From positions 1 to 64,000 of the IMG/VR virus record IMGVR_UViG_3300046373_000069: DNA of 64,000 bases. One strand, written 5' to 3'. The notes beneath the pieces are model-generated. The model was not told the DNA's origin and ran no database searches. It saw only the letters and a list, made by a program, of their open reading frames with translations. Source of the DNA: a virus. This document shows positions 1 to 64,000 of this stretch, piece after piece. Positions within the stretch are counted from its first letter, which is position 1; every line of letters starts with the position of its first letter. A program made the position numbers and the translations under genes.

Positions 1-101
1 AATTTGAACGACTCTCCCTCTTCTTCAATATCGTGCAAGCCCAGCTGAAATACAAGCTATAAAAATATATTCTTTGCCGCATCTTTCTGTGCGTGCTCGG
101 G

Positions 102-129
102 TTGTGTTCCTGTAATGTTGCTGTATACT
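102..129 (+). promoter_or_regulatory. Putative sigma70 promoter
   Basis: TTGTGT at 102-107 and TATACT at 124-129 are separated by 16 bp, upstream of the first gene at 216. The -35 match is weak, so this is a tentative call. Confidence 0.35.
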
Positions 130-215
130 TTGGGAAGTCACACATCGGACAATGTGTCAAACTCTATTTCAAAATATTACAGGGAGCTCCCCTGTGAACA
201 CCACATGGGGGTTGT

Positions 216-488
216 ATGCCACTTAGCAAGCGCATCAATGCAGATTACGTTCCGCCTAACCTATCCAACATGGAGGAGGTCACTTATTGCCTGAACTGTG
301 TTGACCAGACATCGGGCAAAATCGGCTCCTTCGTCTTTGATGAAGCACTCTATGAGAGCACTGGCGCGCACTTCGCCATCACTGAGGTGTTCCTCACTAT
401 AGACGGACTACTAGACTACTTGCGGGGAGAAGGCTTCATAGAGCACCCTCGTGATGTCATGCTGACGGTAAGACGAGCTAAGAAGTGA
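216..488 (+). CDS. Hypothetical early phage protein, 90 aa
   Basis: I do not recognise the family. The protein is acidic and soluble with no membrane segment, and contains a central stretch (about residues 50-75) predicted helical. The start ATG at 216 is preceded by a G-rich run that may serve as ribosome binding site. A perfect 10-bp palindrome, GGGAGCTCCC, lies at 181-190 just upstream. It is the first gene of the rightward early region. Confidence 0.6.
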   Translation: MPLSKRINADYVPPNLSNMEEVTYCLNCVDQTSGKIGSFVFDEALYESTGAHFAITEVFLTIDGLLDYLRGEGFIEHPRDVMLTVRRAKK

Positions 489-537
489 TGTGTTTGTTCT
501 TCGACAAAAGGGATGCAAAATAAATTACACGAAACGC

Positions 538-567
538 TTGACAGGGTACGGATAAGCCTAGTACTAT
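538..567 (+). promoter_or_regulatory. Early promoter
   Basis: TTGACA at 538-543 followed after 18 bp by TACTAT at 562-567, 84 bp upstream of the 651 gene. It belongs to a family of early promoters that start with CTTGAC or CTTGCN and are followed by an A/C-rich leader and a GGAG-type ribosome site. Confidence 0.65.
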
Positions 568-650
568 CACTACATCGACTCAGCAAGCACAACGCTAAGA
601 CGAACAAACTAACCAGTTATTTTTGACACACAAACTTACAGGAGCTACAA

Positions 651-1217
651 ATGAACAAGCCAGCAAACTACGCAGTTGCCACCGCACACAAGAACGCCGA
701 GCAGAAGAAGCCGGTCAGCCTCGACCACAACAAGCGTGCGGAAGATAAAGCAGCCGATAAGGCCATGCCAGAGGCAGCGGAGAAGGCCTTGCAAGTTGCT
801 GCACAAGCCCTACACGATGGCGTGTCTAACGTCTCCAGCATCGACGCAGACATTCCTCGCATCGTCGTACGTCAGGATGTGCGTGGCAAGCAATACGTCT
901 TCTTCGTTGACTCGGAAGATCGGGCAGCAGGCACTATCGAGATGTTTGACGTGTCCACTGGCAAGGCTGAGAAGGAAACTGTGAAGGTGGAATTTTATAA
1001 ACAAGCCACCAAGCCCGTCGAGAATGTCAAGGAGAAGGACAAGGCTGTTGAAGCTGTCATCAAAACTTTTGGTGTGCAACGGGTCATTGTACGTGCCCGA
1101 CTCGTCAAAGAGGGTTCCCTCCAGCAAGACGACGAAGGTAAGTCGAACAATGTTGACGTGGACGCCTTCAAGAAGCGCTTGATTGCGGCAGTGACCAAGG
1201 CTATCATGGAAGCTTGA
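651..1217 (+). CDS. Hypothetical early protein, 188 aa
   Basis: No family recognised. The N-terminal 60 residues are rich in Ala, Lys and Glu and look disordered or helical; the C-terminal half (about 65-188) alternates hydrophobic beta-like segments and charged helices. It has an AGGAG ribosome site, its own promoter at 538 and its own terminator at 1250, so it is a single-gene transcription unit. That arrangement suits an abundantly made early protein. Function unknown. Confidence 0.75.
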   Translation: MNKPANYAVATAHKNAEQKKPVSLDHNKRAEDKAADKAMPEAAEKALQVAAQALHDGVSNVSSIDADIPRIVVRQDVRGKQYVFFVDSEDRAAGTIEMFDVSTGKAEKETVKVEFYKQATKPVENVKEKDKAVEAVIKTFGVQRVIVRARLVKEGSLQQDDEGKSNNVDVDAFKKRLIAAVTKAIMEA

Positions 1218-1249
1218 TAGCTTGTCAACTGAAATATTCCGGACCACTG

Positions 1250-1287
1250 GCCCGCCTCCTTAACCAGGAGCGCGGGCTTTTTCTTTT
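1250..1287 (+). terminator. Intrinsic terminator
   Basis: GCCCGC plus CTCCT pair with AGGAG and GCGGGC (1250-1277), followed by the T-rich tract TTTTTCTTTT. Confidence 0.9.
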
Positions 1288-1327
1288 GTGCTGTCTCTTT
1301 TTATTCTTAAAATAGCGAAGATAGCGC

Positions 1328-1356
1328 TTGCGTTCTGTTTAGGCTTGTGAGAAGAT
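1328..1356 (+). promoter_or_regulatory. Early promoter
   Basis: TTGCGT at 1328-1333 and GAAGAT at 1351-1356 with a 17-bp spacer. The GANANT-type -10 is weak but matches the other early promoters; it would drive the genes from 1400. Confidence 0.45.
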
Positions 1357-1399
1357 GTCTTCATTGGCTGCACAAGCGGCCCTCAACAGGAGAACTTAG

Positions 1400-1918
1400 G
1401 TGAGCAAAAATCATGACGGTTGTGTGCGGAGCTATATTCACACAAGTGCTGCGTGGTATGGTGGTGCAAACGTTCTACGTGACGGGGTTGAAGATGAAGT
1501 AATGATTGGTATGTATGACCCAGATGGAGGCACTACGGGGGAGTTTGCGGTTCGCTGGTACAAGCTCTCAGGTAAGCTAACTCCCAAACTAGAGGCATAC
1601 GACGACGCTTGGAGCGCTTTGCTACAGTTCCAAGACGTACTTGCTATGATGGCTGAATTAGATGGTGAAGACCCATCCCCTGCCGAGTTCTGCCGAATAC
1701 TGGAAGATGCCGGTGTAAAAGATACAACTGAGAGGGAAAGCCCTTACGACAAGCCCAAAACAAGTGTGCAGGATCAACTTGTTGACGCCCTGAATGCCGC
1801 ACGCAGCCAAGTGCGACTGATGGCAAACGGGTTAGGTAAATCAGCGTCTAGTGCAGCAGACGCCTCAGCAACTCTTACTAAGATTGACGCGGCACTAGCC
1901 GCAGCGGAGACAAAATAA
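1400..1918 (+). CDS. Hypothetical protein, 172 aa
   Basis: Unrecognised. Residues 1-100 form a mixed alpha/beta region with many aromatic residues (WYGG, RWYK). Residues 125-172 form an Ala-rich helix that may be a coiled coil. The GTG start is chosen because an AGGAG site lies about 8 bases upstream and no ATG fits. The stop overlaps the next start (TAATG), so it is translationally coupled to the 1918 gene. Confidence 0.7.
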   Translation: MSKNHDGCVRSYIHTSAAWYGGANVLRDGVEDEVMIGMYDPDGGTTGEFAVRWYKLSGKLTPKLEAYDDAWSALLQFQDVLAMMAELDGEDPSPAEFCRILEDAGVKDTTERESPYDKPKTSVQDQLVDALNAARSQVRLMANGLGKSASSAADASATLTKIDAALAAAETK

Positions 1919-2301
1919 TGAACACCATGCAGCAAGAATTCGACGCAGTTGTGCAGCACCTCTACCGCCAAGGCCGTCCATCATTCGAAGATGACCACTG
2001 CAAATATCGCACTGAAGACGGCTTGATGTGTGCTGTAGGGTGTCGCATCCCTAATGAAATGTATAAGCCTGAGATGGATAATTCGATTTCAACTGGGCTA
2101 GGCGACCTTCTTCATATGTACGATTTTCCTCAGGAAGTCTTCACCTACCAAGAGATGTTCATTCGTCTTCAAAGCATCCACGACGCTTGGCAACCTTGGG
2201 AAGTGGTTGATTCCTACCACTTCAGCGACCTAGTGCCACAGCTCAAAGCCTGTGCAGAGAGCTTCGGCCTCACGTACAATGCGCCTGATAAGAGTGCTTG
2301 A
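1918..2301 (+). CDS. Conserved phage hypothetical protein with CAVGC motif, 127 aa
   Basis: The segment MCAVGCRIPNEMY and a later LQSIHDAW resemble a small protein family found widely in phages, annotated only as hypothetical. The gene at 11364 carries a related-looking FCSIGA segment. No catalytic motif can be assigned. The start overlaps the stop of the 1400 gene, indicating one operon. Confidence 0.7.
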   Translation: MNTMQQEFDAVVQHLYRQGRPSFEDDHCKYRTEDGLMCAVGCRIPNEMYKPEMDNSISTGLGDLLHMYDFPQEVFTYQEMFIRLQSIHDAWQPWEVVDSYHFSDLVPQLKACAESFGLTYNAPDKSA

Positions 2302-2356
2302 CAGTCGCTAACAATCACACTAACATAAACACATCAACAAACATAAGGAGGGTGCT

Positions 2357-2581
2357 GTGAAACTTACTGAAAAGATCATAGACGATATCGCTAATATTGT
2401 TTCCCCGCCGGGCGCGACGATGGCGGCACCGGCTGACCTGAGTGCCCTGAAGAGGTTCAACGAGTGGAGTGGTGAAGGTGGGGGAGTTTACGAGCGTGAG
2501 GATGGAGAATATGTGCTGCTCGCCGACGTGCAAGCCCTTCTCGCCGCCCATCAGCCAGCTACCCAAGCGGAGGGCAAATAA
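2357..2581 (+). CDS. Hypothetical protein, 74 aa
   Basis: GTG start preceded by a strong AAGGAGGG site. Small acidic protein with an LADVQALLAAHQ helix near the C terminus, a tail often seen in small phage proteins of unknown function. The next gene begins two bases after its stop, so the two are probably coupled. Confidence 0.65.
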   Translation: MKLTEKIIDDIANIVSPPGATMAAPADLSALKRFNEWSGEGGGVYEREDGEYVLLADVQALLAAHQPATQAEGK

Positions 2582-2582
2582 T

Positions 2583-3806
2583 ATGCAGTTCCAATACAGC
2601 AAAGACGGCGTAGTGACTCTGGTTGGCAATGAGAGATCTCTCATTGTGCACGACGTCCCCGCCTCGCAGCAATCCCCGGCGCGTAGCGACAAGGAGGCAG
2701 AGCGCGAACGCATTCAGCGCCTCGCAGAACTGCACTTCTACGCGCCGGGCGCGCCCAGCATGGACGAGCGCCTGTTCCGGTTCGCAAAGGCGTTGCTCGC
2801 ATCCCAGTCCACTCCCGCAGGGGAAGCCCAAGAGCGCCTGCTGCTGGCCGTCGAGCGCCTCCAGAACATCCGCGACACCGCCTATTTCCATTCTGGCGAA
2901 ATTGGCGCCCTGTACTACCGCAAGGCAGAAAATGCGCTGGCCGAAATCGAAAACCGCGACGCCGTAGACCGTCCGGCAGAGCGCGCCCCAAGCGGCGAAA
3001 GCTATTTCGACGAACAGCAAGTCATGGACTGCTGGCGCCTTGCTGCCGGCGACTGGCGCAAGTTCGCCAATGACATCGAACGCCGCGCGCTTCACGCCGC
3101 CCGCCGCGCTACCGCAGGCACTACAGCAGCCCCTACACAATACCCACACCCTGATTGTGATTGGGCGTGCCACTACCACTGTACAGAGGCGGGCGCATAT
3201 TCACCTCGTTGCGCTACAGCAGCCCCGGTCGCATGGCTGCTGCGCGAGGCTGGCGAAACCACGATCACGCAATGCCATGACGCCGCTGAACATGCGCTCC
3301 GAATCGGTGGCGAAGTCGTGCCGTTGTTTCGCGCTACCGCAGGCAATGCCGCACAGGTATTCCGCAGCGACGACGGCCGCGAAATCACGAAGGTCGGCGA
3401 CGAGTACTTCGGCGACAAAGGCGGCAACGGCCTGTTCCGGCGTGTAGCAGGCAATGCCGCACCTGTTGAGATCGGAGCACTCAACCCTGACGTGCTGGTC
3501 CTGCTCCGCATGCGCTCACCGCAAGCCAACGGAAAGAACGTGCATGTTGTGCTTCGGAAACCCCTCCACTGCGAAACTATCGAGGAACAGAATATACACG
3601 ATAAATTTCTGTACGAGGAGCACACCTGCCCGACCAACTGGATGGGTGTCGAAGTGCTGATTGACGGCGAGGATACCGACCCTCATGGCTTGTTTGAGCA
3701 CGTTCAAACCGTAGAAATGCCGGACGAGGAGATCGACTTGGACAATATCACCGTGGAGGAGATTGCCGAATTGTTCAGTGAGTTTAAGGCTACCGCAGGC
3801 AAGTAA
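2583..3806 (+). CDS. Modular hypothetical protein with repeated ATAGN-type linkers, 407 aa
   Basis: The frame is open further upstream but would overlap the 2357 gene, so ATG 2583, which has a GGAGGG site, is chosen. The protein appears to be several small modules joined by recurring linkers of the type ATAG(N/T), often followed by AAP or AAQ. These occur near residues 177, 209, 259, 289 and at the C-terminal ATAGK. Modules include one with PVAW-type start typical of phage Ea22-like mosaic proteins and one with FRSDDGREITKVGDEYF. The gene is clearly more GC-rich than its neighbours, suggesting separate ancestry. Function unknown. Confidence 0.75.
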   Translation: MQFQYSKDGVVTLVGNERSLIVHDVPASQQSPARSDKEAERERIQRLAELHFYAPGAPSMDERLFRFAKALLASQSTPAGEAQERLLLAVERLQNIRDTAYFHSGEIGALYYRKAENALAEIENRDAVDRPAERAPSGESYFDEQQVMDCWRLAAGDWRKFANDIERRALHAARRATAGTTAAPTQYPHPDCDWACHYHCTEAGAYSPRCATAAPVAWLLREAGETTITQCHDAAEHALRIGGEVVPLFRATAGNAAQVFRSDDGREITKVGDEYFGDKGGNGLFRRVAGNAAPVEIGALNPDVLVLLRMRSPQANGKNVHVVLRKPLHCETIEEQNIHDKFLYEEHTCPTNWMGVEVLIDGEDTDPHGLFEHVQTVEMPDEEIDLDNITVEEIAELFSEFKATAGK

Positions 3807-3838
3807 ACAACACTATTAAAACACTCGACAAACCTCTC

Positions 3839-3866
3839 TTGTAAACTGTCAGCTTCCATGTAGAAT
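3839..3866 (+). promoter_or_regulatory. Putative early promoter
   Basis: TTGTAA at 3839-3844 and TAGAAT at 3861-3866 with 16 bp between, upstream of the 3911 gene. Confidence 0.5.
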
Positions 3867-3910
3867 GAGGTTTATTGCCCTGCCCACACATTCTTTAAAG
3901 GAGACTTAAA

Positions 3911-4114
3911 ATGGAAACTGACAAAGTGCTAATCAAAGTGGTTCTGTGGATTGCTATTCTCGTGTTTTGCTACAACCTGATGCCTGCTGAAGATATTGTC
4001 ATCGAAAGTAAATCCGACTACGTAGGCACCACAACGACGGCGAAGGACGCTTTTGGGACTCGGACATGCCGGTTGGTGACGATTGGCGATACTTCGCGGA
4101 TGACGTGCAGCTAA
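3911..4114 (+). CDS. Small single-pass membrane protein, 67 aa
   Basis: Residues 6-25 (VLIKVVLWIAILVFCYNLM) form a transmembrane helix or signal anchor; the rest is a short polar domain with two Cys residues (RTCRL, MTCS), probably periplasmic. AAGGAG ribosome site. First gene of an operon running to about 8042. Function unknown. Confidence 0.7.
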   Translation: METDKVLIKVVLWIAILVFCYNLMPAEDIVIESKSDYVGTTTTAKDAFGTRTCRLVTIGDTSRMTCS

Positions 4115-4141
4115 AACACTTGTAATTAACTTGGAGAAGGT

Positions 4142-4213
4142 ATGAAACCATTTACTGTTGAGTTTACACTGCGCAGCGTTATTATGGCAGATGCCATTGA
4201 AGAGCAGCTTTGA
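4142..4213 (+). CDS. Very small ORF, 23 aa
   Basis: A 23-codon ORF with a good GGAGAAGG site 2-9 bases before its ATG, filling the gap between the 3911 and 4225 genes. It could be a leader peptide or a decayed gene; there is no family evidence. Confidence 0.35.
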   Translation: MKPFTVEFTLRSVIMADAIEEQL

Positions 4214-4224
4214 GGGAAAGTGAG

Positions 4225-4554
4225 ATGAACAAACCACTGACAGGCCCCTATTACGGATTGCACGAAGAAATGTCTCCAGACGACTCTCGACAAACTGAAT
4301 GGGCAGAACAACGAGCAACGCGCGGCTTTGACAACACTGAGTTGTGGAACCTCGACATCACTATTGCAAAGTTTATTCTTCCTCGCTTGATAGCTTACAA
4401 AGAAGTAAGCACTCATACGGACGATAAAGGTATTGATAAGATGATTGTTGCTTTCGAGGCAATTGTTAATGGGGACTGCTTCAACAGCATGCCAGAGGAA
4501 GTGGAAGAGGGCTTGAAAGTGTTTCATGAGAACTACTTTAGGTTGTGGCTATGA
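4225..4554 (+). CDS. Hypothetical protein, 109 aa
   Basis: Start at ATG 4225 with a GAGGGA site. The first 40 residues resemble small phage proteins that open with a TGPYYG-like segment, followed by helices around the WNLDITIAKFILPRL segment. Its stop overlaps the next start in an ATGA. Function unknown. Confidence 0.7.
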   Translation: MNKPLTGPYYGLHEEMSPDDSRQTEWAEQRATRGFDNTELWNLDITIAKFILPRLIAYKEVSTHTDDKGIDKMIVAFEAIVNGDCFNSMPEEVEEGLKVFHENYFRLWL

Positions 4555-4871
4555 CGCCCCTAGACAGCCTCCTCCGAAGCTCCTTCGAGGATTGGGCAGA
4601 ATCACATTGGGCAGAGGGCCTTAATTGTTATTGGGACGAAGACGAACAAGAGTTCTCAGACGGTCATGTGCAGACAACGTGGGAGGGGTACAAAGAAGCC
4701 ACTCGCAAGCTCCTTGAAAGCCTCGTGCTAGGTGTGGAGGCTACAAGAGAGGGCGCTGCTGTGGTGCTGATGGCTAAGGTGAAGGATGTTACGTTGGTGT
4801 TGAAAAGCGAGTATGTGGCTGTAAACAAACCTATCATCGGATGGGCTATTTCCCCTAAAGAGGTTAGATAA
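4551..4871 (+). CDS. Hypothetical protein, 106 aa
   Basis: ATG 4551 sits in an ATGA overlap with the preceding gene. Residues 10-45 are aromatic and acidic (FEDWAESHWAEGLNCYWDED, split by acidic runs), a composition common in small phage early proteins. Function unknown. Confidence 0.65.
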   Translation: MTPLDSLLRSSFEDWAESHWAEGLNCYWDEDEQEFSDGHVQTTWEGYKEATRKLLESLVLGVEATREGAAVVLMAKVKDVTLVLKSEYVAVNKPIIGWAISPKEVR

Positions 4872-5086
4872 TGAAAAACACAAAAATTGACGTAGCTATG
4901 CGCAAGGCTTTCCAGCTTGGCGAAGCCTACAGGGTGGCTATGAAAGGGCATGACATCGCCGCCGCAGACATCGCTTGGGCAGACTTTGAAGCCTACATCA
5001 CAACAACTATGCTAGACGAGAATGGCGACACGAACATGATTGACGAGGAGAATGAGCGCAGGAAGCGGTTTGGGAGGATGCGGTGA
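4871..5086 (+). CDS. Hypothetical protein, 71 aa
   Basis: Starts in a TAATG overlap with the 4551 gene. Predicted helical; ends in a basic stretch RRKRFGRMR. Part of the tightly coupled operon. No family recognised. Confidence 0.65.
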   Translation: MKNTKIDVAMRKAFQLGEAYRVAMKGHDIAAADIAWADFEAYITTTMLDENGDTNMIDEENERRKRFGRMR

Positions 5087-5246
5087 CAATCCTAGAAATG
5101 ATTGCAGAGTGGCGTAAAGGCTGCTCCAACGCAGGACACATGAATTGCACAAGTGTGGCTACTGCGCAGAAGTATTGATTGACATTATTGAGAGGAAGCT
5201 TAAGAATGAAGTCGAGCATACACGGGCTCAAGGGCGACAACGGTAG
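5083..5246 (+). pseudogene. Frameshifted small CxxC gene
   Basis: GTG at 5083 (GTGA overlap) opens a 31-codon ORF (stop at 5176-5178) beginning TILEMIAEWRKGCSNAG. After about codon 19 the reading makes no sense, whereas the next frame continues as THELHKCGYCAEVLIDIIERK up to a stop at 5244-5246. Joined, the two parts give a typical small phage protein with a Cys pair and a C-terminal helix. A single indel near 5137-5145 would explain this; a sequencing error is the alternative. This rests on composition, not alignment. Confidence 0.5.
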
Positions 5247-5322
5247 GGATGAAGTGATTGGTGTTGCTGTCGTATTCGTCTTTTTAGCAATCGTGGGTCT
5301 ACTCATTTGGGGCTTGGTATGA
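5206..5322 (+). CDS. Tiny membrane protein, 38 aa
   Basis: ATG at 5206 with an AGAGGAAG site. Residues 16-37 (VIGVAVVFVFLAIVGLLIWG) make one transmembrane helix. Its end overlaps the next gene in an ATGA. Too short for the usual gene finders but well placed and translationally coupled. Confidence 0.55.
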   Translation: MKSSIHGLKGDNGRDEVIGVAVVFVFLAIVGLLIWGLV

Positions 5323-5546
5323 ACACGCTTGATCTAGCACCACTGGAAATTCTTCTCAGTAAGTACAGTCCGCGCACACGTAACAGGATTGACTTTGGCA
5401 GCATGGGCCACAACGCTTTCTACCACAACGTTGACAGCAAAGACAATCCGTTTCCTCTGGATAGCAAAGCAGGGAAATCATGGGATAATGGATGGTGGGC
5501 AGCATGGGAAGGCTGGCAAGATCACTTGAACGAGGACTGGCAATGA
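5319..5546 (+). CDS. Hypothetical protein, 75 aa
   Basis: ATG 5319 overlaps the previous stop. The C-terminal half is Trp-rich (KSWDNGWWAAWEGWQDHL), a signature of a common small phage protein family in which a WDNGWWAAWEGW-like segment ends the chain. Function unknown. Confidence 0.7.
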   Translation: MNTLDLAPLEILLSKYSPRTRNRIDFGSMGHNAFYHNVDSKDNPFPLDSKAGKSWDNGWWAAWEGWQDHLNEDWQ

Positions 5547-5881
5547 ACGAAACACTAAAGATTGAACAAGCATACTACAGAGCCATCGGTGTCGCTTCGC
5601 TTTACAAGGACTATCCAGAGGACGGCTATGACTGTCTGGTAGACCTACGAGGCAATCAGCTTGAAGGCATTCTCTTCAGCGATGTTCAAGGCTATCGTGT
5701 TATGCGCCGCGAAGAGATTAATGTGGAGTTTTACCCAGACCGTGTATATGCTTGGCACCCTGACGGCACTACAGGCATTCATGTGTATTACACAGATGAG
5801 CAATGGAAGAGTAAGCTGTGGGTGCTGAATTCTGCGATTGTGCAGGCTGCTACGCAGAAGCTTGAGAGGAACATCGTATGA
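5543..5881 (+). CDS. Hypothetical protein, 112 aa
   Basis: ATG 5543 in an ATGA overlap. Mixed alpha/beta protein with beta-rich middle (VDLRGNQLEGILFSDVQGY). No family recognised; stop overlaps the next start at 5878. Confidence 0.65.
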   Translation: MNETLKIEQAYYRAIGVASLYKDYPEDGYDCLVDLRGNQLEGILFSDVQGYRVMRREEINVEFYPDRVYAWHPDGTTGIHVYYTDEQWKSKLWVLNSAIVQAATQKLERNIV

Positions 5882-6075
5882 ACAAAACACAATTAACAAA
5901 GCTGCTGATTCGCTCGGCAGACAATAAAGATATCCAAGTGGTGATGCTTCCACCGGGCTATACAGTTACTGCTGGCTACACTCTGACAGGCTGGGAGGAA
6001 GAGCATGTTGACTTGCTCAACCTTGTGGAGCGGTATTTGACCCGCAAGCAAGAAGCGCACTACAACTACAAATAA
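5878..6075 (+). CDS. Hypothetical protein, 65 aa
   Basis: ATG 5878 overlaps the preceding stop (GTATGA). Short soluble protein ending in basic residues. Unknown function. Confidence 0.65.
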   Translation: MNKTQLTKLLIRSADNKDIQVVMLPPGYTVTAGYTLTGWEEEHVDLLNLVERYLTRKQEAHYNYK

Positions 6076-6089
6076 CTAAGGAGAACTGT

Positions 6090-6476
6090 ATGACACCGTG
6101 GGAAAAGACAGCACAGGCGAATGCCGCCTTGCAGAAAGCTACGCAATACATCGGAAAGATTGGTCGAGTGGAGGCACACTTCACGCCCTACACTTACGGC
6201 AAATTACATAGCCTTGAGATTAACACTCAAATCTGTCATCAAGAGTCACACTCTGCACAAAACTACTGGAAGTGTGTGGAGTTTGATGATGCTCTGGCAG
6301 AGGTTGTGCGGGAACAGTTTGCAGACCTTGCAAAGCTTGCTATCCTAAAGCTTCAGAAGCAGTACAGTGCTGCGCGGCTGGCTGAGAAGGATAGCTTGTT
6401 GGCGCAACTGGCAGAGATTGAGCGCATTGAGAATGACGAGAAGGTTAAGGCTGTTTTGAGTAATCTTGGGAAATGA
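6090..6476 (+). CDS. Hypothetical protein, 128 aa
   Basis: Preceded by AAGGAGAACT. The C-terminal 60 residues are a long amphipathic helix (LQKQYSAARLAEKDSLLAQL onwards) likely to form a coiled coil; the N-terminal half has a YIGKIGRVEAHF beta segment. Unrecognised. Confidence 0.65.
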   Translation: MTPWEKTAQANAALQKATQYIGKIGRVEAHFTPYTYGKLHSLEINTQICHQESHSAQNYWKCVEFDDALAEVVREQFADLAKLAILKLQKQYSAARLAEKDSLLAQLAEIERIENDEKVKAVLSNLGK

Positions 6477-6477
6477 C

Positions 6478-6699
6478 ATGAACGAAGAACAACTGAAGCA
6501 AGCCTTGCAAGAGGCTTTCAATTACGGCCAGAGGGTAGGCTGTAGCGATGGCATGGGGCCATTTATAACGGATGCTCGGCAGCTTAAGTGGGACATTCTT
6601 GTGCAGAAGTGGTTGGATGTGCTGCTCAATGATGGGAATTGCGAAGGGTGCGATGGAGGATGCTTTAGCTGCCCTGCTAGGGAAGATGACTACGAATGA
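6478..6699 (+). CDS. Small Cys-rich protein, 73 aa
   Basis: ATG 6478 lies one base after the previous stop. The C terminus CEGCDGGCFSCPARED contains two CxxC pairs and may bind zinc. The N-terminal part is helical. A metal-binding role is inferred only from the Cys pattern. Confidence 0.65.
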   Translation: MNEEQLKQALQEAFNYGQRVGCSDGMGPFITDARQLKWDILVQKWLDVLLNDGNCEGCDGGCFSCPAREDDYE

Positions 6700-6881
6700 C
6701 TGACTTCTACAAAGGGCAAGTGCTTTTAGTCTGCAACCAAGGCACAGCCATAACTCCACAAACTATTAAGGTAACTATACAATGGGTTGCACCAGACCGA
6801 GTACACTACACGGTGGAAGGCGATCCGAAGATGCGAGAAACTTCAATCGAACGATTTACCAACATTGCGAAGATCAAATGA
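6696..6881 (+). CDS. Hypothetical protein, 61 aa
   Basis: ATG 6696 overlaps the previous stop (ATGA). Predicted small beta-barrel-like fold (KGQVLLVC..TIKVTIQWVAPDRVHYTVEG). Unknown function. Confidence 0.6.
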   Translation: MTDFYKGQVLLVCNQGTAITPQTIKVTIQWVAPDRVHYTVEGDPKMRETSIERFTNIAKIK

Positions 6882-7036
6882 ACAAAAACGACAGCATTAC
6901 ACTGAAAATGCTAATCAACCAACGCTGTTATGTACTTGCCGCATATTGGGAGAATAAAGCGGACTACGAAGAGTTAGAACTTGCAGAGACACGGCTGAAC
7001 GCATTCATCGACAGCTTAATTAAGAGTTCTGAATGA
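6878..7036 (+). CDS. Hypothetical protein, 52 aa
   Basis: The frame is open from 6782, but ATG 6878 overlaps the upstream stop and is the natural start. All-helical short protein. Unknown function. Confidence 0.6.
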   Translation: MNKNDSITLKMLINQRCYVLAAYWENKADYEELELAETRLNAFIDSLIKSSE

Positions 7037-7290
7037 TACTAATCTATCCACAGCCGCCTCTCGGCATAAAGTACATGCTCGGAAATGAAAGCTGGTTAGA
7101 ACCTGACAAGCGCACTCCGTTGCGCCTACACTGCGAAGAGTGGGGCAACCTAGGGCCTCTGGAGCTTGATAGGGAAATTCCTGTGAATGCTTCCGGGTTT
7201 CGTGTACGATGCACTACGATTGAAGCGCCGGAGGGCGTGACAGGATTTATGGAGAAAGCTGGGAAGTATTACTGGACGAGTGAGAAATGA
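7033..7290 (+). CDS. Hypothetical protein, 85 aa
   Basis: ATG 7033 overlaps the previous stop. Proline-rich N terminus, then beta-rich sequence. It precedes and overlaps the ATP-grasp gene by four bases, so the two are probably made together. Unknown function. Confidence 0.6.
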   Translation: MILIYPQPPLGIKYMLGNESWLEPDKRTPLRLHCEEWGNLGPLELDREIPVNASGFRVRCTTIEAPEGVTGFMEKAGKYYWTSEK

Positions 7291-8042
7291 GCAACACAGT
7301 ATTCTTCGTGCAGAACAACCTAGTCGAACACCTCACCGCCCCCGTTGCAAAGTTTGCCCACATCAATGGCTACGAGATTATCGACAGGTCTTCCACATCC
7401 TCTATGATTGTGGACGATTGCGGAGTTGATTGGAATGCGTATAGCTCAGTGTTTATTTATGGGAGCGTTCAGTTTCTCCGCAAGGCTAAACAATCGAGCC
7501 TGTCTAAATACGTGCAGTATGACGAGAAAGCATTCTCCAACGAGCTTTGGGAGTTTGTCTTCCAGAATGAGCTTCTTAATTGTGGCGGCTCTGTGTGCAA
7601 GGCTTCTGAGATTACGCTGTCATCCCCTATACATATTCGCCCTCTGAACGAGGACAAAGCATTCACTGCAAAGGTGTTCGATAGTGAAAGTTGGCAGGCT
7701 GTGCAATGTGCCCTATCGCCCGATCTGCTGTGCTGGGTTAGCCCTGTCAAGGGCATTGACGCAGAGTGGCGCTGCTGGTTTATTGGCGGGGAATTAGTAG
7801 GGGCTAGTCAGTATCGTGAAGACAACGCTATGAAGGTGGTGAGGGGCGCTCCTGAACATGTTTTAGCATATACTCAGGATATAGCATCTCATTGGCTTCC
7901 TGCGGAGTGTGTTGTAATGGACGTTGCGCTGACACTGGAAGGATTAAAGATTGTAGAGTTTAATCCCATACATTGCTCAGGGTGGTATGCAGCAGACGTG
8001 GAGAATGTGCTTCAAAGGTGGGTTGAATTTGTGGGGAAGTGA
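7287..8042 (+). CDS. ATP-grasp domain protein (R2K/DUF4343-like), 251 aa
   Basis: ATP-grasp enzymes join a carboxylate to an amine or other nucleophile using ATP. Supporting segments, in order: IRPLNEDKAFTAKVF (about 113-127, nucleotide-binding Lys), EWRCWFIGGELVGASQYR (about 157-174, the Arg-bearing core strand pair), and EFNPIHCSGWY near 230-240, which supplies the Glu-x-Asn metal-binding pair. Length and layout fit the short phage R2K clade described in bioinformatic surveys of conflict systems, where a peptide-tagging role is suggested but unproven. It is the last gene of the 3911-8042 operon and is followed directly by a strong terminator. Confidence 0.75.
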   Translation: MSNTVFFVQNNLVEHLTAPVAKFAHINGYEIIDRSSTSSMIVDDCGVDWNAYSSVFIYGSVQFLRKAKQSSLSKYVQYDEKAFSNELWEFVFQNELLNCGGSVCKASEITLSSPIHIRPLNEDKAFTAKVFDSESWQAVQCALSPDLLCWVSPVKGIDAEWRCWFIGGELVGASQYREDNAMKVVRGAPEHVLAYTQDIASHWLPAECVVMDVALTLEGLKIVEFNPIHCSGWYAADVENVLQRWVEFVGK

Positions 8043-8045
8043 CAG

Positions 8046-8094
8046 CGCCGCAACAGAGCTTCCTTTACGGGGCTTTGTGCGGCGTTTCGTTTTT
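8046..8094 (+). terminator. Strong intrinsic terminator
   Basis: CGCCGCA (8046-8052) pairs with TGCGGCG (8078-8084), extended inward by ACA/TGT and GC/GC, then TTTCGTTTTT. It ends the 3911-8042 operon. Confidence 0.9.
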
Positions 8095-8779
8095 GTGAGG
8101 GATTGGAAGGGCTATGCAGGAAAGGAACTGGGGGAGAATTTCAAATTTCGCCCTGCTCCCGAAATCCAAACTTGATGGTATGCCACCGAAAAAATTGATA
8201 AGCTGTCTAGGAAGTTTTCCCAGATTTCCCCGCGTACACCCCGCAGCCCACCCCGGAGTTGACAGAAATCAACGAAAGTTGCTGGTGTGAAACTTAAATG
8301 TTACAGGCGCGTCTGGATTATCTTCGCGGACGCCCTCCCGAAGTTCACTTACAGAATACATCCTCTGTGGTGAACACGTCAAGCGTTATTTAGCAAAATC
8401 CTTAAAAATCTTTTCCGGCCTAGCTGGCGTCGGCTACCTGTGTAGCTGCTAGGCTGGATCAACTTCTAAGGGCGGGCTTTTGAGCCTGTCTAGATCGCGT
8501 CTGGTATGAATCCCTATCCGCTGTCCTGTTCGGTCCTCTCCGGCCTTCCTGGCGCGTTTGCGGGGCACCCTGCGCTGTATTCTGTGCTGTCCTCCCTGTA
8601 GCTGGCTGTTTAGGAGTTCTTTCTATGCCTTGCTAGTTTTCTGTTGCTTGCTTCAGTAGGTACAGAGTAGGGCATATCTCCAGTGCTGGATATGGCGTGC
8701 GCGGCAAGATACATAGAGAGACGATAGGAAGGTTCCTATTCACTGTTACAACTTCGTGCAAAATAATTTGAGAAAGAGC
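8095..8779 (+). other. Non-coding region with a strong hairpin
   Basis: About 680 bases without a credible gene. A nested hairpin is formed by GCCTAGC (8418-8424) with GCTAGGC (8448-8454) and inside it GCTAC (8433-8437) with GTAGC (8442-8446). The composition is richer in pyrimidine and CTGT-like motifs than neighbouring coding DNA. It may encode a structured RNA or a cis-acting site; nothing more specific can be said. Confidence 0.4.
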
Positions 8780-8807
8780 TTGCATATCCATAGGAACCCT
8801 GTAGAAT
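8780..8807 (+). promoter_or_regulatory. Early promoter
   Basis: TTGCAT at 8780-8785 and TAGAAT at 8802-8807, 16-bp spacer, upstream of the 8870 operon. Confidence 0.6.
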
Positions 8808-8869
8808 TCAATACATGGACGGAGCGCAAGCGAAGTCAAATCGAAACACAACACACAGAGGAAAACATT

Positions 8870-9061
8870 ATGCGCAAGCTCACAGCAAAGACTAAGTACA
8901 AATATCACGAAGACGGTTATGCAATCATCTACGCATGCCGGAAAGGTACTACTAAGTTTGTTCCTGCCTTCACTTGCCATGAATCGTGCATTCCGCTGAT
9001 TCTGAAGGCTCAAAGTTTTGATCTGGAGAATGTTGTTCTTAAACCATACGTGGAGGCTTAA
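8870..9061 (+). CDS. Hypothetical protein, 63 aa
   Basis: ATG 8870 preceded by GAGGAAAAC. Contains two Cys (ACRKG, TCHESC) and is basic at the N terminus. First gene of a four-gene operon (8870-9882). No family recognised. Confidence 0.65.
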   Translation: MRKLTAKTKYKYHEDGYAIIYACRKGTTKFVPAFTCHESCIPLILKAQSFDLENVVLKPYVEA

Positions 9062-9063
9062 TC

Positions 9064-9285
9064 ATGAAACTGCCAATCTATGACAATCGCACTCTTGTCG
9101 GCCATGCCTCCAGCGTGAAAATTACGCCAGCTTTCCGGGCTAAGCACTTTACGCTGTGGGTTCGCTCTCTGTCTAACGCCAGCTTTGAGCTTAAAGAAAA
9201 ATCTGCTATCACTGGAGATGCTAACGATAGCGGGTACATCCTCATCGACAAGCGCGAACAGAACATTGCTCGTGGTTTTGCTTGA
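9064..9285 (+). CDS. Hypothetical protein, 73 aa
   Basis: Starts two bases after the previous stop. Basic, beta-rich. Unknown function. Confidence 0.6.
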   Translation: MKLPIYDNRTLVGHASSVKITPAFRAKHFTLWVRSLSNASFELKEKSAITGDANDSGYILIDKREQNIARGFA

Positions 9286-9308
9286 ACCAAAATTGATTAG
9301 GGGGCATT

Positions 9309-9611
9309 ATGCAAAAGCACACTTTCGACATCGCATTAGATAGCGGCGAATTCTTCCAGCGTTGCACCGATGAAGCTGGCAAGGAATACGAGATTGCCGC
9401 ACCGTTCAAAGCTTATGATGAGCTTGCAAATGGCTTTAAGTGGTCTATGTCAGTGAAGCACAAAGGCCAGCGCAAGTATCACGCTAAGAGCGTAGTTACA
9501 GCAAGCGTATATGGTTTGCTGGATTATGTCCGCGCTGAGTTCGTCGGTGGTGCAAGCGCACAAGTGATGCTTCAGACTACAGACGTTGAGCTTAATTTCT
9601 TTCTTGCTTGA
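9309..9611 (+). CDS. Hypothetical protein, 100 aa
   Basis: ATG 9309 with a TAGGGGGC site. Mixed alpha/beta with a C-terminal beta segment (AQVMLQTTDVELNFFLA). Unknown function; same operon as the 9064 gene. Confidence 0.65.
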   Translation: MQKHTFDIALDSGEFFQRCTDEAGKEYEIAAPFKAYDELANGFKWSMSVKHKGQRKYHAKSVVTASVYGLLDYVRAEFVGGASAQVMLQTTDVELNFFLA

Positions 9612-9618
9612 GGCAATC

Positions 9619-9882
9619 ATGCTAAACCACATCGACGGATTTTCCATCACCAACACAGGCTCCAGCCCCGACCGCCAAGGGGGCCGCTATCCTGCTGCTG
9701 TGCGGGTGTATCATTGGGGCAAGCTGCTAGCCTGTGTGGAAATCAACACACATCAGCCTCTTAAGTATATCCGCGAAAGGCCGCGTTCACGCCACACACA
9801 GAGCCTTATCGGCCAGCTTAAGGGGCAAGGCGTAGCAGATGAGACTATAGCGGAGCTACTTAGTGCTGCTGTTACAAATTAA
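9619..9882 (+). CDS. Hypothetical protein, 87 aa
   Basis: ATG 9619 rather than the upstream alternative start, because it sits just after the 9309 stop and has a GAGG site. Contains GGRYPAAVRVYHWGKLLACVE, a beta-rich core, and a helical C terminus. Unknown function. Confidence 0.6.
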   Translation: MLNHIDGFSITNTGSSPDRQGGRYPAAVRVYHWGKLLACVEINTHQPLKYIRERPRSRHTQSLIGQLKGQGVADETIAELLSAAVTN

Positions 9883-9906
9883 ATCAAAAGAAAAATAAGA
9901 AAGAGC

Positions 9907-9935
9907 TTGACTCGCAATAGGAAGTAGGCGATACT
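9907..9935 (+). promoter_or_regulatory. Early promoter
   Basis: TTGACT at 9907-9912 and GATACT at 9930-9935 with a 17-bp spacer, followed by a GGAATCACT start region and A/C-rich leader. Confidence 0.65.
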
Positions 9936-9982
9936 GGAATCACTGAGACACACAAACAACCACTTACACACAGGAGCTTATC

Positions 9983-10426
9983 ATGACCACCACCTTCACT
10001 TCTTCCGACGACATCATCAACGTTTCCGACATCACCGACCGCGTAGAAGAACTGCGGGACGAATTGGAAGCGCTGGAGCAGGACGTTACCGAAGCCAACG
10101 AAAGCGGTGCAGCTACTGAGCATGCCGAAGCTATGAAGGCTCTTGCGGACTGGCGCGGCGAGAACGCCGAAGAACTGAAAAACTTGGAAGCCTTGCTCTC
10201 CTCCCTGTGCGGCTACGGTGGCGACCACAAATGGGAGGGCGACTGGTATCCTGCAACGTTGATCCATGAAGATCATTTTGAATACGCTATGAATGAAATG
10301 TTGGAAGACATCGGCGCGATTCCTAAAGACATTCCTGAGTACCTCACCATCACGGTTAATTACGATGCACTGAAGCAAGATTACTCGGAAGTGGGATTTG
10401 ACGGGAACACGTTCTACTATCGTTGA
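9983..10426 (+). CDS. Conserved hypothetical acidic phage protein, 147 aa
   Basis: Strongly acidic. Residues 20-70 form a coiled coil (RVEELRDELEALEQDV). Residues 85-147 contain WEGDWYPATLIHEDHFEYA and end in YSEVGFDGNTFYYR, a C-terminal pattern shared by a common phage early protein family of unknown function and reminiscent of ArdA-type DNA-mimic antirestriction proteins in acidity only. It is a single-gene unit with its own promoter. An antirestriction role is a guess. Confidence 0.7.
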   Translation: MTTTFTSSDDIINVSDITDRVEELRDELEALEQDVTEANESGAATEHAEAMKALADWRGENAEELKNLEALLSSLCGYGGDHKWEGDWYPATLIHEDHFEYAMNEMLEDIGAIPKDIPEYLTITVNYDALKQDYSEVGFDGNTFYYR

Positions 10427-10462
10427 AGTACCGAACACGAGCACAAATAAGAAAAATAAAGC

Positions 10463-10491
10463 TTGTGTTCTGAATTTTAATGTGCAATACT
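10463..10491 (+). promoter_or_regulatory. Early promoter
   Basis: TTGTGT at 10463-10468 and AATACT at 10486-10491 with a 17-bp spacer; followed by TAGAATCACTT, nearly identical to the start region of the 9907 promoter. Confidence 0.6.
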
Positions 10492-10531
10492 AGAATCACT
10501 TAAACGAAACAAACTTCTCAGGAGAAACATC

Positions 10532-10780
10532 ATGGCAACCAACAAAACTTTTAACGGGGCGAAAAATTGGAACCACTGGAACGTTTCCCTCTGGATTAAC
10601 AACGATGAGGGCCTGTACCGCATGGCGAAAGATTACATCCGTGAGGCTAAAGACTGTGGAGGCCGTGAAGAGGCTGCAAAGATGATGCTCGACGCGCTGC
10701 AAGAGAGTGGCATCACGCACACTCCAGACGGTGCACCATACAGCGTCACCACAATCCGTGCTGCAATGCGTGGTATGTAA
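10532..10780 (+). CDS. Conserved small phage protein, 82 aa
   Basis: The opening KTFNGAKNWNHWNVSLWINN segment is typical of a small protein family widespread in tailed phages (I believe a DUF7249-like family, from memory). Mostly helical afterwards. Own promoter and GGAG site. Function unknown. Confidence 0.75.
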   Translation: MATNKTFNGAKNWNHWNVSLWINNDEGLYRMAKDYIREAKDCGGREEAAKMMLDALQESGITHTPDGAPYSVTTIRAAMRGM

Positions 10781-10850
10781 GACTACAGCCCCGCGCAAGC
10801 CTCCGCAAAGAGGTTATGCAGGGAATGAATGGAATGCTTTGGGGAACATA

Positions 10851-11036
10851 ATGAAGAACCTAGAAGAAATGCGTAAAAATGTGGCACTCGCTCGTAGCAA
10901 TGCTTTAGAGGCCTACATCCAATATAAGCGAGGCTTCGCGACTATGGGGGACTACGGCAAAGCTTGGGAGAATTATAAAGAGCTTGACTCAGAATTATTC
11001 ATTGTTGAAGGGCAGGCGGTTTTGAGCCTTCTGTAG
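10851..11036 (+). CDS. Hypothetical protein, 61 aa
   Basis: ATG 10851 with a TGGGGAA site. Helical (NLEEMRKNVALARSNALEAY). The motif ATGCAGGGAAT, also found twice at 16.6-16.9 kb, lies just upstream at 10815. Function unknown. Confidence 0.55.
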   Translation: MKNLEEMRKNVALARSNALEAYIQYKRGFATMGDYGKAWENYKELDSELFIVEGQAVLSLL

Positions 11037-11062
11037 CAAACACAAAAATAATAAGAAAGGGC

Positions 11063-11091
11063 TTGCGGGAAGTGAGGTAGTGTGAGATAGT
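11063..11091 (+). promoter_or_regulatory. Early promoter
   Basis: TTGCGG at 11063-11068 and GATAGT at 11086-11091 with a 17-bp spacer. Confidence 0.6.
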
Positions 11092-11140
11092 ATGTGTATT
11101 GACGAAGCAAACACAACCCTAACACACGAGGAGACACAAA

Positions 11141-11329
11141 ATGCCCAGCTACTCAGTTTTGAATCTCGACGCACGATTTTCCGTTTCCCAAGAACTTACC
11201 CTCGTGTTCCTTGAGGTTTGGACAGCGCGCTGCGAGGAGACGGTGTTAGGCATGTTTGGTAGTCGCCTTGCTGCTGAGCATGCGTGCTACTGGTCAGCCT
11301 CGCAAGAGTGCTGTCTTGAAGAAGCTTGA
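11141..11329 (+). CDS. Hypothetical protein, 62 aa
   Basis: Preceded by GGAGACAC. Contains four Cys and a central hydrophobic beta segment (ELTLVFLEVWTARCEE). Own promoter. Unknown. Confidence 0.6.
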   Translation: MPSYSVLNLDARFSVSQELTLVFLEVWTARCEETVLGMFGSRLAAEHACYWSASQECCLEEA

Positions 11330-11363
11330 TTAATCCGTAAACGTATTTATTTTGGAGAATGCT

Positions 11364-11684
11364 ATGAAAGAAAGTGAACGCTTGAGGGCTGCAAGGAAGC
11401 TGATTGAGAAGCCTGAGAATTGGATGCAGGGTGGATACGCTGATAACCCCCATAACGGCCTTGCAAATGCTTGTAGGTTCTGCTCAATTGGTGCTGTGCT
11501 CAGGGTCCGTGGAGAAGAGGTCACTGCCCTAGACTTTAACAGCACTTCTCGTTATCTGCAAAGGGTGCTGGACAACATGAATGAGGGGAGTTGTGTGGCC
11601 GACTTTAACGACAACCACTCGCACTCCCATGTCATGGAGTTATTTGACGCTGCGATTACCATTGCTGAGAGTGAAGAAAGCTAA
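11364..11684 (+). CDS. Conserved phage protein with FCSIGA motif (DUF6197-like), 106 aa
   Basis: Residues 5-20 form a helix ending in PENWMQGGYAD, followed by ACRFCSIGAVLRV, then a helical half ending HVMELFDAAI. This order (helix, W..G, CxxGA, late helix) is typical of a small actinophage and proteobacteriophage family often called DUF6197; the family name is from memory. TTTGGAG site precedes ATG 11364. Unknown function. Confidence 0.65.
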   Translation: MKESERLRAARKLIEKPENWMQGGYADNPHNGLANACRFCSIGAVLRVRGEEVTALDFNSTSRYLQRVLDNMNEGSCVADFNDNHSHSHVMELFDAAITIAESEES

Positions 11685-11685
11685 A

Positions 11686-11826
11686 ATGTCAAAAGAATAC
11701 ATTCACAGGACGACCCTTGCAGCAATCCACGCATGGGCCAACAGCGACACTTACGACAGATATGCTTGCTGGATTTCCACCCAGAAAAAAGGTGGGAAGT
11801 GGTGGGCAGCACAAGACACCATCTAG
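11686..11826 (+). CDS. Hypothetical protein, 46 aa
   Basis: ATG 11686 lies one base past the previous stop. Short basic, Trp-rich protein (KKGGKWWAAQDTI). Unknown. Confidence 0.5.
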   Translation: MSKEYIHRTTLAAIHAWANSDTYDRYACWISTQKKGGKWWAAQDTI

Positions 11827-11880
11827 CAAGCCTACTACAAATAAACAACACAAGAATTCCGTTAAGCGCTAAGAAAAGGC

Positions 11881-11910
11881 TTGACGGTATTCGCACGCCT
11901 GTTGTATAGT
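11881..11910 (+). promoter_or_regulatory. Early promoter
   Basis: TTGACG at 11881-11886 and TATAGT at 11905-11910 with an 18-bp spacer; strong match. Confidence 0.7.
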
Positions 11911-11960
11911 TAGTTCATCCGAGCAAATCTGCTCAAAACACTAACGTACAGGAGCACCCT

Positions 11961-12143
11961 ATGCAAGACGCCCTTTCCACTTTCCTCGAAGTTTCCCTTT
12001 ACGTCATCTCCGGTGCCTTCTGCATCTTCGCAGCTACCCACACGCTACCAATGGGCCTCACGGCTTTCTCTGCTGGCTCCCTCCTCACTTGCTTCTCTTG
12101 TGCGGCATGGAGCATTTACAAGCTCCTCGTGCGGGGCGTCTGA
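11961..12143 (+). CDS. Small membrane protein with two helices, 60 aa
   Basis: Two hydrophobic segments, residues 11-26 and 30-55, separated by a short turn (HTLPMG). CAGGAGC ribosome site. It starts a run of small membrane proteins (11961-12470) that share a transcript. Function unknown. Confidence 0.65.
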   Translation: MQDALSTFLEVSLYVISGAFCIFAATHTLPMGLTAFSAGSLLTCFSCAAWSIYKLLVRGV

Positions 12144-12253
12144 TGTCATTCTCTCTAGTCAACGAACTCTTCCTATACCTGACATGGGTTTGTGTAGGAT
12201 TTCTTCTGTGCTTACTACTTCAGCGCAACAAAGATAATGACGACGATAGCTAA
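12143..12253 (+). CDS. Tiny membrane protein, 36 aa
   Basis: Starts in a TGATG overlap with the previous gene. Residues 7-27 form one transmembrane helix; the C terminus is acidic (KDNDDDS). Coupled translation supports it as real despite its length. Confidence 0.5.
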   Translation: MSFSLVNELFLYLTWVCVGFLLCLLLQRNKDNDDDS

Positions 12254-12260
12254 AATAAGC

Positions 12261-12288
12261 TTGCACTAGATAGCGAGTGTGCTAAGAT
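12261..12288 (+). promoter_or_regulatory. Early promoter
   Basis: TTGCAC at 12261-12266 and TAAGAT at 12283-12288, 16-bp spacer. Confidence 0.6.
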
Positions 12289-12317
12289 GTACTCACTAAC
12301 ACAGCACAAGGAACACC

Positions 12318-12470
12318 ATGCCAGACAGCAAAGACAAGCTCCCGCTCATAGACGATATTGAAAGCGTCCAAAGGGACACAGAGGAAGCGCTGAAGGGGCT
12401 GCGGGTTGTGCTGGCAATCATTGTTGTTTGCTTCATCGGGGCAGTGTGCGGACTTATTTATTTTACTTAG
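12318..12470 (+). CDS. Tail-anchored small membrane protein, 50 aa
   Basis: An acidic N-terminal helix (residues 1-27) is followed by one C-terminal transmembrane helix (residues 29-49, VVLAIIVVCFIGAVCGLIYF). CAAGGAACACC site before ATG 12318. Function unknown. Confidence 0.6.
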   Translation: MPDSKDKLPLIDDIESVQRDTEEALKGLRVVLAIIVVCFIGAVCGLIYFT

Positions 12471-12479
12471 GAGCTTGAC

Positions 12480-12698
12480 ATGACATCGTTTGAATTCGGC
12501 GTAGGGACGTATCCAACGTTGGCAATGCGGAGTAGAGCGCACAGGGAGGGCGTCTACGCGGGTAAGCATAGCGGGAAGTATGATAGGGTCCACGAACCAA
12601 GGGCAATTGCTTTCGAATACCCTTTCGGTATGCAAGTGAAGGCCCTCAACAGGAAGCAGCGCAAACAGCTTAAACTGAGCGAAGGAGAAATGTGGTGA
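12480..12698 (+). CDS. Hypothetical protein, 72 aa
   Basis: ATG 12480 after an AGGAGC site. Basic protein ending MQVKALNRKQRKQLKLSEGE, suggesting nucleic-acid contact, which is only a composition argument. Overlaps the next gene. Confidence 0.55.
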   Translation: MTSFEFGVGTYPTLAMRSRAHREGVYAGKHSGKYDRVHEPRAIAFEYPFGMQVKALNRKQRKQLKLSEGEMW

Positions 12699-12883
12699 AA
12701 TACAATTTCAAGTTTAAGATTGGCGACGTTGTGAAGCACAAGGTGGGAGACGAGTGCATATACATTCAGCAAACCGCATTCAACTCCCACACAGAGCAAG
12801 CACTGTATATAGTGTACACAAACACTGGCTGTGACTACTTCATGGCAGAGTCTTTTGAGAAGTTTTATGAGGTGAAGAAATGA
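12695..12883 (+). CDS. Hypothetical protein, 62 aa
   Basis: GTG 12695 in a GTGA overlap (GTG 12692 also possible) with GGAG upstream. Sequence FKFKIGDVVKHKVGDECIYIQQ looks like a small SH3/KOW-like beta barrel found in many small phage proteins. Function unknown. Confidence 0.6.
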   Translation: MKYNFKFKIGDVVKHKVGDECIYIQQTAFNSHTEQALYIVYTNTGCDYFMAESFEKFYEVKK

Positions 12884-13059
12884 ACTACATCCTAATTTTT
12901 GTATTCCTCTGGAGCAGCGGACATCCGGAGTCTACGTCTCAAAGCGTAAAGTTTCACTCTTTGAAGGCGTGCCAAGCGGCTGCTCTGGAAATTCGGAAGC
13001 AGGCTGCAAAAGAAGCCCACAAACTACCAATTCTAGTTTGTGCAGCGGAGCATCTATGA
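12880..13059 (+). CDS. Small exported protein, 59 aa
   Basis: ATG 12880 overlaps the previous stop. Residues 1-14 are a hydrophobic signal-like segment (MNYILIFVFLWSSG); two Cys at about residues 31 and 53 could form a periplasmic disulfide. ATGA overlap with the next gene. Function unknown. Confidence 0.55.
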   Translation: MNYILIFVFLWSSGHPESTSQSVKFHSLKACQAAALEIRKQAAKEAHKLPILVCAAEHL

Positions 13060-13220
13060 CCCTCACCCCAGAGCAAGCTAGTAACCTCCTCAGCGCCCTG
13101 CAAAACCTCTGCATCGCATTTGCAGACATGTGTGATCGCACGGGGTATAATGCTGGGGCGTATTATACGTACAGAGCAGCGCAAAAAGTGATTGAAGAGA
13201 CTTTAGGAGAAACACAATGA
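13056..13220 (+). CDS. Hypothetical protein, 54 aa
   Basis: ATG 13056 overlaps the previous stop. All-helical with a Tyr-rich centre. Unknown; coupled to the 13217 gene by overlap. Confidence 0.55.
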   Translation: MTLTPEQASNLLSALQNLCIAFADMCDRTGYNAGAYYTYRAAQKVIEETLGETQ

Positions 13221-13393
13221 ATAACTCTAAAATTTCCGCACTGGAAGCTTCCCAGATTATGATTCTTGCCGAAGATTGGGCGAATGCCAAAGCTAAACAC
13301 GCACAAAACCCTAAATCGTATTACTACGAGATAGCGCTACTGGCAGAGCAAGCCCTGCGAGACTTCGTGAACGAGCTTGCTGACGCTAAATAA
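13217..13393 (+). CDS. Hypothetical protein, 58 aa
   Basis: ATG 13217 overlaps the previous stop and an AGGAG site lies upstream. Helical, TPR-like spacing of small residues. Unknown. Confidence 0.55.
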   Translation: MNNSKISALEASQIMILAEDWANAKAKHAQNPKSYYYEIALLAEQALRDFVNELADAK

Positions 13394-13396
13394 CCC

Positions 13397-13425
13397 TTGT
13401 AAACCCTCCTCCACAATGTTATTCT
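13397..13425 (+). promoter_or_regulatory. Early promoter
   Basis: TTGTAA at 13397-13402 and TATTCT at 13420-13425, 17-bp spacer, followed by the GGAGAAC site of the 13449 gene. Confidence 0.6.
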
Positions 13426-13448
13426 GAACACATCAACAGGAGAACAAA

Positions 13449-13592
13449 ATGCTGCCTATATTTATCTGGTTAGTTTGCTTCACCATCGTCTTCTCAATCC
13501 TGCTCGTCTACGTCTGCATGGCTGAAGTGAAGCCTCCGAAGATGCCCGAAGAGATGCGTATGCGTCTACGTGAATGGGGAGAGGCAGAATGA
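13449..13592 (+). CDS. Small single-pass membrane protein, 47 aa
   Basis: Residues 2-24 form a transmembrane helix (LPIFIWLVCFTIVFSILLVY); a short charged cytoplasmic tail follows. GGAG site. ATGA overlap with the next membrane-protein gene, which suggests the two act together. Confidence 0.6.
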   Translation: MLPIFIWLVCFTIVFSILLVYVCMAEVKPPKMPEEMRMRLREWGEAE

Positions 13593-13795
13593 GCGCCAAC
13601 ACTATTGCATACCTTTCCATCTTGGCCCTAGTATTGTTCGTATTTGCGGTGGGGGTAATAGCAAGACGGAATGACAGAATTGCAGAACTAACTGACGAGG
13701 ATCTAGAGCAAGCTATTTTTCGGGAAAGCTTGCAAGGGAACTTGGACAGTGTGTATAGTAGGGAGCGGCAGATGCGGCAGGGGAAGGGTTGTTAA
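13589..13795 (+). CDS. Small single-pass membrane protein, 68 aa
   Basis: ATG 13589 overlaps the previous stop. Residues 6-25 (IAYLSILALVLFVFAVGVIA) span the membrane; residues 30-68 are charged helix. Function unknown. Confidence 0.6.
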   Translation: MSANTIAYLSILALVLFVFAVGVIARRNDRIAELTDEDLEQAIFRESLQGNLDSVYSRERQMRQGKGC

Positions 13796-13807
13796 CCAAA
13801 ATAGAGC

Positions 13808-13836
13808 TTGCATTATCTTTGTTATTGTGGCACACT
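13808..13836 (+). promoter_or_regulatory. Putative early promoter
   Basis: TTGCAT at 13808-13813 and CACACT at 13831-13836, 17-bp spacer. The -10 is weak, but spacing and the AATTCGTTGAA downstream match the 17682 promoter. Confidence 0.45.
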
Positions 13837-13887
13837 GAATTCGTTGAAACAAAACACAGCCCGATAGGGCAAACACAGGAGAATATC

Positions 13888-14244
13888 ATGTACGACGAAA
13901 TGACAAGCAAAGAACTCTACACCCAGCTGGAAGCCGCTGGCTGGAGCTTTGGCAGCGAGATAGACGAGACAACAGGCATCTCATGGAATGCTTACAGGCG
14001 CTTGATTGGCGGGATTGTGAGTAAAGCCACTGGAGATTCTCCAATACTGGTTATCAAGCCTTATTCCCTAGCATTCCCCGGCAGTGTGCTACGCTCTGTC
14101 AACTTTGAAGTGAGGGGGCAAATTGCTAGCGGGCAATGGGTGGAGTTTAAAGTTTACGGGGTGAGGTTTGAGGAGACGCTCACTAGCGTTGAGCGCTGCA
14201 CGGAAGTGCTGTTGACGGCTTGGAATGCTGTTGCGGGGCTGTGA
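13888..14244 (+). CDS. Hypothetical protein, 118 aa
   Basis: ATG 13888 with AGGAGAAT. Alpha/beta protein; the N-terminal helix MTSKELYTQLEAAGW is followed by four beta segments. Unknown. Operon 13888-14742 with overlapping stops and starts. Confidence 0.65.
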   Translation: MYDEMTSKELYTQLEAAGWSFGSEIDETTGISWNAYRRLIGGIVSKATGDSPILVIKPYSLAFPGSVLRSVNFEVRGQIASGQWVEFKVYGVRFEETLTSVERCTEVLLTAWNAVAGL

Positions 14245-14465
14245 TGAACAAACGCCAAGCAATGCGCCTAGCCCTAGCTCTTGAGGGAACCTACATCATT
14301 CAATCTGATACAGGTGATGCTGTAACAAACTATCTCTCAGAGAAAGACATAGTACGCTTTCAAGAAGCACAGCGGGAGATAGGGCGGCAATTGCTGCGCA
14401 GGGCTGGCTTTGATAGGCCGCTGTCTGTTGGGGAGTTTATCAAGATTATTAGCGAGGGGCTGTGA
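14244..14465 (+). CDS. Hypothetical protein, 73 aa
   Basis: ATG 14244 overlaps the previous stop (TGATG). Helical and basic. Unknown. Confidence 0.6.
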   Translation: MNKRQAMRLALALEGTYIIQSDTGDAVTNYLSEKDIVRFQEAQREIGRQLLRRAGFDRPLSVGEFIKIISEGL

Positions 14466-14686
14466 TGAAGCGTGTAGAATTCTTAGGGCAGTGGTGGGAG
14501 GCTCCAGATTGGGCTAAGTTCATTACACACGATTTAGATTATAGTGGGGCTGTAATTGTGTGGGAGAAACTGCCAGTGTTCGCCAATGCGCATTGGGCAC
14601 ACGATACTAAAGATTGGCTAGACCCCGGCGAGAAAGCTTGCTTAGGGCATGTGATGCCAGAGGCCGAGATTCGGAGGATTGACTGA
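14465..14686 (+). CDS. Hypothetical protein, 73 aa
   Basis: ATG 14465 in a TGATG overlap. Trp-rich (QWWEAPDWAKF) with a late ANAHWAHDTKDWL segment; this pattern recurs in small phage proteins of unknown function. Confidence 0.6.
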   Translation: MKRVEFLGQWWEAPDWAKFITHDLDYSGAVIVWEKLPVFANAHWAHDTKDWLDPGEKACLGHVMPEAEIRRID

Positions 14687-14742
14687 TGAGCAGAAACAAA
14701 CGGGAAGGGCGCTATGCGGGGAAGTGGGAGGGCGTATTGTGA
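14686..14742 (+). CDS. Very small ORF, 18 aa
   Basis: ATG 14686 overlaps the previous stop and reads 18 codons (MSRNKREGRYAGKWEGVL). It could be a micro-protein or just read-through from the operon; only position supports it. Confidence 0.25.
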   Translation: MSRNKREGRYAGKWEGVL

Positions 14743-14792
14743 GAGGTTGTGTGATATAATACCGACTAGTGTACAATTAGTGAGAGAGAGTA

Positions 14793-15323
14793 ATGGACGA
14801 CTACATAGAAGAGCAATTAGCCAAGTGTAGAGCAAAGGAGCAATACGCCTCCGAGCTTGACGCAAGAACATTTGGTAGAGAGCATTCCAGCAAGCGCAAT
14901 GTAGAACTCTATGTCTACAAATGCCCCTACTGCACAACATGGCATCTCACAAGTAAGGCCCGAGCAGAATATTGGAATGTCAATGCAGAGTTTGTGGAGC
15001 TTGACGACTACGAAGACATCCTAGGCGACAAACTGTTTTGGCACAGGTTGCAGGACATGCCGTTGGTAGAGGCGCTGGACATTGTTAAAAAGACGCTCCG
15101 AAAGGTGAAACAAACTCTTAGTGCTGTTGGCCCCAAACTACAAAACGATCCAGATGTCAGGAGGTGGATACAGCTAAAGAATCGGCTTGAAGAGGAGCAG
15201 GTTTTTATGCGGTTCTTGTGCGACAACAATGTTTGGCGTAGAGCTGTAAAGATGCTGTACGGTGAAGAGGGGTATGAGAAAGTGAAGCAGATTGTGATAG
15301 CTGAGAGGGAGGGGAGAGGATAG
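14793..15323 (+). CDS. Hypothetical protein with a zinc-ribbon knuckle, 176 aa
   Basis: Residues 40-52 (YVYKCPYCTTWHLT) form a CxxC...H knuckle like that in small phage zinc-binding proteins. Residues 90-176 are long charged helices. A TATAAT at 14756 precedes it but with no clear -35 element. It is the last gene before the repeat array at 15.4-15.7 kb. A nucleic-acid role is possible but unproven. Confidence 0.65.
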   Translation: MDDYIEEQLAKCRAKEQYASELDARTFGREHSSKRNVELYVYKCPYCTTWHLTSKARAEYWNVNAEFVELDDYEDILGDKLFWHRLQDMPLVEALDIVKKTLRKVKQTLSAVGPKLQNDPDVRRWIQLKNRLEEEQVFMRFLCDNNVWRRAVKMLYGEEGYEKVKQIVIAEREGRG

Positions 15324-15367
15324 GAGGAGAGGCCCGCGCAAGGGGCTTATATAGGGCACTGGTGTAT

Positions 15368-15384
15368 TGCCTCACAGTGAGGCA
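15368..15384. repeat. Perfect palindrome of the TGAGGC family
   Basis: TGCCTCACAGTGAGGCA: two 8-bp arms around one central base. It is an outlying copy of the repeats at 15619-15728. Confidence 0.8.
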
Positions 15385-15618
15385 TTTACCTGTATCTTGA
15401 TGTCGTTGCACTGTACCCACAAAATAGTCTTACATGCTTACGCATGCGCTAACAACCTTACACACATACACAAGAATGCCTTTATCTATTCGTTCCACTG
15501 CGCAGGCGAAGCCGTAGCAGAGGGACAGAAGGAGATGGCTGTTCTTAGACTTAGAGGAAGCTTTCTCTTCTTTATCTCTTTTCTTATCTATTACATCTAT
15601 CTCTTAGTACGGTAGCTC

Positions 15619-15728
15619 TGAGGCAATTAAATGCCTCTCTCTGAGGCATATCAACGTCACAGTGAGGCGTATCTACTTCAGGCTGAGGCTTTGACAGCTT
15701 ACACAATTGCCTCTCTCTGAGGCATATC
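15619..15728. repeat. Iteron-like array of TGAGGC repeats
   Basis: TGAGGC occurs at 15619, 15642, 15663, 15684 and 15718 (spacing 23, 21, 21, 34), with inverted TGCCTC at 15632 and 15708. A 21-bp segment is repeated exactly at 15632-15652 and 15708-15728. A pyrimidine-rich, AT-rich stretch (about 15560-15606) adjoins it. The helical phasing suggests cooperative protein binding: a replication origin or a multi-site operator, probably bound by the winged-helix protein at 15942. The whole 15324-15796 gap holds no credible gene. Confidence 0.75.
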
Positions 15729-15734
15729 TAACAC

Positions 15735-15763
15735 TTGACAGACAAGCGTGCTCATGCTATAAT
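15735..15763 (+). promoter_or_regulatory. Consensus sigma70 promoter
   Basis: TTGACA at 15735-15740, 17 bp, TATAAT at 15758-15763, with an extended TGC before the -10. It starts 7 bases after the last TGAGGC repeat, so a repeat-binding protein would control it. Confidence 0.9.
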
Positions 15764-15796
15764 TGTCTTTGGTAGCACAATAAAGGAAGTAATTCT

Positions 15797-15991
15797 ATGC
15801 GATTAGACCTTAACTTAGACATCATCCGATGGATCGATGCGAACAAAGGCGACAAGTCAAGACCAGCTTTTATTATATCAAAGCTAAGAGAACTAATGCA
15901 AGACACGAAGCCTAACGGCACAATCCATACGAAGGGACTACATGAAGAAAATATCTCCTATGGAGCTAACCACGCTCCTGAACAGAACTAA
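15797..15991 (+). CDS. Hypothetical protein, 64 aa
   Basis: AAAGGAAG site before ATG 15797. Helical N terminus with IIRWIDANKGDKSRPAFIISKLREL, resembling a small DNA-binding or dimerisation helix pair. Overlaps the start of the 15942 gene by 50 bases and shares its promoter. Confidence 0.6.
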   Translation: MRLDLNLDIIRWIDANKGDKSRPAFIISKLRELMQDTKPNGTIHTKGLHEENISYGANHAPEQN

Positions 15992-16526
15992 GGTTTCTGT
16001 TTCCAAATTGACAGTACACGAACACCGTCTATTGTCTTTCCTGCTGGCGAGAGTGAACAAAGACAGGTTAGCTACTCATGGCTACCTTGCTTGGCCCGGC
16101 ACTGATGAAATCATTGACTACACAGACATATCTAAATCCACTATCGAGCGACTGCGCAAAACGCTAGTTGCTGCTGGATGGGTGCAATACACGCCGGGCC
16201 ATGGTGCAGGTTCCAGCAATCATTACTACATCAACGGACAGCGTATCTATGATGCATATGTGGCATCTGGCAATAAACCACCAGAGGGGACCGTGTACGC
16301 CACAAATGTGCAGGAGAAGCCAAAGAAGCAACACGAGCGCAATAAGTCAGGACTTAAGCAGGGTAAGGTAACGCCCGTTGCGCAAGAAGTCCCCAAGGTG
16401 TCTGTCCAACCAGTGGATGGGGGCTACCCTCGCTGGCATAAGGGTGTATGGGTGACGAGCGCAGAACACGCCCGAAGGGTGGATATTGAAGCGCAACACA
16501 CTCAAGACGAGGATTGTCCCTTTTAG
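15942..16526 (+). CDS. Winged-helix DNA-binding protein, possible replication initiator or repressor, 194 aa
   Basis: Residues 20-90 fit a winged helix: helix 1 (VHEHRLLSFLLARV), TDEIIDYTDISKSTIERLRKTL as the helix-turn-helix, and GWVQYTPG..SNHYYI as the wing. Such domains occur in phage replication proteins and plasmid initiators as well as in regulators. Residues 100-194 are a basic, low-complexity tail ending in an acidic stretch (TQDEDCPF), reminiscent of single-strand-binding tails. Position immediately after an iteron-like array and its promoter suggests it binds that array. ATG 15942 is used; 15957 is an alternative. The role is inferred. Confidence 0.65.
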   Translation: MKKISPMELTTLLNRTKVSVSKLTVHEHRLLSFLLARVNKDRLATHGYLAWPGTDEIIDYTDISKSTIERLRKTLVAAGWVQYTPGHGAGSSNHYYINGQRIYDAYVASGNKPPEGTVYATNVQEKPKKQHERNKSGLKQGKVTPVAQEVPKVSVQPVDGGYPRWHKGVWVTSAEHARRVDIEAQHTQDEDCPF

Positions 16527-16545
16527 GAGCATACAAGCCATCTAC

Positions 16546-16565
16546 GCACCCATTGTCATGGGTGC
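16546..16565 (+). other. Perfect hairpin after the winged-helix gene
   Basis: GCACCCAT (16546-16553) pairs with ATGGGTGC (16558-16565) around a 4-base loop. There is no T tract, so it is an RNA-stability hairpin or weak terminator. Confidence 0.55.
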
Positions 16566-16595
16566 TCCGCTCCCTCCGAAGCTCTCTAGGGGGCT

Positions 16596-16624
16596 TTGAC
16601 GAACATGCAGGGAATGATTTACTA
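16596..16624 (+). promoter_or_regulatory. Promoter with shared spacer sequence
   Basis: TTGACG at 16596-16601 and TTACTA/TACTAA at 16619-16625. The spacer holds a 15-bp sequence (16601-16615) identical to that in the next promoter at 16885. Confidence 0.55.
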
Positions 16625-16642
16625 ACGCAAAGAGGTATTACA

Positions 16643-16888
16643 ATGAAAACTGTTATCATCTATGACCAAGTGTTTGAACAGCCTATTTCTTTCTATGTTG
16701 TGGAGGGTGATGTGTCACACTTAGATGGTGTGTACGGGAACAGTGCAGCTAACACGGAAGCACAAGAGAATGAGCTGTACGCCATCGTATTCAATGAGGA
16801 CTGGTCGCAAAAGCCAGCACTCGACAAGTTCCCTGTTGATGTTGTTGCACAGGGTGCTAAAGTGATTGTGTGCGGGTTTCTGCCTTGA
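16643..16888 (+). CDS. Hypothetical protein, 81 aa
   Basis: ATG 16643 after AAAGAGGTATT. Beta-rich (KTVIIYDQVFEQPISFYVVEGD). Single-gene unit. Unknown. Confidence 0.65.
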   Translation: MKTVIIYDQVFEQPISFYVVEGDVSHLDGVYGNSAANTEAQENELYAIVFNEDWSQKPALDKFPVDVVAQGAKVIVCGFLP

Positions 16889-16912
16889 ACATGCAGGGAA
16901 TTGGAATATAAT
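16885..16912 (+). promoter_or_regulatory. Promoter with shared spacer sequence
   Basis: TTGAAC at 16885-16890, 16 bp, TATAAT at 16907-16912. The 15-bp segment at 16887-16901 repeats that at 16601-16615. Confidence 0.65.
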
Positions 16913-16944
16913 GTAGTTATGCCGAGAGGCTGGGAGGAATTGTT

Positions 16945-17259
16945 ATGAGCGATACAGCGAAGCGCACTAAAGGGCCTTGGGAAGTGCTAGGCGCAACGAT
17001 TTACGTTAGGGAGAACGATTACAATCGATTCTTTGCTTCTGTAGGTAGCTCAAGAGGTACACCGGACGAGGAGCTGAAAGCCAATGCTAGGCTCATGGCT
17101 AGTGCTCCTGAGTTGTTGGATGCGCTGGAGCTTGCTAAGAAAGGCCTAGAGGCTCACGTAGAATACGCCCGAGGGAAAGAGGATTATGAGCTATTCACAG
17201 CAACGGTGTTTGCCATGCAGACGATTGATGCGGCTATAGCGAAAGCTAAAGGGGAATGA
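16945..17259 (+). CDS. Conserved phage hypothetical protein, 104 aa
   Basis: Opens with KRTKGPWEVLGATIYV and has ANARLMASAPELLDALELA, the hallmark of a very common phage and prophage protein of unknown function. Residues 60-104 are helical. GGGAGG site before ATG 16945. Confidence 0.8.
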   Translation: MSDTAKRTKGPWEVLGATIYVRENDYNRFFASVGSSRGTPDEELKANARLMASAPELLDALELAKKGLEAHVEYARGKEDYELFTATVFAMQTIDAAIAKAKGE

Positions 17260-17260
17260 G

Positions 17261-17443
17261 ATGCTAGTGCAAATTGACGCAGTTGGAAAGTACGTTATTA
17301 CGTTATCTGAGGCGGAAGCAAAGGCGTTAACATATAGTTTGTCTATGGCAAGCTATTACGAGCCAGTGCTACAGTATAAACAGCAAGCCGACAAGCTGCG
17401 GGATGCTATCTACGTGGCAGAGTCTAAGGGCGCCCCTAAATGA
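17261..17443 (+). CDS. Hypothetical protein, 60 aa
   Basis: ATG 17261 two bases after the previous stop. Short beta segment then two helices. Unknown. Confidence 0.6.
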   Translation: MLVQIDAVGKYVITLSEAEAKALTYSLSMASYYEPVLQYKQQADKLRDAIYVAESKGAPK

Positions 17444-17625
17444 GCACCAAAGCCAAACAGCAGGCTCGACGGGCTGAACTCCAGTTCATCCTAACGGACG
17501 TGTGGAACAGCGAGAGACAAGGGTACAGTTTCTATGTGTGGCTAGATAAGCAAACTCAGGACATTAGCAGGGTTGGCTGGCAGGATGAAGCTAAGGAGCT
17601 AATTGCTCTGTATGAGGAGCTTTGA
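17440..17625 (+). CDS. Hypothetical protein, 61 aa
   Basis: ATG 17440 overlaps the previous stop. Helical, rich in Arg, Gln and Trp. Followed by a terminator at 17631. Unknown. Confidence 0.6.
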   Translation: MSTKAKQQARRAELQFILTDVWNSERQGYSFYVWLDKQTQDISRVGWQDEAKELIALYEEL

Positions 17626-17630
17626 CAGGG

Positions 17631-17656
17631 GCCAGCGCAAGCTGGCTTTCTCTTTT
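17631..17656 (+). terminator. Intrinsic terminator
   Basis: GCCAGC (17631-17636), loop GCAA, GCTGGC (17641-17646), then TTTCTCTTTT. Confidence 0.85.
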
Positions 17657-17681
17657 GTGTACAACAATTTTAAGAAATCGC

Positions 17682-17710
17682 TTGTGCTAGCTGAGATAGT
17701 GTGAGACACT
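17682..17710 (+). promoter_or_regulatory. Early promoter
   Basis: TTGTGC at 17682-17687 and GACACT at 17705-17710, 17-bp spacer; same pattern as the 11063 and 13808 promoters. Confidence 0.5.
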
Positions 17711-17744
17711 AGATTCATTGAAGCACACAACAAGGAGCCCTACC

Positions 17745-17906
17745 ATGTACACCACCTACGAAGACGCAGCAGAAGCCACTATTAGCCGCCAGCAAGCCAT
17801 CCGTGAAGTGAAGAAGCATCACAGCAACGTAGAGGAATTCTTCGCAGAGGTAGGCGAGAAGGCAGAGTATAGCGGCAAGGAAGTGTTGGATTGGCTGGGG
17901 TATTGA
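17745..17906 (+). CDS. Hypothetical protein, 53 aa
   Basis: ATG 17745 with AAGGAGC. Acidic and helical; begins MYTTYEDAAEATISRQQAIRE-like, a pattern of small phage helical proteins. First gene of the 17745-19430 operon. Confidence 0.6.
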   Translation: MYTTYEDAAEATISRQQAIREVKKHHSNVEEFFAEVGEKAEYSGKEVLDWLGY

Positions 17907-17907
17907 T

Positions 17908-18096
17908 ATGTACATACTGACAAACATAAGCGGCAAGAAGATTGTTGCGGGCAATCCTGGAAAATGCCACACTGCACTACTTGAGAAGTTAATACTCAAC
18001 GAAAACTGTATGTTGTGGGTTATTATTGGTGACAGAGCAATACGACATTCGTATGTGTATGCTGGTGGGCTGCATCGACTCTTTCCAGGAGCCTAA
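17908..18096 (+). CDS. Hypothetical protein, 62 aa
   Basis: ATG 17908 just after the previous stop. Mixed hydrophobic segments, no clear membrane helix. Unknown. Confidence 0.55.
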   Translation: MYILTNISGKKIVAGNPGKCHTALLEKLILNENCMLWVIIGDRAIRHSYVYAGGLHRLFPGA

Positions 18097-18097
18097 C

Positions 18098-18232
18098 ATG
18101 TACAACATTATTTTCCTCGACGCAGACAACAAAGAAATGCTCTTGACAGTGGATGTTTTGAGCATTGCTCAGACGGTGCATGACACCATTGCTGAGGCAG
18201 GGTATGTTATGATTACGGAACGGCCACATTGA
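18098..18232 (+). CDS. Hypothetical protein, 44 aa
   Basis: ATG 18098 after an AGGAGC site; longer upstream alternatives in frame lack a site. Beta-alpha pattern with FLDADNKEMLLTVD. Unknown. Confidence 0.5.
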   Translation: MYNIIFLDADNKEMLLTVDVLSIAQTVHDTIAEAGYVMITERPH

Positions 18233-18243
18233 GGAGGATGGTT

Positions 18244-18402
18244 ATGTTATGCTGGCATAAGTGGGGAATGTGGAGTGCCCCTAAAACTGTAGACATCGTG
18301 ATTAGCGGATGTGTTTCCCCTTATCGCGAGGTTTTCACAGGGCAGGAACGGACCTGCACTAAGTGCGGGAGACTTCAGTACAGACAGGTGGAGTGGAAAT
18401 GA
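18244..18402 (+). CDS. Small zinc-ribbon-like phage protein, 52 aa
   Basis: Too short to stand out but well supported: GAGGAGG site 6 bases before ATG 18244, and a CWHKWGMW N terminus plus a late QERTCTKCGRLQYR knuckle. This C/H...CxxCG pattern defines a small family common in phages and prophages, probably zinc binding. The next start overlaps its stop. Confidence 0.65.
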   Translation: MLCWHKWGMWSAPKTVDIVISGCVSPYREVFTGQERTCTKCGRLQYRQVEWK

Positions 18403-18539
18403 CAGCACATGAGCTTGCAAGATTGCTTTTGAGTGGGCCTGATTATACAGTGGTGGTGTACAATTATGAAACAAGACAGACACGTGTTGTCGAGAGTGTA
18501 CAAATAGTCGGTGAGCGTACAGACATCAATATCGAATGA
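18399..18539 (+). CDS. Hypothetical protein, 46 aa
   Basis: ATG 18399 overlaps the previous stop. The sequence MTAHELARLLLSGPDYTVVVY resembles the start of a common phage protein family (xTVxELxxLLxxxPPDxxV). Unknown function. Confidence 0.6.
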   Translation: MTAHELARLLLSGPDYTVVVYNYETRQTRVVESVQIVGERTDINIE

Positions 18540-18550
18540 GGGGATATGAC

Positions 18551-18808
18551 ATGAACAAAGAAACTGATAGCCGTTACCCATACACCTATGCTGCTGACTA
18601 CCTCCGAATGTTTGGAGGGTATAACTCGGGAGGTGTTGCACTAAGCCGATCTGATGCAAGCCAAATCCGTAGAGCACTCGCAGAAGCACTCGGAATGGAT
18701 GATGCAGAGCTTGCAAAGAAGCTTGCAGATCATTACCTAGCAGACGAGGAAGGACTTCTAGCCACCTCAACTCTTAACCTGTTGAGCCACTTCCAGAGCC
18801 TATCATGA
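18551..18808 (+). CDS. Conserved hypothetical protein, 85 aa
   Basis: ATG 18551, with a GAGGGGAT site. Contains YTYAADYLRMFGG then SRSDASQIRRALAEALGM, a segment found in many phage small proteins. Function unknown. Confidence 0.65.
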   Translation: MNKETDSRYPYTYAADYLRMFGGYNSGGVALSRSDASQIRRALAEALGMDDAELAKKLADHYLADEEGLLATSTLNLLSHFQSLS

Positions 18809-18996
18809 ACTACAACGAGCTAAAGAGTGCTGTAGAGCAAGCTAGGCAAGCGGCTGTTGAGGCTAGGGCAGCGTATCAGCTAGCACCAACTAGAGAAGGC
18901 CTTAATACAGCACATACTAAGTGGTTTACGTATGAGTCGCTGGATAGTGACCTGCTGAGGATGGATGTGGACATTTGGTTGGAGGGGGTGTTGTGA
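18805..18996 (+). CDS. Hypothetical protein, 63 aa
   Basis: ATG 18805 overlaps the previous stop. Helical; partly similar in layout to the 10851 product (Ala-rich helix, then YESLDSDLL). Its last codon overlaps the start of the alarmone hydrolase gene. Confidence 0.6.
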   Translation: MNYNELKSAVEQARQAAVEARAAYQLAPTREGLNTAHTKWFTYESLDSDLLRMDVDIWLEGVL

Positions 18997-19430
18997 TGAG
19001 GGATACACGGATTCAAGATCAAGCCTATATGCTGGCTGCGAGGCATCACAAGGGCCAACTATACGGGACAGAGCCATACACTGAACATCTGGCGGATGTC
19101 GTTCAAAGCCTTTGGATGAAGCACGGGGACAGTATCAACCCTGTGCTAGTCGCTACGGCATGGCTGCATGATGTGCTGGAGGATACTGAGTGTACTTGGG
19201 AGGAAATTGTAGCTGCGTGTGGAGATGAAGTAGCACGGGCAGTTGTGTGTCTGACAAAGCACCCCCAGCAAGCTAAAGAATGGTATATCGCAAGGATTAA
19301 AGCCTGCCCAATTGCCCTAGAGGTGAAGATTCATGACAGTTTATGCAACCTCCGTGCTAGTGTCATGAGCGGGGAGAGGGGGAGGGTACGGAAGTATTCG
19401 CAGCAGTTGATGCTGTTGGTAGAGGGGTGA
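18996..19430 (+). CDS. RSH/Mesh1-type HD hydrolase, putative (p)ppGpp hydrolase, 144 aa
   Basis: Matches the hydrolase half of RelA/SpoT-type enzymes, which remove pyrophosphate from (p)ppGpp. Visible motifs: HHKGQLYGTEPYTEH with metal ligand H31, TAWLHDVLEDT with H58-D59 and catalytic E62-D63, TWEEIVAACGDEVARAVVCLTKH, and LEVKIHDSLCNLR with ligand D114 and N118. The length (144 aa) is a minimal domain, slightly shorter than animal Mesh1. ATG 18996 overlaps the previous stop. Expected effect is lowering host alarmone levels; related small alarmones or other nucleotides are alternative substrates. Confidence 0.8.
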   Translation: MRDTRIQDQAYMLAARHHKGQLYGTEPYTEHLADVVQSLWMKHGDSINPVLVATAWLHDVLEDTECTWEEIVAACGDEVARAVVCLTKHPQQAKEWYIARIKACPIALEVKIHDSLCNLRASVMSGERGRVRKYSQQLMLLVEG

Positions 19431-19466
19431 GAGGGATGCCCGTAAGGGGTTAGATAGCAGCACACA

Positions 19467-19490
19467 AAAGCCCGCTCTAGGCGGGCTTTT
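19467..19490 (+). terminator. Intrinsic terminator
   Basis: AAAAGCCCGC, loop TCTAG, GCGGGCTTTT: a near-perfect stem with T tract ending the rightward early region. Confidence 0.9.
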
Positions 19491-19491
19491 C

Positions 19492-20395
19492 TTCGTCACT
19501 ATGCGTACCCCTAGGCAGCAGCTACAAGGCCCGTAGAGAGCCTATACAGGGCTGCTAGAGGGCATGCTGTACATCGTGCTATGTGTGGCCCCCCCTTCGG
19601 GGTGAGGGTGGCTGTGCAGCTACATGTAGGCAATGTGTTCTACCATGTGCTATGGGGCAGCTACTACCCACTATATGTAGTGTTACTATGTGGCACGCCT
19701 ACTAGATGTAGGGCAATGTTAGTGAGTACTAACGTTAGCGGTTACTAACATAGGGTTAAGCAAACAATCACGCCTTCTTCTTCGCATACGAAGTAGTTTC
19801 CTTTACAACAACACCCCTCCCAGACACCTCGAAATGTTGCTAACAAGCATTGCGTTGCAGCAGGGCAACATCTAGTTGCTACGAAGCAACATCAGAGGGC
19901 ACATTTTCGCCTTGACTTCCTAGTGCGTGCTGGGCGGTGGGTGATAGGGTGCCCGATGGGGCGTAGCTGGCATGGATGGACAGGGAGATGGAGACGCTTA
20001 ATCCTTTAGAATCAATGACATGCACCTACTCAGGCAGGCTCGACATTCACGCATCGCATACCTGAAAATGGACCCTTAGGGAACCAAAAGGGGATGGATT
20101 AGAGGCTCCAGAAGGCGTCGAAAGGGCGTGCTGGTAGGTGCACAAGGGACGCCCTCTGATCGTCGCTCCTACGTCATATTTGACCCGCTCTAGTGCTATG
20201 GGCGACCCCGTATGGGCCATGTTTAACCACGTTTGTAAGCCTGTAACATTCTCAAAAGTGCCTATTTGACCCATCTTTTCGTCCACTTTTAGCCTTGTTT
20301 GAGATACTTTTTCATATGATTTCGCACAGCAAAACTACGAAGTGGGCTATCCAAAAATAATTTTTAGAAAATTTCAAGTTTCCTGAAAAGGGCCA
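19492..20395. other. Structured non-coding region of about 0.9 kb
   Basis: No convincing gene. It holds a cluster of GTTAGT/ACTAAC half sites (19718-19749), a hairpin GTTGCT-ACGA-AGCAAC (19875-19890), an ATGTTGC/GCAACAT pair (19834 and 19865), an inverted pair TGCACCTAC (20021) and GTAGGTGCA (20132), and a direct repeat TATTTGACCC at 20177 and 20263. Lying between a terminator and a recombinase gene, it could hold an origin, a recombination (res/att) site or a regulatory centre. Confidence 0.55.
19718..19749. repeat. Clustered GTTAGT/ACTAAC half sites
   Basis: GTTAGT (19718), ACTAAC (19728), GTTAGC (19734) and ACTAAC (19744) form two adjacent inverted pairs in 32 bp, the layout of a dimer-binding operator or recombinase core. 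Confidence 0.6.
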
Positions 20396-20424
20396 TTGAC
20401 AGATGCGTTTATAGCCGCTACAAT
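20396..20424 (+). promoter_or_regulatory. Promoter of the serine recombinase
   Basis: TTGACA at 20396-20401 and TACAAT at 20419-20424, 17-bp spacer. Confidence 0.8.
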
Positions 20425-20469
20425 GACTGCATCAACTAGCAACTTTGCACACACAAACAGGAGCTTGAA

Positions 20470-21114
20470 ATGACTACTACATATTTTTATACGAGGGTGT
20501 CCCTTGAAGAGCAGACGACAGAGAACCAGAAGCTTGCTGCTAAGGCCGCTGGCCTGACGATTGACGAGTGCTTCACTGACCACGGTGTGTCAGGTGGAGT
20601 GAAGGCTATGGAGCGTCCTGAGTTCGCCCGCATGGCTGCTCTTGTGAAAGCCGGTGACATCCTCGCAGTGAATAGCGTTGATCGCATCGGACGAGACACT
20701 GTGGACGTTCTCTCTACTGTGGAAATGTTCCAAGCTAAGGGTGTCAAGGTGTGTGTTCTCGCCTATGGCAATCTTGATCTTACTAGCGATATGGGTAAGA
20801 TGATATTGACAATCGCAGCAGGCTTCGCAGCCCTAGAGAGGTCGAATCTCCGCACTCGCACAAAGCAAGGCATGGCGCGTACTAAAGCGCAAGGCACGAA
20901 GCTTGGCAGGCCACTCAAGATTACTCCAGACACGCTAGCAGATATTTTGAAGGACAGGGATGCAGGTGTACCGCTGGAAGGGTTGTCTCAAAAATATAAA
21001 ATCCCCCGCAATACCATCCACAAAAATGTTGCTAAGTGGGCTGGTAAAGTGGAGGACTATCGTGTAGAGTACAAAGCTCGTGAAGTGCAGTATGCAGCGT
21101 CTAAACTCAACTAA
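20470..21114 (+). CDS. Small serine recombinase (resolvase/invertase family), 214 aa
   Basis: Cuts and rejoins DNA through a covalent serine link. Catalytic S11 lies in FYTRVSLEEQT; other family motifs are DHGVSGG, VNSVDRIGRD (Arg cluster) and a long E helix ending ERSNLRTRTKQGMARTKAQG. A C-terminal helix-turn-helix follows (residues 150-180, LSQKYKIPRNTIHKNVAKW). Length is typical of small resolvases and invertases, not of large phage integrases. No invertible tail-fibre cassette is visible; multimer resolution or a role at the upstream structured region are alternatives. AGGAGC site. Confidence 0.85.
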   Translation: MTTTYFYTRVSLEEQTTENQKLAAKAAGLTIDECFTDHGVSGGVKAMERPEFARMAALVKAGDILAVNSVDRIGRDTVDVLSTVEMFQAKGVKVCVLAYGNLDLTSDMGKMILTIAAGFAALERSNLRTRTKQGMARTKAQGTKLGRPLKITPDTLADILKDRDAGVPLEGLSQKYKIPRNTIHKNVAKWAGKVEDYRVEYKAREVQYAASKLN

Positions 21115-21123
21115 GGAGAAATC

Positions 21124-21300
21124 ATGGAAGTCAATCTAGACATTGAAGAAATTGAAAGGCGTATTTCATTACTGTCGTACCCACACCAAGTTGCTGTAAG
21201 AAATATGGGGAAGCATATTGAGCTTGCAACTGACAGCAAGATAGAGCCGCTTAGTGAACTTGCTGTGTCAATGGTGTTGTACAAGTTGTTGAGGAAATAG
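21124..21300 (+). CDS. Hypothetical protein, 58 aa
   Basis: AAGGAGAAATC site before ATG 21124. Helical. It lies between the recombinase and the bidirectional terminator and is probably co-transcribed with the recombinase. Confidence 0.6.
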   Translation: MEVNLDIEEIERRISLLSYPHQVAVRNMGKHIELATDSKIEPLSELAVSMVLYKLLRK

Positions 21301-21326
21301 AAGAAAGCCCGCAAGCGGGCTTTCTT
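21301..21326. terminator. Bidirectional terminator
   Basis: AAGAAAGCCCGC, loop AA, GCGGGCTTTCTT; symmetrical with T tracts on both strands, separating the rightward recombinase unit from the leftward operon. Confidence 0.9.
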
Positions 21327-21328
21327 AT

Positions 21329-21586
21329 TCATCCTCGTTGAGCACTCAAAAACTCCAGCCACTCCCCAGCACTCGCCCCACCACCCCTCCAAGCCTGAGC
21401 CTGCTCGGACAGAGGCTCGAAAGCCTCCCAGTACACTTGAGCTTGAGCACGCTCTTCCCGCATCGCGTCGAAGCCTTCCATGAGTTCCTCGAAGATGTCT
21501 CTCTCCACAATAGGCGTCGTAAGAATATGCACAGGCCCATAAGGCTCGCCCTCAGCCGTGTGGCCTTCTACATAGAACTCAGGCAT
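21329..21586 (-). CDS. Hypothetical protein, 85 aa
   Basis: Last gene of the leftward operon. Beta-rich N terminus (PEFYVEGHTAEGEPYGPVHI) then helices. Its start overlaps the end of the 21872 gene. Unknown. Confidence 0.55.
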   Translation of the reverse strand: MPEFYVEGHTAEGEPYGPVHILTTPIVERDIFEELMEGFDAMREERAQAQVYWEAFEPLSEQAQAWRGGGASAGEWLEFLSAQRG

Positions 21587-21872
21587 TCCCCAACCCCGCT
21601 AAGATTCCGCAAAGTTCTCCACACCCTTTGCAGTTCCATTCAATATTCCACCCCTGCACTACTCGATCAGTGCCACATTTGCACTTGGTACTAAAGCTAG
21701 GGGGCGTGTTCTTCACGGGCTGGCTGTCATGGAAATCGAGAGCCATTACGACAGTAGGTTCCTTCGGAGGTTCAGTCATCCCTAGCCACTGTACGTGCCC
21801 ACCCCAATCGCCCTTGAAGGAAATAGATGAGCCATTCTCCATATGGATTGTGTGCACTTTAGGATCACTCAT
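21579..21872 (-). CDS. Zinc-ribbon-like hypothetical protein, 97 aa
   Basis: Start chosen at the ATG encoding MSDPKVHTIHMENG, overlapping the upstream stop. C terminus has KCKCGTD...NCKGCGELCG, two Cys pairs that probably bind zinc. N-terminal part is beta-rich. Unknown function. Confidence 0.6.
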   Translation of the reverse strand: MSDPKVHTIHMENGSSISFKGDWGGHVQWLGMTEPPKEPTVVMALDFHDSQPVKNTPPSFSTKCKCGTDRVVQGWNIEWNCKGCGELCGILAGLGNA

Positions 21873-22059
21873 CCTGATCCTCCATTGGGCAGCTACGCCC
21901 ACTGCAAGCAGGCTCATTGTCCTTAAGCTGAGGGCACTGTTTGTGTGCACACTCTCCATCTCGATTCGCTGCACAATACATCAGTACCCTTTCATTCTTG
22001 TATAACTTCCAAGCAGCCTCCGCAGCAGCCCGCTCCGCATCACTTTTAGACAGCTTCAT
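21865..22059 (-). CDS. Cys-rich hypothetical protein, 64 aa
   Basis: Start at the ATG with a GGGGGAGG site. N-terminal helix (MKLSKSDAERAAAEAAWKLY) followed by five Cys over the last 40 residues (YCAANRDGECAHKQCPQL...CSGRSC). Probably metal binding or disulfide bonded. Unknown. Confidence 0.6.
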   Translation of the reverse strand: MKLSKSDAERAAAEAAWKLYKNERVLMYCAANRDGECAHKQCPQLKDNEPACSGRSCPMEDQDE

Positions 22060-22594
22060 AATCCTCCCCCGTACACATCTTCCAAACTTCCTCCATAGTG
22101 TGCTCCCTATCCTTGCCATCCTCGTGGCGCATGAGAAATCCCTTCGGCAGCGTCATCACTGTTGGGATGCCAAGCTTCCAGCCTGCGTAGCCTCCTGCTA
22201 GGTCTGTACCTGTTTGGCCCCCTGAGATGATTTTCTTGATGGGGTAGTAAGCGTGCACGATTTGGAGGATATTGTACACACGTCTGTTCAATCGATCCTG
22301 CTCGTACCCATGTTTAGACCCCGTATAAATTCCGTTACCTGCTACATTGACAGTGAGCGCCGCTGTATCGCGCATACGAAAGTAGAGCCGCCTAGCGCTA
22401 TCAACCCATCTCTCTTCAATTGGTAACTCAAGAAAATGCTCCTCCCCACGCTTCGTAGCAGCTTTCTTCGTCAGCTTCTCTCCAGCCGTTGTGTAGTCTA
22501 CGGCAATGGCAATTGTCAGATCAGCCTCTGTAGCATTCGCCCATGTGCGAGGGGCGTAGCTGGAGGAGGTGTGTTCACGGATTAGAAGTGTCAT
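22046..22594 (-). CDS. SLOG/YpsA-like nucleotide-binding protein, 182 aa
   Basis: Residues 115-155 (YPIKKIISGGQTGTDLAGGY then GWKLGIPTVMTLPKGF) carry the GGQTGxD signature of the YpsA/molybdenum-carrier branch of the SLOG (Rossmann-like) superfamily, whose members bind or sense nucleotides. The first 110 residues are also SLOG-like in layout (DLTIAIAVDYTTAGEKLT), suggesting circular permutation (cpYpsA), a known variant. Such proteins recur in phage and in conflict systems. The ligand is not known. It overlaps the oxygenase gene upstream by four bases. Confidence 0.7.
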   Translation of the reverse strand: MTLLIREHTSSSYAPRTWANATEADLTIAIAVDYTTAGEKLTKKAATKRGEEHFLELPIEERWVDSARRLYFRMRDTAALTVNVAGNGIYTGSKHGYEQDRLNRRVYNILQIVHAYYPIKKIISGGQTGTDLAGGYAGWKLGIPTVMTLPKGFLMRHEDGKDREHTMEEVWKMCTGEDYEAV

Positions 22595-23220
22595 TGGTGC
22601 CCTTTCTTAACAGACGTATCATTCCTCTCAAGATTCCTCTCCACCATCTCCCAATCGTAGTCGAACAGATAGTTGTGAGCATTCCCGAGTAAGTTGTATT
22701 TGTTCTTCGAGACAGACACTTTAGCAAATGTGCGAAGACCCGGATGTATGACCTTAGCAACCCTGTGAACAATTGTGTTATCTACGCCAATCAACGAGCC
22801 ATTGGGGTACGTCTTGATATTCCCCACTCCGGCCTGTGCTTCCATTTCCCGCATAGATTGTGTGTGGTCGTCACTCAACACAAACTCTTGGTTGACACAA
22901 AATTCTGTAGGGTTGCTGTCGCTCCACAGGTAGTTCTTGTCTTCTGTGCCAAACCCATCAATGTGCCAACCTGAACGATTGTAGTTGCTGTCCGGGCTGA
23001 CGAACATTCGCTTCGCACTAAGGTAGATATACGAATAGAAATCAGCTCCGCTCCGCATGACAGCATTTATCAGAGGCCGGAAGCATTCCAGATTATGAGG
23101 CAACCGAACGTCTTCACGCGGCATAGCAACGGGCATGTCCTGCACGAACATCATCTCTTCACAGTCAATGTCAAAGTTGCCCAGAATATCAGGCTCCCTG
23201 CTGTAGATAGTACGCTTCAT
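22591..23220 (-). CDS. Putative 2-oxoglutarate/Fe(II) dioxygenase, 209 aa
   Basis: Start at the ATG with a GGAGGGGGTG site. The motif GWHIDGF gives H86 and D88; TIVHRVAKV gives H152; GLRTFAKVSVSK gives R163. That H-x-D...H...R arrangement on a predicted double-stranded beta helix is the signature of 2OG/Fe(II) oxygenases. No nucleic-acid or peptide binding extension is visible, so the substrate (modified base, protein residue or small molecule) is unknown. It does not resemble the TET/JBP branch closely to my eye. Confidence 0.65.
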   Translation of the reverse strand: MKRTIYSREPDILGNFDIDCEEMMFVQDMPVAMPREDVRLPHNLECFRPLINAVMRSGADFYSYIYLSAKRMFVSPDSNYNRSGWHIDGFGTEDKNYLWSDSNPTEFCVNQEFVLSDDHTQSMREMEAQAGVGNIKTYPNGSLIGVDNTIVHRVAKVIHPGLRTFAKVSVSKNKYNLLGNAHNYLFDYDWEMVERNLERNDTSVKKGHQ

Positions 23221-23221
23221 A

Positions 23222-23410
23222 TCACCCCCTCCACCCAGCAAACACCTTAACAGCATCCCTAGCACTAAGCCCCATATCGTAATACTCCCACCAATATTCC
23301 TTATTCAAGTCGTGATAGGTTTGCAGCCAATCCTCGACAGGGAGGCTCGTGATGATGTAGTAGTAGAGTTGGCTGAGCCAAGATTCGTAGTGTGTTGTGT
23401 ATGTTTTCAT
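23222..23410 (-). CDS. Hypothetical protein, 62 aa
   Basis: Very rich in Tyr and Trp (SQLYYYIITSL..EYWWEYYDMGL). Start overlaps the upstream stop. Unknown; part of the leftward operon. Confidence 0.55.
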   Translation of the reverse strand: MKTYTTHYESWLSQLYYYIITSLPVEDWLQTYHDLNKEYWWEYYDMGLSARDAVKVFAGWRG

Positions 23411-23598
23411 TATTGTGGCCCATATATATCAACCATGAATTTATTGAAAGTTTCCAATCGCTCAGCCACCACAGCAGCAGCCTCTTCTATTTCGCCTTGA
23501 CCGTGTGGTGAGCAGTAGTCGAATTGCATAAGTGCCCTCTCGTGTGCACGGCAGGCATCGCCATAAAAGCTGAGCAGAATATTCAGTAACTCATCCAT
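23410..23598 (-). CDS. Hypothetical protein, 62 aa
   Basis: Start at the ATG coding MDELLNILLSF, which overlaps the preceding stop. All-helical. Unknown. Confidence 0.55.
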   Translation of the reverse strand: MDELLNILLSFYGDACRAHERALMQFDYCSPHGQGEIEEAAAVVAERLETFNKFMVDIYGPQ

Positions 23599-23780
23599 CA
23601 CAACATCCCCTTGCATACAATAACCTCCCCAGTAAACACAGCAATAAAATTAGTAAGCTCCCAAGCAGACAGGTGCGCAGGCACTTGATGACGGCTCCCT
23701 AGCAGATGGCGCAGCTTCTCAAACAACACTTGCTCTTCGCTCTTCACAGGCTTGCCAAGCGTTGCCGATTCGTTTTTCAT
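23598..23780 (-). CDS. Hypothetical protein, 60 aa
   Basis: Start at the ATG of MKNESATLGKPV. Mixed helical with a hydrophobic C terminus (LTNFIAVFTGEVIVCKG). First gene after the internal terminator at 23801; the upstream AGAGAACGTT gives a weak ribosome site. Confidence 0.55.
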   Translation of the reverse strand: MKNESATLGKPVKSEEQVLFEKLRHLLGSRHQVPAHLSAWELTNFIAVFTGEVIVCKGML

Positions 23781-23800
23781 AACGTTCTCTCTAAGATAAG

Positions 23801-23838
23801 AAAAAAGCCACACAACCCTGTTAGGAGTCCATGTGGCT
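23801..23838 (-). terminator. Leftward intrinsic terminator
   Basis: On the minus strand AGCCACA pairs with TGTGGCT followed by TTTTTT, just after the ClpP-like gene. Confidence 0.75.
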
Positions 23839-23850
23839 ATATTACTGCGT

Positions 23851-24582
23851 TTACTTTGTTGTGTCTACTGTTTTCTTTACGCGCTTGGCCCTAGCAGGCT
23901 TCTTATCTTCCTTAACAGCTTCCTGCTCAGCCGCTTCTCGTGCAGCAATCTCTGCTTCAATGGCTGCAATGATGGCTTCCTCATCGTCCTCTTGCTGGCC
24001 TTCGCGATCTGCTGCGAGCAACTCAGAGCGCTTCTCATAACGCTCTACAAACTCATCCTTCGACATGTAGAAGTCAGTGCCAGTAAGCATGCGTTCGATT
24101 TCCTCGGTGCTGAAGAAGTGCTTATACATATCACGCAGAAGACGCTTGCTAGACTTTAGAGTATGCTCCACATGCTTCTCCACGTTCCAGCCGCTACCTC
24201 CACTGCCGAACGAGACATTGTGGCACATGATGGTGCTGTACTCGTTCATAGAGATGCTGTCCGCACGCATCAACAGGAACGTGCCAGCAGAGGCCACGTC
24301 AGAACAAGCGTTGACGTGCACGTGCGCGTGAGTGTCCTGCATAGCACCAAGCAGAGGCAGTACTGCGTGTAGTGCACCACCACATGTAGTCAGGTTCAAT
24401 TGGAAGCTGTCATACTCTGTGGCATGCTCCATAGCGTTGACGATGTAGGCAAACTGGCGAGGGTGTACGAACGTCTCGTCAATGTCTACGCGGTATTCGA
24501 TACCAGCAGGCTTTGCGGTTAGCATAAAAGGCTCGATGCTGCTTGCACAGTCGTCGTAGGAGTTAGTTGGTTTGGTGTTCAT
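23851..24582 (-). CDS. ClpP-like serine protease, 243 aa
   Basis: Residues 55-175 follow the ClpP fold: LNLTTCGGALHAVL (oxyanion Gly pair), ACSDVASAGTFLL with catalytic S98, STIMCHNVSFGSGG with H121, and TGTDFYMSKDE where the ClpP Asp lies. Residues 190-243 are a highly charged Lys/Glu/Ala tail ending in basic residues. This is distinct from the capsid protease at 32636. Such ClpP-like proteins occur in several phages and could be a second virion maturation or a regulatory protease. The end of the HNH gene overlaps its start by 20 bp. Confidence 0.75.
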   Translation of the reverse strand: MNTKPTNSYDDCASSIEPFMLTAKPAGIEYRVDIDETFVHPRQFAYIVNAMEHATEYDSFQLNLTTCGGALHAVLPLLGAMQDTHAHVHVNACSDVASAGTFLLMRADSISMNEYSTIMCHNVSFGSGGSGWNVEKHVEHTLKSSKRLLRDMYKHFFSTEEIERMLTGTDFYMSKDEFVERYEKRSELLAADREGQQEDDEEAIIAAIEAEIAAREAAEQEAVKEDKKPARAKRVKKTVDTTK

Positions 24583-25351
24583 TGGAAGCCTTTACTTTAC
24601 GTGGGTGTCCGTGCTCAGGTTTGTAGCCTGCACCAGCGGCATTCATTTCGTTAATCATCTGTTGTCGATACTCAACAGCCATACGCTTGGCTTCTTCTGT
24701 TCCGTACTTTAAAGCCGAGAAAGACTTCTCACGACGTTTTCCTGTTTTACTGTCCGCCCAATAGGCTGCGAAGCTAACAAGCCCGTTGCGGTGTTTCTTG
24801 GAAACGCCTGTTACACCTGATGTGTTGTTCTCCTGCATGCCACGATTTCGTGCCTGTTCAGTCCAAACTTCCCACTTACAGTTGATGGGAGAATAGTCCT
24901 CGTCGTTATTTTGTCGTCCCACAGTCCAGAGATGGTTGCCTTCCGGTGCTCTGCCCATGTCGCCCAAGAACGTTTCGTAACTGTCGCGCCACTCATCACA
25001 GACTTCAATGCCCCTCTCTCCGTAGTATGAGTAAGTCTCTTTAGAGTCGTTGTAGCAGCGCGCCTTCATGGCTTTCCAAGCTTGGTGCTCCTTGCTACCG
25101 CTGTCCCCATGAGTCGTGTTACGATCAACGCAAACCTTGACAGCAGACTCTTTCTGAGCACAACCGCAAGACTGGACACTACCACTAACAAGCCCTGCGA
25201 GGCGTGCCGAGTACACGGTGCCACAAGAGCATCGTACCGTCGCTACACGCACGTTCACCCCATTAACACTCAGACTAGGCAGTTCCTCAACTACCGTCAG
25301 CCGCCCGAATACCTTTCCTGTGTGATCTTCTCGTTTATAGATTCGAGGCAT
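24563..25351 (-). CDS. HNH homing endonuclease with AP2 domain, 262 aa
   Basis: Free-standing homing endonuclease. Order: N-terminal zinc-ribbon-like segment (VRCSCGT...QSCGCAQKE, about 39-70), HNH core (YYGERGIEVCDEWRDSYETF, RQNNDEDYSPINCKW, about 105-165), then AP2-like DNA-binding domain (NNTSGVTGVSKKHRNG to about 225). The C-terminal tail is basic. Same architecture as the 27852 gene. Inserted between phoH and the ClpP-like gene, overlapping the latter's start by 20 bp. Confidence 0.9.
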   Translation of the reverse strand: MPRIYKREDHTGKVFGRLTVVEELPSLSVNGVNVRVATVRCSCGTVYSARLAGLVSGSVQSCGCAQKESAVKVCVDRNTTHGDSGSKEHQAWKAMKARCYNDSKETYSYYGERGIEVCDEWRDSYETFLGDMGRAPEGNHLWTVGRQNNDEDYSPINCKWEVWTEQARNRGMQENNTSGVTGVSKKHRNGLVSFAAYWADSKTGKRREKSFSALKYGTEEAKRMAVEYRQQMINEMNAAGAGYKPEHGHPRKVKASNEHQTN

Positions 25352-25358
25352 AACACTC

Positions 25359-26123
25359 CTACTGGTAGTAATACATTTTCACAAATGCCCGCGTCAGGCC
25401 ATCACGCACGCAATCTTCAGGAGTAAACTGAACTACACCAATCATATCTTCCAAGGCGTCCAAGTCTTCGTCGGACATCCCCTTCGGTGCGTTATCAATT
25501 GTGCTATCAATAAGGGCGATAGTGGAGACAAGGCCGCTGCCGCCACGGAGGTCATTCTGCTTGTGGTCGCCCGTAAAGATGAATGTACAGTTGCGGCCAA
25601 GGCGCGTAAGCACCATTTCAAGGTCGCTATCAGTGAAGTTCTGAGCTTCTTCGATAAGCACGATAGCATCCTCAAAGGAGCGCCCACGAAGATACTCACC
25701 AGACTTAAGCTCGACATCACCCGCAGCGAGAGCATGCTCAAGAGCGCCCTTGCCCATAAACTTCTCAAGGTGGATAAGTGTTTGTGCAAAGTATGGGGAC
25801 AGCTTCTCAAACTCCGTACCGGGTAGAAGGCCAACAGACTTACCAGTGGCTACAGCAGGGCGCACAAGGTAAATCTTATCAATCACCTTAGCCTTGTACT
25901 GGGTCGCAGCCCACCAAGCAGCGAGCATACTCTTGCCAGTCCCTGCTGAGCCTTGCATGAAGAGAATCTTCACACCTTTACGCAGCAGAGACACGGCAAG
26001 CTTCTGGTTCTCTGTAGCAGGGACAAACTTGGGCACCTTCTCGGGGGCAGTGGCTTCGCTGATGATAAATTTCTCTTTCACAGGAGGCTTCTCACCACGC
26101 ACAATCTTCTCTTTACGGCGCAT
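25359..26123 (-). CDS. phoH: PhoH-like ATPase, 254 aa
   Basis: P-loop NTPase of the PhoH family, common in phages and related to superfamily 1 helicases. Walker A is GSAGTGKS (58-65) and Walker B is AIVLIEEAQN (153-162), with TGDHKQNDLRGG as the sensor-like segment near 195-206. Its cellular role in phages is uncertain; RNA metabolism and phosphate stress have been proposed. It lies downstream of two small genes under the promoter at 26790. Confidence 0.9.
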   Translation of the reverse strand: MRRKEKIVRGEKPPVKEKFIISEATAPEKVPKFVPATENQKLAVSLLRKGVKILFMQGSAGTGKSMLAAWWAATQYKAKVIDKIYLVRPAVATGKSVGLLPGTEFEKLSPYFAQTLIHLEKFMGKGALEHALAAGDVELKSGEYLRGRSFEDAIVLIEEAQNFTDSDLEMVLTRLGRNCTFIFTGDHKQNDLRGGSGLVSTIALIDSTIDNAPKGMSDEDLDALEDMIGVVQFTPEDCVRDGLTRAFVKMYYYQ

Positions 26124-26132
26124 ATTGTTCCT

Positions 26133-26540
26133 TTATTCTTCGACAGGTGCTTTGGCAGGCTCGGATTCTTTTTTAGTTTTCGGCTTAGGACCACGGGTAT
26201 GTTTGTGCTGCGGCTTAGCTTCTACTGGTGCTACGGGTTGCTGCACAGGCACCACCTCCGCGACTTCAGGCTCCGAAGCACGTTCACGTTCAAACGTCAC
26301 AGTGTACTCACCAGCACTGTAGTCAGGGCCGCTCTTAATGGAGTAGCCATCTTTGGTGCGCTGCTGGATCTCAGCCGTCAAAGACTCTAGAGTGGCGGTA
26401 GAGAACTCTTGGGTTTGCTTATTGCTCATAAGGGGATTCCTGTGGTTGGTAATAGGATGGCACGAAGTAGATGCTGAAATGCATATCTTCCGCTGCCTCT
26501 TTGCTTCTATTTCAAGTACGAATTTGTCGAGGTCGCTCAT
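26133..26540 (-). CDS. Hypothetical protein with Pro/Lys-rich tail, 135 aa
   Basis: ATG at 26540 overlaps the upstream stop (ATGA) and reads through in frame to 26133. A second in-frame ATG at 26429 with an AGGA site would yield a 98-aa product that begins MSNKQTQEF. The region between the two starts (residues 15-37) is unlike normal protein. Residues 85-135 are a disordered Pro/Glu/Lys tail (HTRGPKPKTKKESEPAK). Both starts may be used. Unknown function. Confidence 0.6.
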   Translation of the reverse strand: MSDLDKFVLEIEAKRQRKICISASTSCHPITNHRNPLMSNKQTQEFSTATLESLTAEIQQRTKDGYSIKSGPDYSAGEYTVTFERERASEPEVAEVVPVQQPVAPVEAKPQHKHTRGPKPKTKKESEPAKAPVEE

Positions 26541-26758
26541 GCCTTGCCTCCGGGGATGGCGATGAGTAGTGTAGGGACGAAAATTTTGTCGTCGTTCTCA
26601 GGCACTTCGATAAACAAGTTTTCCATCACGGTGTCACGGAATAGCTGGACATCTTCTTCGGTGACGCCCTCTGGGTCGATACCGATCTTAGCGGATACCT
26701 TACGAAGCGAACCGTTACAGTCCTTGTTGTAGCCTGACAGAATTGCTGTGTGTGACAT
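26537..26758 (-). CDS. Hypothetical protein, 73 aa
   Basis: First gene of the leftward operon, AAGGA site. Acidic, with IGIDPEGVTEEDVQLFRDT, a helical segment. Driven by the promoter at 26790. Unknown. Confidence 0.65.
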   Translation of the reverse strand: MSHTAILSGYNKDCNGSLRKVSAKIGIDPEGVTEEDVQLFRDTVMENLFIEVPENDDKIFVPTLLIAIPGGKA

Positions 26759-26789
26759 TGCGAGTCCTTACGATTGTTGTGGAGAACTC

Positions 26790-26818
26790 ATTGTGCCCGA
26801 ACGAAATGTTGCTGTCAA
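26790..26818 (-). promoter_or_regulatory. Leftward operon promoter
   Basis: Minus-strand TTGACA (26813-26818) and CACAAT (26790-26795), 17-bp spacer. It diverges from the late promoter at 26951. Confidence 0.8.
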
Positions 26819-26950
26819 GAAGAATCTTGGAAGGATGTTGCTAGGGGTGTTGTAAGGAAGATAAGACTGAGGTTGTGTAGCGAAACTTCTAGAATTATTA
26901 TTGCACGAGGTAGCTCATCTGTCAAGGGGGTTGCTGCAAATAAATTTTGC

Positions 26951-26979
26951 TTGACAAAACACATAGGTCATGGTAAGAT
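26951..26979 (+). promoter_or_regulatory. Rightward late-region promoter
   Basis: TTGACA at 26951-26956, 17 bp, TAAGAT at 26974-26979, just before the 27008 gene. Confidence 0.85.
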
Positions 26980-27007
26980 AGCAGTTATTAGAGACATAGG
27001 AGAGATT

Positions 27008-27331
27008 GTGGGAGTCCATTTAAAGGAAAAACCACTGTCCTTCCGGCGCAAGAACAAGCACGAACTTAACCAACTCCTCAAAGACCTTAAGGACGAGGGT
27101 GCTAAGGCGTTGGCGAGGATGGTGGCACTAGCAGAGAGTTCTAAGGATGAAAAGATCAAGCTCAACACTGATAAGGCTATTGTTGAGATGCTGATCGAGG
27201 TTGCAGACATCATCAATAAGGATGATACTACGCGGACGCTGGGTGAGTTTAAGTATAACAAGGATGGCCCGAGGGAGTTGGAAGAGGATGATACGCCTCA
27301 GATCGACTTCAACGAGATTCAGGATGTTTAG
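27008..27331 (+). CDS. terS: Putative terminase small subunit, 107 aa
   Basis: GTG 27008 is chosen because AGGAGA lies 4 bases upstream; the open frame continues to 26774 but crosses the promoter. Lys/Glu-rich helices (FRRKNKHELNQLLKDLKDEG, then LAESSKDEKIKLNTDKAIVEML) and an acidic C terminus fit small terminase subunits or small helical packaging proteins. Assignment rests mainly on position before TerL and helical composition; no helix-turn-helix is clearly visible. Confidence 0.5.
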   Translation: MGVHLKEKPLSFRRKNKHELNQLLKDLKDEGAKALARMVALAESSKDEKIKLNTDKAIVEMLIEVADIINKDDTTRTLGEFKYNKDGPRELEEDDTPQIDFNEIQDV

Positions 27332-27340
27332 TAGAGACAA

Positions 27341-27415
27341 GCTGATATAGCCGAACGGTAAGGCAACGCCCTTGTAAGGCGGAGATTCTGGGTTCAACTC
27401 CTAGTATCAGCACCA
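27341..27415 (+). tRNA. tRNA-Thr (anticodon UGU)
   Basis: Acceptor GCTGATA pairs with TATCAGC, D arm GCC/GGC, anticodon loop CTTGTAA giving UGU, T arm CTGGG-TTCAACT-CCTAG, discriminator A and encoded CCA. Folds cleanly apart from one A-G at the top of the anticodon stem. Confidence 0.92.
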
Positions 27416-27851
27416 AGTTTTGCAGTTGAGCGAAACGCTAGTAAGTGGTGATGCGGGTGGCAGACGCCATCGTTAAATTTCGGAGCGCATTTTAAAAAGG
27501 TTGTGTCCGGCCCACTGCAAATTCAACAACGCGAGAGGTACGCCCATAAAGAGTTCTCTAGGCTTAAGTAACTACGAGGAACTAATATAGAGTTGGAAAT
27601 GCTCTATCTCGCTCCAAACATGGCAATACGGCGGCAACCAGAGCGTCCCTATTCGCCATACCTTCTCTGAGTATCGCTACCAGAGGAACCACCAAATCCA
27701 GCTTGCACTGGTCGTTCGCTTGGCGTCACAGGCTGCTCGCGGGTAAGCCGCCCCTATTTTAAGAATTTCCTGTTCGGGGAATTTGTGGAGAGGGGGGTGA
27801 ACATTGCACCCTCACCGTGCGTTTGCAGGCAAGGGTGGCTGCGCACACCAA
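27416..27851 (+). other. Structured non-coding segment after the tRNA
   Basis: About 436 bases with no gene. Several stems: TTTGCAGT/ACTGCAAA enclosing AGCG-AAA-CGCT and GGTGGC/GCCATC (27418-27525), ATAGAG/CTCTAT (about 27586-27607), AATTTCC/GGGAATT (about 27764-27783), and CACCCT/AGGGTG (about 27808-27838). It could be a degenerate tRNA plus ncRNA or a decayed intron; I could not find conserved group I core sequences. Confidence 0.4.
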
Positions 27852-28580
27852 TTACAGGCCGTGGTTTTCCGAATAACCCGCGCCTAGTTTCTCATTAACC
27901 ATATCCAACATCGCCTCTCGCCATTCGCAAGCAAGGCGGAACGCCTCGTCGTTTCCAAACTTGTTGATCGAGAAAGACTTGTTCATCTCTTCAAGCGTGA
28001 CTGGGTGAGAAACCCTAGCCATCCAGCAAGGATGCTTTGACGTGCGGTTAATTAGATTGACGCCCGTAACACCTGAAGTGTTGTTTTTGTACTTCCGTTG
28101 GTTTCTGGCTTGTGTGGCTTTCGTAGCCCACCGGACGTTAGACGGCTCGTAGTTCCCGTCATTTTTCTCGCGGTCTAGTGTGGCTTCTGGAAACGGACGT
28201 TCTCCAACGTCATTTAAGAACTGCTCAAAAGACGATGCCCATTCGTCGCACATCGTGATACCCCTGCCTCCATACCTAGGATATGCGGGGGATTTCTCGT
28301 TGAAGCAGCGTTTCTTAATGTCGTTGTAGACACCATAAAGTTCATGGTTAGACAGGCCGTGTGTTGTGTTACATGTTTTACCAACGGTACTTGCTACCTC
28401 TTTTTGCAAGCACCCGCAAGACTTCGTATTACCTGCCATTAGTGTGCTGCCTACAACCACCGCGCTGCGTCCACAGGAACACTCACATACCCATGTGTAG
28501 TTGTTTCCTCGCTTTTCTCCACGTTCAAGTACCGTCAATCTTCCAAAAGTCTGACCGACCAATTGCAAAGGGCTCCCCAT
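27852..28580 (-). CDS. HNH homing endonuclease with AP2 domain, 242 aa
   Basis: Same order as the 24563 gene: Cys segment (WVCECSCGR, KSCGCLQKE, about 28-60), HNH core (YGGRGITMCDEWASSFEQFL, REKNDGNYEPSNVRW, about 103-150), AP2-like domain (NNTSGVTGVNLINRTSKHPC to about 215). ATG 28580 with a GAGGAG site. It has its own consensus promoter and is antisense to the late genes, inserted between the tRNA and terL. Confidence 0.9.
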   Translation of the reverse strand: MGSPLQLVGQTFGRLTVLERGEKRGNNYTWVCECSCGRSAVVVGSTLMAGNTKSCGCLQKEVASTVGKTCNTTHGLSNHELYGVYNDIKKRCFNEKSPAYPRYGGRGITMCDEWASSFEQFLNDVGERPFPEATLDREKNDGNYEPSNVRWATKATQARNQRKYKNNTSGVTGVNLINRTSKHPCWMARVSHPVTLEEMNKSFSINKFGNDEAFRLACEWREAMLDMVNEKLGAGYSENHGL

Positions 28581-28610
28581 ATTCACTCCTCATTTATGTT
28601 TACTTATATA

Positions 28611-28639
28611 AGTATATCATAACAGGTGCCGTTTGTCAA
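28611..28639 (-). promoter_or_regulatory. Promoter of the HNH gene
   Basis: Minus-strand TTGACA (28634-28639) and TATACT (28611-28616), 17-bp spacer. The palindrome ACTTATATAAGT at 28602-28613 overlaps the -10. Confidence 0.8.
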
Positions 28640-28657
28640 GGGCTAAGAAAGATAATA

Positions 28658-30172
28658 ATGAAAAAAGATAAGAAAACCTATGGCCCTTGCTCCGAGAAGC
28701 AGCGCCTTGTATTGCAAGACACCACCACAGATGTCATTCTCATGGGAGGTGGCGCTGGCGGGGGCAAGTCCCGAATCTGCTTGACAAAGAACTTAGACGG
28801 AATACGCGATAAGAGCTTCCGATGTGTAATTTTAAGGCGCTACGAGCCTGAACTCAAGCGTCCGGGCGGGCTGATCGATGAGTCGAAGCAAGTCTATCCA
28901 GACTTCACAAAGATTCCCTACAAGACTCAAGCAAAGGTGTGGCAATTCCCGTCAGGTGCAGAAATTTCGTTTAGTGCTATTTCCTGCGACGACGATTTGG
29001 GTTCGTGGCAGGGAAGTCAGCTAACTCGAATTATGGTGGACGAGTGCGCCGATAAATGGACGGAGAAACAGGTTCTTTTCTTGCAATCTCGCCTCCGCAC
29101 AGCGGGTTCCAAGATTCACCCCCAGCTTATTTTGACTTGCAACCCAGACATCAACTCATTCCTCAAAGGGTGGGTAGATTTCTGTTTGGACCCAGATACA
29201 GGCGTGCCAATGCCGGGGACTGAGAATCGCATTCGCTGGTTTTGTGTGGAAGATAACAAAGCTCAGTGGGCAGACAGTCCTGAAGAGTGCTATGAGTTGT
29301 ACGGCCGGCCCAAAGACCTGATTTACGCTCACGGCATGACCGAAGAGCAGATGAACTCTCTAACCGCCGATGAGCGCCTGCGACTGTTCATGCCAAAGAG
29401 TTTCAGGTTCTTTTGCACAAACGTATTTGACAACCCCTACCTTCTTCCTCCAAAGAATAACAGCTACTTGGCGAGTTTGTTGGCACAACCGTATGTTAAC
29501 CAGTTGAAGTTTTTGCACGGTTCATGGACAGCCCGTGAAAGTGGTTCTATGTTCTTTAACCGTGAGTGGACGCCTATTGTTGAAATACCACCTCCCATAG
29601 CTACTCGTTGCCGCGCATGGGACTTCGCCTCTGAGGAAAAGACGAAGACAAACAATCCCGACTGGACTGCTGGCGTCCGAATGAGTCGTGACAAGTTTGG
29701 TATCTACTATGTCGAGGACGTTGTTAGGATTCAGGCCACAACAGACAAAGTGCTCAAAACCGTGGCGCAGACAGCACATGAGGACGGGGCGGCAGACTGT
29801 AGTGTTGTGATCCCTCTCGACCCCGGTGCAGCAGGAAAGTCCGCGGCTTTCTTCTACCGTACCACACTAGCCGAGAATGGCATCCCTTCAAAAATGGCAC
29901 CGACTACAGCGGGCAAAGGTAAGCTTACTCGCTTCCTTCCTTTCTGCTCAATGGCAGAAGCAGGGGCTGTCAGAGTTGTGCGTGGTGACTGGAACGACGC
30001 TTTCTTTAAAGAACTAGAATCGTTCTCTGGCGATCTTAAGTTGCAGAAAACACAAAAGGATGACCAAGTTGATGCTTGCGCTGATGCTTTCACTTCATTG
30101 GCTAAACAGGTAACAATCCCAACATTCTCATTGCCTACGTTCTCAGCCCCGTCACCCGTACCTACAATTTGA
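28658..30172 (+). CDS. terL: Terminase large subunit, 504 aa
   Basis: Motor and nuclease that packages DNA into the prohead. Walker A GGGAGGGKS (30-38), Walker B IMVDE (125-129), a coupling segment LILTCNP (157-163), and the RNase H-like nuclease with D322 (RAWDFASEEK), LDPGA and the C-terminal DDQVDACADAF. Length is normal. The open frame extends upstream to 28361 but crosses the HNH promoter; ATG 28658 has only a weak AAGAAAG site. The 1.2-kb insertion between it and the putative terS is occupied by the tRNA and the antisense HNH gene. Confidence 0.95.
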   Translation: MKKDKKTYGPCSEKQRLVLQDTTTDVILMGGGAGGGKSRICLTKNLDGIRDKSFRCVILRRYEPELKRPGGLIDESKQVYPDFTKIPYKTQAKVWQFPSGAEISFSAISCDDDLGSWQGSQLTRIMVDECADKWTEKQVLFLQSRLRTAGSKIHPQLILTCNPDINSFLKGWVDFCLDPDTGVPMPGTENRIRWFCVEDNKAQWADSPEECYELYGRPKDLIYAHGMTEEQMNSLTADERLRLFMPKSFRFFCTNVFDNPYLLPPKNNSYLASLLAQPYVNQLKFLHGSWTARESGSMFFNREWTPIVEIPPPIATRCRAWDFASEEKTKTNNPDWTAGVRMSRDKFGIYYVEDVVRIQATTDKVLKTVAQTAHEDGAADCSVVIPLDPGAAGKSAAFFYRTTLAENGIPSKMAPTTAGKGKLTRFLPFCSMAEAGAVRVVRGDWNDAFFKELESFSGDLKLQKTQKDDQVDACADAFTSLAKQVTIPTFSLPTFSAPSPVPTI

Positions 30173-30193
30173 AGTTCCTGGCAGAAATAGTTG

Positions 30194-30222
30194 TTGACAA
30201 ACAACCCTCCGTATGCTATAAT
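30194..30222 (+). promoter_or_regulatory. Perfect consensus promoter before portal
   Basis: TTGACA at 30194-30199, 17 bp, TATAAT at 30217-30222 with an extended TGC. Confidence 0.92.
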
Positions 30223-30249
30223 GCTCACATTAACTAAGGAATCAACCTA

Positions 30250-31746
30250 ATGGCTGAAGACTCCAAGACGCCAGAAGGCGCAACCTCCGCTGACGCAGGC
30301 GTTACAATCCCCCGTTTGAAGCTCGGTGAAACTGGCTTCTCTGCGCTTAAAACGCGCAACGGGCAGATTATGGAAGAGGCCAACATCCAGTTCCAGATGC
30401 CTTATCTTGCAAAAGTTATTGCGGATATGTCGTACTCCCCAGCGGTTTCGATCGGTCTTGGCGCTATTAACACCCTTATCAGCCGATCCCAAGTTGCTGT
30501 TGAGCCTGTCACGGGCGAAACCGAAGTCGATAAAGTGCGTCGAGAGTATCTGCTTTCCGTACTGCACGACATGGAGAATTCCTTCCAGAGTACGCTCCAA
30601 AACATCGCCACCTCTAAAGAGTGGGGTCATCAGGTTAGTGAGATTGTACTAGGCCGTCGTCTTTGGAGCAAGGGTTCCAAGCACAATGATGGCCTTATCC
30701 GTATCACGAAGCTTGCACATCGTCCACAAGCTACGCTAGTCAAGTGGAACTACGACGACACAGGCCGCAACCTAGTAAGCGTCAGCCAGAGCATCGCCAA
30801 CGTTGAAAACTCGTACCGCTTTGCCAAGCAAACTGACGAGAATGGTCTGATCGTTATTCCTCGGGAGAAGTTCCTCTTGTTCCGCTCGGATGCAACGTCC
30901 GACAACCCACATGGGGTTTCATGCCTTCGCGCATGTTACCTCGCTTGGAAGCAGTTGACTCTGCTAGAAGAGCACATGTTGCGGGGTGTTGCTAAAGACA
31001 CGTCAGGTATTCCGTTCGCACAACTGCCCGTGAAGTTCTTAGACGCAGCAGCCACGCCAGAAGACAAGGCTGTTTATACCGCGACGAAGACCATCCTTGA
31101 CAATATCTCTGATGGTACTGCCAAGAGCATTGTGTTCCCTATGATGAAGGACGACCAAGGCAACGATATGTTTTCCTTGGACCTGCTGGAACAGAAGGGT
31201 GGAAAAGCCTATGACCTTCCCGGCATCATCAGCCAGCTTCAGGCAAATATTTTATCAGTGCTCAGCGCGAACGCAATCACAATGGGTGCCGACAAGAGCG
31301 GTTCTATGTCGCTTCAGGACTCAGACACCAACATGCTAGCGCTCCGCGTAAGCTTCTTGTTGTCGCAGATTGCTGATACGTTGAACCAGTCGTTAGTTCC
31401 TTTGCTTTGGAAAATGAACGGGTGGGCCACAGATCGTCTCCCGAAGGTAAAGTTCAAGGACATTTCATCCGTCTCGTTGGAAGAGTTTAGCAAGGCAGTA
31501 CAACGCTTGTCTTCAACAAACTGCATGGAAATGACTCGCGCAAATATGAACAAGATTAACGAAGTTATGGGTTTTGAGATCAGGCCAGATGATGAGCCGA
31601 TCAACCCCGACTTGTTCCCCGGCGTCATGGCAGCGATGTCTTCGATGTCTGGCGAGGGTCTTAAGAGTCCGGTTGGTGAGGGCACTCGAAAAGATGCCTT
31701 CGGTAACAAGGACGCTTCCACTCAGAACAACGACAACAAAGGATAA
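30250..31746 (+). CDS. Portal protein, 498 aa
   Basis: Dodecameric ring at the capsid vertex through which DNA passes. The order of segments (SYSPAVSIGLGAINTLIS, WGHQVSEIVLGRR, TKLAHRPQATLVKWNYDDTG, REKFLLFRSDATSDNPHGVS, then a Ser/Gly-rich C terminus) fits the DUF935/Mu gp29-like portal family. It follows terL and precedes the protease and scaffold. AAGGAATC site before ATG 30250. Confidence 0.88.
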   Translation: MAEDSKTPEGATSADAGVTIPRLKLGETGFSALKTRNGQIMEEANIQFQMPYLAKVIADMSYSPAVSIGLGAINTLISRSQVAVEPVTGETEVDKVRREYLLSVLHDMENSFQSTLQNIATSKEWGHQVSEIVLGRRLWSKGSKHNDGLIRITKLAHRPQATLVKWNYDDTGRNLVSVSQSIANVENSYRFAKQTDENGLIVIPREKFLLFRSDATSDNPHGVSCLRACYLAWKQLTLLEEHMLRGVAKDTSGIPFAQLPVKFLDAAATPEDKAVYTATKTILDNISDGTAKSIVFPMMKDDQGNDMFSLDLLEQKGGKAYDLPGIISQLQANILSVLSANAITMGADKSGSMSLQDSDTNMLALRVSFLLSQIADTLNQSLVPLLWKMNGWATDRLPKVKFKDISSVSLEEFSKAVQRLSSTNCMEMTRANMNKINEVMGFEIRPDDEPINPDLFPGVMAAMSSMSGEGLKSPVGEGTRKDAFGNKDASTQNNDNKG

Positions 31747-31749
31747 CAC

Positions 31750-32646
31750 TTGGCTTTTGTATATTGGGTACACCTCCCTGAGCAATCGGACTTTACTTCA
31801 CAAGGCTATGTAGGCGTAACTGCCAGCACTGTAAATCACCGCTTTGCTGCTCACTGTAAGCTGTCGCGCAAGGGTTCTGAAACACACTTTCACCGTGCCC
31901 TTCGTAAGTACGGTATTGAATCTTTTGTTGTAGATACGTTGGTTGAGGGGAGTGTGGAGTATTGCTTCATGGTTGAGAACCAGTTGCGCCCATCCCCGAA
32001 CCTTGGTCTTAACATGGCGATTGGTGGCACTATCTCTCCTATGATTGGGCGAGGCCATAGTGAGGCGACGAAGGGCAAGATATCTGAGAAGTCAAAGCTT
32101 CATAGGCACTCCGACGAAGCCAAAGCTAAAATTGGCGATAAACACCGGGGTAAAAAGGTCTCTGACGCTACCAAGGCACTTCTTTCCAAGTGCAGGCTAG
32201 GTGTTCCAATCACTGACGAGCACAAGGCAAATATCTCTAAGGCACAGATGGGCCGCCGAAATTCTCCAGAGGCCATCGCAAAAACCGCAGCAGGTCTCCG
32301 TGGAAAGCCAAAAACAGAGGCTCACAAGCAGGCTATGTCCGCCGCAAGAAAAGGTGTACCACTAAGCGAAGAGCACTGCAAACGCTTGTCTGAGCGTGCT
32401 ATTGAAGCTGGGCCGTGGAACAACCCGAAGGCAAATAAAGAAGTTTGGCAGAACGCAAAAGACCTCTTCTACTTGTCGCAGATGTACTGTGTCCCGTACA
32501 TCGAAAGACTTACAGGATTTACCAAGTCAAACCTGACAAGTATTTCACGTAAATTTGAGGACGGCTGGGTTCCGGAAGAGGACTCAAAATACCTCGCGTG
32601 GCTCGAAGAATACAACAAACAAAAGGAGTGTCCTAATGGCACATGA
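31750..32646 (+). CDS. GIY-YIG homing endonuclease with NUMOD3 repeats, 298 aa
   Basis: Residues 4-90 are the nuclease (VYWVHLP...GYVGVTAS as the GIY-YIG variant, RFAAHCK, HFHRALRKYG, and E of VENQLRP). Residues 100-220 hold repeated NUMOD3-like DNA-binding motifs of the form GxxHSEATKxKIS, HRGKKVSDATK and GVPITDEHKAN. The C terminus ends in a helical specificity domain. TTG 31750 is the only start with a proper AAGGA site 6 bases away. Its end overlaps the protease start by 11 bp. Paralogue of the 34012 gene. Confidence 0.88.
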   Translation: MAFVYWVHLPEQSDFTSQGYVGVTASTVNHRFAAHCKLSRKGSETHFHRALRKYGIESFVVDTLVEGSVEYCFMVENQLRPSPNLGLNMAIGGTISPMIGRGHSEATKGKISEKSKLHRHSDEAKAKIGDKHRGKKVSDATKALLSKCRLGVPITDEHKANISKAQMGRRNSPEAIAKTAAGLRGKPKTEAHKQAMSAARKGVPLSEEHCKRLSERAIEAGPWNNPKANKEVWQNAKDLFYLSQMYCVPYIERLTGFTKSNLTSISRKFEDGWVPEEDSKYLAWLEEYNKQKECPNGT

Positions 32647-33484
32647 ACTACAGCGCCTAGCGGCCTCTGCATGGGGTGTCCCCCACCTCATCACTCAAGA
32701 GGCATTGTCCCCCATACTCGAATATCTGTCAAGCCGTAACAACGGTGTTTCGCCAGTTTTCGCAGTTGTACAAGACTCCAAGCATGCCCCTAAGAAGGCC
32801 GAAAAGATTGGTGGCGTGGGTGAGATTTTGATTGATGGTGCCTTAACCGCGAAACCGATTAAAGCCGAATGCTCTCCAGAGGGCGTCAGTTATGCCAGCA
32901 TCCTTAGCGAAGCTCGTGATCTTATCAAGATGGGTGTTGACACTATTGTGCTCACCCACTCTTCACCGGGCGGCGAGGCAATGCACGCATTTTCCTGTGC
33001 AGCAACTCTACGGGCGATGTGTGACGAAGCTGGAGTTGAGCTTATTTCATACGTAGACACTTACAGCGCAAGTGCCAGCTACCTTATTGCTTGTGTTGCG
33101 GATATGGTTGTTATGCACCCTGAAGCTAAAGTCGGCTCCATTGGGTGTGTGTGTGCAGTAGCTGATTCAAGCAAAGCTCTCGACATGGCAGGCGTGAAAA
33201 TCCATTACATTGCCAGCACTCCCGGCAAGACCCCATTCAAAAACGATGGAAGTTTTTCCGACAAGTTCCTCGAAGATATGCAGGCAGATGTTACCCGCTT
33301 AGGTAATAACTTCGCCGCGCACGTTCAAACACATACAGGTATCTCCCTTAAGGAAATCGCTGACATGGACGCTAAGATGTTCCATGCAGATGAAGCCCTG
33401 CAAAATGGCCTAGCCAACGCAGTTATGGATCATACCGAATTTGCCAATTGGTTGGCTGACAAAAAGGGAAAGAAAAATGCTTAA
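32636..33484 (+). CDS. S49-family head maturation protease, 282 aa
   Basis: SppA-like Ser protease that processes the prohead. Segments: VLTHSSPGGEAMHAF (oxyanion Gly-Gly), YVDTYSASASYLIACVAD with the catalytic Ser in SASASY, and PEAKVGSIGCVCAVAD. The C-terminal part (210-282) is helical. ATG 32636 has an AAGGAG site. The scaffold gene overlaps the stop, as in lambda C/Nu3-type arrangements, but here as a separate frame. Confidence 0.85.
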   Translation: MAHELQRLAASAWGVPHLITQEALSPILEYLSSRNNGVSPVFAVVQDSKHAPKKAEKIGGVGEILIDGALTAKPIKAECSPEGVSYASILSEARDLIKMGVDTIVLTHSSPGGEAMHAFSCAATLRAMCDEAGVELISYVDTYSASASYLIACVADMVVMHPEAKVGSIGCVCAVADSSKALDMAGVKIHYIASTPGKTPFKNDGSFSDKFLEDMQADVTRLGNNFAAHVQTHTGISLKEIADMDAKMFHADEALQNGLANAVMDHTEFANWLADKKGKKNA

Positions 33485-34010
33485 AGAATATCTGAAAAAG
33501 GTTTTTAACACAGCTCCGGCTGATAACAATGAGGAAGTCACGCAAATGACTGAACAACTAGAGCAGACCATCCCGGCTGCTGATAACACGGCAGTAGCGG
33601 AGATGGTGGCTAAACTGGCTTCCCAAACCGAACAACTCGCAACCCTACAAGCAGAACTGGCATCGCTTGCGACCAAATACGCAGCAGCAGAAGCAGCCCT
33701 CGCAGCCTCCGCAGAAGCGCAATCCATGCTTGTCGCCCAAGCAGCCGCTACCAAGATGGAAGCTCGCACAGCCTCGCTGTCGGCAATCTTGGGCGATGTT
33801 AAAGGTGTTGAGACGGCCACCCTGCTGTCGTCGCTGGACGATGCTGCCTTTGAAGCTGTGCGCGCAAGCTATGCGGCTAATTTTGAAGCAGAGGCAAAGT
33901 CGGAGAAATTCACCGAGATTGGCGTCAGCGCTGAAGCTGTTGCCCCTGTCGAAAAAGACGCAGCAGCCCGCCTCGCCGAGAGCTTTGCCAAGCAATTCGC
34001 ACAGAAGTAA
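33477..34010 (+). CDS. Scaffolding protein, 177 aa
   Basis: Ala/Glu/Gln-rich coiled coil from residue 40 to 100 (AEMVAKLASQTEQLATLQAE onward) with a basic C terminus. Position between protease and decoration/capsid genes, and the coiled-coil composition, identify it as the internal scaffold. ATG 33477 overlaps the protease stop by 8 bp. Confidence 0.75.
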   Translation: MLKEYLKKVFNTAPADNNEEVTQMTEQLEQTIPAADNTAVAEMVAKLASQTEQLATLQAELASLATKYAAAEAALAASAEAQSMLVAQAAATKMEARTASLSAILGDVKGVETATLLSSLDDAAFEAVRASYAANFEAEAKSEKFTEIGVSAEAVAPVEKDAAARLAESFAKQFAQK

Positions 34011-34011
34011 C

Positions 34012-34794
34012 ATGCACAGTAAAAGCTGTGTTTATTGGATTAGAGCGCCGCACCATACAGACATCTTCACTGAAGGTTATGTTGGTGTGAGTGTTAAGGG
34101 CGCTACTAAGCGGTTCCGGGAACATAAGTGTGCTGCTAAAAGTGGTAGCGATCTCCCTGTCCACAACGCCATCAGGAAATACGGTAACGAAATCGTTATT
34201 GAGACTGTCCTGAACGGTGATCCAGAATACTGCTACCTGATGGAGGCCAAACTTAGGCCACACCCTCGTACTGGTTATAACGTATCCGCAGGCGGCGAGT
34301 CTACTAACCTTGGAAGTAAACATACCGTCGAAGCTAAGGCCAAGATGAGCGCTAAGTCTAAGGGCCGCTTCTGCTCTGAGGCCACTAGGAAGCTAATGTC
34401 TGAGCGAAGCAAAGGCAGACGACACACCGAAGAGACTAAAGAGGTGATGCGCCAGAAAGCTAAGGCTCGCGGTATGCCTGCCGAGGTCATCGCCAAAGCA
34501 CGAGAGGTTGTGAAAAACATTCTTCCTTGGGATAGGTCGTCGGCAGATAAAAATATTTGGCTTGCCGCCGAGGAGATTTTCAAGTGCATGACAGACAATC
34601 CAGAGATGGGTACAAGATTGATGAGTCCCTTAGTAGGCTTCAGTTACAGTCAGCTTAGGGTTATTCATAAAAAGATTAAGGCAGGCTGGAATCCTTTAGA
34701 GGATACAGAATGGCTTATTTTCAGCGGTAAGCTTTCACCAGATGCTTCTGGGGATAAGTCGCTTCAAAACGGCAATTCGCCAAATCAATATTAA
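34012..34794 (+). CDS. GIY-YIG homing endonuclease with NUMOD3 repeats, 260 aa
   Basis: Close in design to the 31750 gene: VYWIRAPHHTDIFTEGYVGV, RFREHKC, HNAIRKYG, MEAKLRPHPRTGYN in the nuclease half, followed by motifs GSKHTVEAKAKMS, SEATRKLMSERS and RRHTEETKEVM, then a C-terminal helical domain ending GWNPLED. Inserted one base after the scaffold stop and 17 bp before the decoration gene. Weak ribosome site. Confidence 0.85.
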   Translation: MHSKSCVYWIRAPHHTDIFTEGYVGVSVKGATKRFREHKCAAKSGSDLPVHNAIRKYGNEIVIETVLNGDPEYCYLMEAKLRPHPRTGYNVSAGGESTNLGSKHTVEAKAKMSAKSKGRFCSEATRKLMSERSKGRRHTEETKEVMRQKAKARGMPAEVIAKAREVVKNILPWDRSSADKNIWLAAEEIFKCMTDNPEMGTRLMSPLVGFSYSQLRVIHKKIKAGWNPLEDTEWLIFSGKLSPDASGDKSLQNGNSPNQY

Positions 34795-34811
34795 TATTTA
34801 AAGGAAATAGT

Positions 34812-35228
34812 ATGCCTATCGTAGCTACTGAAAGTATGCATTACTCGAACTTGGTCAAACGTGAGAACGGAGCTGAGTGGGGTCAATGCAAGAAAGTCGT
34901 CACCGTCAATGGTCCAGCCGCCACCCTGCCAATCGGCACCGTGCTCGGCAAAGTTACCGCCACTGGTAAATATCAAGTTGTCGAAGCCACCGCTGTCGAT
35001 GGCTCGCAAGTTGCTGCCGCAGTCGTCGTCGGCAATGCCTTTGGTCAGGCATCCACAACTGTCATGGCTGCTAACACTGACACTAAGTTCCTCGTCCTGT
35101 ATCGCGGTACTTGCGCTGTTTCGGATGCAGCTCTGTCGTTTGGTGCTTCGGTTGATACTCTCGCTGAAAAGCAAGCCGCATACGACCAACTCGCGGCAGT
35201 CGGTATCGACGTTCTGACCACCATCTAA
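34812..35228 (+). CDS. Head decoration protein (lambda D-like), 138 aa
   Basis: Small beta-rich protein with TLPIGTVLGKVTATGKYQVV and a central VAAAVVVGNAF, typical of capsid-stabilising decoration trimers. It lies directly before the major capsid gene. AAGGAAAT site. Confidence 0.8.
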   Translation: MPIVATESMHYSNLVKRENGAEWGQCKKVVTVNGPAATLPIGTVLGKVTATGKYQVVEATAVDGSQVAAAVVVGNAFGQASTTVMAANTDTKFLVLYRGTCAVSDAALSFGASVDTLAEKQAAYDQLAAVGIDVLTTI

Positions 35229-35243
35229 TTCAAGGAAATAATA

Positions 35244-36278
35244 ATGCTTATCCGCAGCCCAATCAATAGCTTCGACACCGTTGACCTGACATCGGCAGTT
35301 CGTAATCTCCCTATTCAATACGGTACGTTCAACCAGCTGGGCATCTTCTCTGAAGAAGGCGTTGCTGGCGACACCGTGATGTTTGAAGAAACCACCCAAG
35401 ACGGCGCTCTGATTGTTGACCGTGTTCGTGGTGAAAAGAATCTGGTTAGTAAGGATGGTAGCCGCAAGCTGCATACCTTCCCGATTCCCCACTTCCCACT
35501 GGACGACCATATCTCGCCTAAAGACCTCGTTGCTAAGTCGGCCTACGACAACTTCAACGAAGTGGAACAACTGGATGCAGTGCGTCAGCGTAAACTGATC
35601 CGTATCCGTCAGAACCACGATTGGACGCTGAACAAAGCCCGCGCTCAAGCTCTGTTCTCGGGCACTGCTTACGCCCCAAGCGGCACTGTCAGCCAAGACT
35701 GGAACATTGAATTCGGTGTTACCCGTGTTGCTGTTGATTTGCTTCTGGGCAGCTCGACCAACGAAGTGCTGGCTCGTATCGAAGACATCATCGTTGCTGT
35801 GCAAAATGGTATGGGTGGCAATGGTGTGTTCACGGGTATTGTCATCCCTTGCGACACAGGTCTCTTCAATAAGCTGATCATTCACCCGTCGGTGAAAGCT
35901 GCGTATGCCTACGCCTCTCAGATGAACAGCGGCGTTGACCCAATGCGTGGCCGTCTGGCTCCGGGTGGCTCGCCGCTGCAACTGGGTCGTGAGTTCTACT
36001 TCGGTGGTGTCACCTTCCGCGAAGTGCGCGATAACTACAACGGTACGAAGATTGTCACCGCTAACGAAGGTGTTGCTGTGCCAACTGGCTCGGACATGTT
36101 CCGCACCTACTTTGCTCCAGCAGAGCGTTTTGGTCTGGTGAACACGAACGGCGAAAAAATGTACGCGTTTGAAACTGCTGCTCAGAACGGCACCAAGATC
36201 GACATCGAGACCGAGAGCAACTTCATCAACGCCCTGCTGCGCCCACAGTCGGTTGTTCGCGTGTTCAGCTCGAACTAA
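35244..36278 (+). CDS. Major capsid protein (lambda E-like), 344 aa
   Basis: Length and layout of the gpE family: N-terminal LIRSPINSFDTVDLTSAV, a middle helical ETTQDGALIVDRVRGEKN, VMPGG-type loop replaced by FTGIVIPCDTGLF, then RLAPGGSPLQLGREFYFGGVTF and a C-terminal beta segment. HK97 fold expected. Strong AAGGAAAT site; followed by a terminator, consistent with high expression. Confidence 0.9.
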   Translation: MLIRSPINSFDTVDLTSAVRNLPIQYGTFNQLGIFSEEGVAGDTVMFEETTQDGALIVDRVRGEKNLVSKDGSRKLHTFPIPHFPLDDHISPKDLVAKSAYDNFNEVEQLDAVRQRKLIRIRQNHDWTLNKARAQALFSGTAYAPSGTVSQDWNIEFGVTRVAVDLLLGSSTNEVLARIEDIIVAVQNGMGGNGVFTGIVIPCDTGLFNKLIIHPSVKAAYAYASQMNSGVDPMRGRLAPGGSPLQLGREFYFGGVTFREVRDNYNGTKIVTANEGVAVPTGSDMFRTYFAPAERFGLVNTNGEKMYAFETAAQNGTKIDIETESNFINALLRPQSVVRVFSSN

Positions 36279-36325
36279 TAAGTTTAAGACTCCTCTAGAG
36301 CAATCTAGCCAGTCTCTTTAACTCT

Positions 36326-36366
36326 GCAACCTCCTTCCATCTAGTTTGGTGGGAGGTTGTTTTATT
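36326..36366 (+). terminator. Intrinsic terminator after capsid
   Basis: AACCTCC pairs with GGGAGGTT (about 36328-36358) followed by TGTTTTATT. Confidence 0.75.
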
Positions 36367-36404
36367 AAGGGGATTTCACAGGTATTAACCAACAAGGACA
36401 ACAA

Positions 36405-37367
36405 ATGGCAACCACAATAGCAAGCGTATGGGGTTTGAACGAGAAGGGCGAGATTGTAGCTACACCGGGCACTGGCAGCAATAACGTTGTAGGTTATGTT
36501 AATCAGGATGGTGTTCCGCTTGACGAGAGTGGGAAGCTTGTTGTAGCGGGTCTTGGAGGGGTATCGAAGTACGTCCCGCACATCTCCCAGTATGAACGTG
36601 CCCTAGTTTTCCCACAAATCCGGCAAGCGAATGCAGTTAAAGGTTTTAGCCGGAATATCAATGATGCGCAATATGTGGGTGCAATTACTGACGCAGAAGT
36701 TTATGACACTGAGATTGGGGCGTTATCCGTTGGTCAGGCTACCAGTAAAGCTCTAGCCTTCCCGTGGGGTAAGATGCTGTGGGACTTGGCAGCAGGCGAA
36801 TCCCTACTGGTGCAAGCGCGCGTGAAAACTGTTGCAGCCACTACTAGCAGTAATGTCTTGTTTGGAAACTCGGACGCCACTTACGAAGGTTTCGGCTTGG
36901 TGCTTTACGGCCCAACGCACGCAACGCAAGCTGGGCGATTGCTGTTCAACTTCAAGGCGAACGGAACCGCAGCGCAGGCTATCCAGTCACAGCCAGTCGT
37001 AGTCTCGGGTGCGACCGTTGCGGGTCAAGTCCTGCCAACCGACACCTACCTGAATATCACACTCCACATCGACGGAGCCACGCGCAAGCTTGATGTGTGG
37101 ACAAACTGCCAATCTAGTATCAACGCTGGGCAGGCACTGAATGCCGGAGGCACGATCCCGTCAACGAAACATAATTTTGGACTTGGATACATCCCAACCG
37201 ACGATGGGTTTACAGCAACTACAGCTAAAGCTGCTAGGTTCCAAGCTTTCCGAATGGCAGTGCTCCCGGCTGGCTTGAAATTCATCAATCCCGGTTTGCT
37301 TGACTGGCAATTTAACGTCAATCCGTACCGCCTCTTTAACGATACAGACTATGTGGGAGCCGTGTAA
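36405..37367 (+). CDS. Lectin-like (LamG/concanavalin-type) virion protein, 320 aa
   Basis: Residues 130-310 alternate short beta strands with patterns GFGLVLYGPTHATQAGRLLFNF, YLNITLHIDGATRKLDVWTN and a C-terminal RFQAFRMAVLPAG, typical of a jelly-roll LamG/concanavalin domain. The N terminus (1-110) looks like an attachment domain. Its TAATG overlap with the SGNH gene suggests a pair acting together. Probably binds carbohydrate on the virion surface. No family membership could be proven. Confidence 0.6.
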   Translation: MATTIASVWGLNEKGEIVATPGTGSNNVVGYVNQDGVPLDESGKLVVAGLGGVSKYVPHISQYERALVFPQIRQANAVKGFSRNINDAQYVGAITDAEVYDTEIGALSVGQATSKALAFPWGKMLWDLAAGESLLVQARVKTVAATTSSNVLFGNSDATYEGFGLVLYGPTHATQAGRLLFNFKANGTAAQAIQSQPVVVSGATVAGQVLPTDTYLNITLHIDGATRKLDVWTNCQSSINAGQALNAGGTIPSTKHNFGLGYIPTDDGFTATTAKAARFQAFRMAVLPAGLKFINPGLLDWQFNVNPYRLFNDTDYVGAV

Positions 37368-38158
37368 TGGCACAGCGTAAAATTGCACTTGTAATTGGAT
37401 ATGGACAATCTAACGAGCGAGGTACTGGTGTAGCCCCTCGCCGCACTGCTGGCAGCGCCATCACTAACACTGACACCGCAAATAACGTGCGCCACACGTC
37501 TGTCTTTGGGCAAGCTAACGTTAGCCTTACCACCACTGCGCCTTATGTAGAGCCGTGCTCGATGTTTCAAAAACTCTCAGAGCATATTGCTCTTGAAACG
37601 GGCTGGTGCGTCGAAGTCGTCAACACGGCCAAGGGCGGAACTGCCGCCACAGACTCTTGGTGTGGGTGGGATACTGCCAATGGAAGAATTAAATCGCAAG
37701 GTGATGCTGGGTATGACCCTAGCGGGTATATTGCAGGATTTGTGAATGCTGTCAGTGCAGCAGTTGTACAGGGTTACGAGGTTTGGACTATCACAGCGGG
37801 CCATCAACAAGATATTGTGAACCTCAACCGGACGGCTGCACAAGTTATCCCGGCATCTGTACACATCCAACAAAGAGCACTGGCAGCAGGAGCCTCTAAG
37901 GTTATCGTGGGTAAAACTCCAAGGTGGATCGGTAGCCCGAAAGCTTCTGAGTGGGACGCAGGCGGTCTTATACACCAAATCGCAGACGGGGTAATCGCCA
38001 GTATTCCCGGAGCTATTGCAGGGGCCGATTTGTCCGGTAATGTAGACACCCAGCTCTGTGCAAATGATGACTTCCCTTATGTCCACCTAAACCATGCGGG
38101 CGTGTGTTGGGCTGCTGAAAAGTGGCTGAACGCCATCAAGGCCGCAAAACTGATCTAA
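37367..38158 (+). CDS. SGNH/GDSL hydrolase (sialate O-acetylesterase-like), 263 aa
   Basis: Carbohydrate esterase fold. Block I GYGQSNERG with S15, block II NTAKGGTA (86-93) with Gly90/91, block III-like TAGHQQD (143-149), and block V DDFPYVHLNHAG with D235 and H240/H243. It probably removes acetyl groups from host surface polysaccharide during adsorption. It directly follows the lectin-like gene and precedes a truncated homing endonuclease. Confidence 0.75.
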   Translation: MAQRKIALVIGYGQSNERGTGVAPRRTAGSAITNTDTANNVRHTSVFGQANVSLTTTAPYVEPCSMFQKLSEHIALETGWCVEVVNTAKGGTAATDSWCGWDTANGRIKSQGDAGYDPSGYIAGFVNAVSAAVVQGYEVWTITAGHQQDIVNLNRTAAQVIPASVHIQQRALAAGASKVIVGKTPRWIGSPKASEWDAGGLIHQIADGVIASIPGAIAGADLSGNVDTQLCANDDFPYVHLNHAGVCWAAEKWLNAIKAAKLI

Positions 38159-38495
38159 CAAAGCTGGCAGTATCTATATCTTAAAAGCGGAGTCGTGCGT
38201 TAAGGTAGGCATTACAAACAAAGAGTGTGAAAAGAGGGCCGCTGCGATAAGCAAGTCAGCAGAAGAAGCTTTTGAAGTGGTTGAGTCAGTCACGTTCCGA
38301 GACGGCAGTATTCCCAGTAACGTTGAGCGTCAGATGCTAGCATATCTGCGGACTCGTTATAAGAACCCTTTAAAAGTATTTGACGGGTACACGGAGTGCT
38401 TTGAGGGGCTGACTGTTGATACTGCCCTTTCTCTTCTCTACGCAACATTAAAAGACATTAAAGGAAGCCATGACAATCATCGACCCGTCCACTAA
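38154..38495 (+). pseudogene. Truncated homing endonuclease (GIY-YIG-like C-terminal half)
   Basis: An open frame without a start continues GSIYILKAESCVKVGITNKE, then ERQMLAYLRTRYKNPLKVFD and GYTECFEGL. This aligns by eye with the C-terminal 110 residues of the 47893 product (GRFYILSDGYTTKVGVTNKE, ETACLRYLKTKYKSPSSTFD, GATECFLGV). The zinc-ribbon N-terminal half is missing. It is a remnant whose 5' part has been replaced by the lectin/SGNH gene pair. The last codons overlap the 38470 gene. Confidence 0.85.
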
Positions 38496-38916
38496 CCTTG
38501 GACGCCTCCGCCTAAAACTAGCTGACTGGGGAGACCTCGTGATCCTACCGGACAGTGTGTATGACCAAGTTATTACTGACACAGGCGGTAACTTGAACAA
38601 GGCCACTGCTATCCTCGGTAGCTACATCCTGGGAATCCTGTCACAGCGTACTCATCGTAAGCTGGCCCAACTCGAATCGTGGTCGAATGAGCAATTTGCA
38701 CAGTACCTCATTTACTTGGACAGGATTATCAAAGACCCTGCTTATTCGGATATCGCACCGATTCCGTACTCCGCAACTGGGGAGACTAGCCCTCTTATAC
38801 AATTCCAAGAGACTTGGCGGCGGAATCATTATAGTGGCACAGAAACACAGCAGAGCAACTCCACAGCCTCCTACAGCCCAAATGACGGCTCTAAGTATGG
38901 CCCGTTTGGAGGTTGA
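38470..38916 (+). CDS. Head-tail connector (adaptor), 148 aa
   Basis: Helical N-terminal domain (LGRLRLKLADWGDLVILPD, VYDQVITDTGGNLNKATAIL, QRTHRKLAQLE) followed by a disordered Ser/Thr-rich tail. Fits the gp6/gpW-like adaptor group that sits below the portal. AAGGAAGCC site. Confidence 0.75.
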   Translation: MTIIDPSTNLGRLRLKLADWGDLVILPDSVYDQVITDTGGNLNKATAILGSYILGILSQRTHRKLAQLESWSNEQFAQYLIYLDRIIKDPAYSDIAPIPYSATGETSPLIQFQETWRRNHYSGTETQQSNSTASYSPNDGSKYGPFGG

Positions 38917-38918
38917 CG

Positions 38919-39314
38919 ATGAATGAGTTCCATAGCGTTGTCTCGGAGTTCATGAGAGAAATGGGATTCGATTGCACCTTCATCAAGCAATCTCCAGGCA
39001 TCCCTAATGACGATGACGGGACAGTGACACCGCAAGAGGAAATAGTCCCTATCCGCGCTATCAAGATGGATGTGTTTGGGAATATGGCAGGCTCTCGCAC
39101 AAAGATGAGCACTCTTATTCAAGAAGCTGATCAAGTGTTGTATGTGCAGCCTAACGAGGCTCTTACACAAATGAGCGAGAGTGTCGGAGAAGCATTCGAT
39201 CCTGCAAGCGACCGCGTAGAAATTAAAGGGGTTAGCTGGAAAGTGTTGGCCTTGAAAGAATATGATCCGAGCGCGTCAAATTGCGTTCTGTACGAACTGT
39301 ATATTAAAAGGTAA
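38919..39314 (+). CDS. Head closure/stopper protein, 131 aa
   Basis: ATG 38919 just after the preceding stop. Beta-rich protein with VPIRAIKMDVFGNMAG and DRVEIKGVSWKVLALKEYDP, typical of SPP1 gp16-like neck proteins that seal the head after packaging. Position supports this. Confidence 0.65.
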   Translation: MNEFHSVVSEFMREMGFDCTFIKQSPGIPNDDDGTVTPQEEIVPIRAIKMDVFGNMAGSRTKMSTLIQEADQVLYVQPNEALTQMSESVGEAFDPASDRVEIKGVSWKVLALKEYDPSASNCVLYELYIKR

Positions 39315-39317
39315 GCT

Positions 39318-42300
39318 ATGGCGACGTATAACGTACTAAGTACTGCACCAGTACCGGTTGGCAGTAGCATCACCACTATTCGACTGAAGAGTACCTCTGC
39401 TCAAGTCCAGACCAACGTACCATTCACGTTTGGTCAACCATTTGCTCGTGGCCAGTTCCCGAAGTCCAACGCCGCTGTTGAACTGCGCACCAACAACGGG
39501 GAAATCATTCCTTGTCAGCTGGATGTCAAGGCCACCTTCAAGGATGGCTCGATCAAGCACGCCATCATTTCGGGTATCATTCCATCCCTGCCTGCTGACA
39601 AGGATACGTTCTACAACATTGTCCGCTCTAATTACGTTATTTCCGGTTTGGCACCAGTACCTTCAGACTTCTCAGAGTTCAATACGGTCTTGACCCTGAC
39701 CAATCATGGTACGGATCTAGCAGGACCATTAGAAGGTACTACCTACACCGCCGATGCAGCTAAGATCATGGCTTCAGGGAAGTATGACATTCACCTGTCT
39801 GGTCCTATTGTCAGTGAATGGCTCATGCGTGCGCCTTTGGTGGATGCTCAGGGAAATATCCATCCTGAGCTACATGCACGCTACAATATTCGTATGTATA
39901 AGGGCATCAACAAGGCTAAGATTGACTGTATCGTGGAGAATGGCTGGGTCAAACCATCTAAAAATCCTGTCAACAATGCTTTCGATCTTGGTAGCGTCAA
40001 TACACACATCTATGACTACAACATCAAAGTAGGCAGCGTAACGGTTGATAAGCGAGCTGAAAAGGGTTATCTACGTGCTCGTCTTACTGGTGCTCCGAAT
40101 ACCTATAATGGTACTAGCACTGGTGTGCCAAACAACTCGACTGTTTACACCGCAGTGATCACGATTGATGGAGTAGCTAAGCCTATTTCTGTGACTGGTT
40201 CCGCAATCCAGAATTACGGTCAATTGTACGCAGTCATCACCAGTCAACTTGGTGGATTGGGTGTTTGTATTCAGGATGAAACCAATCTAGGTCTTCGTAT
40301 TGTGTCCAATACGACTGGCAGGAATTCCTCAGTTTCGGTAGATTACGGTACCTTATTCCCAGCGCTTGGACACCCGCAGGCGTATCGCCCTATTCGTGGT
40401 GACGAACACATTCATTATGTTGCACAGCGCTGGAAGAAAACCTTCTGGTGGAATGGTGAGCCTATGCTTTTCATCGGCCATGATAAGAACTATCTGGTTG
40501 ATTCTCTAGCAGTGCCTCCATATATGCGTTCCCTGACGGGTAGCCCTGATGTAAACGCCTATAATAAAAACATGATAGCCACCAATGGCGGTATTGGTCG
40601 TAACGGCATCATGAAGAAGAACATGTTTGATTTCGGCTATGCCAATTCTATTGGTATTTTTCCTGAATGGGTTGGAGCCTTCGTCATCAGTCAAGATCCA
40701 GATTCTAAATCGGCCATGCTGGGTATGGCCGATTTGCAGGGTTCATGGCAAGTTCATTCCCGAGAAATCGATACTGATCAATGTCTGAGCTTTACCAAGT
40801 GGCCTATGGTAACGACTTCCCCAAATATTGGGGATAGTAAGAACTACACTACTGGTTTGACGGAGAAGATCCCATTTCTGTCAACGAGTCAGCCTTGGAT
40901 TCCCAATTGCGAGAATCTGGCGGATATCTCTCACCATCCAGATTCTGGCTATGTACCTTATCTGGTAACTGGCGACCACTTTTACATGGAAAATATGTTG
41001 TCGTATTTTATTACGACTTGCGTATGGCAGAACCCACACTACACATGGCGTAATGGGAATCAGGTGTTATTCAGGACAGAACAGGTACGTGCGCAGGCAT
41101 GGATGTTCCGTTCCCTAAACCATAACAGGTATCTTCTACCGGATAACCATCCTCATCGCCCTGAGCTTGAATATATCGCAGCCAGTAATGTTGAGTGGTA
41201 TAACACCAACTATGTTGCAGAGTCTGGCCCCGGTCATAGCAAATTTGGTGTTTGGGGTACGCCAGAAACAGGCATGGTTAGTGGACAAGTTAAATCTGCT
41301 TTTAGTTTGTTCATGGAAGTGTTTGCGATTCAATCCATGGGTCGTGCAGTAGAGCTGGGCTTTGAAGAGTTCTTGCCACTCTTTGGATACAAATCCAAGA
41401 TTATCAAGGGTTTGCTGACATCAGGGCCAGACTATTGCTGGCAAATGGCAACCACTTACAGAATTCAAATCAAACCCTCCAGTAATGAGCCTGAATTCGA
41501 TAATTGGAATCAGGTTTATTTGGCAACTGTTGACCCTAAAATTTCTTCTAAGGTATGCGGCTCAGTTGAAATGGGTATTGCCATTGGTGAAGGGCAGAAT
41601 AATATGGTTGGTTATCCACTGGATGTGGGTGGATATCCTGCCAATATGCAGCCAGCTGTGGCATACTGCGATACATTTGACATGCCTGGTGGCAAAGATG
41701 CATGGCTTGTATTTGATTCGAGGGTTAAAAAAGCCAATTACAACTTGGGTCCGCAATTTGGCATCGAACCGCGTACTTTCATCGCATCAACGGTTACACC
41801 CGTACCTGCGGACCCCACTGTACCCCCAACTATAGGCAAAAAATCAATGTCTCTTGCAGATCGCGTAAAAGATAGCACCACCACAACGGGCACAGGTGCA
41901 TTAACACTACTGGGTACCTCGGAAACGAACTTCCGCCCATTCCTCACACCACCTGTGAAGATTGGAGATATTGTCCCTGTCTCTATTATTCACCGCACCC
42001 TCCCCGAATGGGAAAACGGGGAATACACTCTGACATCGGCTTTGCAGCTGACCCCCCTCAGGGTGACATCCAGCTCCAATAATAATCAGAAAGTCAGCTT
42101 CAGCGCAGGCGTCAAGGATGTCGCATTGACTCTTACAGCCGATTATCTGTCAAAGCTGGCAGGCGTTAACAACACTGTTGCCAATACGTTCGGGGATACA
42201 ACAACTACGAAGCTTATGCTAGATGTCAACGGAGTTCCAACTAGTATTTCGTTGAATGATGCATCTGACACATTTGCTGACCTTCCAACTTTACCGTTGC

Positions 42301-43466
42301 CTGCCGTTGGCACCGACCAAGTGTGGACATACCGTGGTGGTGTGGACTATCGAACGACACTTAATGCCATTGCAGCGGCTGTTGCCGCCATTAATGGTGT
42401 AACACCACAAGATACATTGGCCCCTACACTTTCTAGCGCGAAAGTCTCAGGCATAAATGCAGCCAGTGCAACGGGTACAGTTATCACTGACGAAGCTAAC
42501 GGCACAATGTATTGCTTGGCGTTGACAACAAATACGACTACAGCAGCTGCGGTGAAAGCAAGTTCGTTCACCCAAGCGGTTACGTCCACAGGTACTAAGA
42601 CATTCAATGTCACGAGCCTGACAGCTTCTACACAATACTACTTGCATTTTGTACACGTAGACGCTATTGGCAATACTTCGGCTATCATGACATCTGACAG
42701 CTTCACAACACTGGCAACTGCTGACACAACGGCCCCAACGCTGAGTTCGCCTACAGCCACACAGACAGGTCCAACGACTGCATCTGGCACTGTTTCCACA
42801 ACAGAGTCTAACGGTACGCTCTACCGGATGATTAGCGTAAACGCCACTGAAACTGCGGCAGCTGTGAAGGCAGCTAACCTTACATCCACCGTATCCGCTG
42901 TGGGTACGCAGAGTGTCACATTCACTGGCTTGACCGCCAACACGCAGTATTATGCCCACTATGTCCACCATGATGCTGCGGGTAATGATTCTGTTGTGGC
43001 GAACAGCGCAGCGTTTACGACGGCTGCTGCCGCTGAAGTACTGTATGACATTTCGGCATATAACGCATCCTCGACTCCTCTGGCAACGTTGGATGGCAGC
43101 AAGGTAGTACCGTCCCATATCTACGGGGGTAAAAACGGCTACGCAGCCGGCCCGACAAATTCTAGCTATTGGAATATTAAGCTTCGTGGCACTAACACGA
43201 ACGCCAGCGGGGCTGTCATGGGTTGGAGCTTCTCGGCAACGACCCCGCCGCAAGTGTGGGATGGTACGGGCACCAACCCCAACCTCAATAACGTCAATCC
43301 CGACAACTATGCGGTACCTATCGGCTTCAACGGTACGGCCTTCTTCAACGCATCGGATCTCTGGATTGCGCCGGGCTTTACTGGTAAGGCTTATCTGTGG
43401 GTTCGTGGCCAAGATGGTGCTTGGTATAATCCTAACCCAAGTGGCATGACTATTACGGGGGTCTGA
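39318..43466 (+). CDS. Giant surface protein: RGL/YetA-like N-terminal region plus FN3-like repeats, 1382 aa
   Basis: Residues 20-110 (VQTNVPFTFGQPFARGQF, CQLDVKATFKDGSIKHAIIS) match, by memory, the RIFT-barrel start of rhamnogalacturonan-lyase/YetA-like proteins; residues 340-700 have many Trp/His/aromatic segments suggestive of an alpha/alpha catalytic domain. Residues 1030-1130 and 1135-1230 are two Ser/Thr-rich FN3-like repeats (TADTTAPTLSSPTA, QYYLHFVHVDAIGN versus QYYAHYVHHDAAGN). The C terminus is beta-rich. It is probably a virion-attached polysaccharide-degrading or binding protein in the neck region. Confidence 0.6.
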   Translation: MATYNVLSTAPVPVGSSITTIRLKSTSAQVQTNVPFTFGQPFARGQFPKSNAAVELRTNNGEIIPCQLDVKATFKDGSIKHAIISGIIPSLPADKDTFYNIVRSNYVISGLAPVPSDFSEFNTVLTLTNHGTDLAGPLEGTTYTADAAKIMASGKYDIHLSGPIVSEWLMRAPLVDAQGNIHPELHARYNIRMYKGINKAKIDCIVENGWVKPSKNPVNNAFDLGSVNTHIYDYNIKVGSVTVDKRAEKGYLRARLTGAPNTYNGTSTGVPNNSTVYTAVITIDGVAKPISVTGSAIQNYGQLYAVITSQLGGLGVCIQDETNLGLRIVSNTTGRNSSVSVDYGTLFPALGHPQAYRPIRGDEHIHYVAQRWKKTFWWNGEPMLFIGHDKNYLVDSLAVPPYMRSLTGSPDVNAYNKNMIATNGGIGRNGIMKKNMFDFGYANSIGIFPEWVGAFVISQDPDSKSAMLGMADLQGSWQVHSREIDTDQCLSFTKWPMVTTSPNIGDSKNYTTGLTEKIPFLSTSQPWIPNCENLADISHHPDSGYVPYLVTGDHFYMENMLSYFITTCVWQNPHYTWRNGNQVLFRTEQVRAQAWMFRSLNHNRYLLPDNHPHRPELEYIAASNVEWYNTNYVAESGPGHSKFGVWGTPETGMVSGQVKSAFSLFMEVFAIQSMGRAVELGFEEFLPLFGYKSKIIKGLLTSGPDYCWQMATTYRIQIKPSSNEPEFDNWNQVYLATVDPKISSKVCGSVEMGIAIGEGQNNMVGYPLDVGGYPANMQPAVAYCDTFDMPGGKDAWLVFDSRVKKANYNLGPQFGIEPRTFIASTVTPVPADPTVPPTIGKKSMSLADRVKDSTTTTGTGALTLLGTSETNFRPFLTPPVKIGDIVPVSIIHRTLPEWENGEYTLTSALQLTPLRVTSSSNNNQKVSFSAGVKDVALTLTADYLSKLAGVNNTVANTFGDTTTTKLMLDVNGVPTSISLNDASDTFADLPTLPLPAVGTDQVWTYRGGVDYRTTLNAIAAAVAAINGVTPQDTLAPTLSSAKVSGINAASATGTVITDEANGTMYCLALTTNTTTAAAVKASSFTQAVTSTGTKTFNVTSLTASTQYYLHFVHVDAIGNTSAIMTSDSFTTLATADTTAPTLSSPTATQTGPTTASGTVSTTESNGTLYRMISVNATETAAAVKAANLTSTVSAVGTQSVTFTGLTANTQYYAHYVHHDAAGNDSVVANSAAFTTAAAAEVLYDISAYNASSTPLATLDGSKVVPSHIYGGKNGYAAGPTNSSYWNIKLRGTNTNASGAVMGWSFSATTPPQVWDGTGTNPNLNNVNPDNYAVPIGFNGTAFFNASDLWIAPGFTGKAYLWVRGQDGAWYNPNPSGMTITGV

Positions 43467-45034
43467 TGAAGTTTCTAACGTCAGGCGCGGGGAAGTTAAT
43501 ATTCAGGAATGGTAAATTTGTGAGCCTTGCGCAAGGCTCACAACCTGTTGAGCCTACGCCACCCCCACCGTCAACAGGAATGACGACACTGACGCTTGTA
43601 GACATTGATAAAGATCAGCGGCTGTATCAACGCGATACAGCCGGTTTTTATGATGTTACAGTGGCTGGTACGAGCGACGCTACAAATGCTGTTCAGGCTC
43701 GTGCTATTGATTCCTACACTGGGGCAGTGGTGGTTGATTGGACAACCGTTGCCGTGCCATCAGGAGGCTCTTATTCAGGTAAGTTGCGCTGCCCTGCAAG
43801 GATTCGCCCATGTAAGCTAGAAGTCCGAGATGCTGTCAACACGTCGTCAGTTAAGACAGGGGCTAATCGCTTCTATGTTGGCGCCCATTGGATTCTCTGG
43901 GGGCAATCGAATGCTGTCAACTGGCCGGGGGGAGTTTACAAATATCCTCTCGGCGGGCAGGGTTCGTTGACCTACTACGCGGGCTACAAGTTCGTCCGGG
44001 CTGGCTACATTCTAGACACCTACGAGTCGAATAAGCTGCACAGCAGCTACTCAACTGTCAACAGCTTCCCTGCTGGCTCAGCTACAGTGCAAGACGGAGC
44101 TGTTAAAGCAGATGGTATCGTCTATATGCTCAATATCTTATCTGAAGCGCTGAATTGTGCAGTATGTATTACTACTAGCGCAACAGGTGGTCAAGGTATC
44201 GGCTTCTGGGCGCCGGGGCAAACAGGCTGGACGAATCTGACAACTGCTGTGATGGAAATCGGTGGAGATGCAGAAGGCGCAATACTGTATCAAGGTGAAG
44301 CTGATGCATCGTTCTCAGGAACAACAACAGAGAATTACATGTCGGCACTTGCATCCCGGCAATCACAGTTCCATTCTCTTACCGGGCGTACGGCGTCAAC
44401 CTTTAAGTTTGGTGTAGTCTCATTGGGTGCTGTCAATGCCAATGGCGGTTATGTCGCCTCTATTGATAAGGTGAGGGCTGCTGAAATTCAGTTTGCTAAC
44501 AACACACCGGGTGCGTTCCTGCTTGCGGCTAACCATGACTCGAAGACTAGTGATGGTGTTCACGTTGTCGGTATATCGTTCTCTCACCTTGGCGCGGCTG
44601 GGGGTAAAACACTAGCTTATCAATATGGAGTAGGTGTATCAGGTGCAGGCCCTCGCGTTGTTAGCGCAACTCGCACTGGTGCCGAAATTACTCTCACCGT
44701 ACAGCATGCTGGGGGTACAAACTTGCTAGATGGTGCGGGAGGCTCTGGAACGGCGCTTACAGGTTTCCGAGTGAGAGACGCCGGCACTGCTGCGGTTATC
44801 AGTGCAACGGCGATCACAGGACCAATAACAATTAAGCTCACATTATCGGCAGTGCCTTCGGGGACTGTAACGGTGGATTACGGCATGATTCCAGCGCCGC
44901 ATTCACCTGACCAAAGTAGCACAACAGTTGACCCTGTGTGGGCATCTGCCGTGTACGACAATGTTGTGCTAGTTAATCAGGACCGTGGATGCATTCTGCA
45001 ACCATTTGCCGCAATCAATGTAACAGGAGGCTAA
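43466..45034 (+). CDS. SGNH esterase (sialate O-acetylesterase type) on the virion, 522 aa
   Basis: N terminus MKFLTSGAGKLIFRNGKFV is a short anchor-like motif found at the start of phage fibre proteins, followed by a Pro linker (31-36). A beta domain spans 40-140. The catalytic domain has WGQSNAV with S148, TSATGGQG (238-244), YQGEAD (275-280) and SDGVHVVG with D363 and H366. A C-terminal beta domain spans 385-522. A second, unrelated-length SGNH protein is at 37367. Likely deacetylates surface glycans. Confidence 0.75.
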   Translation: MKFLTSGAGKLIFRNGKFVSLAQGSQPVEPTPPPPSTGMTTLTLVDIDKDQRLYQRDTAGFYDVTVAGTSDATNAVQARAIDSYTGAVVVDWTTVAVPSGGSYSGKLRCPARIRPCKLEVRDAVNTSSVKTGANRFYVGAHWILWGQSNAVNWPGGVYKYPLGGQGSLTYYAGYKFVRAGYILDTYESNKLHSSYSTVNSFPAGSATVQDGAVKADGIVYMLNILSEALNCAVCITTSATGGQGIGFWAPGQTGWTNLTTAVMEIGGDAEGAILYQGEADASFSGTTTENYMSALASRQSQFHSLTGRTASTFKFGVVSLGAVNANGGYVASIDKVRAAEIQFANNTPGAFLLAANHDSKTSDGVHVVGISFSHLGAAGGKTLAYQYGVGVSGAGPRVVSATRTGAEITLTVQHAGGTNLLDGAGGSGTALTGFRVRDAGTAAVISATAITGPITIKLTLSAVPSGTVTVDYGMIPAPHSPDQSSTTVDPVWASAVYDNVVLVNQDRGCILQPFAAINVTGG

Positions 45035-45035
45035 T

Positions 45036-46049
45036 ATGCTCGGGTATGGAACCATTGGACAAGGTTCAGTAGGGGCCTCTGTGCTATCTACAGCACCAGC
45101 CATCCAGAACGACAGTGAAGCCCCTGTTATTCCGGGCGCACTCGTAGTTTCTGCGGTAAGCTCAGCCGGGTTCACTGTGGAGTGGCAGGGTGCATCGGAT
45201 AATATTGGAGTAACTGGCTACGAAATTAGTGTTGATGTCGGCACAGTAGCTTATCTCGACTACGGTATGGTTTTGGCCGTGAACTTTGGAAACCTGCTAC
45301 CCGGCACATCCTACACTGTAAGGGTGAGGGCGTATGATGCAGCTAAGAACAAGTCTACGCCTCTCACAACACAGGTAACTACGTCTGCACCTGTCGATAT
45401 TGCCAAGCCTGTGTGGAGTGCAGGAAGCGTTGTTAGTGTCACCTCTCTTACATCGTCAGCGCTAACGGCAGCTTGGCCTGCGGCGGTAGATAATGTAGGT
45501 GTTGTTTCCTACGAGGTAAGTGTAGATACAGGTACACCGAACTATGCCCCTGTGGTTGGGGGGCGGCTGAAGACATTCTCTGGGCTTCTGAGCGGCACCA
45601 CGTACAACGTCCGTGTACGGGCTGTAGATGCGACTGGCAATACGTCTCCACCACTAACAGCTGCTGTTGTAACTAGCGGAGTTGCACCTGTGGGGGATGC
45701 TATTGCTGGCGTTTCAAAGGTGGCTACAGCCCCAGTAGTCGTGCAAATGTCTCCGCTTTCTGCATCACCAGTGGGTATATCCTATAGGCAGGGGTCTGGT
45801 CAGGAACTTGTCCTATTCAATAATAGTGACACTTCTGTTGTGACAAACCTGCAGGGCAGCAGCGCTGGGCGTGTTACGACGAAGGGCTTGGCAGGAGTCA
45901 CAATTGATTTGTCAGGAGGTTTGCCTATCAATGTACCTGCTCGGCAGTTTGTTACTCTGAAACTAGACAATGCGAGCGCCTATTTGGCTGGCAACGTTAC
46001 GCTTACGGCAAATACTAGCGGCACAGTGTTTGCAGGGGTCTTGCAATAG
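45036..46049 (+). CDS. FN3-repeat virion protein with C-terminal beta module, 337 aa
   Basis: Two FN3 domains, residues 25-115 (FTVEWQGASDNIGVTGYEIS, TSYTVRVRAYDAAKN) and 125-215 (AWPAAVDNVGVVSYEVSVD, TTYNVRVRAVDATGN). A C-terminal module (about 250-337) with GQELVLFNN and GLPINVPARQFVTLKLDNA closely resembles the whole product of the 46976 gene. Probably decorates the neck or tail and binds glycans. AGGAGGC site. Confidence 0.7.
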   Translation: MLGYGTIGQGSVGASVLSTAPAIQNDSEAPVIPGALVVSAVSSAGFTVEWQGASDNIGVTGYEISVDVGTVAYLDYGMVLAVNFGNLLPGTSYTVRVRAYDAAKNKSTPLTTQVTTSAPVDIAKPVWSAGSVVSVTSLTSSALTAAWPAAVDNVGVVSYEVSVDTGTPNYAPVVGGRLKTFSGLLSGTTYNVRVRAVDATGNTSPPLTAAVVTSGVAPVGDAIAGVSKVATAPVVVQMSPLSASPVGISYRQGSGQELVLFNNSDTSVVTNLQGSSAGRVTTKGLAGVTIDLSGGLPINVPARQFVTLKLDNASAYLAGNVTLTANTSGTVFAGVLQ

Positions 46050-46082
46050 CACTCGTAACGTGCTCTTAAGCATTGTTTCTTC

Positions 46083-46111
46083 TTGACAAAACACGCCCCT
46101 TGTGCTATAAT
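46083..46111 (+). promoter_or_regulatory. Perfect consensus promoter before tail genes
   Basis: TTGACA at 46083-46088, 17 bp, TATAAT at 46106-46111 with an extended TGC. Confidence 0.92.
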
Positions 46112-46131
46112 CTTACTAATCGAGGAAACAC

Positions 46132-46578
46132 ATGACAAGCTTTGTTTTGGATATTAAGGCGTTTGAAGAGCAGGCTCTGTTGATGGCTAATAAGAGTGTC
46201 TGCAACGCCTTTGAAGAGATTGCTACAGGCGCTGTCGTAGAGTCCCCTGACCCTCCGGGTATTGGGGGATTTTCCAAAGGTCTGCTGAAGAATAGTTGGT
46301 ATCCAGAAGTAGGCGGTATTGACAACACAGTGGGTACAGTTGCTAACCCAACAGGTGCTGACAGCCTCTCTCGCATCAAGGCTGTTACAAGCATCTTCCC
46401 CTTCTACGGTAAAGACAACTTCGTCACGCTTACGAATTCTGTTGAGCACGCTTATAGGAGCGAGTTCATCGGATGGCCTGCGGGCGAAGGTGCGAACGGT
46501 TTCGTATGGAGTGGTCGCGTCGGACCCTACGCTATGGTGCAAACCGCCATCACTAACTACAGGGCCAAACACATATGA
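46132..46578 (+). CDS. Neck/tail completion protein (HK97 gp10-like), 148 aa
   Basis: Contains SKGLLKNSWYPEVGG and a late HAYRSEFIGWPAGEG; the N-terminal helix and GLLKNSW core are typical of gp10-like tail-completion proteins that join head and tail. CGAGGAAAC site; first gene after the promoter at 46083. Confidence 0.65.
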   Translation: MTSFVLDIKAFEEQALLMANKSVCNAFEEIATGAVVESPDPPGIGGFSKGLLKNSWYPEVGGIDNTVGTVANPTGADSLSRIKAVTSIFPFYGKDNFVTLTNSVEHAYRSEFIGWPAGEGANGFVWSGRVGPYAMVQTAITNYRAKHI

Positions 46579-46976
46579 GCATAGTTGTCGTACGCAGCAC
46601 AATCACAAAAGCTCTCGTAGAGTGGGCCAATGCAAAGGCGCTCCCCGTAGCACGAGAGCGCCAACCTTTCACGAAGCCTGCTAACAACGGCACATTCATC
46701 GAACTTAACATCATCCCAGCCAAGACAATCTTAGCATCCATTGACGGAGAACGCAAGCGTTATGTTGGCGATGTCATTATCAATATTTGGTGTAAGGATG
46801 GGCAAGGTACTGGCACGGCTGAGAAGCTTGCTGAAGAGCTTGCTGAGTTGTTCTCTGTAGTGCCTAAGAAGCAGATGCCTGTGAGTGTTGAGGAAGTGCC
46901 TAGTATTCGTAGGCCACTTGCAGACGCGGGTTATCTTATTTTGCCCGTTACATTTTCATATAGGCTCGAAGCGTAA
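46575..46976 (+). CDS. Tail terminator protein (lambda U-like), 133 aa
   Basis: ATGA overlap with the previous gene. Alpha/beta fold: IVVVRSTITKALVEWANAK, then RKRYVGDVIINIWCKDGQGT, an amphipathic helix AEKLAEELAELF and a final beta strand (YLILPVTFSYRLEA). The length and order fit tail terminators, which stop tube polymerisation. Confidence 0.7.
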   Translation: MSIVVVRSTITKALVEWANAKALPVARERQPFTKPANNGTFIELNIIPAKTILASIDGERKRYVGDVIINIWCKDGQGTGTAEKLAEELAELFSVVPKKQMPVSVEEVPSIRRPLADAGYLILPVTFSYRLEA

Positions 46977-47347
46977 TGGCTAAAGTACCTGTCTCATCTA
47001 AGAACGCCACTACGGCAGTTCTGCTCAATTCGATTTACCTATCAACTTCTGGTGACACCCTCACTTACCTACCCAACACCGGGCAAGAACTCTGGATGTT
47101 TAACACCAGCGGTAATGCTGTTACGGTGAACATTGATGGAGCAGCCGGGACGGTTGTAACCATTCCAGGCACAGCCGGGACTACTTTGAATGTTGCTCCC
47201 GGTCTCCCTATTAACATCCCTGCCTACTCTTTCGCTTATCTAAGTCTAGATAAGGCGGAGAGGTTCCTTCAGGGGGTTGTGGCAATCACAGCTTCCACAG
47301 GGGCAGTCATTCGAGCAGTAACCGTATCTCCACTCTCATTCTCTTAG
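46976..47347 (+). CDS. Beta-module protein, paralogue of the 45036 C terminus, 123 aa
   Basis: Whole-length match by eye to the last 90 residues of the 45036 product: GQELWMFNTSGNAVTV against GQELVLFNNSDTSVVT, GLPINIPAYSFAYLSLDKA against GLPINVPARQFVTLKLDNA. A free-standing single module placed between tail terminator and tail tube; may decorate the tube. ATG overlaps the previous stop. Confidence 0.7.
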   Translation: MAKVPVSSKNATTAVLLNSIYLSTSGDTLTYLPNTGQELWMFNTSGNAVTVNIDGAAGTVVTIPGTAGTTLNVAPGLPINIPAYSFAYLSLDKAERFLQGVVAITASTGAVIRAVTVSPLSFS

Positions 47348-47360
47348 AAAGAAATATCAA

Positions 47361-47816
47361 ATGGCCGTTATCACATTTAGCTCCGCTGGCACCAAAGTTT
47401 CGCTTTCGTCCGGCAAACCGACTGGTGCTCCTTCCGCCACCACCCTTTCCGCCCTGACGTACACCGAAATCGGCGGTGTGTCCGAAGTCGGAATGCTGGG
47501 TCCAGAATCGTCGGTTATCGTATTCAACCCTTTGAGCGATAATATTAGCTATAAACAAAAGGGTCAAAAGAACGCTGGTGCACTGGATTGCAAGGGTGCC
47601 CTTAACAATGAAGACGCAGGCCAAATTCTGCTGCAAGCTGCTGAGGCTTCGCCTGAAGAGTACGCACTGAAGATTGAACTGACTAACGGTTCGACATTGT
47701 ACTGCATGATTTTGGTCACAAGTTTCAAGACGAATATCGGTAACTCGGGCCAGATTACGATGTTTGAATCGAAGCTCGAAATCAGCGGTAATGTCTTTAC
47801 TCAAGCTGCTGCTTAA
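47361..47816 (+). CDS. Major tail tube protein, 151 aa
   Basis: Beta-rich protein with AVITFSSAGTKVSLSSG, ESSVIVFNPLSDNISYKQKG and a C-terminal GQITMFESKLEISGNVF, typical of a single-domain tube protein. Abundant Gly/Ala/Ser and position before the chaperones support it. GAAAGAAAT site. Confidence 0.75.
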   Translation: MAVITFSSAGTKVSLSSGKPTGAPSATTLSALTYTEIGGVSEVGMLGPESSVIVFNPLSDNISYKQKGQKNAGALDCKGALNNEDAGQILLQAAEASPEEYALKIELTNGSTLYCMILVTSFKTNIGNSGQITMFESKLEISGNVFTQAAA

Positions 47817-47892
47817 GAGTTAGCTAGTTTTGCACGCGGGCGTTGCTGGCATTTTCACCAGCCGCCCATCCGTGCCTTTAATAGGGTGCGAG

Positions 47893-48846
47893 ATGCCGAA
47901 GCAAAAAACTCAAGAAGAATGGTTAAATAGCATACCCAAAGAACACAAGGATAAGTTTGATTACAGCAAGGCTGTCTATACTAAGTCTCAAAACAAAGTT
48001 CTACTAACGTGTAAGAAATGCAGTACAGAATTTATGCAGCGGGCTGATATGAACACAAGAGGCGTTGGCTGTAAGGTCTGTCAACATAGGGCGCTACACG
48101 CCAGTCTTGTCCATACAAAGGAGATGTTCATTGAACGTAGCCAAGAAGAGTTTGGCGATAAGTACGGTTACGAGCTTGTTAAGTATGTGGATAAATACAC
48201 GAAAGTCGATATCATCTGTAGGAAGGAAGGGCACGGTATTTTCCAAGTCACGCCTGCCAATCTGAAGAAGGGACGACACTCGTGCCCCAAGTGTGCTGGG
48301 GAAGCAATTTCAAAAGCCCACCGTAAAACGCAAGAAGATTTCGTTGAAGAGTGTCGAGCACTGTGCGCAGAAGGCATCACGTTTGAGCACGTAAAGTACT
48401 CAGGAGATAAAACTAATGTGATGTTCAACTGCGCCACACACGGCATTTTTGATATGCTACCCGGTAACTTCCTTAAGGGGTGCCGCTGCCCATCATGTGC
48501 AAGCTACGGGTACAGAAAGGCGCTCCCCGGTAGATTCTACATTTTATCGGATGGCTACACCACAAAGGTCGGTGTCACCAATAAGGAACCTGAATATAGG
48601 GCTAAATCGGTGGCTAAGACGGGTGGTCCAATTATGGACATCATGGTGAACATGTTCTTTGCAGATGGCGCAATGCCCTTGAAGATTGAAACTGCTTGCC
48701 TTCGCTACTTAAAGACAAAATACAAATCCCCAAGTAGCACATTCGACGGTGCTACTGAGTGCTTCCTAGGTGTGGATATCCCAGACCTTCTAAATTTTAT
48801 CTCACCAATCGCATCAACCGCAGAGCTGGAACAATCCGGCCTTTAA
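47893..48846 (+). CDS. Homing endonuclease with zinc-ribbon repeats and GIY-YIG-like domain, 317 aa
   Basis: ATG 47893 is preferred over the TTG at 47830, though neither has a strong site. Residues 30-210 carry repeated treble-clef/zinc-ribbon units (LLTCKKCSTEFMQRADMNTR, IICRKEGHGIF..HSCPKCAG, MFNCATHGIFDM..CRCPSCAS) that bind DNA. Residues 215-310 form the nuclease-like domain (GRFYILSDGYTTKVGVTNKE, ETACLRYLKTKYKSP). Inserted between tail tube and tail chaperone genes. A truncated relative sits at 38154. Confidence 0.85.
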   Translation: MPKQKTQEEWLNSIPKEHKDKFDYSKAVYTKSQNKVLLTCKKCSTEFMQRADMNTRGVGCKVCQHRALHASLVHTKEMFIERSQEEFGDKYGYELVKYVDKYTKVDIICRKEGHGIFQVTPANLKKGRHSCPKCAGEAISKAHRKTQEDFVEECRALCAEGITFEHVKYSGDKTNVMFNCATHGIFDMLPGNFLKGCRCPSCASYGYRKALPGRFYILSDGYTTKVGVTNKEPEYRAKSVAKTGGPIMDIMVNMFFADGAMPLKIETACLRYLKTKYKSPSSTFDGATECFLGVDIPDLLNFISPIASTAELEQSGL

Positions 48847-48867
48847 CTACTACCAAAGGATCAAAAC

Positions 48868-49284
48868 ATGTCGTTCAATATTCTCGCTACTAACCTGCAA
48901 CTGCAAGACACCACTACCCTCCATCTGCGCAACCCTGCCACCGACGAGCCACTGTACGCTGACGAAGCAGAGACGAAGCCACTGGAACTGGTTCTGTACG
49001 GTAAAGCTAGTAAGGTTCATCGTTCGTGGCTTACTCAAGCTATGCGGCGCGCTGAGCTTGAGCAGAAGTCCAAAAAGAAAGCAAAGACTGCTGAGGAACT
49101 GCTTGCAGAGAACGCTAAGTTCTTCGCTACGATGACTAAAGAGATTCGTAACTTTGACCTCGACGGTCGTGCTCTGGACAATAAGGAGGCTTTTGAAGCG
49201 CTATTTTCGGATACCCGCTTGCTGTGGATTGGAGAACAAGTTGCCGAAGCTCTGGGGGATGTTGAAGGTTTTTTGGCGAAATAA
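48868..49284 (+). CDS. Tail assembly chaperone (gpG-like), 138 aa
   Basis: Normal-frame product of the chaperone pair that wraps the tape measure during tail assembly. Contains LELVLYGKASKVHRSWLTQ and a Lys/Glu-rich helix (EQKSKKKAKTAEELLAENAK). AAAGGATC site. Near its end the slippery heptamer T TTT TTG at 49269-49275 sends some ribosomes into the -1 frame, giving the longer fusion with 49305. Confidence 0.85.
   Translation: MSFNILATNLQLQDTTTLHLRNPATDEPLYADEAETKPLELVLYGKASKVHRSWLTQAMRRAELEQKSKKKAKTAEELLAENAKFFATMTKEIRNFDLDGRALDNKEAFEALFSDTRLLWIGEQVAEALGDVEGFLAK
49269..49275 (+). promoter_or_regulatory. Programmed -1 frameshift site T TTT TTG
   Basis: In frame with the 48868 gene the codons are GGT TTT TTG; slipping back by one base re-pairs TTT TTT. 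The -1 frame then runs open (GEISENVILYVKHVAWLN) into the 49305 ORF. This matches the lambda G/T slippery design (X XXY YYZ). Confidence 0.9.
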
Positions 49285-49856
49285 GTGAAAACGTTATTCT
49301 CTACGTGAAGCATGTGGCGTGGTTAAATGTAACGCCAGATAAACATGACAAGTCACGTAGAGACTCACGTATTGAGGGAAGCCCGGAGACGGAGCTTCCC
49401 TTTCTCACTCAGTACGAACAAACTCTTGTCTCCTACTGGATCGAAGCAGGCCAAGTAACCTCTTTAGGCACTGGCCTTGCCCCACTAACTTGGGCGGAAA
49501 TCCAAGCGTGGGCTAAACAGTTTTACACAGAACAATATGTAGAGTGGGTCGAGCCTCCACGCCCCTTACGCGCAGATGGGCAACCGGACGAGCGTTTCCG
49601 AGCAAGGCCCATCCCCCTCCTAGCAACCCAGTGCGTCCTCACTGACTGGGAGCTACAAATGATTAAAAGAATGTCTCAAGAATATGTAGCCGAGTATTCA
49701 CAGAATGACCCAAGCAGGCCATGTCCGAAGGAAGTCATCCTTGATGATATCACAGAAGACGACAAACTAGCTAATGCGAATGCTTTTGAATCCGCGTTCA
49801 AGTCGCTATTTGGTGCCGATAAAGTTCCTGCTGTTGAAGCAGTTAATAACATTTAA
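49275..49856 (+). CDS. Tail assembly chaperone T extension, made by -1 frameshift
   Basis: The -1 frame after 49275 encodes 193 residues, which fused to the G-like part give about 329 aa. GTG 49305 would allow independent start but has no ribosome site. It lies immediately upstream of the tape measure, as expected. Sequence: NVILYVKHVAWLNVTPDKHD, then LTWAEIQAWAKQFY, and a C terminus with ANAFESAFKSLFG. Confidence 0.85.
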   Translation, partial: GEISENVILYVKHVAWLNVTPDKHDKSRRDSRIEGSPETELPFLTQYEQTLVSYWIEAGQVTSLGTGLAPLTWAEIQAWAKQFYTEQYVEWVEPPRPLRADGQPDERFRARPIPLLATQCVLTDWELQMIKRMSQEYVAEYSQNDPSRPCPKEVILDDITEDDKLANANAFESAFKSLFGADKVPAVEAVNNI

Positions 49857-49866
49857 GGAAAACTAA

Positions 49867-52800
49867 TTGGCTATGAATATCACATCACTCACCGTATCCG
49901 TCCGCAGCGAAGGCATTAAGGAAACCTCTCAGGCTCTGGGAGGTTTGTCCACGTCCGCAGCCAACGCTGCCAAGCGTATCGACGCCTTCATCGAAGCTAC
50001 TAACCGCCTGAAAGCTGCCAGCATGGGCGCTGCCACAGCAGTAGCACAGCATGCGCAGCAATCCATACAAGCGATGAACGCCGTCAGCAACGCCCTCGGG
50101 GCTGGCAACGTTGCGAGCGAATCCGCTGTCAGTTCTGGCAGAAAGCTCTCTCAGACGCTCATCGAACAGCGCCGCCAGTATGAAATGTACAACGTCTCTG
50201 CTAGGGAATACGCTCGCGCTCAAGGTGAGGCTAACCGCGTCAACCGTGAGATGGATAACGCCAAGCGTAACAGCGTATTGGTGCAGCAAAAGCGCGACTT
50301 AGACATGCTGAGCATCAGTGCAAAGCAGTATGCCGCAACTCAAGCAGAGGCAATTAAGCTCAACAGGGAGTATGACAAGGCCTCTGTCAGTCAGAAGCTT
50401 ATCCAGCAGAAGAGGGACACTGACGCGCTTACATCATCTTCTAGGCAATACGCTTCGGTACAAGCAGAAGCACTGCGAATGAATAGGGATTTCGACAAAT
50501 CTCTTGCTTCGCAAAGGCTGTTGCAGCAGCGCCGAGATATGCAGAGTTACAGTGACGCCGCCCGCGAGTACGCCCGTGCACACGCTGAAGCAATCCGCAT
50601 GAATCAGCAGTTTGACCGCGCGCTCCAACAAAGTAACGGCTCTATGCGCGAAGCTCATGGCTTTGCACGCGGTCTTGCTGGCTCGATGGGTGCGCTGTGG
50701 GTGACTTACGGCGCATTCCTCGGTATGAGTTTGGGTGTGGCACTTGGCGTAGGAATGAAGGAAGCTATCTCTGGATTCACACAAGTTGAATACCAAATGA
50801 CGTTCCTGAAGGCGCTTACCGAAGACACTACCACATCTGTGAAGTCTCTATCTCATCAGATGCATGAGGTTTCAGGTGTTCTTGGTATTTCTCCAGAGGC
50901 TGCTGCCAAGGGTTTGCGTGCACTCGGACAAGCTGGCCTTGATACACGGGACGCTCTCGCTACCCTGCCTGTCGCTTTCAAACTGGCTACTGTGGGCGAA
51001 CTGGCACTTGACTCTGCCGCACTTGCAATGACGGGTGTGATGAATGCATACGGCCTGAAAGTCCGTGACCTTGAGCACATTGGCGATATGATGTCTAAGG
51101 CTGGTGCTATGTCTGCTGCCTCTGTGGACAGTATGAGTGTGTCGATGAAGTACTCAGCAGGTACAGCAGAGCAGTATGGCGTCTCGCTTGAGAAGTTGGG
51201 CACCATTCTTACACTGCTTGGTAAGCGCGGTATTACAGGGTCGTCCGCAGGTGTCGCAGCCAATAACCTGATTGCTGAAATCTATTCTCCATCCAGCGAC
51301 AAGGCTATTCGTGCAATGGCGGCATTGGGCGTGAAAGCATACGCCGACGGTGTACGTAAAGAATTTGATGTCGTCACAGCAGAAATGAAATCCGCACTTG
51401 CCAAGTTTGATGGTGAGTCGCAAGGTAAACTGCTTGAGGACATGTTTGGTAAGAAAGGCGGCAAGGGCTTCTACGCTGTAGCTAAAGCTGGGCAAGAAGA
51501 ATTCCTCGCTATCGAGAAAGAACTTGTAGGTGCCACAGGCTTCACTGCCGAAGTTTACAAGAAAAGTTTGCAGACAATTGAAGGTCAGATGAACTTGACC
51601 AAATCTGCTATTCAAAACACCTTCGCCCAAATCGGTGAAGAATCGGCAGCTCCTATCAAAACCCTCCTCAGTACTGTCCGCGAGATTGCTAGCTCGGGGG
51701 GTGTTAAGGATGCACTTGTTGGGCTGTCTCAATCTATCAAGACTTTCCTCACCACTGTGGTCCCTGCTGCTACAGCTGTGGGTGGTTTGTGGTTGGCAAT
51801 GCGTGTAGGCCCTCCGGTGATTGCAGGCGTCACAGCAGCATTAGGCGCCCTGAGTGTAGGTAGTCTCACAACGGGCTTCGTAGCGGCTCGTACTGCTGTA
51901 ATGGGCTTCTTTGCAGCCATTCAAGCAGGCAACGTCGCAATGCTCGCTGCAAACCCAATCTTTGTCGGTATTGTCGGTGTTGTTACGCTGTTGGCTGGTG
52001 CATATCTTCTGCTCAAGCGGAATAAAGAGTCTGTCATGGACATGCACTCTCAAGAGATGAAGAACTCTGAAGACACTATCAAGAGTTTGACAGAGGAAAA
52101 CGCTCTTCTGGACCGCAAGATTAGCTTGCAGCGTCGAGGTATTTCTGGCGATGGCGAAGCTGCGGAACTGCGCAAGATGGCAAACCAAGACGCCCTCACG
52201 CTGATGAAGGAAGAAGCTGCTGCGAATCAGAAGCGTATTGACGCCTTGAGTAAGCAGGGGCCGGGGCGTTCGGAAGGCAGTGACTCTGCCCGAATGACTG
52301 AGATTGATCGTCTGACAAACGCTAACAAAGCCTTGAACAAGGCGATGGAAGATAAGGGTAAGCTTTTCGCCAAAGAGGCAGAGCTTGACCAGAAGCGTCT
52401 TGAGCGTCTGAAAATCTACCGTGAAGAGCAAAAGCTGCTGCGCGCTGGTGAGGAGTACGCAGAGCAAGGTCAAGAAACTCCTGTGGTTGGTGGCCAGAAG
52501 TACGGCGGCAAAGATGCTCAGGAGGCTGCCAAAGCTGCCAAAGAGGCATTTGCAACTGTGATGGAAGCAACTGACGCGCGGATCATGGAGGCTCGCCGTG
52601 CAATGACTTCTTTTGAAGAGGAGCAGAATAAGCTCTTCAAGGCTGGCGAAATTGGCAAGCTTCAGATGATTGAACGGGTAGGCAACGAGCAAGTTAAGCA
52701 GTATGGGAAGATTCAGCAGGCTATCTCCGAGAAACTGAGCGCCGCTCAGCGTAAGGGGGACACTTCCGAAGTGGCACGCTACCTAGGTGACCAGAAGCAA

Positions 52801-55767
52801 GCCCAAGCTGATTTTGAAGCAGCCAAGCGTACCAACTCCGCAGCCACTGAACAAGCCATCACGAACTACCAAGAAACCAACTCCCGCCTACGCGCAGCAC
52901 AACTTGAGAAAGAGGGCAAGTACCAAGCGGCAGCGGCAGAGCGTTTCTCGACCGAGCATTCCGCAGCGTACAAACAAGCTGAGGCCGATGCAACGCATTA
53001 TGCAGAAGTCGCTAAGAAGGCTCTTGCAGGAGGTGACGAGAAGGGTGCCAAAGCTGCTACAGAGAAGGCCAAAGGGGCTTCCGCAGTATTCAAGCAGCTC
53101 GGGGAAACACAGAAAGCTGCAATGGCTGATGGCTTCGACAAAGAGGCTATGGAAAGTTTCATGGCGGGTGTAACGAACCTGAAAGACAGTTTCAAGAGTA
53201 TCCAAACTGCTTACGAAGGCCAAGGCTTGGCTGCTATGTGGGAAGCTGCGTCTGCTGCCTCCGCGACATACCAGTCTAAAATTGATGAGCTGAAGCAGAA
53301 GATGGTGGGTGTTACCGACCCTAAGCAAATCGCAGCGATGAATGCTGAACTCACTAACGCAGCAGAAGCTCAACGTAAATCGTGGGTGGGTGTTGGTGAG
53401 ACAATCGGCAAGTCTCTCGAAAGTGCATTTGGCCGTGGTGGCAAGTCGATGGGAGAGTTGTTTGAAATCTCGGCTAGGTATGATCGACTTGAGAATAAAA
53501 CAGGCACAGCCCGTGTTAAGGCATATGCCGACGCAGCAGGTGCAGCTAAGGGGTTCTTCAAAGAAGGTACAACAGGTTACAAAGTGTTGGAAGGTGCTGA
53601 AAAGGCATTCCGCTTGATCGAACTTGCTGGTATGGCGAAGTCCTTGGCAGCTACTGTCGCTACAGCAGGTGCGAAAGCACTGGCTTGGGTACCAGCAGTG
53701 TTTGCGTCGTTTATGGGGTCGATGGGGCCTTACGGCGCTGTTGCCGCTGCTGCTGCACTGGCTGCTGTGGGTATCTCAGCAATGGGGGGCGGCTCTGCTC
53801 CAACGTCCGCAGAGCAACGCCAGAAGACGCAAGGTACTGGAAGCGTCCTCGGAGCCTCTGATGCTAAATCTGAGTCTATTGCTAAGAGTATTGAGCATCT
53901 GGAAAAGAATTCCGGCTTGGGCCTCTACCACAGCAGCGAAATGGTGAAGTCTCTGAAGTCCATCCAAGCCAATATCGGCAGCTTGGCTAGCATGGTGGTG
54001 CAAACCACGGGGATTAACAGCAACATGCCCGCTGACGCTGACGGCAGCATGGCTAAACTTGGCTCGGCTATCGGCTCACCCCTAAAAGCGATCCCCGGTG
54101 GCGAGTGGTTAGGGAAGCAGTATGCCAAGCTCACCAATGCTATCTTCGGAGGTAAAACTTCAGCACTTGACACTGGCTTCACAATGAAAGCCACAACTGT
54201 TGCACAAGCAGCCGCTGGAAATGTCAATGCTGGTCAGTACACCGACATGAAGAAGGATGGTGGCTTGTTTAGCAAGGACAAGTATTACACCGATATGAAA
54301 TCCTTGGGCGCTGAAGCCAACGCGCAGTTTGGCAAGATTATCGGCTCATTCGCAACAGTACTGAAAGACGCTAACAAGGAACTAGGTATCAACTCTGAAT
54401 TGTTTGCATCTGAGCTTGCCAACTTCAATATCGACATCGGCAAAATCAGCTTCAAAGATATGTCTGGTGAGGAAATCGAGAAAGAGCTTCAAGCAGTGTT
54501 CTCGAAGCTTGGTGACGATATGGCTAAGTGGGCGTTTGCTGGCCTCACACCTTTCCAGAAAGTTGGTGAAGGGATGTTGGAAACAATCTCGCGTGTCACT
54601 AATAACCTGATCCAAGTGAAGGATGTGTTTGCTGCTCTTGACAAGCAATTCTCATTGACGGGTGTGGCAGCAGTAACTGTAAGTGAGGGCTTGATTGAAT
54701 TGGCTGGTGGTATTGAGAATCTGACAGAAGGTACGAAATTCTACGTCGACAACTTTTTGACGCAAGCTGAACGTATGGCTCCAATTACGAAGTCAGTGGC
54801 TCAGCGTCTCGCAGAACTCAACATCATCGACATCAAGACAATCGAACAGTATAAGCAGAAGATTCAAACTTTGAATTTGATGAATGCAGCAGATCGTGAG
54901 TTGTACGTGAACATGATCGATTTGGCCCCTGCCTTTAAGGAAGCTGCTGATTATGCCCAAGACTTAATCGACGGCACTGTAGACCTGACGGATGCTCAAC
55001 AAAAAGCTCTCGACAAGGTGAAGGATGCGCGTTCTGCTTTGCAGGAAGCGTACGACACTGAGAAGAGCAGCCTACAAGGTGTTATTGATAAGACTAAATC
55101 GTTCATCCAAACTCTAGCTTCCTACAAAGATAGTCTGAAGCTTGGCAGCGATAGCCCTCTTACTAACATGCAGAAGTATGACGAAGCTAAGTTCCAGATG
55201 CAGAGTATTGCTGAAAAAGCTCTCGCTGGTGATCAAGCTGCGAAGGATAAGTTTACTAGCATGGCAAGCAGCTTCTTGGCAGCTTCCAAGGTTGTGAACG
55301 CGTCTGGTAACGCATACACGAGTGATTTCAACTATGTGCAGAACATGATTGATAAACTCACTGCTGGCGCACAAGCTGAAATCTCCACCGCTGAGACTTC
55401 CTTGGAGGCGTTGAACAGGCAAGTGGCAGGGCTGCTAGAAATTAATAAGAGCGTTCTCACTGTGGCTCAGGCAATCGTTAATCTGCAAACAGCAATTACG
55501 GCAGGTAGCGGTGCTGGGTTGTCGAACACGCAGATGGGGCTTGCACCTACTCCGACGATTGGCTTCTACGCGCCTGAAGGCAAGGTAAACAATGATGAGT
55601 TTATTGCAGCTATCAATCGTAACACAGAGGCTGTAAATGCGCAGCGTGAAGAGCAGAAGGCGCAAGTTGGTGCTCAAGTGGCTGCTGACATTGAAGGCAC
55701 TGATCGTATCGTTGAGACGCTCACTTCAAAAACATCAGTCAGCAATCCACAAATTAAATTAGCTTAA
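49867..55767 (+). CDS. Tape measure protein, 1966 aa
   Basis: Length-determining protein of the tail; 1966 residues predict a tail of about 300 nm at 1.5 angstrom per residue. Residues 98-257 are four exact 40-residue repeats. Hydrophobic segments lie at about 275-300 and 620-720. Residues 800-1150 are long Lys/Glu coiled coils with AAKAAKEAFATVMEATDARIM and similar; the C-terminal 450 residues are mixed helical. TTG 49867 is preferred to ATG 49873 because AAGGA lies 7 bases before it. Confidence 0.95.
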   Translation: MAMNITSLTVSVRSEGIKETSQALGGLSTSAANAAKRIDAFIEATNRLKAASMGAATAVAQHAQQSIQAMNAVSNALGAGNVASESAVSSGRKLSQTLIEQRRQYEMYNVSAREYARAQGEANRVNREMDNAKRNSVLVQQKRDLDMLSISAKQYAATQAEAIKLNREYDKASVSQKLIQQKRDTDALTSSSRQYASVQAEALRMNRDFDKSLASQRLLQQRRDMQSYSDAAREYARAHAEAIRMNQQFDRALQQSNGSMREAHGFARGLAGSMGALWVTYGAFLGMSLGVALGVGMKEAISGFTQVEYQMTFLKALTEDTTTSVKSLSHQMHEVSGVLGISPEAAAKGLRALGQAGLDTRDALATLPVAFKLATVGELALDSAALAMTGVMNAYGLKVRDLEHIGDMMSKAGAMSAASVDSMSVSMKYSAGTAEQYGVSLEKLGTILTLLGKRGITGSSAGVAANNLIAEIYSPSSDKAIRAMAALGVKAYADGVRKEFDVVTAEMKSALAKFDGESQGKLLEDMFGKKGGKGFYAVAKAGQEEFLAIEKELVGATGFTAEVYKKSLQTIEGQMNLTKSAIQNTFAQIGEESAAPIKTLLSTVREIASSGGVKDALVGLSQSIKTFLTTVVPAATAVGGLWLAMRVGPPVIAGVTAALGALSVGSLTTGFVAARTAVMGFFAAIQAGNVAMLAANPIFVGIVGVVTLLAGAYLLLKRNKESVMDMHSQEMKNSEDTIKSLTEENALLDRKISLQRRGISGDGEAAELRKMANQDALTLMKEEAAANQKRIDALSKQGPGRSEGSDSARMTEIDRLTNANKALNKAMEDKGKLFAKEAELDQKRLERLKIYREEQKLLRAGEEYAEQGQETPVVGGQKYGGKDAQEAAKAAKEAFATVMEATDARIMEARRAMTSFEEEQNKLFKAGEIGKLQMIERVGNEQVKQYGKIQQAISEKLSAAQRKGDTSEVARYLGDQKQAQADFEAAKRTNSAATEQAITNYQETNSRLRAAQLEKEGKYQAAAAERFSTEHSAAYKQAEADATHYAEVAKKALAGGDEKGAKAATEKAKGASAVFKQLGETQKAAMADGFDKEAMESFMAGVTNLKDSFKSIQTAYEGQGLAAMWEAASAASATYQSKIDELKQKMVGVTDPKQIAAMNAELTNAAEAQRKSWVGVGETIGKSLESAFGRGGKSMGELFEISARYDRLENKTGTARVKAYADAAGAAKGFFKEGTTGYKVLEGAEKAFRLIELAGMAKSLAATVATAGAKALAWVPAVFASFMGSMGPYGAVAAAAALAAVGISAMGGGSAPTSAEQRQKTQGTGSVLGASDAKSESIAKSIEHLEKNSGLGLYHSSEMVKSLKSIQANIGSLASMVVQTTGINSNMPADADGSMAKLGSAIGSPLKAIPGGEWLGKQYAKLTNAIFGGKTSALDTGFTMKATTVAQAAAGNVNAGQYTDMKKDGGLFSKDKYYTDMKSLGAEANAQFGKIIGSFATVLKDANKELGINSELFASELANFNIDIGKISFKDMSGEEIEKELQAVFSKLGDDMAKWAFAGLTPFQKVGEGMLETISRVTNNLIQVKDVFAALDKQFSLTGVAAVTVSEGLIELAGGIENLTEGTKFYVDNFLTQAERMAPITKSVAQRLAELNIIDIKTIEQYKQKIQTLNLMNAADRELYVNMIDLAPAFKEAADYAQDLIDGTVDLTDAQQKALDKVKDARSALQEAYDTEKSSLQGVIDKTKSFIQTLASYKDSLKLGSDSPLTNMQKYDEAKFQMQSIAEKALAGDQAAKDKFTSMASSFLAASKVVNASGNAYTSDFNYVQNMIDKLTAGAQAEISTAETSLEALNRQVAGLLEINKSVLTVAQAIVNLQTAITAGSGAGLSNTQMGLAPTPTIGFYAPEGKVNNDEFIAAINRNTEAVNAQREEQKAQVGAQVAADIEGTDRIVETLTSKTSVSNPQIKLA
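50158..50637 (+). repeat. Four tandem 40-residue (120-bp) repeats in the tape measure
   Basis: Each unit has the pattern LxQQ(K/R)RD.....S.(R/K)(E/Q)YA..(Q/H)AEA.(R/K).N..(F/Y)DKA. Units start at residues 98, 138, 178 and 218. Confidence 0.9.
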
Positions 55768-55778
55768 AAGGAAACCTC

Positions 55779-57269
55779 ATGGCAGTGACAAGCACGCAGT
55801 TGAAGGATTGGCTTAGGAAGACTAGCAGCGCACGCCGCTGCGTGCTTGTTGAGGTTGGTGTGTTGACAGGTGGCTCGGAAATCACGCGCTATCTGTCCAA
55901 TAAGGGCTACACCACCAAAAGTGGTGAGGCTCCTGCTAACACGCAGTACAAGCCATGTGTTTCTGGTGGTGTGACATTCACAGAGTCGTTGTCGCTAGAC
56001 GGCTCTGTGACTATCTCCACAGGCGCTATTGAGTTTGATAACACAGATGGTAAGCTGGACAGCTGGCTTATCGATGTGTGGAAGAATCGCAGTGTGAAAG
56101 TTTTTATCGGGGATGAGTTGTGGCCCCGTAGCGATTTCTATCAGATTTTCGATGGGGTTACGGACAAGCTTGATTGTACTTCCAGAGACATTGTTAGTCT
56201 TGTCGTCAGCGACAAACTCCAGCGTCTGAACACCACAGTGAGTGATGTGAAGCTGGGTGGCAGCAGTGCTAATGCAGACAAGCTAATTCCTTGGTTGTAT
56301 GGTGAGCAGTTCAACGTCACACCATTACTGGTTGATCTTGCTTACAACGAGTATCAAGTTAGCGGTGGGCCAATCAGTGAGATTGAAGAGGTGAGGGACA
56401 ATGGCGTTCCAGTGGGATTTGTTCCACTTCTCTCACAAGGGAGGTTCAGGATCACTCAAGCCCCACAAGGCACAATCACTTGTGATGTTATGGGGGATGC
56501 GCCAAACGGAGTTTACGTTGACGATGTTGTTAATATCATCAAGCGCCTTGTTAAAAGCTTCGGCAATGCTCAGCAGCGTTTCACAGACAGCGATCTGGAC
56601 TTGGTATCTTTGAACGCTTTCGCTGCTGCGAACACACAACCTGTGGGCTTGTACTTGACAGACAAAGCTAACGTGCTGGAGTGCTGCAATAAGCTCGCTG
56701 CCAGTATTGGCGCAAGGTGCGTAATGTCTCGTACCGGGTTGCTCTCGTTAATCAAGCTAGACCTGCCGCAAACCACCTCCGGTACGCTCGTCACGGCGGA
56801 CGATATTTATGAGCGCAGCCTTTATGTTAGTCAAATGCCTGACGTTATGGCTGCTGCTCAGGTTGGCTACTGTAGGAACAACACAATTCAGAATGCCCTA
56901 CAGACTGGCCTCCCACAAGACCAAATTGCTATGTATGCCCAAGAGCAGGAGTGGCTTACATCTACAAAGAAATCGGATGCTGTGGCTACCGATTATAAGT
57001 TGTTCACCAATCCTGACATGATTGAAACCCAGCTTATGACCCCCGAGGGTGCTGACAGTGAGGCAACGAGGCTCAAAACTTTGTGGGGTGTGCAGCGCAG
57101 GGTGGTGGTATATGACGGCATGCCTTGGCTCATGTTGGAGAGTTTAGGCAACCCCCAAACAGTGAAGCATCCCACACGCTTTCAACTCGCAGCGGGTGTC
57201 CGAGGCCAGATTGTCCGCATCACATCAGATTGGCTTAAAGCCAAAATTCAAATAGGAGTGCTCCTTTAA
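55779..57269 (+). CDS. Tail tip/baseplate-like protein, 496 aa
   Basis: Follows the tape measure as distal-tail and hub proteins do. Beta-rich throughout; FYQIFDGVTDKLDCTSRDI (117-135) and YVDDVVNIIKRLVKSFG (247-263) are the clearest segments. Similar in length to hub-like proteins of non-lambda siphoviruses whose tail tip ends in several separate genes. Exact role unproven. AAGGAAACC site. Confidence 0.6.
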   Translation: MAVTSTQLKDWLRKTSSARRCVLVEVGVLTGGSEITRYLSNKGYTTKSGEAPANTQYKPCVSGGVTFTESLSLDGSVTISTGAIEFDNTDGKLDSWLIDVWKNRSVKVFIGDELWPRSDFYQIFDGVTDKLDCTSRDIVSLVVSDKLQRLNTTVSDVKLGGSSANADKLIPWLYGEQFNVTPLLVDLAYNEYQVSGGPISEIEEVRDNGVPVGFVPLLSQGRFRITQAPQGTITCDVMGDAPNGVYVDDVVNIIKRLVKSFGNAQQRFTDSDLDLVSLNAFAAANTQPVGLYLTDKANVLECCNKLAASIGARCVMSRTGLLSLIKLDLPQTTSGTLVTADDIYERSLYVSQMPDVMAAAQVGYCRNNTIQNALQTGLPQDQIAMYAQEQEWLTSTKKSDAVATDYKLFTNPDMIETQLMTPEGADSEATRLKTLWGVQRRVVVYDGMPWLMLESLGNPQTVKHPTRFQLAAGVRGQIVRITSDWLKAKIQIGVLL

Positions 57270-59176
57270 TGCCGATGAAGAACCCGCGCAGTGTGGCTTT
57301 AAGAAATGCTAATCCGCGCCTACTGACTTCTCCTAACGCAGATGTGCTGCTGAGCGCAAGCACTCCAATCTTTCACGTTAATAACTCCGGCATTCCCTCG
57401 ACAAATACCATCACACTCAACGCTAGTTTGATTGCGATGGAAGGCACTGTGACGTTCACTTGTGAAGGTGGTACGCTCAGCAACATCGTGGGTAACACTT
57501 GCGCGCTGAATTATGAAACGCTCACTGGTGACAATGCCAAGGTTATTGCAACGATTACATATCGGAACAAGACGTACACTGATACAGTAGAAATCTCTAA
57601 AGTGTATGACGGGCAGAATGGCGTTGTTGGCATGAACAACGCTGTGGTGTATGCCTACCAACGCTCTGCCACGCAGCCAACAGGCACCCCGGGGGCTGTT
57701 ACGTACAGCTTCACTGCTAGGGCTATTACGAATGCCTCGCTATCTAGTGGGTGGCAGAAAATACTCCCAAGTGGTACAGGTACGTTGTGGATTACTGCAG
57801 CTACAGCTGCCTCGTCTGGCAGCAGCGATGATATCGCAGCAAATGAGTGGAGTGGTTCAGTTATACTGGCACAGGACGGTACACAGGGGACGAATGGTAT
57901 TAACAGTGCGGCAGTGACTATTTACCAGCGCACAGCCACCACAACGGCCCCTGCCCTCCCAAGTGCAGCTACTACATACACGTTTAATCCTCCGGGCCTT
58001 ACAGGGCTTACTAACGGCTGGACGACAACACTACCGAATGCCTCTGCTGGTAAATACTTGTGGGCGTCCACAGCCACTGCTGCAAACACTGCTGCTACGG
58101 ATAGTATTCCCGCTAGTGAATGGGCAGCGGCCCAGATGCTTGTGCAAGATGGCGCAGCAGGCACTCGGGGTAATGTCCAAGTAGCTCGGGCTATTCCGGG
58201 CAGCGTGTGGAGTGACTCTGAAGCTGCTCTAGCTATCTCTGGCGCGGGTTATGGCACTCCGCAGAACCGGGATATTGTAACTCTGTACAACAACTCTGCA
58301 AACTACTCTCAACAGAAATATTATGACGGCGCAGCTTGGCAAGCGTTGGCAGCATATTTTCCGGGTGGTGTGATTGTAGATGGTACAATGGATGCTACCG
58401 CGCTGAAGGCTAAAACTATCACAGGCGATAAGATTGCAGCTAGGGCGATTACGGCTACAAGTATCAATGTCTCAGGGAATAGCGACAACATTATTCCTGA
58501 CCCCCGATTTAAAGACTTAGTTTGGTGGGGGCGTGTAGGCAGCGCAGTCGGGCAATTCGCTGAAAATGGTCAAGTGACAGGGTGGAAAGGTGGTGCCTCA
58601 CTCTACTTGAGCCAAAACTCGGGCGAACTTATTAGTTATAGCCAGTATTTCGACTTGATTCCCGGCGCCACATACTTGATCGAAGTACAAGTCGGCCTGA
58701 GTAGTGATTTCAACGGGCGGGCGTCTGTGTACCTAACTATCCCCGGCGACCGGGACTACGCGATGGTTGACCGCAGTGCAGGGCAGGTGTGGTCAGATAA
58801 CTTGCCAGTACAACTCAATGCATCCTCTCCAAAAGGGATTATCACCTACTCGACCACGTACACCATCCCTACCAGTGGTACGCTATCGAAGGCGCGCATT
58901 CAAATTAGGAACAGTCACACTGTCGGGATTATTGAAGTCGGTAGCGCTAGCATCACGCGAGTTTCCGATAGTGTTTTGATTAAAGATGGCGCAGTTACAG
59001 CAAATAAAATTAGTGTAGTTTCTCTGTCTGCTATTAATGTAGATGTGGGATTTCTTACTAGCAGAGCCGGAGGCCCCGGTGCTGGATACGGAGCAGGTAC
59101 GGAAATTCAGAAGGATCAGATTCGCATCTACGACGAAGCTGGGAACTTGAGACTACTCGACGGGAGGTTAAACTAA
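57269..59176 (+). CDS. Tail-tip fibre/host specificity protein, 635 aa
   Basis: TAATG overlap with the 55779 gene. Residues 25-118 form an Ig-like domain; residues 122-204 and 212-296 are two related repeats (each ...AVTIYQR / W....LP / EW......QDG). Residues 375-415 form a coiled segment (DGTMDATALKAKTITGDKIA) like that in lambda J-type C termini; residues 416-570 look like a carbohydrate-binding module; the last 65 residues contain another DGAVTANKISV linker. Likely receptor contact. Confidence 0.7.
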   Translation: MPMKNPRSVALRNANPRLLTSPNADVLLSASTPIFHVNNSGIPSTNTITLNASLIAMEGTVTFTCEGGTLSNIVGNTCALNYETLTGDNAKVIATITYRNKTYTDTVEISKVYDGQNGVVGMNNAVVYAYQRSATQPTGTPGAVTYSFTARAITNASLSSGWQKILPSGTGTLWITAATAASSGSSDDIAANEWSGSVILAQDGTQGTNGINSAAVTIYQRTATTTAPALPSAATTYTFNPPGLTGLTNGWTTTLPNASAGKYLWASTATAANTAATDSIPASEWAAAQMLVQDGAAGTRGNVQVARAIPGSVWSDSEAALAISGAGYGTPQNRDIVTLYNNSANYSQQKYYDGAAWQALAAYFPGGVIVDGTMDATALKAKTITGDKIAARAITATSINVSGNSDNIIPDPRFKDLVWWGRVGSAVGQFAENGQVTGWKGGASLYLSQNSGELISYSQYFDLIPGATYLIEVQVGLSSDFNGRASVYLTIPGDRDYAMVDRSAGQVWSDNLPVQLNASSPKGIITYSTTYTIPTSGTLSKARIQIRNSHTVGIIEVGSASITRVSDSVLIKDGAVTANKISVVSLSAINVDVGFLTSRAGGPGAGYGAGTEIQKDQIRIYDEAGNLRLLDGRLN

Positions 59177-59472
59177 TGGCCCAGTACGGCGGAGCAACAT
59201 ACCGCAACAACAAAGTAGTGCTAGACCCAGCGGGAGGGGGTGGCATCTTTGTAGCTCGTGTGACATTCAACGACCAATACACTAGGTACACATACACCGA
59301 TCTTGACACTATGACTTTGTTCGGGTTCGACCTTACAGGCGGATATCACAACGTGGTGTATGGGAGGGACGGTAGCGGTTTTCCCTATGTAGAGGCAATG
59401 GGGTTCACCCCTGCACCGGACACCCCTAGTGGCCTAGACTACACAACCACAGTTGCGGTGTTTGCGAGATGA
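59176..59472 (+). CDS. Tail-associated hypothetical protein, 98 aa
   Basis: Starts two bases after the fibre stop. Gly/aromatic-rich beta protein (YTRYTYTDLDTMTLFGFDLTG). Likely a fibre-tip or accessory tail component by position only. Confidence 0.6.
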   Translation: MAQYGGATYRNNKVVLDPAGGGGIFVARVTFNDQYTRYTYTDLDTMTLFGFDLTGGYHNVVYGRDGSGFPYVEAMGFTPAPDTPSGLDYTTTVAVFAR

Positions 59473-60218
59473 GCGAATATGGAAAACGCATAATCTCTGC
59501 GAATGGCGCTAGGCAGGTAGACAATAAGCGCATGGTGCCGCAGCTAATCTCGGTAGATAATCTCGCGGGGTGGTCTTACGCTGATACGCCCGTGCAAGAT
59601 GGTTGGGTGTACCGCATCTATCAACCCCCCGCAGCTTGGGTAGCCTACTCCCGTCCGTGTATAACCTTCACAAGCCTGCCTAGCACTTCGAGAGAGGTTT
59701 ATATCTCGGGCATCGAACTTGTCTATCAGGCCGGGGTTTCTGTGGACCACCCTGTTCTTTATACGTTTGCATTAGACTACGTAACATACAGCAGTGCTAA
59801 CTACGGCAGGCGGGCATGGAATGCAAGTGGTGCCCTCATATATGACAGCGGGAACCCTCACCTCAATATCCATCAGATATTCTCTGGAATGAGTCCAGAC
59901 GTATCGTGGACCGATCACGAGGCTGGCCTAACTCTCAACAGTTACCCGTCACCTCTTGGAAGCCTCCCGCTTTCTCCGGCAATTTACGGGGATAGTTACC
60001 AAGTTACGGATCACTGGGGAGATAAGACAGGCCGTGGCAGTGCCACGGGCAAGCTGTTTTATCGCTTCACAGGTGGCAACACCCTCCAGAGCATTCTCTG
60101 CCAAACTAAATATGTCTTTGACACCACAATCACTTCCGCCAACCCATACTTAGCTGTCAATAAGGGGCCAGCAACAAATATGAGCTTGATGGTTATCGAC
60201 AGATATATATACGACTAA
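59469..60218 (+). CDS. Tail fibre-associated beta-rich protein, 249 aa
   Basis: ATG overlaps the previous stop. Opens MSEYGKRIISANGARQVDN, similar to the start of phage tail proteins that follow fibre genes. Many Tyr/Ser/Gly residues and predicted beta structure. Probable tail-tip protein; function not assignable further. Confidence 0.6.
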   Translation: MSEYGKRIISANGARQVDNKRMVPQLISVDNLAGWSYADTPVQDGWVYRIYQPPAAWVAYSRPCITFTSLPSTSREVYISGIELVYQAGVSVDHPVLYTFALDYVTYSSANYGRRAWNASGALIYDSGNPHLNIHQIFSGMSPDVSWTDHEAGLTLNSYPSPLGSLPLSPAIYGDSYQVTDHWGDKTGRGSATGKLFYRFTGGNTLQSILCQTKYVFDTTITSANPYLAVNKGPATNMSLMVIDRYIYD

Positions 60219-60230
60219 GGAATACACAAT

Positions 60231-60914
60231 ATGCCAATGCTAATTGACATCAAAACACCTAACAACCTGCAACTGGCCTACCATCGGATTCTGTCGGTTA
60301 ACATTGACTTTGATTTTGGGTTCGGAACCATTGTTGTGTGTTCTTACGCAAGTGAGGACGCCTTTTTGCAGTATAGCGACCCTTCCGGGTTTTCAAGCAA
60401 GCCTCCAAGTGCGTTTACGTGGTCGAATATCCGCATACCTGTGAGTGAGTTTCTAAGTGGAGAGGACAGTTTGTCCGACCATCTGGAATTACTCCTAGTA
60501 GCGGATACAGGCAGTCCTTTTTTTGGAGGGCAGCTTCTTGCAGATAATAGCGGCACACTACAAGCTCTGCGGGAGCGGAAGTGGACAGAGATTAAGGCAG
60601 CACGCAGGGCAGCAGAGCGAGGCAATTTCATTTTTGAGGGTGGCCTATACTACGCGGACAAAGAGCAGATTACAGGTTCCGCAACCGCTGCGTTTATGTC
60701 TAAATCGCTCGGACTCCCTTACAATGAAACGTGGACTCTTGTTGACAACACTACGCGAGACTTGAACGCAGATCAGGTGATCGCGCTAGGACTGGCGTTG
60801 CGTGCATTCGTGTCAGGTGTGTACGCAAGGGGGCGCTCTCTCCGAACAAAAATCTCGGAGGCTGAGATTATTGACGAAGTAGCTGCAATAAACTGGGAGA
60901 CACCAATTGGCTAG
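60231..60914 (+). CDS. Tail protein with DUF4376-like C terminus, 227 aa
   Basis: Residues 108-227 (LQALRERKWTEIKAARRAAE, GLYYADKEQITGSATAAFMS, TLVDNTTRDLNADQVIALG, then LRTKISEAEII) match the DUF4376 pattern common in tail-fibre assembly and tail-associated proteins. Residues 1-100 are beta-rich. AGGAATACAC site. Overlaps the TTG start at 60907. Confidence 0.75.
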   Translation: MPMLIDIKTPNNLQLAYHRILSVNIDFDFGFGTIVVCSYASEDAFLQYSDPSGFSSKPPSAFTWSNIRIPVSEFLSGEDSLSDHLELLLVADTGSPFFGGQLLADNSGTLQALRERKWTEIKAARRAAERGNFIFEGGLYYADKEQITGSATAAFMSKSLGLPYNETWTLVDNTTRDLNADQVIALGLALRAFVSGVYARGRSLRTKISEAEIIDEVAAINWETPIG

Positions 60915-61737
60915 CACATTAAATATCGTATACAACAATGCTGCTGATAGGTGTAGCCTCACGGCAGGCTCCGAGGCAACGCCGAGGAGCAATCTCCTCA
61001 CAGACAGCAAGAGCGATGTGTGGCGCGCCGCTGCTGGTACTCTCAGCACAACACTGACAGCCACTTGGAGCAGCCTTGAGCCAGTGTCTTGTGTAGCGCT
61101 CCCATTCTGTAATTTCTCCCAAACAGCAACCATGCGTGTGAGGCTCTACAGCGACGCAGCGGGCACGCTGCTAGTGTTGGACACAGGGACACTACCATGC
61201 GCTCAGGGCGTGCCTATGAGCATTTATGGCATGTCTGCGGCACAAGCTGCTAGTGCATACGCTTATGGTGGCGGGACAGTTGCTAGGCTGTTCTTCACGA
61301 AGGTGAGTGTCCAGAAGGTAGTGATTGACATCACCGACACGGCAAACTTGCAGGGGTATCTCGAAGCAGCCTTCTTGGTCATTGGAGACAGTTTCTCGAC
61401 TAAGTACAACGTCGATTACGGCCTAGAACTTACGATGGAAGATAGCTCAAAAAATTCACGCACAGATGCTGGTAATCTTGTGAGTGATGTAGGGTTCCGC
61501 TACAAAGTAGTGAAGGCGGATCTTAGTGTTATGTCTCCAAATGAGAGGGCTGCTTGGTGGAGGCTTGTTGCTTACGTTGGTACAAGTGGTCGAGTGTTCT
61601 TTAGCGTAGAGACAGGTAATACGGACAAGCAAACTGAGCTGGACTATACAGTGTATGGGAAGTTTAGCAAGGTAAGCACGGTGGCAGCTAAGAATTATCT
61701 TATTTACAGTGCACCCCTAGAGATCGAAGGAATCTGA
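60907..61737 (+). CDS. Tail protein, 276 aa
   Basis: TTG 60907 is used with GGAGA 6 bases upstream. Beta-sandwich-like N-terminal half (AGTLSTTLTATWSSLEPVS, TATMRVRLYSDAAGT) and a C-terminal half similar in composition to distal tail proteins. It is placed between the DUF4376 protein and the papain-like peptidase. Unrecognised otherwise. Confidence 0.6.
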   Translation: MASTLNIVYNNAADRCSLTAGSEATPRSNLLTDSKSDVWRAAAGTLSTTLTATWSSLEPVSCVALPFCNFSQTATMRVRLYSDAAGTLLVLDTGTLPCAQGVPMSIYGMSAAQAASAYAYGGGTVARLFFTKVSVQKVVIDITDTANLQGYLEAAFLVIGDSFSTKYNVDYGLELTMEDSSKNSRTDAGNLVSDVGFRYKVVKADLSVMSPNERAAWWRLVAYVGTSGRVFFSVETGNTDKQTELDYTVYGKFSKVSTVAAKNYLIYSAPLEIEGI

Positions 61738-61739
61738 GA

Positions 61740-62237
61740 ATGGACTATAAGACGCACAGGCCGAACATCAAGTCTGGTGACTTGCTTGCGTGGAGTAATA
61801 AAAAGTGGAACTCGTGGCATAACATTAAGATTCAGCTTGTCCGCATCTTCCTGCAAACCGAGTATTCGCACGTAGGTACAGCCCTCGTGATGGGCGGTAG
61901 AGTGTGGGTGTTGGAGGCTGTGGAGCCTAGGTCTAGGATTTACCCTCTGTCGAAGCTTGGGAACTTCTTCCATATCCCTCTCCCTGCCGATTGGACACCA
62001 GAAGTAGAGGAGAAGGCACTTTCCTATATTGGTGAAGAGTATAAGCAGCTTAATGCTATTAAAGCTTTCTTCGTACCGCTGGAGAAAGAGGACGTTTCAG
62101 AATGTGCAGCTTTAGCTATCGCTATTGCTGAAAAATGCGGGCTTAATTTAGGAGTCCGTGCAACGCCAGATGAAGTTGTGGAACAAGCACAGCGTTATGG
62201 TGGCCCAATGTATTACATTGAACAAGAGGCACGCTGA
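61740..62237 (+). CDS. Papain-like (YiiX/NlpC-P60-type) peptidase or amidase, 165 aa
   Basis: Permuted papain-like layout: IKSGDLLAW opens the domain, EYSHVGTALVMGGRVWVLEA places His44, and DVSECAALAIAIAEKCG supplies Cys122. The group cleaves peptidoglycan peptides or lipid-linked amides. Sitting among tail-tip genes, it could open the cell wall during DNA entry, as lambda K-type tail proteins do. AAGGA site before ATG 61740. Confidence 0.7.
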   Translation: MDYKTHRPNIKSGDLLAWSNKKWNSWHNIKIQLVRIFLQTEYSHVGTALVMGGRVWVLEAVEPRSRIYPLSKLGNFFHIPLPADWTPEVEEKALSYIGEEYKQLNAIKAFFVPLEKEDVSECAALAIAIAEKCGLNLGVRATPDEVVEQAQRYGGPMYYIEQEAR

Positions 62238-62929
62238 TGTGCACTCGTGAATGTGAGTATTGCGGGGAGATTAAACCAATCGTAGGCAACTTCACCAAAC
62301 TAGGTAAAACTTGTTTTGCGTGCAAGAAGGTTAAAGCCAAGATTTACCGGGAGGCCACTAAGGAGCAAGCTAAACAGTATAGGGAAGCTAACAAGGATAA
62401 ACTAAAGGCTAACGCTGCTAGGTTATACCTTGAGCGCAAAGAGCGTGATCCTGAGAAGCTTCGTCAAACTGCCAGAGACTACTACGCCCGGCACAAGGAC
62501 AAAATTTCTACCACAGCGAAGGCTCGGAAGTATCGTTGGGACCCTGTTAAGCGCGCAGAACATAAGGAGAGGAATAGCGCAAAAATCAAGGAGCGGGATA
62601 AGCAGTGGCGACAGGGTAACAAACCTCATCTTGCTGCTAAAGCTGCCGCGCGCAGGGCAAAGCAGAAACAAGCGACACCCTCTTGGGCGGACCTTGATGT
62701 TATAGAAACCTTCTACGAGTCTGCGCATAACTTAGGTATGTTACTCGGTGAGTGGTACCACGTAGACCATATTGTACCACTAACTTCTGACATTGTATGT
62801 GGATTACACACGCAAGCTAATCTCCAAGTTTTGCTTGGTACAGAAAATCTTTCAAAACTTAATCGCTGGTGGCCTGATATGCCAGACCCTATTTACGAAA
62901 ATAAAGGAATGACATGGACGCCCAATTAG
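62237..62929 (+). CDS. HNH endonuclease, 230 aa
   Basis: N-terminal zinc finger (CEYCGEIKPIVGNF..CFACKK, residues 6-34), a very basic helical linker (35-150), and HNH core WYHVDHIVPLTSDIVCGLHT with QVLLGTENLSKLN (172-216). Different architecture from the other HNH genes. TGATG overlap with the peptidase gene; its end overlaps the 62914 gene by 16 bp. Probably a free-standing homing endonuclease in the lysis region. Confidence 0.85.
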   Translation: MCTRECEYCGEIKPIVGNFTKLGKTCFACKKVKAKIYREATKEQAKQYREANKDKLKANAARLYLERKERDPEKLRQTARDYYARHKDKISTTAKARKYRWDPVKRAEHKERNSAKIKERDKQWRQGNKPHLAAKAAARRAKQKQATPSWADLDVIETFYESAHNLGMLLGEWYHVDHIVPLTSDIVCGLHTQANLQVLLGTENLSKLNRWWPDMPDPIYENKGMTWTPN

Positions 62930-63165
62930 TAATCAATATAGCGATAGGCCTAGTAGGTTTTCTAGGTGCGTGGGTCTTGAAAAGTATTACAGACACACTG
63001 CAAGAGATGAAAGAATCGGATCACGCCCTTCGTAACAAGGTGCAAGCAATCGAACTGCTTGTGGTTGGTGGCTACGTGAAACGCTCAGACTTCGAGAAGC
63101 TAGGTGAGGACATCTCCAAGCGCTTCGATAAGTTTGAAGAGCGAATTTTGGCGCATCGGCCATAA
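62914..63165 (+). CDS. Small membrane protein, holin/antiholin-like, 83 aa
   Basis: One transmembrane helix (residues 5-23, LVINIAIGLVGFLGAWVL) then a charged coiled coil (EMKESDHALRNKVQAIELL; KLGEDISKRFDKFEERI). This layout matches small phage membrane proteins next to endolysins; whether holin, antiholin or membrane anchor cannot be told. Confidence 0.55.
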   Translation: MDAQLVINIAIGLVGFLGAWVLKSITDTLQEMKESDHALRNKVQAIELLVVGGYVKRSDFEKLGEDISKRFDKFEERILAHRP

Positions 63166-63179
63166 CATAAACAGTAAAG

Positions 63180-63198
63180 AGGCCCCACTAAGAGGCCT
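63180..63198 (+). other. Hairpin between membrane protein and endolysin genes
   Basis: AGGCC (63180-63184) pairs with GGCCT (63194-63198). The T tract is poor, so it may be an attenuator. Confidence 0.35.
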
Positions 63199-63228
63199 GT
63201 TCAATTACATTCTACTAAGGAAACGAAT

Positions 63229-63648
63229 ATGGAAATCAACAGCCGTGACATCAATGATTTGACGCCAGAGATGGCTAAGCTCTGCAAGGAGTTTGTAGCA
63301 CGCTGCAAGGCAGCGGGTATTGACGTTATTATCACGTCCACGTTTAGGGACAACTCTTCTCAAGCGGCCCTTTATGCACAAGGCCGTACAACGGCTGGAA
63401 AGAAAGTGACGAATGCTCCCGCTGGAAGCAGCTACCACAACTACCGCATAGCGTTCGACTTCTGCCCTATCGTCAATGGCAAGGCGCAGTGGAACGACAT
63501 TAACCTGTTTAAGAAGTGTGGTGCGATTGCTAAAGCGCTAGGACTAGAGTACGGCGGGGACTGGACAAGCTTTAAAGACTACCCACACGTTCAAGAGCGC
63601 GGGCACACTATCGCAGAACTCAAGAAGCAATTTCCTAATGGGCGCTGA
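63229..63648 (+). CDS. Endolysin, M15 family peptidase, 139 aa
   Basis: L-alanyl-D-glutamate or D-Ala-D-Ala type zinc peptidase. Zinc ligands H70 and D77 (SYHNYRIAFDF) and H120 (KDYPHVQ); ITSTFRDNSSQAALYAQGR is the family's conserved segment. No signal peptide, so it needs a holin. AAGGAAACG site. Followed by holin and spanin genes. Confidence 0.9.
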   Translation: MEINSRDINDLTPEMAKLCKEFVARCKAAGIDVIITSTFRDNSSQAALYAQGRTTAGKKVTNAPAGSSYHNYRIAFDFCPIVNGKAQWNDINLFKKCGAIAKALGLEYGGDWTSFKDYPHVQERGHTIAELKKQFPNGR

Positions 63649-63649
63649 T

Positions 63650-63880
63650 ATGACCAAATACCTAATTCCCGAATGGCGCAGCGCTTGGAAATTTGTTAGC
63701 GTCCAACTAGCAGCACTCCTCACACTTCTGCTCAGCCTTGAGCCTGTCGTCCCACAAATAACAGCGTACCTGCCACCTCACTATGCAGCCTACTTGAGCG
63801 CTGCTATCCTCGTTGCCCGTATTGTGCAGCAGGCGGTGACAGCTTCTAAAGAGGCTCATGATGTACCCAAAGATTCTTGA
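63650..63880 (+). CDS. Holin, 76 aa
   Basis: Two hydrophobic helices (about 14-31 and 44-61) with short charged ends, typical of a class II holin. ATG 63650 lies one base after the endolysin stop. The next gene overlaps it. Confidence 0.75.
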   Translation: MTKYLIPEWRSAWKFVSVQLAALLTLLLSLEPVVPQITAYLPPHYAAYLSAAILVARIVQQAVTASKEAHDVPKDS

Positions 63881-64000
63881 AACTATCATCGCTATCGGCC
63901 TAATCGTCGGGGCTTGGTTCTACGCAGGCCACCGGGCAGTTGAGCAGTACAAAACTGAGCAACTAATCGAGCAGGCTTTTGCTACGAAGGCTCAGCAGGA
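63858..64000 (+). CDS. Inner-membrane spanin (Rz-like), partial
   Basis: Starts MMYPKILETIIAIGLIVGAW then continues as a charged helix (HRAVEQYKTEQLIEQAF) to the window edge. N-terminal signal anchor plus periplasmic coiled coil is the i-spanin pattern. It overlaps the holin by 23 bp. The 3' end lies beyond 64000. Confidence 0.7.
   Translation, partial: MMYPKILETIIAIGLIVGAWFYAGHRAVEQYKTEQLIEQAFATKAQQ

Follow-up and report, generated by a model that had tools for sequence, protein, structure and literature searches.

A likely lambda-O-like replication origin and initiator operon in an environmental phage of about 94 kb

An array of phased TGAGGC repeats, an adjoining pyrimidine-rich AT tract and an operon whose second gene encodes an O-like winged-helix protein were characterized in the genome of an environmental phage (locus label G000). 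We consider it rather likely that the locus comprises a replication origin of lambda-O type together with the operon of its initiator; the array probably also acts as an operator. Across relatives, the iteron sequence and the initiator have diverged together and the layout has been kept. To our knowledge most large lytic-type phages have no mapped origin, and the locus gives a precise origin prediction for a group of roughly 90-kb phages.

The phage record

The window analysed, to which all positions without a prefix refer, covers the first 64 kb of the record of 93,609 bp (~94 kb). The termini at both ends of the record are identical over 128 bp, so the record is probably a complete, circularly closed assembly. 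Family matches place a DNA polymerase, a T7-type primase-helicase, an exonuclease, an SSB-like protein and a ligase in the gene set of the phage. A tail-fibre match of the lambda-J-like type would fit a siphovirus. Near the terminase gene, the window contains a tRNA-Thr (TGT) gene (27341-27415). An HNH endonuclease gene with an AP2 domain (24563-25351, minus strand), probably a homing endonuclease, is located between PhoH-like and Clp-protease-like genes. Two separate phrog_681 endonuclease genes (47830-48846 and L003:9124-10320) suggest mobile endonucleases.

A phased repeat array between an AT tract and a promoter

On the plus strand TGAGGC is found at 15378, 15619, 15642, 15663, 15684 and 15718, in agreement with the original prediction of at least six copies, three of them paired with an inverted TGCCTC. 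Each pair forms a perfect 17-bp palindrome (15368, 15632 and 15708), and the motif TGCCTC-N5-GAGGCA has exactly these three occurrences in the 93.6-kb record. The first is an outer full site, the perfect palindrome TGCCTCACAGTGAGGCA (15368-15384), 241 bp upstream of the core array. The core is composed of iteron 1 (15619-15624, plus strand), a TGAGGC half-site; iteron 2 (15632-15648), a full site TGCCTCTCTCTGAGGCA; iterons 3 (15653-15669) and 4 (15674-15690), degenerate sites with TGAGGC half-sites at 15663 and 15684, respectively; and iteron 5 (15708-15724), again a full site TGCCTCTCTCTGAGGCA, which adjoins the promoter. The spacings of TGAGGC in the core are 23, 21 and 21 bp, as anticipated (21-23 bp), then 34 bp. 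The exact 21-bp repeat TGCCTCTCTCTGAGGCATATC reported at 15632 and 15708 is correct.

The signal resides in the clustering of TGAGGC, since the hexamer itself is not over-represented in the window (28 copies seen, 39 expected). Five copies lie within 105 bp, and at most three were found in such a span in all 300 first-order-Markov genomes. When any 6-mer was allowed, the best count across 40 randomised genomes was four, against the five observed. On sequence grounds, the array is a real and functional-looking site.

Upstream of the core, a pyrimidine-rich AT tract (15561-15607), which aligns with the relatives, is proposed as a DNA-unwinding element. Positions 15566-15605 are 85% pyrimidine and 75% AT and take rank 1 on a strand-bias-plus-AT score among all 40-bp windows of the 93.6-kb record; no stretch of this type in the record is stronger than the one previously noticed beside the array. 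The conserved block TTAGTACGGTA (15604-15614, plus strand), which immediately precedes iteron 1, has an identical copy in the related locus G022 and a nearly identical one in G021. On the other side of the array, a sigma-70 promoter (15735-15763, plus strand) displays TTGACA at 15735 and TATAAT at 15758, separated by 17 bp, with a TG before the -10 box. The match is 12/12, so the perfect promoter announced next to the array stands, and its distance to the repeat end at 15728 is 6 bases instead of 7 bp. In four other loci the promoter is found at the same place with an 11/12 match.

A probable O-like initiator with an SSB-like C-terminal tip

The second ORF of the operon (15942-16526, plus strand) overlaps the end of the first and encodes a protein of 194 aa. 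It had been recognized as a winged-helix protein, rightly, and the phage-family matches narrow it to an O-like initiator. Over the winged-helix region it matches phrog_270 (3.5e-9) and phrog_678 (3.5e-5), families annotated "replication initiation" and "O-like", and general helix-turn-helix models rank behind them. HTH_36 (Pfam) is matched by this protein and its homologues at five of five loci; in the phage library all five also match O-like or "replication initiation" PHROG families better than regulators. With tblastn, the homologue from G005 retrieved protein O of Citrobacter phage phiNP (2e-7) and of Shigella phage SfII (2e-6). The Pfam family Phage_rep_O (PF04492) is matched by none of the five, compared with 5.7e-36 for lambda O itself, and the Pfam RepA_N profile likewise gave no match for any of them. 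A Foldseek search with the low-confidence model of the 194-aa protein returned weak matches to RepA_N plasmid initiators (4pql, 4pt7, 5kbj) and to DnaD. From these family relationships, the gene product is probably an O-like replication initiator. Unlike in lambda O, no helicase-loader domain is recognisable in the protein, and the linker ahead of its C-terminal tip has low predicted order.

The codons of this tip, QDEDCPF, occupy positions 16503-16523 (plus strand). The C-terminal halves of the five initiators align poorly, and all five end in an acidic...PF motif (QDEDCPF, DSDEPPF, DSLECPF, SCDDPF and DDENCPF). Bacterial SSB recruits partner proteins through such a C-terminal tip. Among 3001 mechanical ORFs of at least 60 aa from ten genomes, such an end is present in ten, two of which are these initiators; most of the others look SSB-type, including the phage's own phrog_112-related protein, with only part of them identified by family search. 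By analogy, we infer that the initiator recruits replisome proteins via its tip. Tip mimicry is a simple hypothesis, by which a phage initiator could call the phage-encoded primase-helicase without a lambda-P-type loader. More tentatively, these proteins might form a class of phage initiators of their own, with an O-type domain for iteron binding joined to an SSB-tip mimic by a flexible linker; the origin complex would then pose as SSB-coated DNA to recruit the phage replisome with no dedicated helicase loader. In the open-access papers searched, no phage initiator with an SSB-tip mimic was found, which does not prove absence.

The first ORF of the operon (15797-15991, plus strand) encodes 64 aa, and its conservation at all five loci is as an ORF of 60-63 aa. 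A strand-helix-helix sequence pattern at the N-terminus suggests that the protein may be of the ribbon-helix-helix type, and thus a possible CopG-like repressor. Its low-confidence structure model contains two helices, and no RHH/CopG/Arc profile, Pfam or PDB match was obtained. The Foldseek matches of this model were discarded as meaningless. This ORF, which like the SSB-like tip was left out of account in the original prediction, possibly encodes a DNA-binding protein and a rival binder of the array.

Conservation of the module among related phages

Protein searches detected no initiator homologue in the terminase relatives (68-89% identical), and searches with the single initiator sequence gave no matches in phages or viral contigs and weak partial matches in plasmids. 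The homologues were recovered stepwise: a family search led to G005, a profile applied among polymerase relatives to G022 and G021, and a further search to L139 (G053). Of the roughly 50 related records that were searched, many being fragments, only 5 contain the module, which is therefore not a universal origin of the group. A single degenerate pattern recovered no module from bacterial genomes.

The order AT/pyrimidine tract, iterons, promoter with a 17-bp spacer, ~60-aa ORF and overlapping O-like ORF is shared by G000, G022, L139 and G021. The same order is observed in G005 with a weaker and different repeat set, and the AT tract is present at all five loci. The core spacings are 23, 23 and 44 in G022, 23, 23 and 43 in L139, and 23, 19 and 24 in G021, where the last iteron adjoins or overlaps the -35 box. 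Between G000 and G022 or L139, much of the flanking sequence aligns and the repeat core is altered in every copy (TGAGGC to GCGGGG). This change includes the outer palindrome, which lies 241-291 bp upstream of the core and has altered-motif counterparts at L135:953-975 and L139:2437-2459. Such a change of all copies would be expected if the sites are bound by a protein that is itself changing. Both operon proteins have diverged between G000 and G022 (48% and 42% identical), so that, judged from the five members, the repeat may track either of the two. In a distant relative (G025), a 140-aa O-like ORF (L137:1060-1593) is preceded by repeated ACAAAATGTCC and may be a further initiator that has iterons of its own.

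The genome contains no cluster of DnaA boxes. In relatives, clustered perfect DnaA boxes (TTATCCACA) were detected at L062:17263-17449 (G005), G012:76307-76368, G011:12091-12151, G015:24347-24388, G016:46941-46981 and G053:74032-74052; these arrays may be host-DnaA-dependent origins or DnaA sinks. G005 carries six boxes with an exact spacing of 12 bp. The boxes of both G005 and G012 precede, by ~0.8-0.9 kb, a serine recombinase gene that is a homologue of 20470-21114 of the window. The corresponding place upstream of the recombinase gene in the window (19440-20460) is ~1 kb without a convincing gene and has no such boxes. The O-like module and arrays of DnaA boxes do not strictly exclude each other, as G005 and G053 carry both.

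Origin or operator

The original prediction left the choice between an iteron-type origin and an autoregulated operator. The O-like family matches, the AT tract, the conserved layout and the concerted change of the sites favour an origin, and the sites next to the promoter probably double as an operator. GC skew, proposed as a check, follows gene direction and carries no origin signal. For this locus we infer binding, melting, recruitment, repression and looping as follows. Dimers of the O-like protein (15942-16526) would bind the phased TGCCTC-N5-GAGGCA sites, and the bound initiator would build an O-some-like complex and melt the adjoining pyrimidine-rich AT tract. The linker would lead to the acidic ...DEDCPF tip, which probably recruits the primase-helicase and the DNA polymerase that normally dock on the phage SSB. 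Through the sites adjacent to the promoter the initiator, alone or together with the 64-aa protein, would repress the operon that encodes it, and the outer palindrome could join the complex by looping.

Alternatively, the array could chiefly be the operator of a 64-aa CopG-type ribbon-helix-helix repressor of the initiator operon, the initiator itself acting elsewhere. This would fit the place of the 64-aa ORF at the head of the operon, its conservation at five of five loci, its N-terminal pattern and the way the array abuts the -35 box, with the last iteron of G021 even adjoining or overlapping it; an operon of repressor and replication protein has a precedent in pRN1 (PMC4234260). We nevertheless regard this explanation as unlikely: the ribbon-helix-helix assignment has no library match, the site geometry is that of lambda O sites, and an operator alone leaves three features unexplained, namely the conservation of the AT tract, the position of iteron 1 beside it and the outer palindrome far from the core. 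As the binder we favour the winged-helix protein, in view of the lambda precedent, the AT tract and the remote outer site, and joint use of the array by both proteins is possible.

It is quite improbable that the array serves purely for autoregulation of the winged-helix protein, which would then be a regulator or be active at another origin, with replication starting elsewhere. The domain type does also match MarR, IclR and GntR regulators, the array adjoins the promoter, and the absence of the module from most related phages implies that the group can replicate without it. Against this stand the better matches of all five homologues to replication-initiation families than to regulators in the phage library, the conservation of the AT tract and the SSB-like tip, for which a repressor offers no obvious role. 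That the palindromes are RNA hairpins or terminators instead of protein-binding DNA sites is hardly credible, even though the outer palindrome comes after the end of a gene, its counterpart in G022 has a terminator-like score and the folding of the core is somewhat better than that of shuffled sequences (z -2.3): no terminator-like sites were detected in the window stretch, the core lies upstream of the promoter and so outside the transcript of this operon, and three of the five core units are non-palindromic, yet phased.

Comparison with known replication systems

In lambda, O binds iterons and an AT tract is needed for unwinding (PMC7466680). The lambda iterons (L072, NC_001416), TCCCTCAAAACGAGGGA and variants, have spacings of 20, 24 and 23 and are followed by a purine-rich AT tract. 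The full sites GCCTC-N5-GAGGC (G000) and CCCGC-N5-GCGGG (G022, L139) differ from the lambda site CCCTC-N5-GAGGG by one base per arm; those of G000, G022 and L139 have the 5-N5-5 geometry and no other spacing, and G021 has no 5-N5-5 palindrome. Lambda was chosen for comparison owing to the O-like matches and the half-site pattern was drawn up once the sites had been seen, so the likeness is in part post hoc. Scored with a lambda iteron matrix, the sites do not stand out in the genome (15368 ranks 8th, 15632 and 15708 rank 41-42), and only the geometry and the near-identity of the arms are therefore claimed.

The locus resembles oriLambda in its phased imperfect palindromes, four or more with a period of 20-24 bp, its strand-biased AT-rich tract and its winged-helix initiator related to O-like families. 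In lambda the iterons are inside the O gene, whereas the array here (15619-15724) is upstream of the initiator gene (15942-16526), and the AT tract is on the other side of the array, in mirrored order. Compared with lambda O, the protein is shorter, carries the SSB-like tip and has no Pfam lambda-O match. No lambda-P-type helicase loader was detected among the proteins scanned, which include the small genes only in part, and the phage has its own T7-type primase-helicase. The Pfam family and the gene arrangement keep the locus from being filed as lambda-type, and it is treated as a variant on account of the SSB-like tip and the array upstream of the operon.

The RepA of the PLE satellite relies on the replisome of its helper phage (PMC7145576). 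The present initiator resembles RepA_N plasmid initiators and PLE RepA by a winged-helix N-terminal domain of similar fold, according to weak Foldseek matches, and by semi-palindromic iterons (PMC7145576). It is distinguished from them by two features not described for RepA_N or PLE RepA, a short gene of ~60 aa upstream and the SSB-like tip, and the fold comparison comes from a low-confidence model with no Pfam RepA_N match. In pMV158, copG-repB places a small repressor gene ahead of the replication gene in one operon. The present operon shares with it, and with pRN1 orf56/orf904 (PMC4234260), a small putative repressor gene in first position and repeats beside the promoter; the replication proteins of pMV158 and pRN1 are unrelated to O, and the present locus is lambda-like in its iteron array and AT tract. 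Finally, in Gordonia phage initiators the winged-helix domain varies independently of the C-terminal region (PMC10684548). The initiators described here display the same independence, and differ in that their common C-terminal element is a short SSB-like tip.
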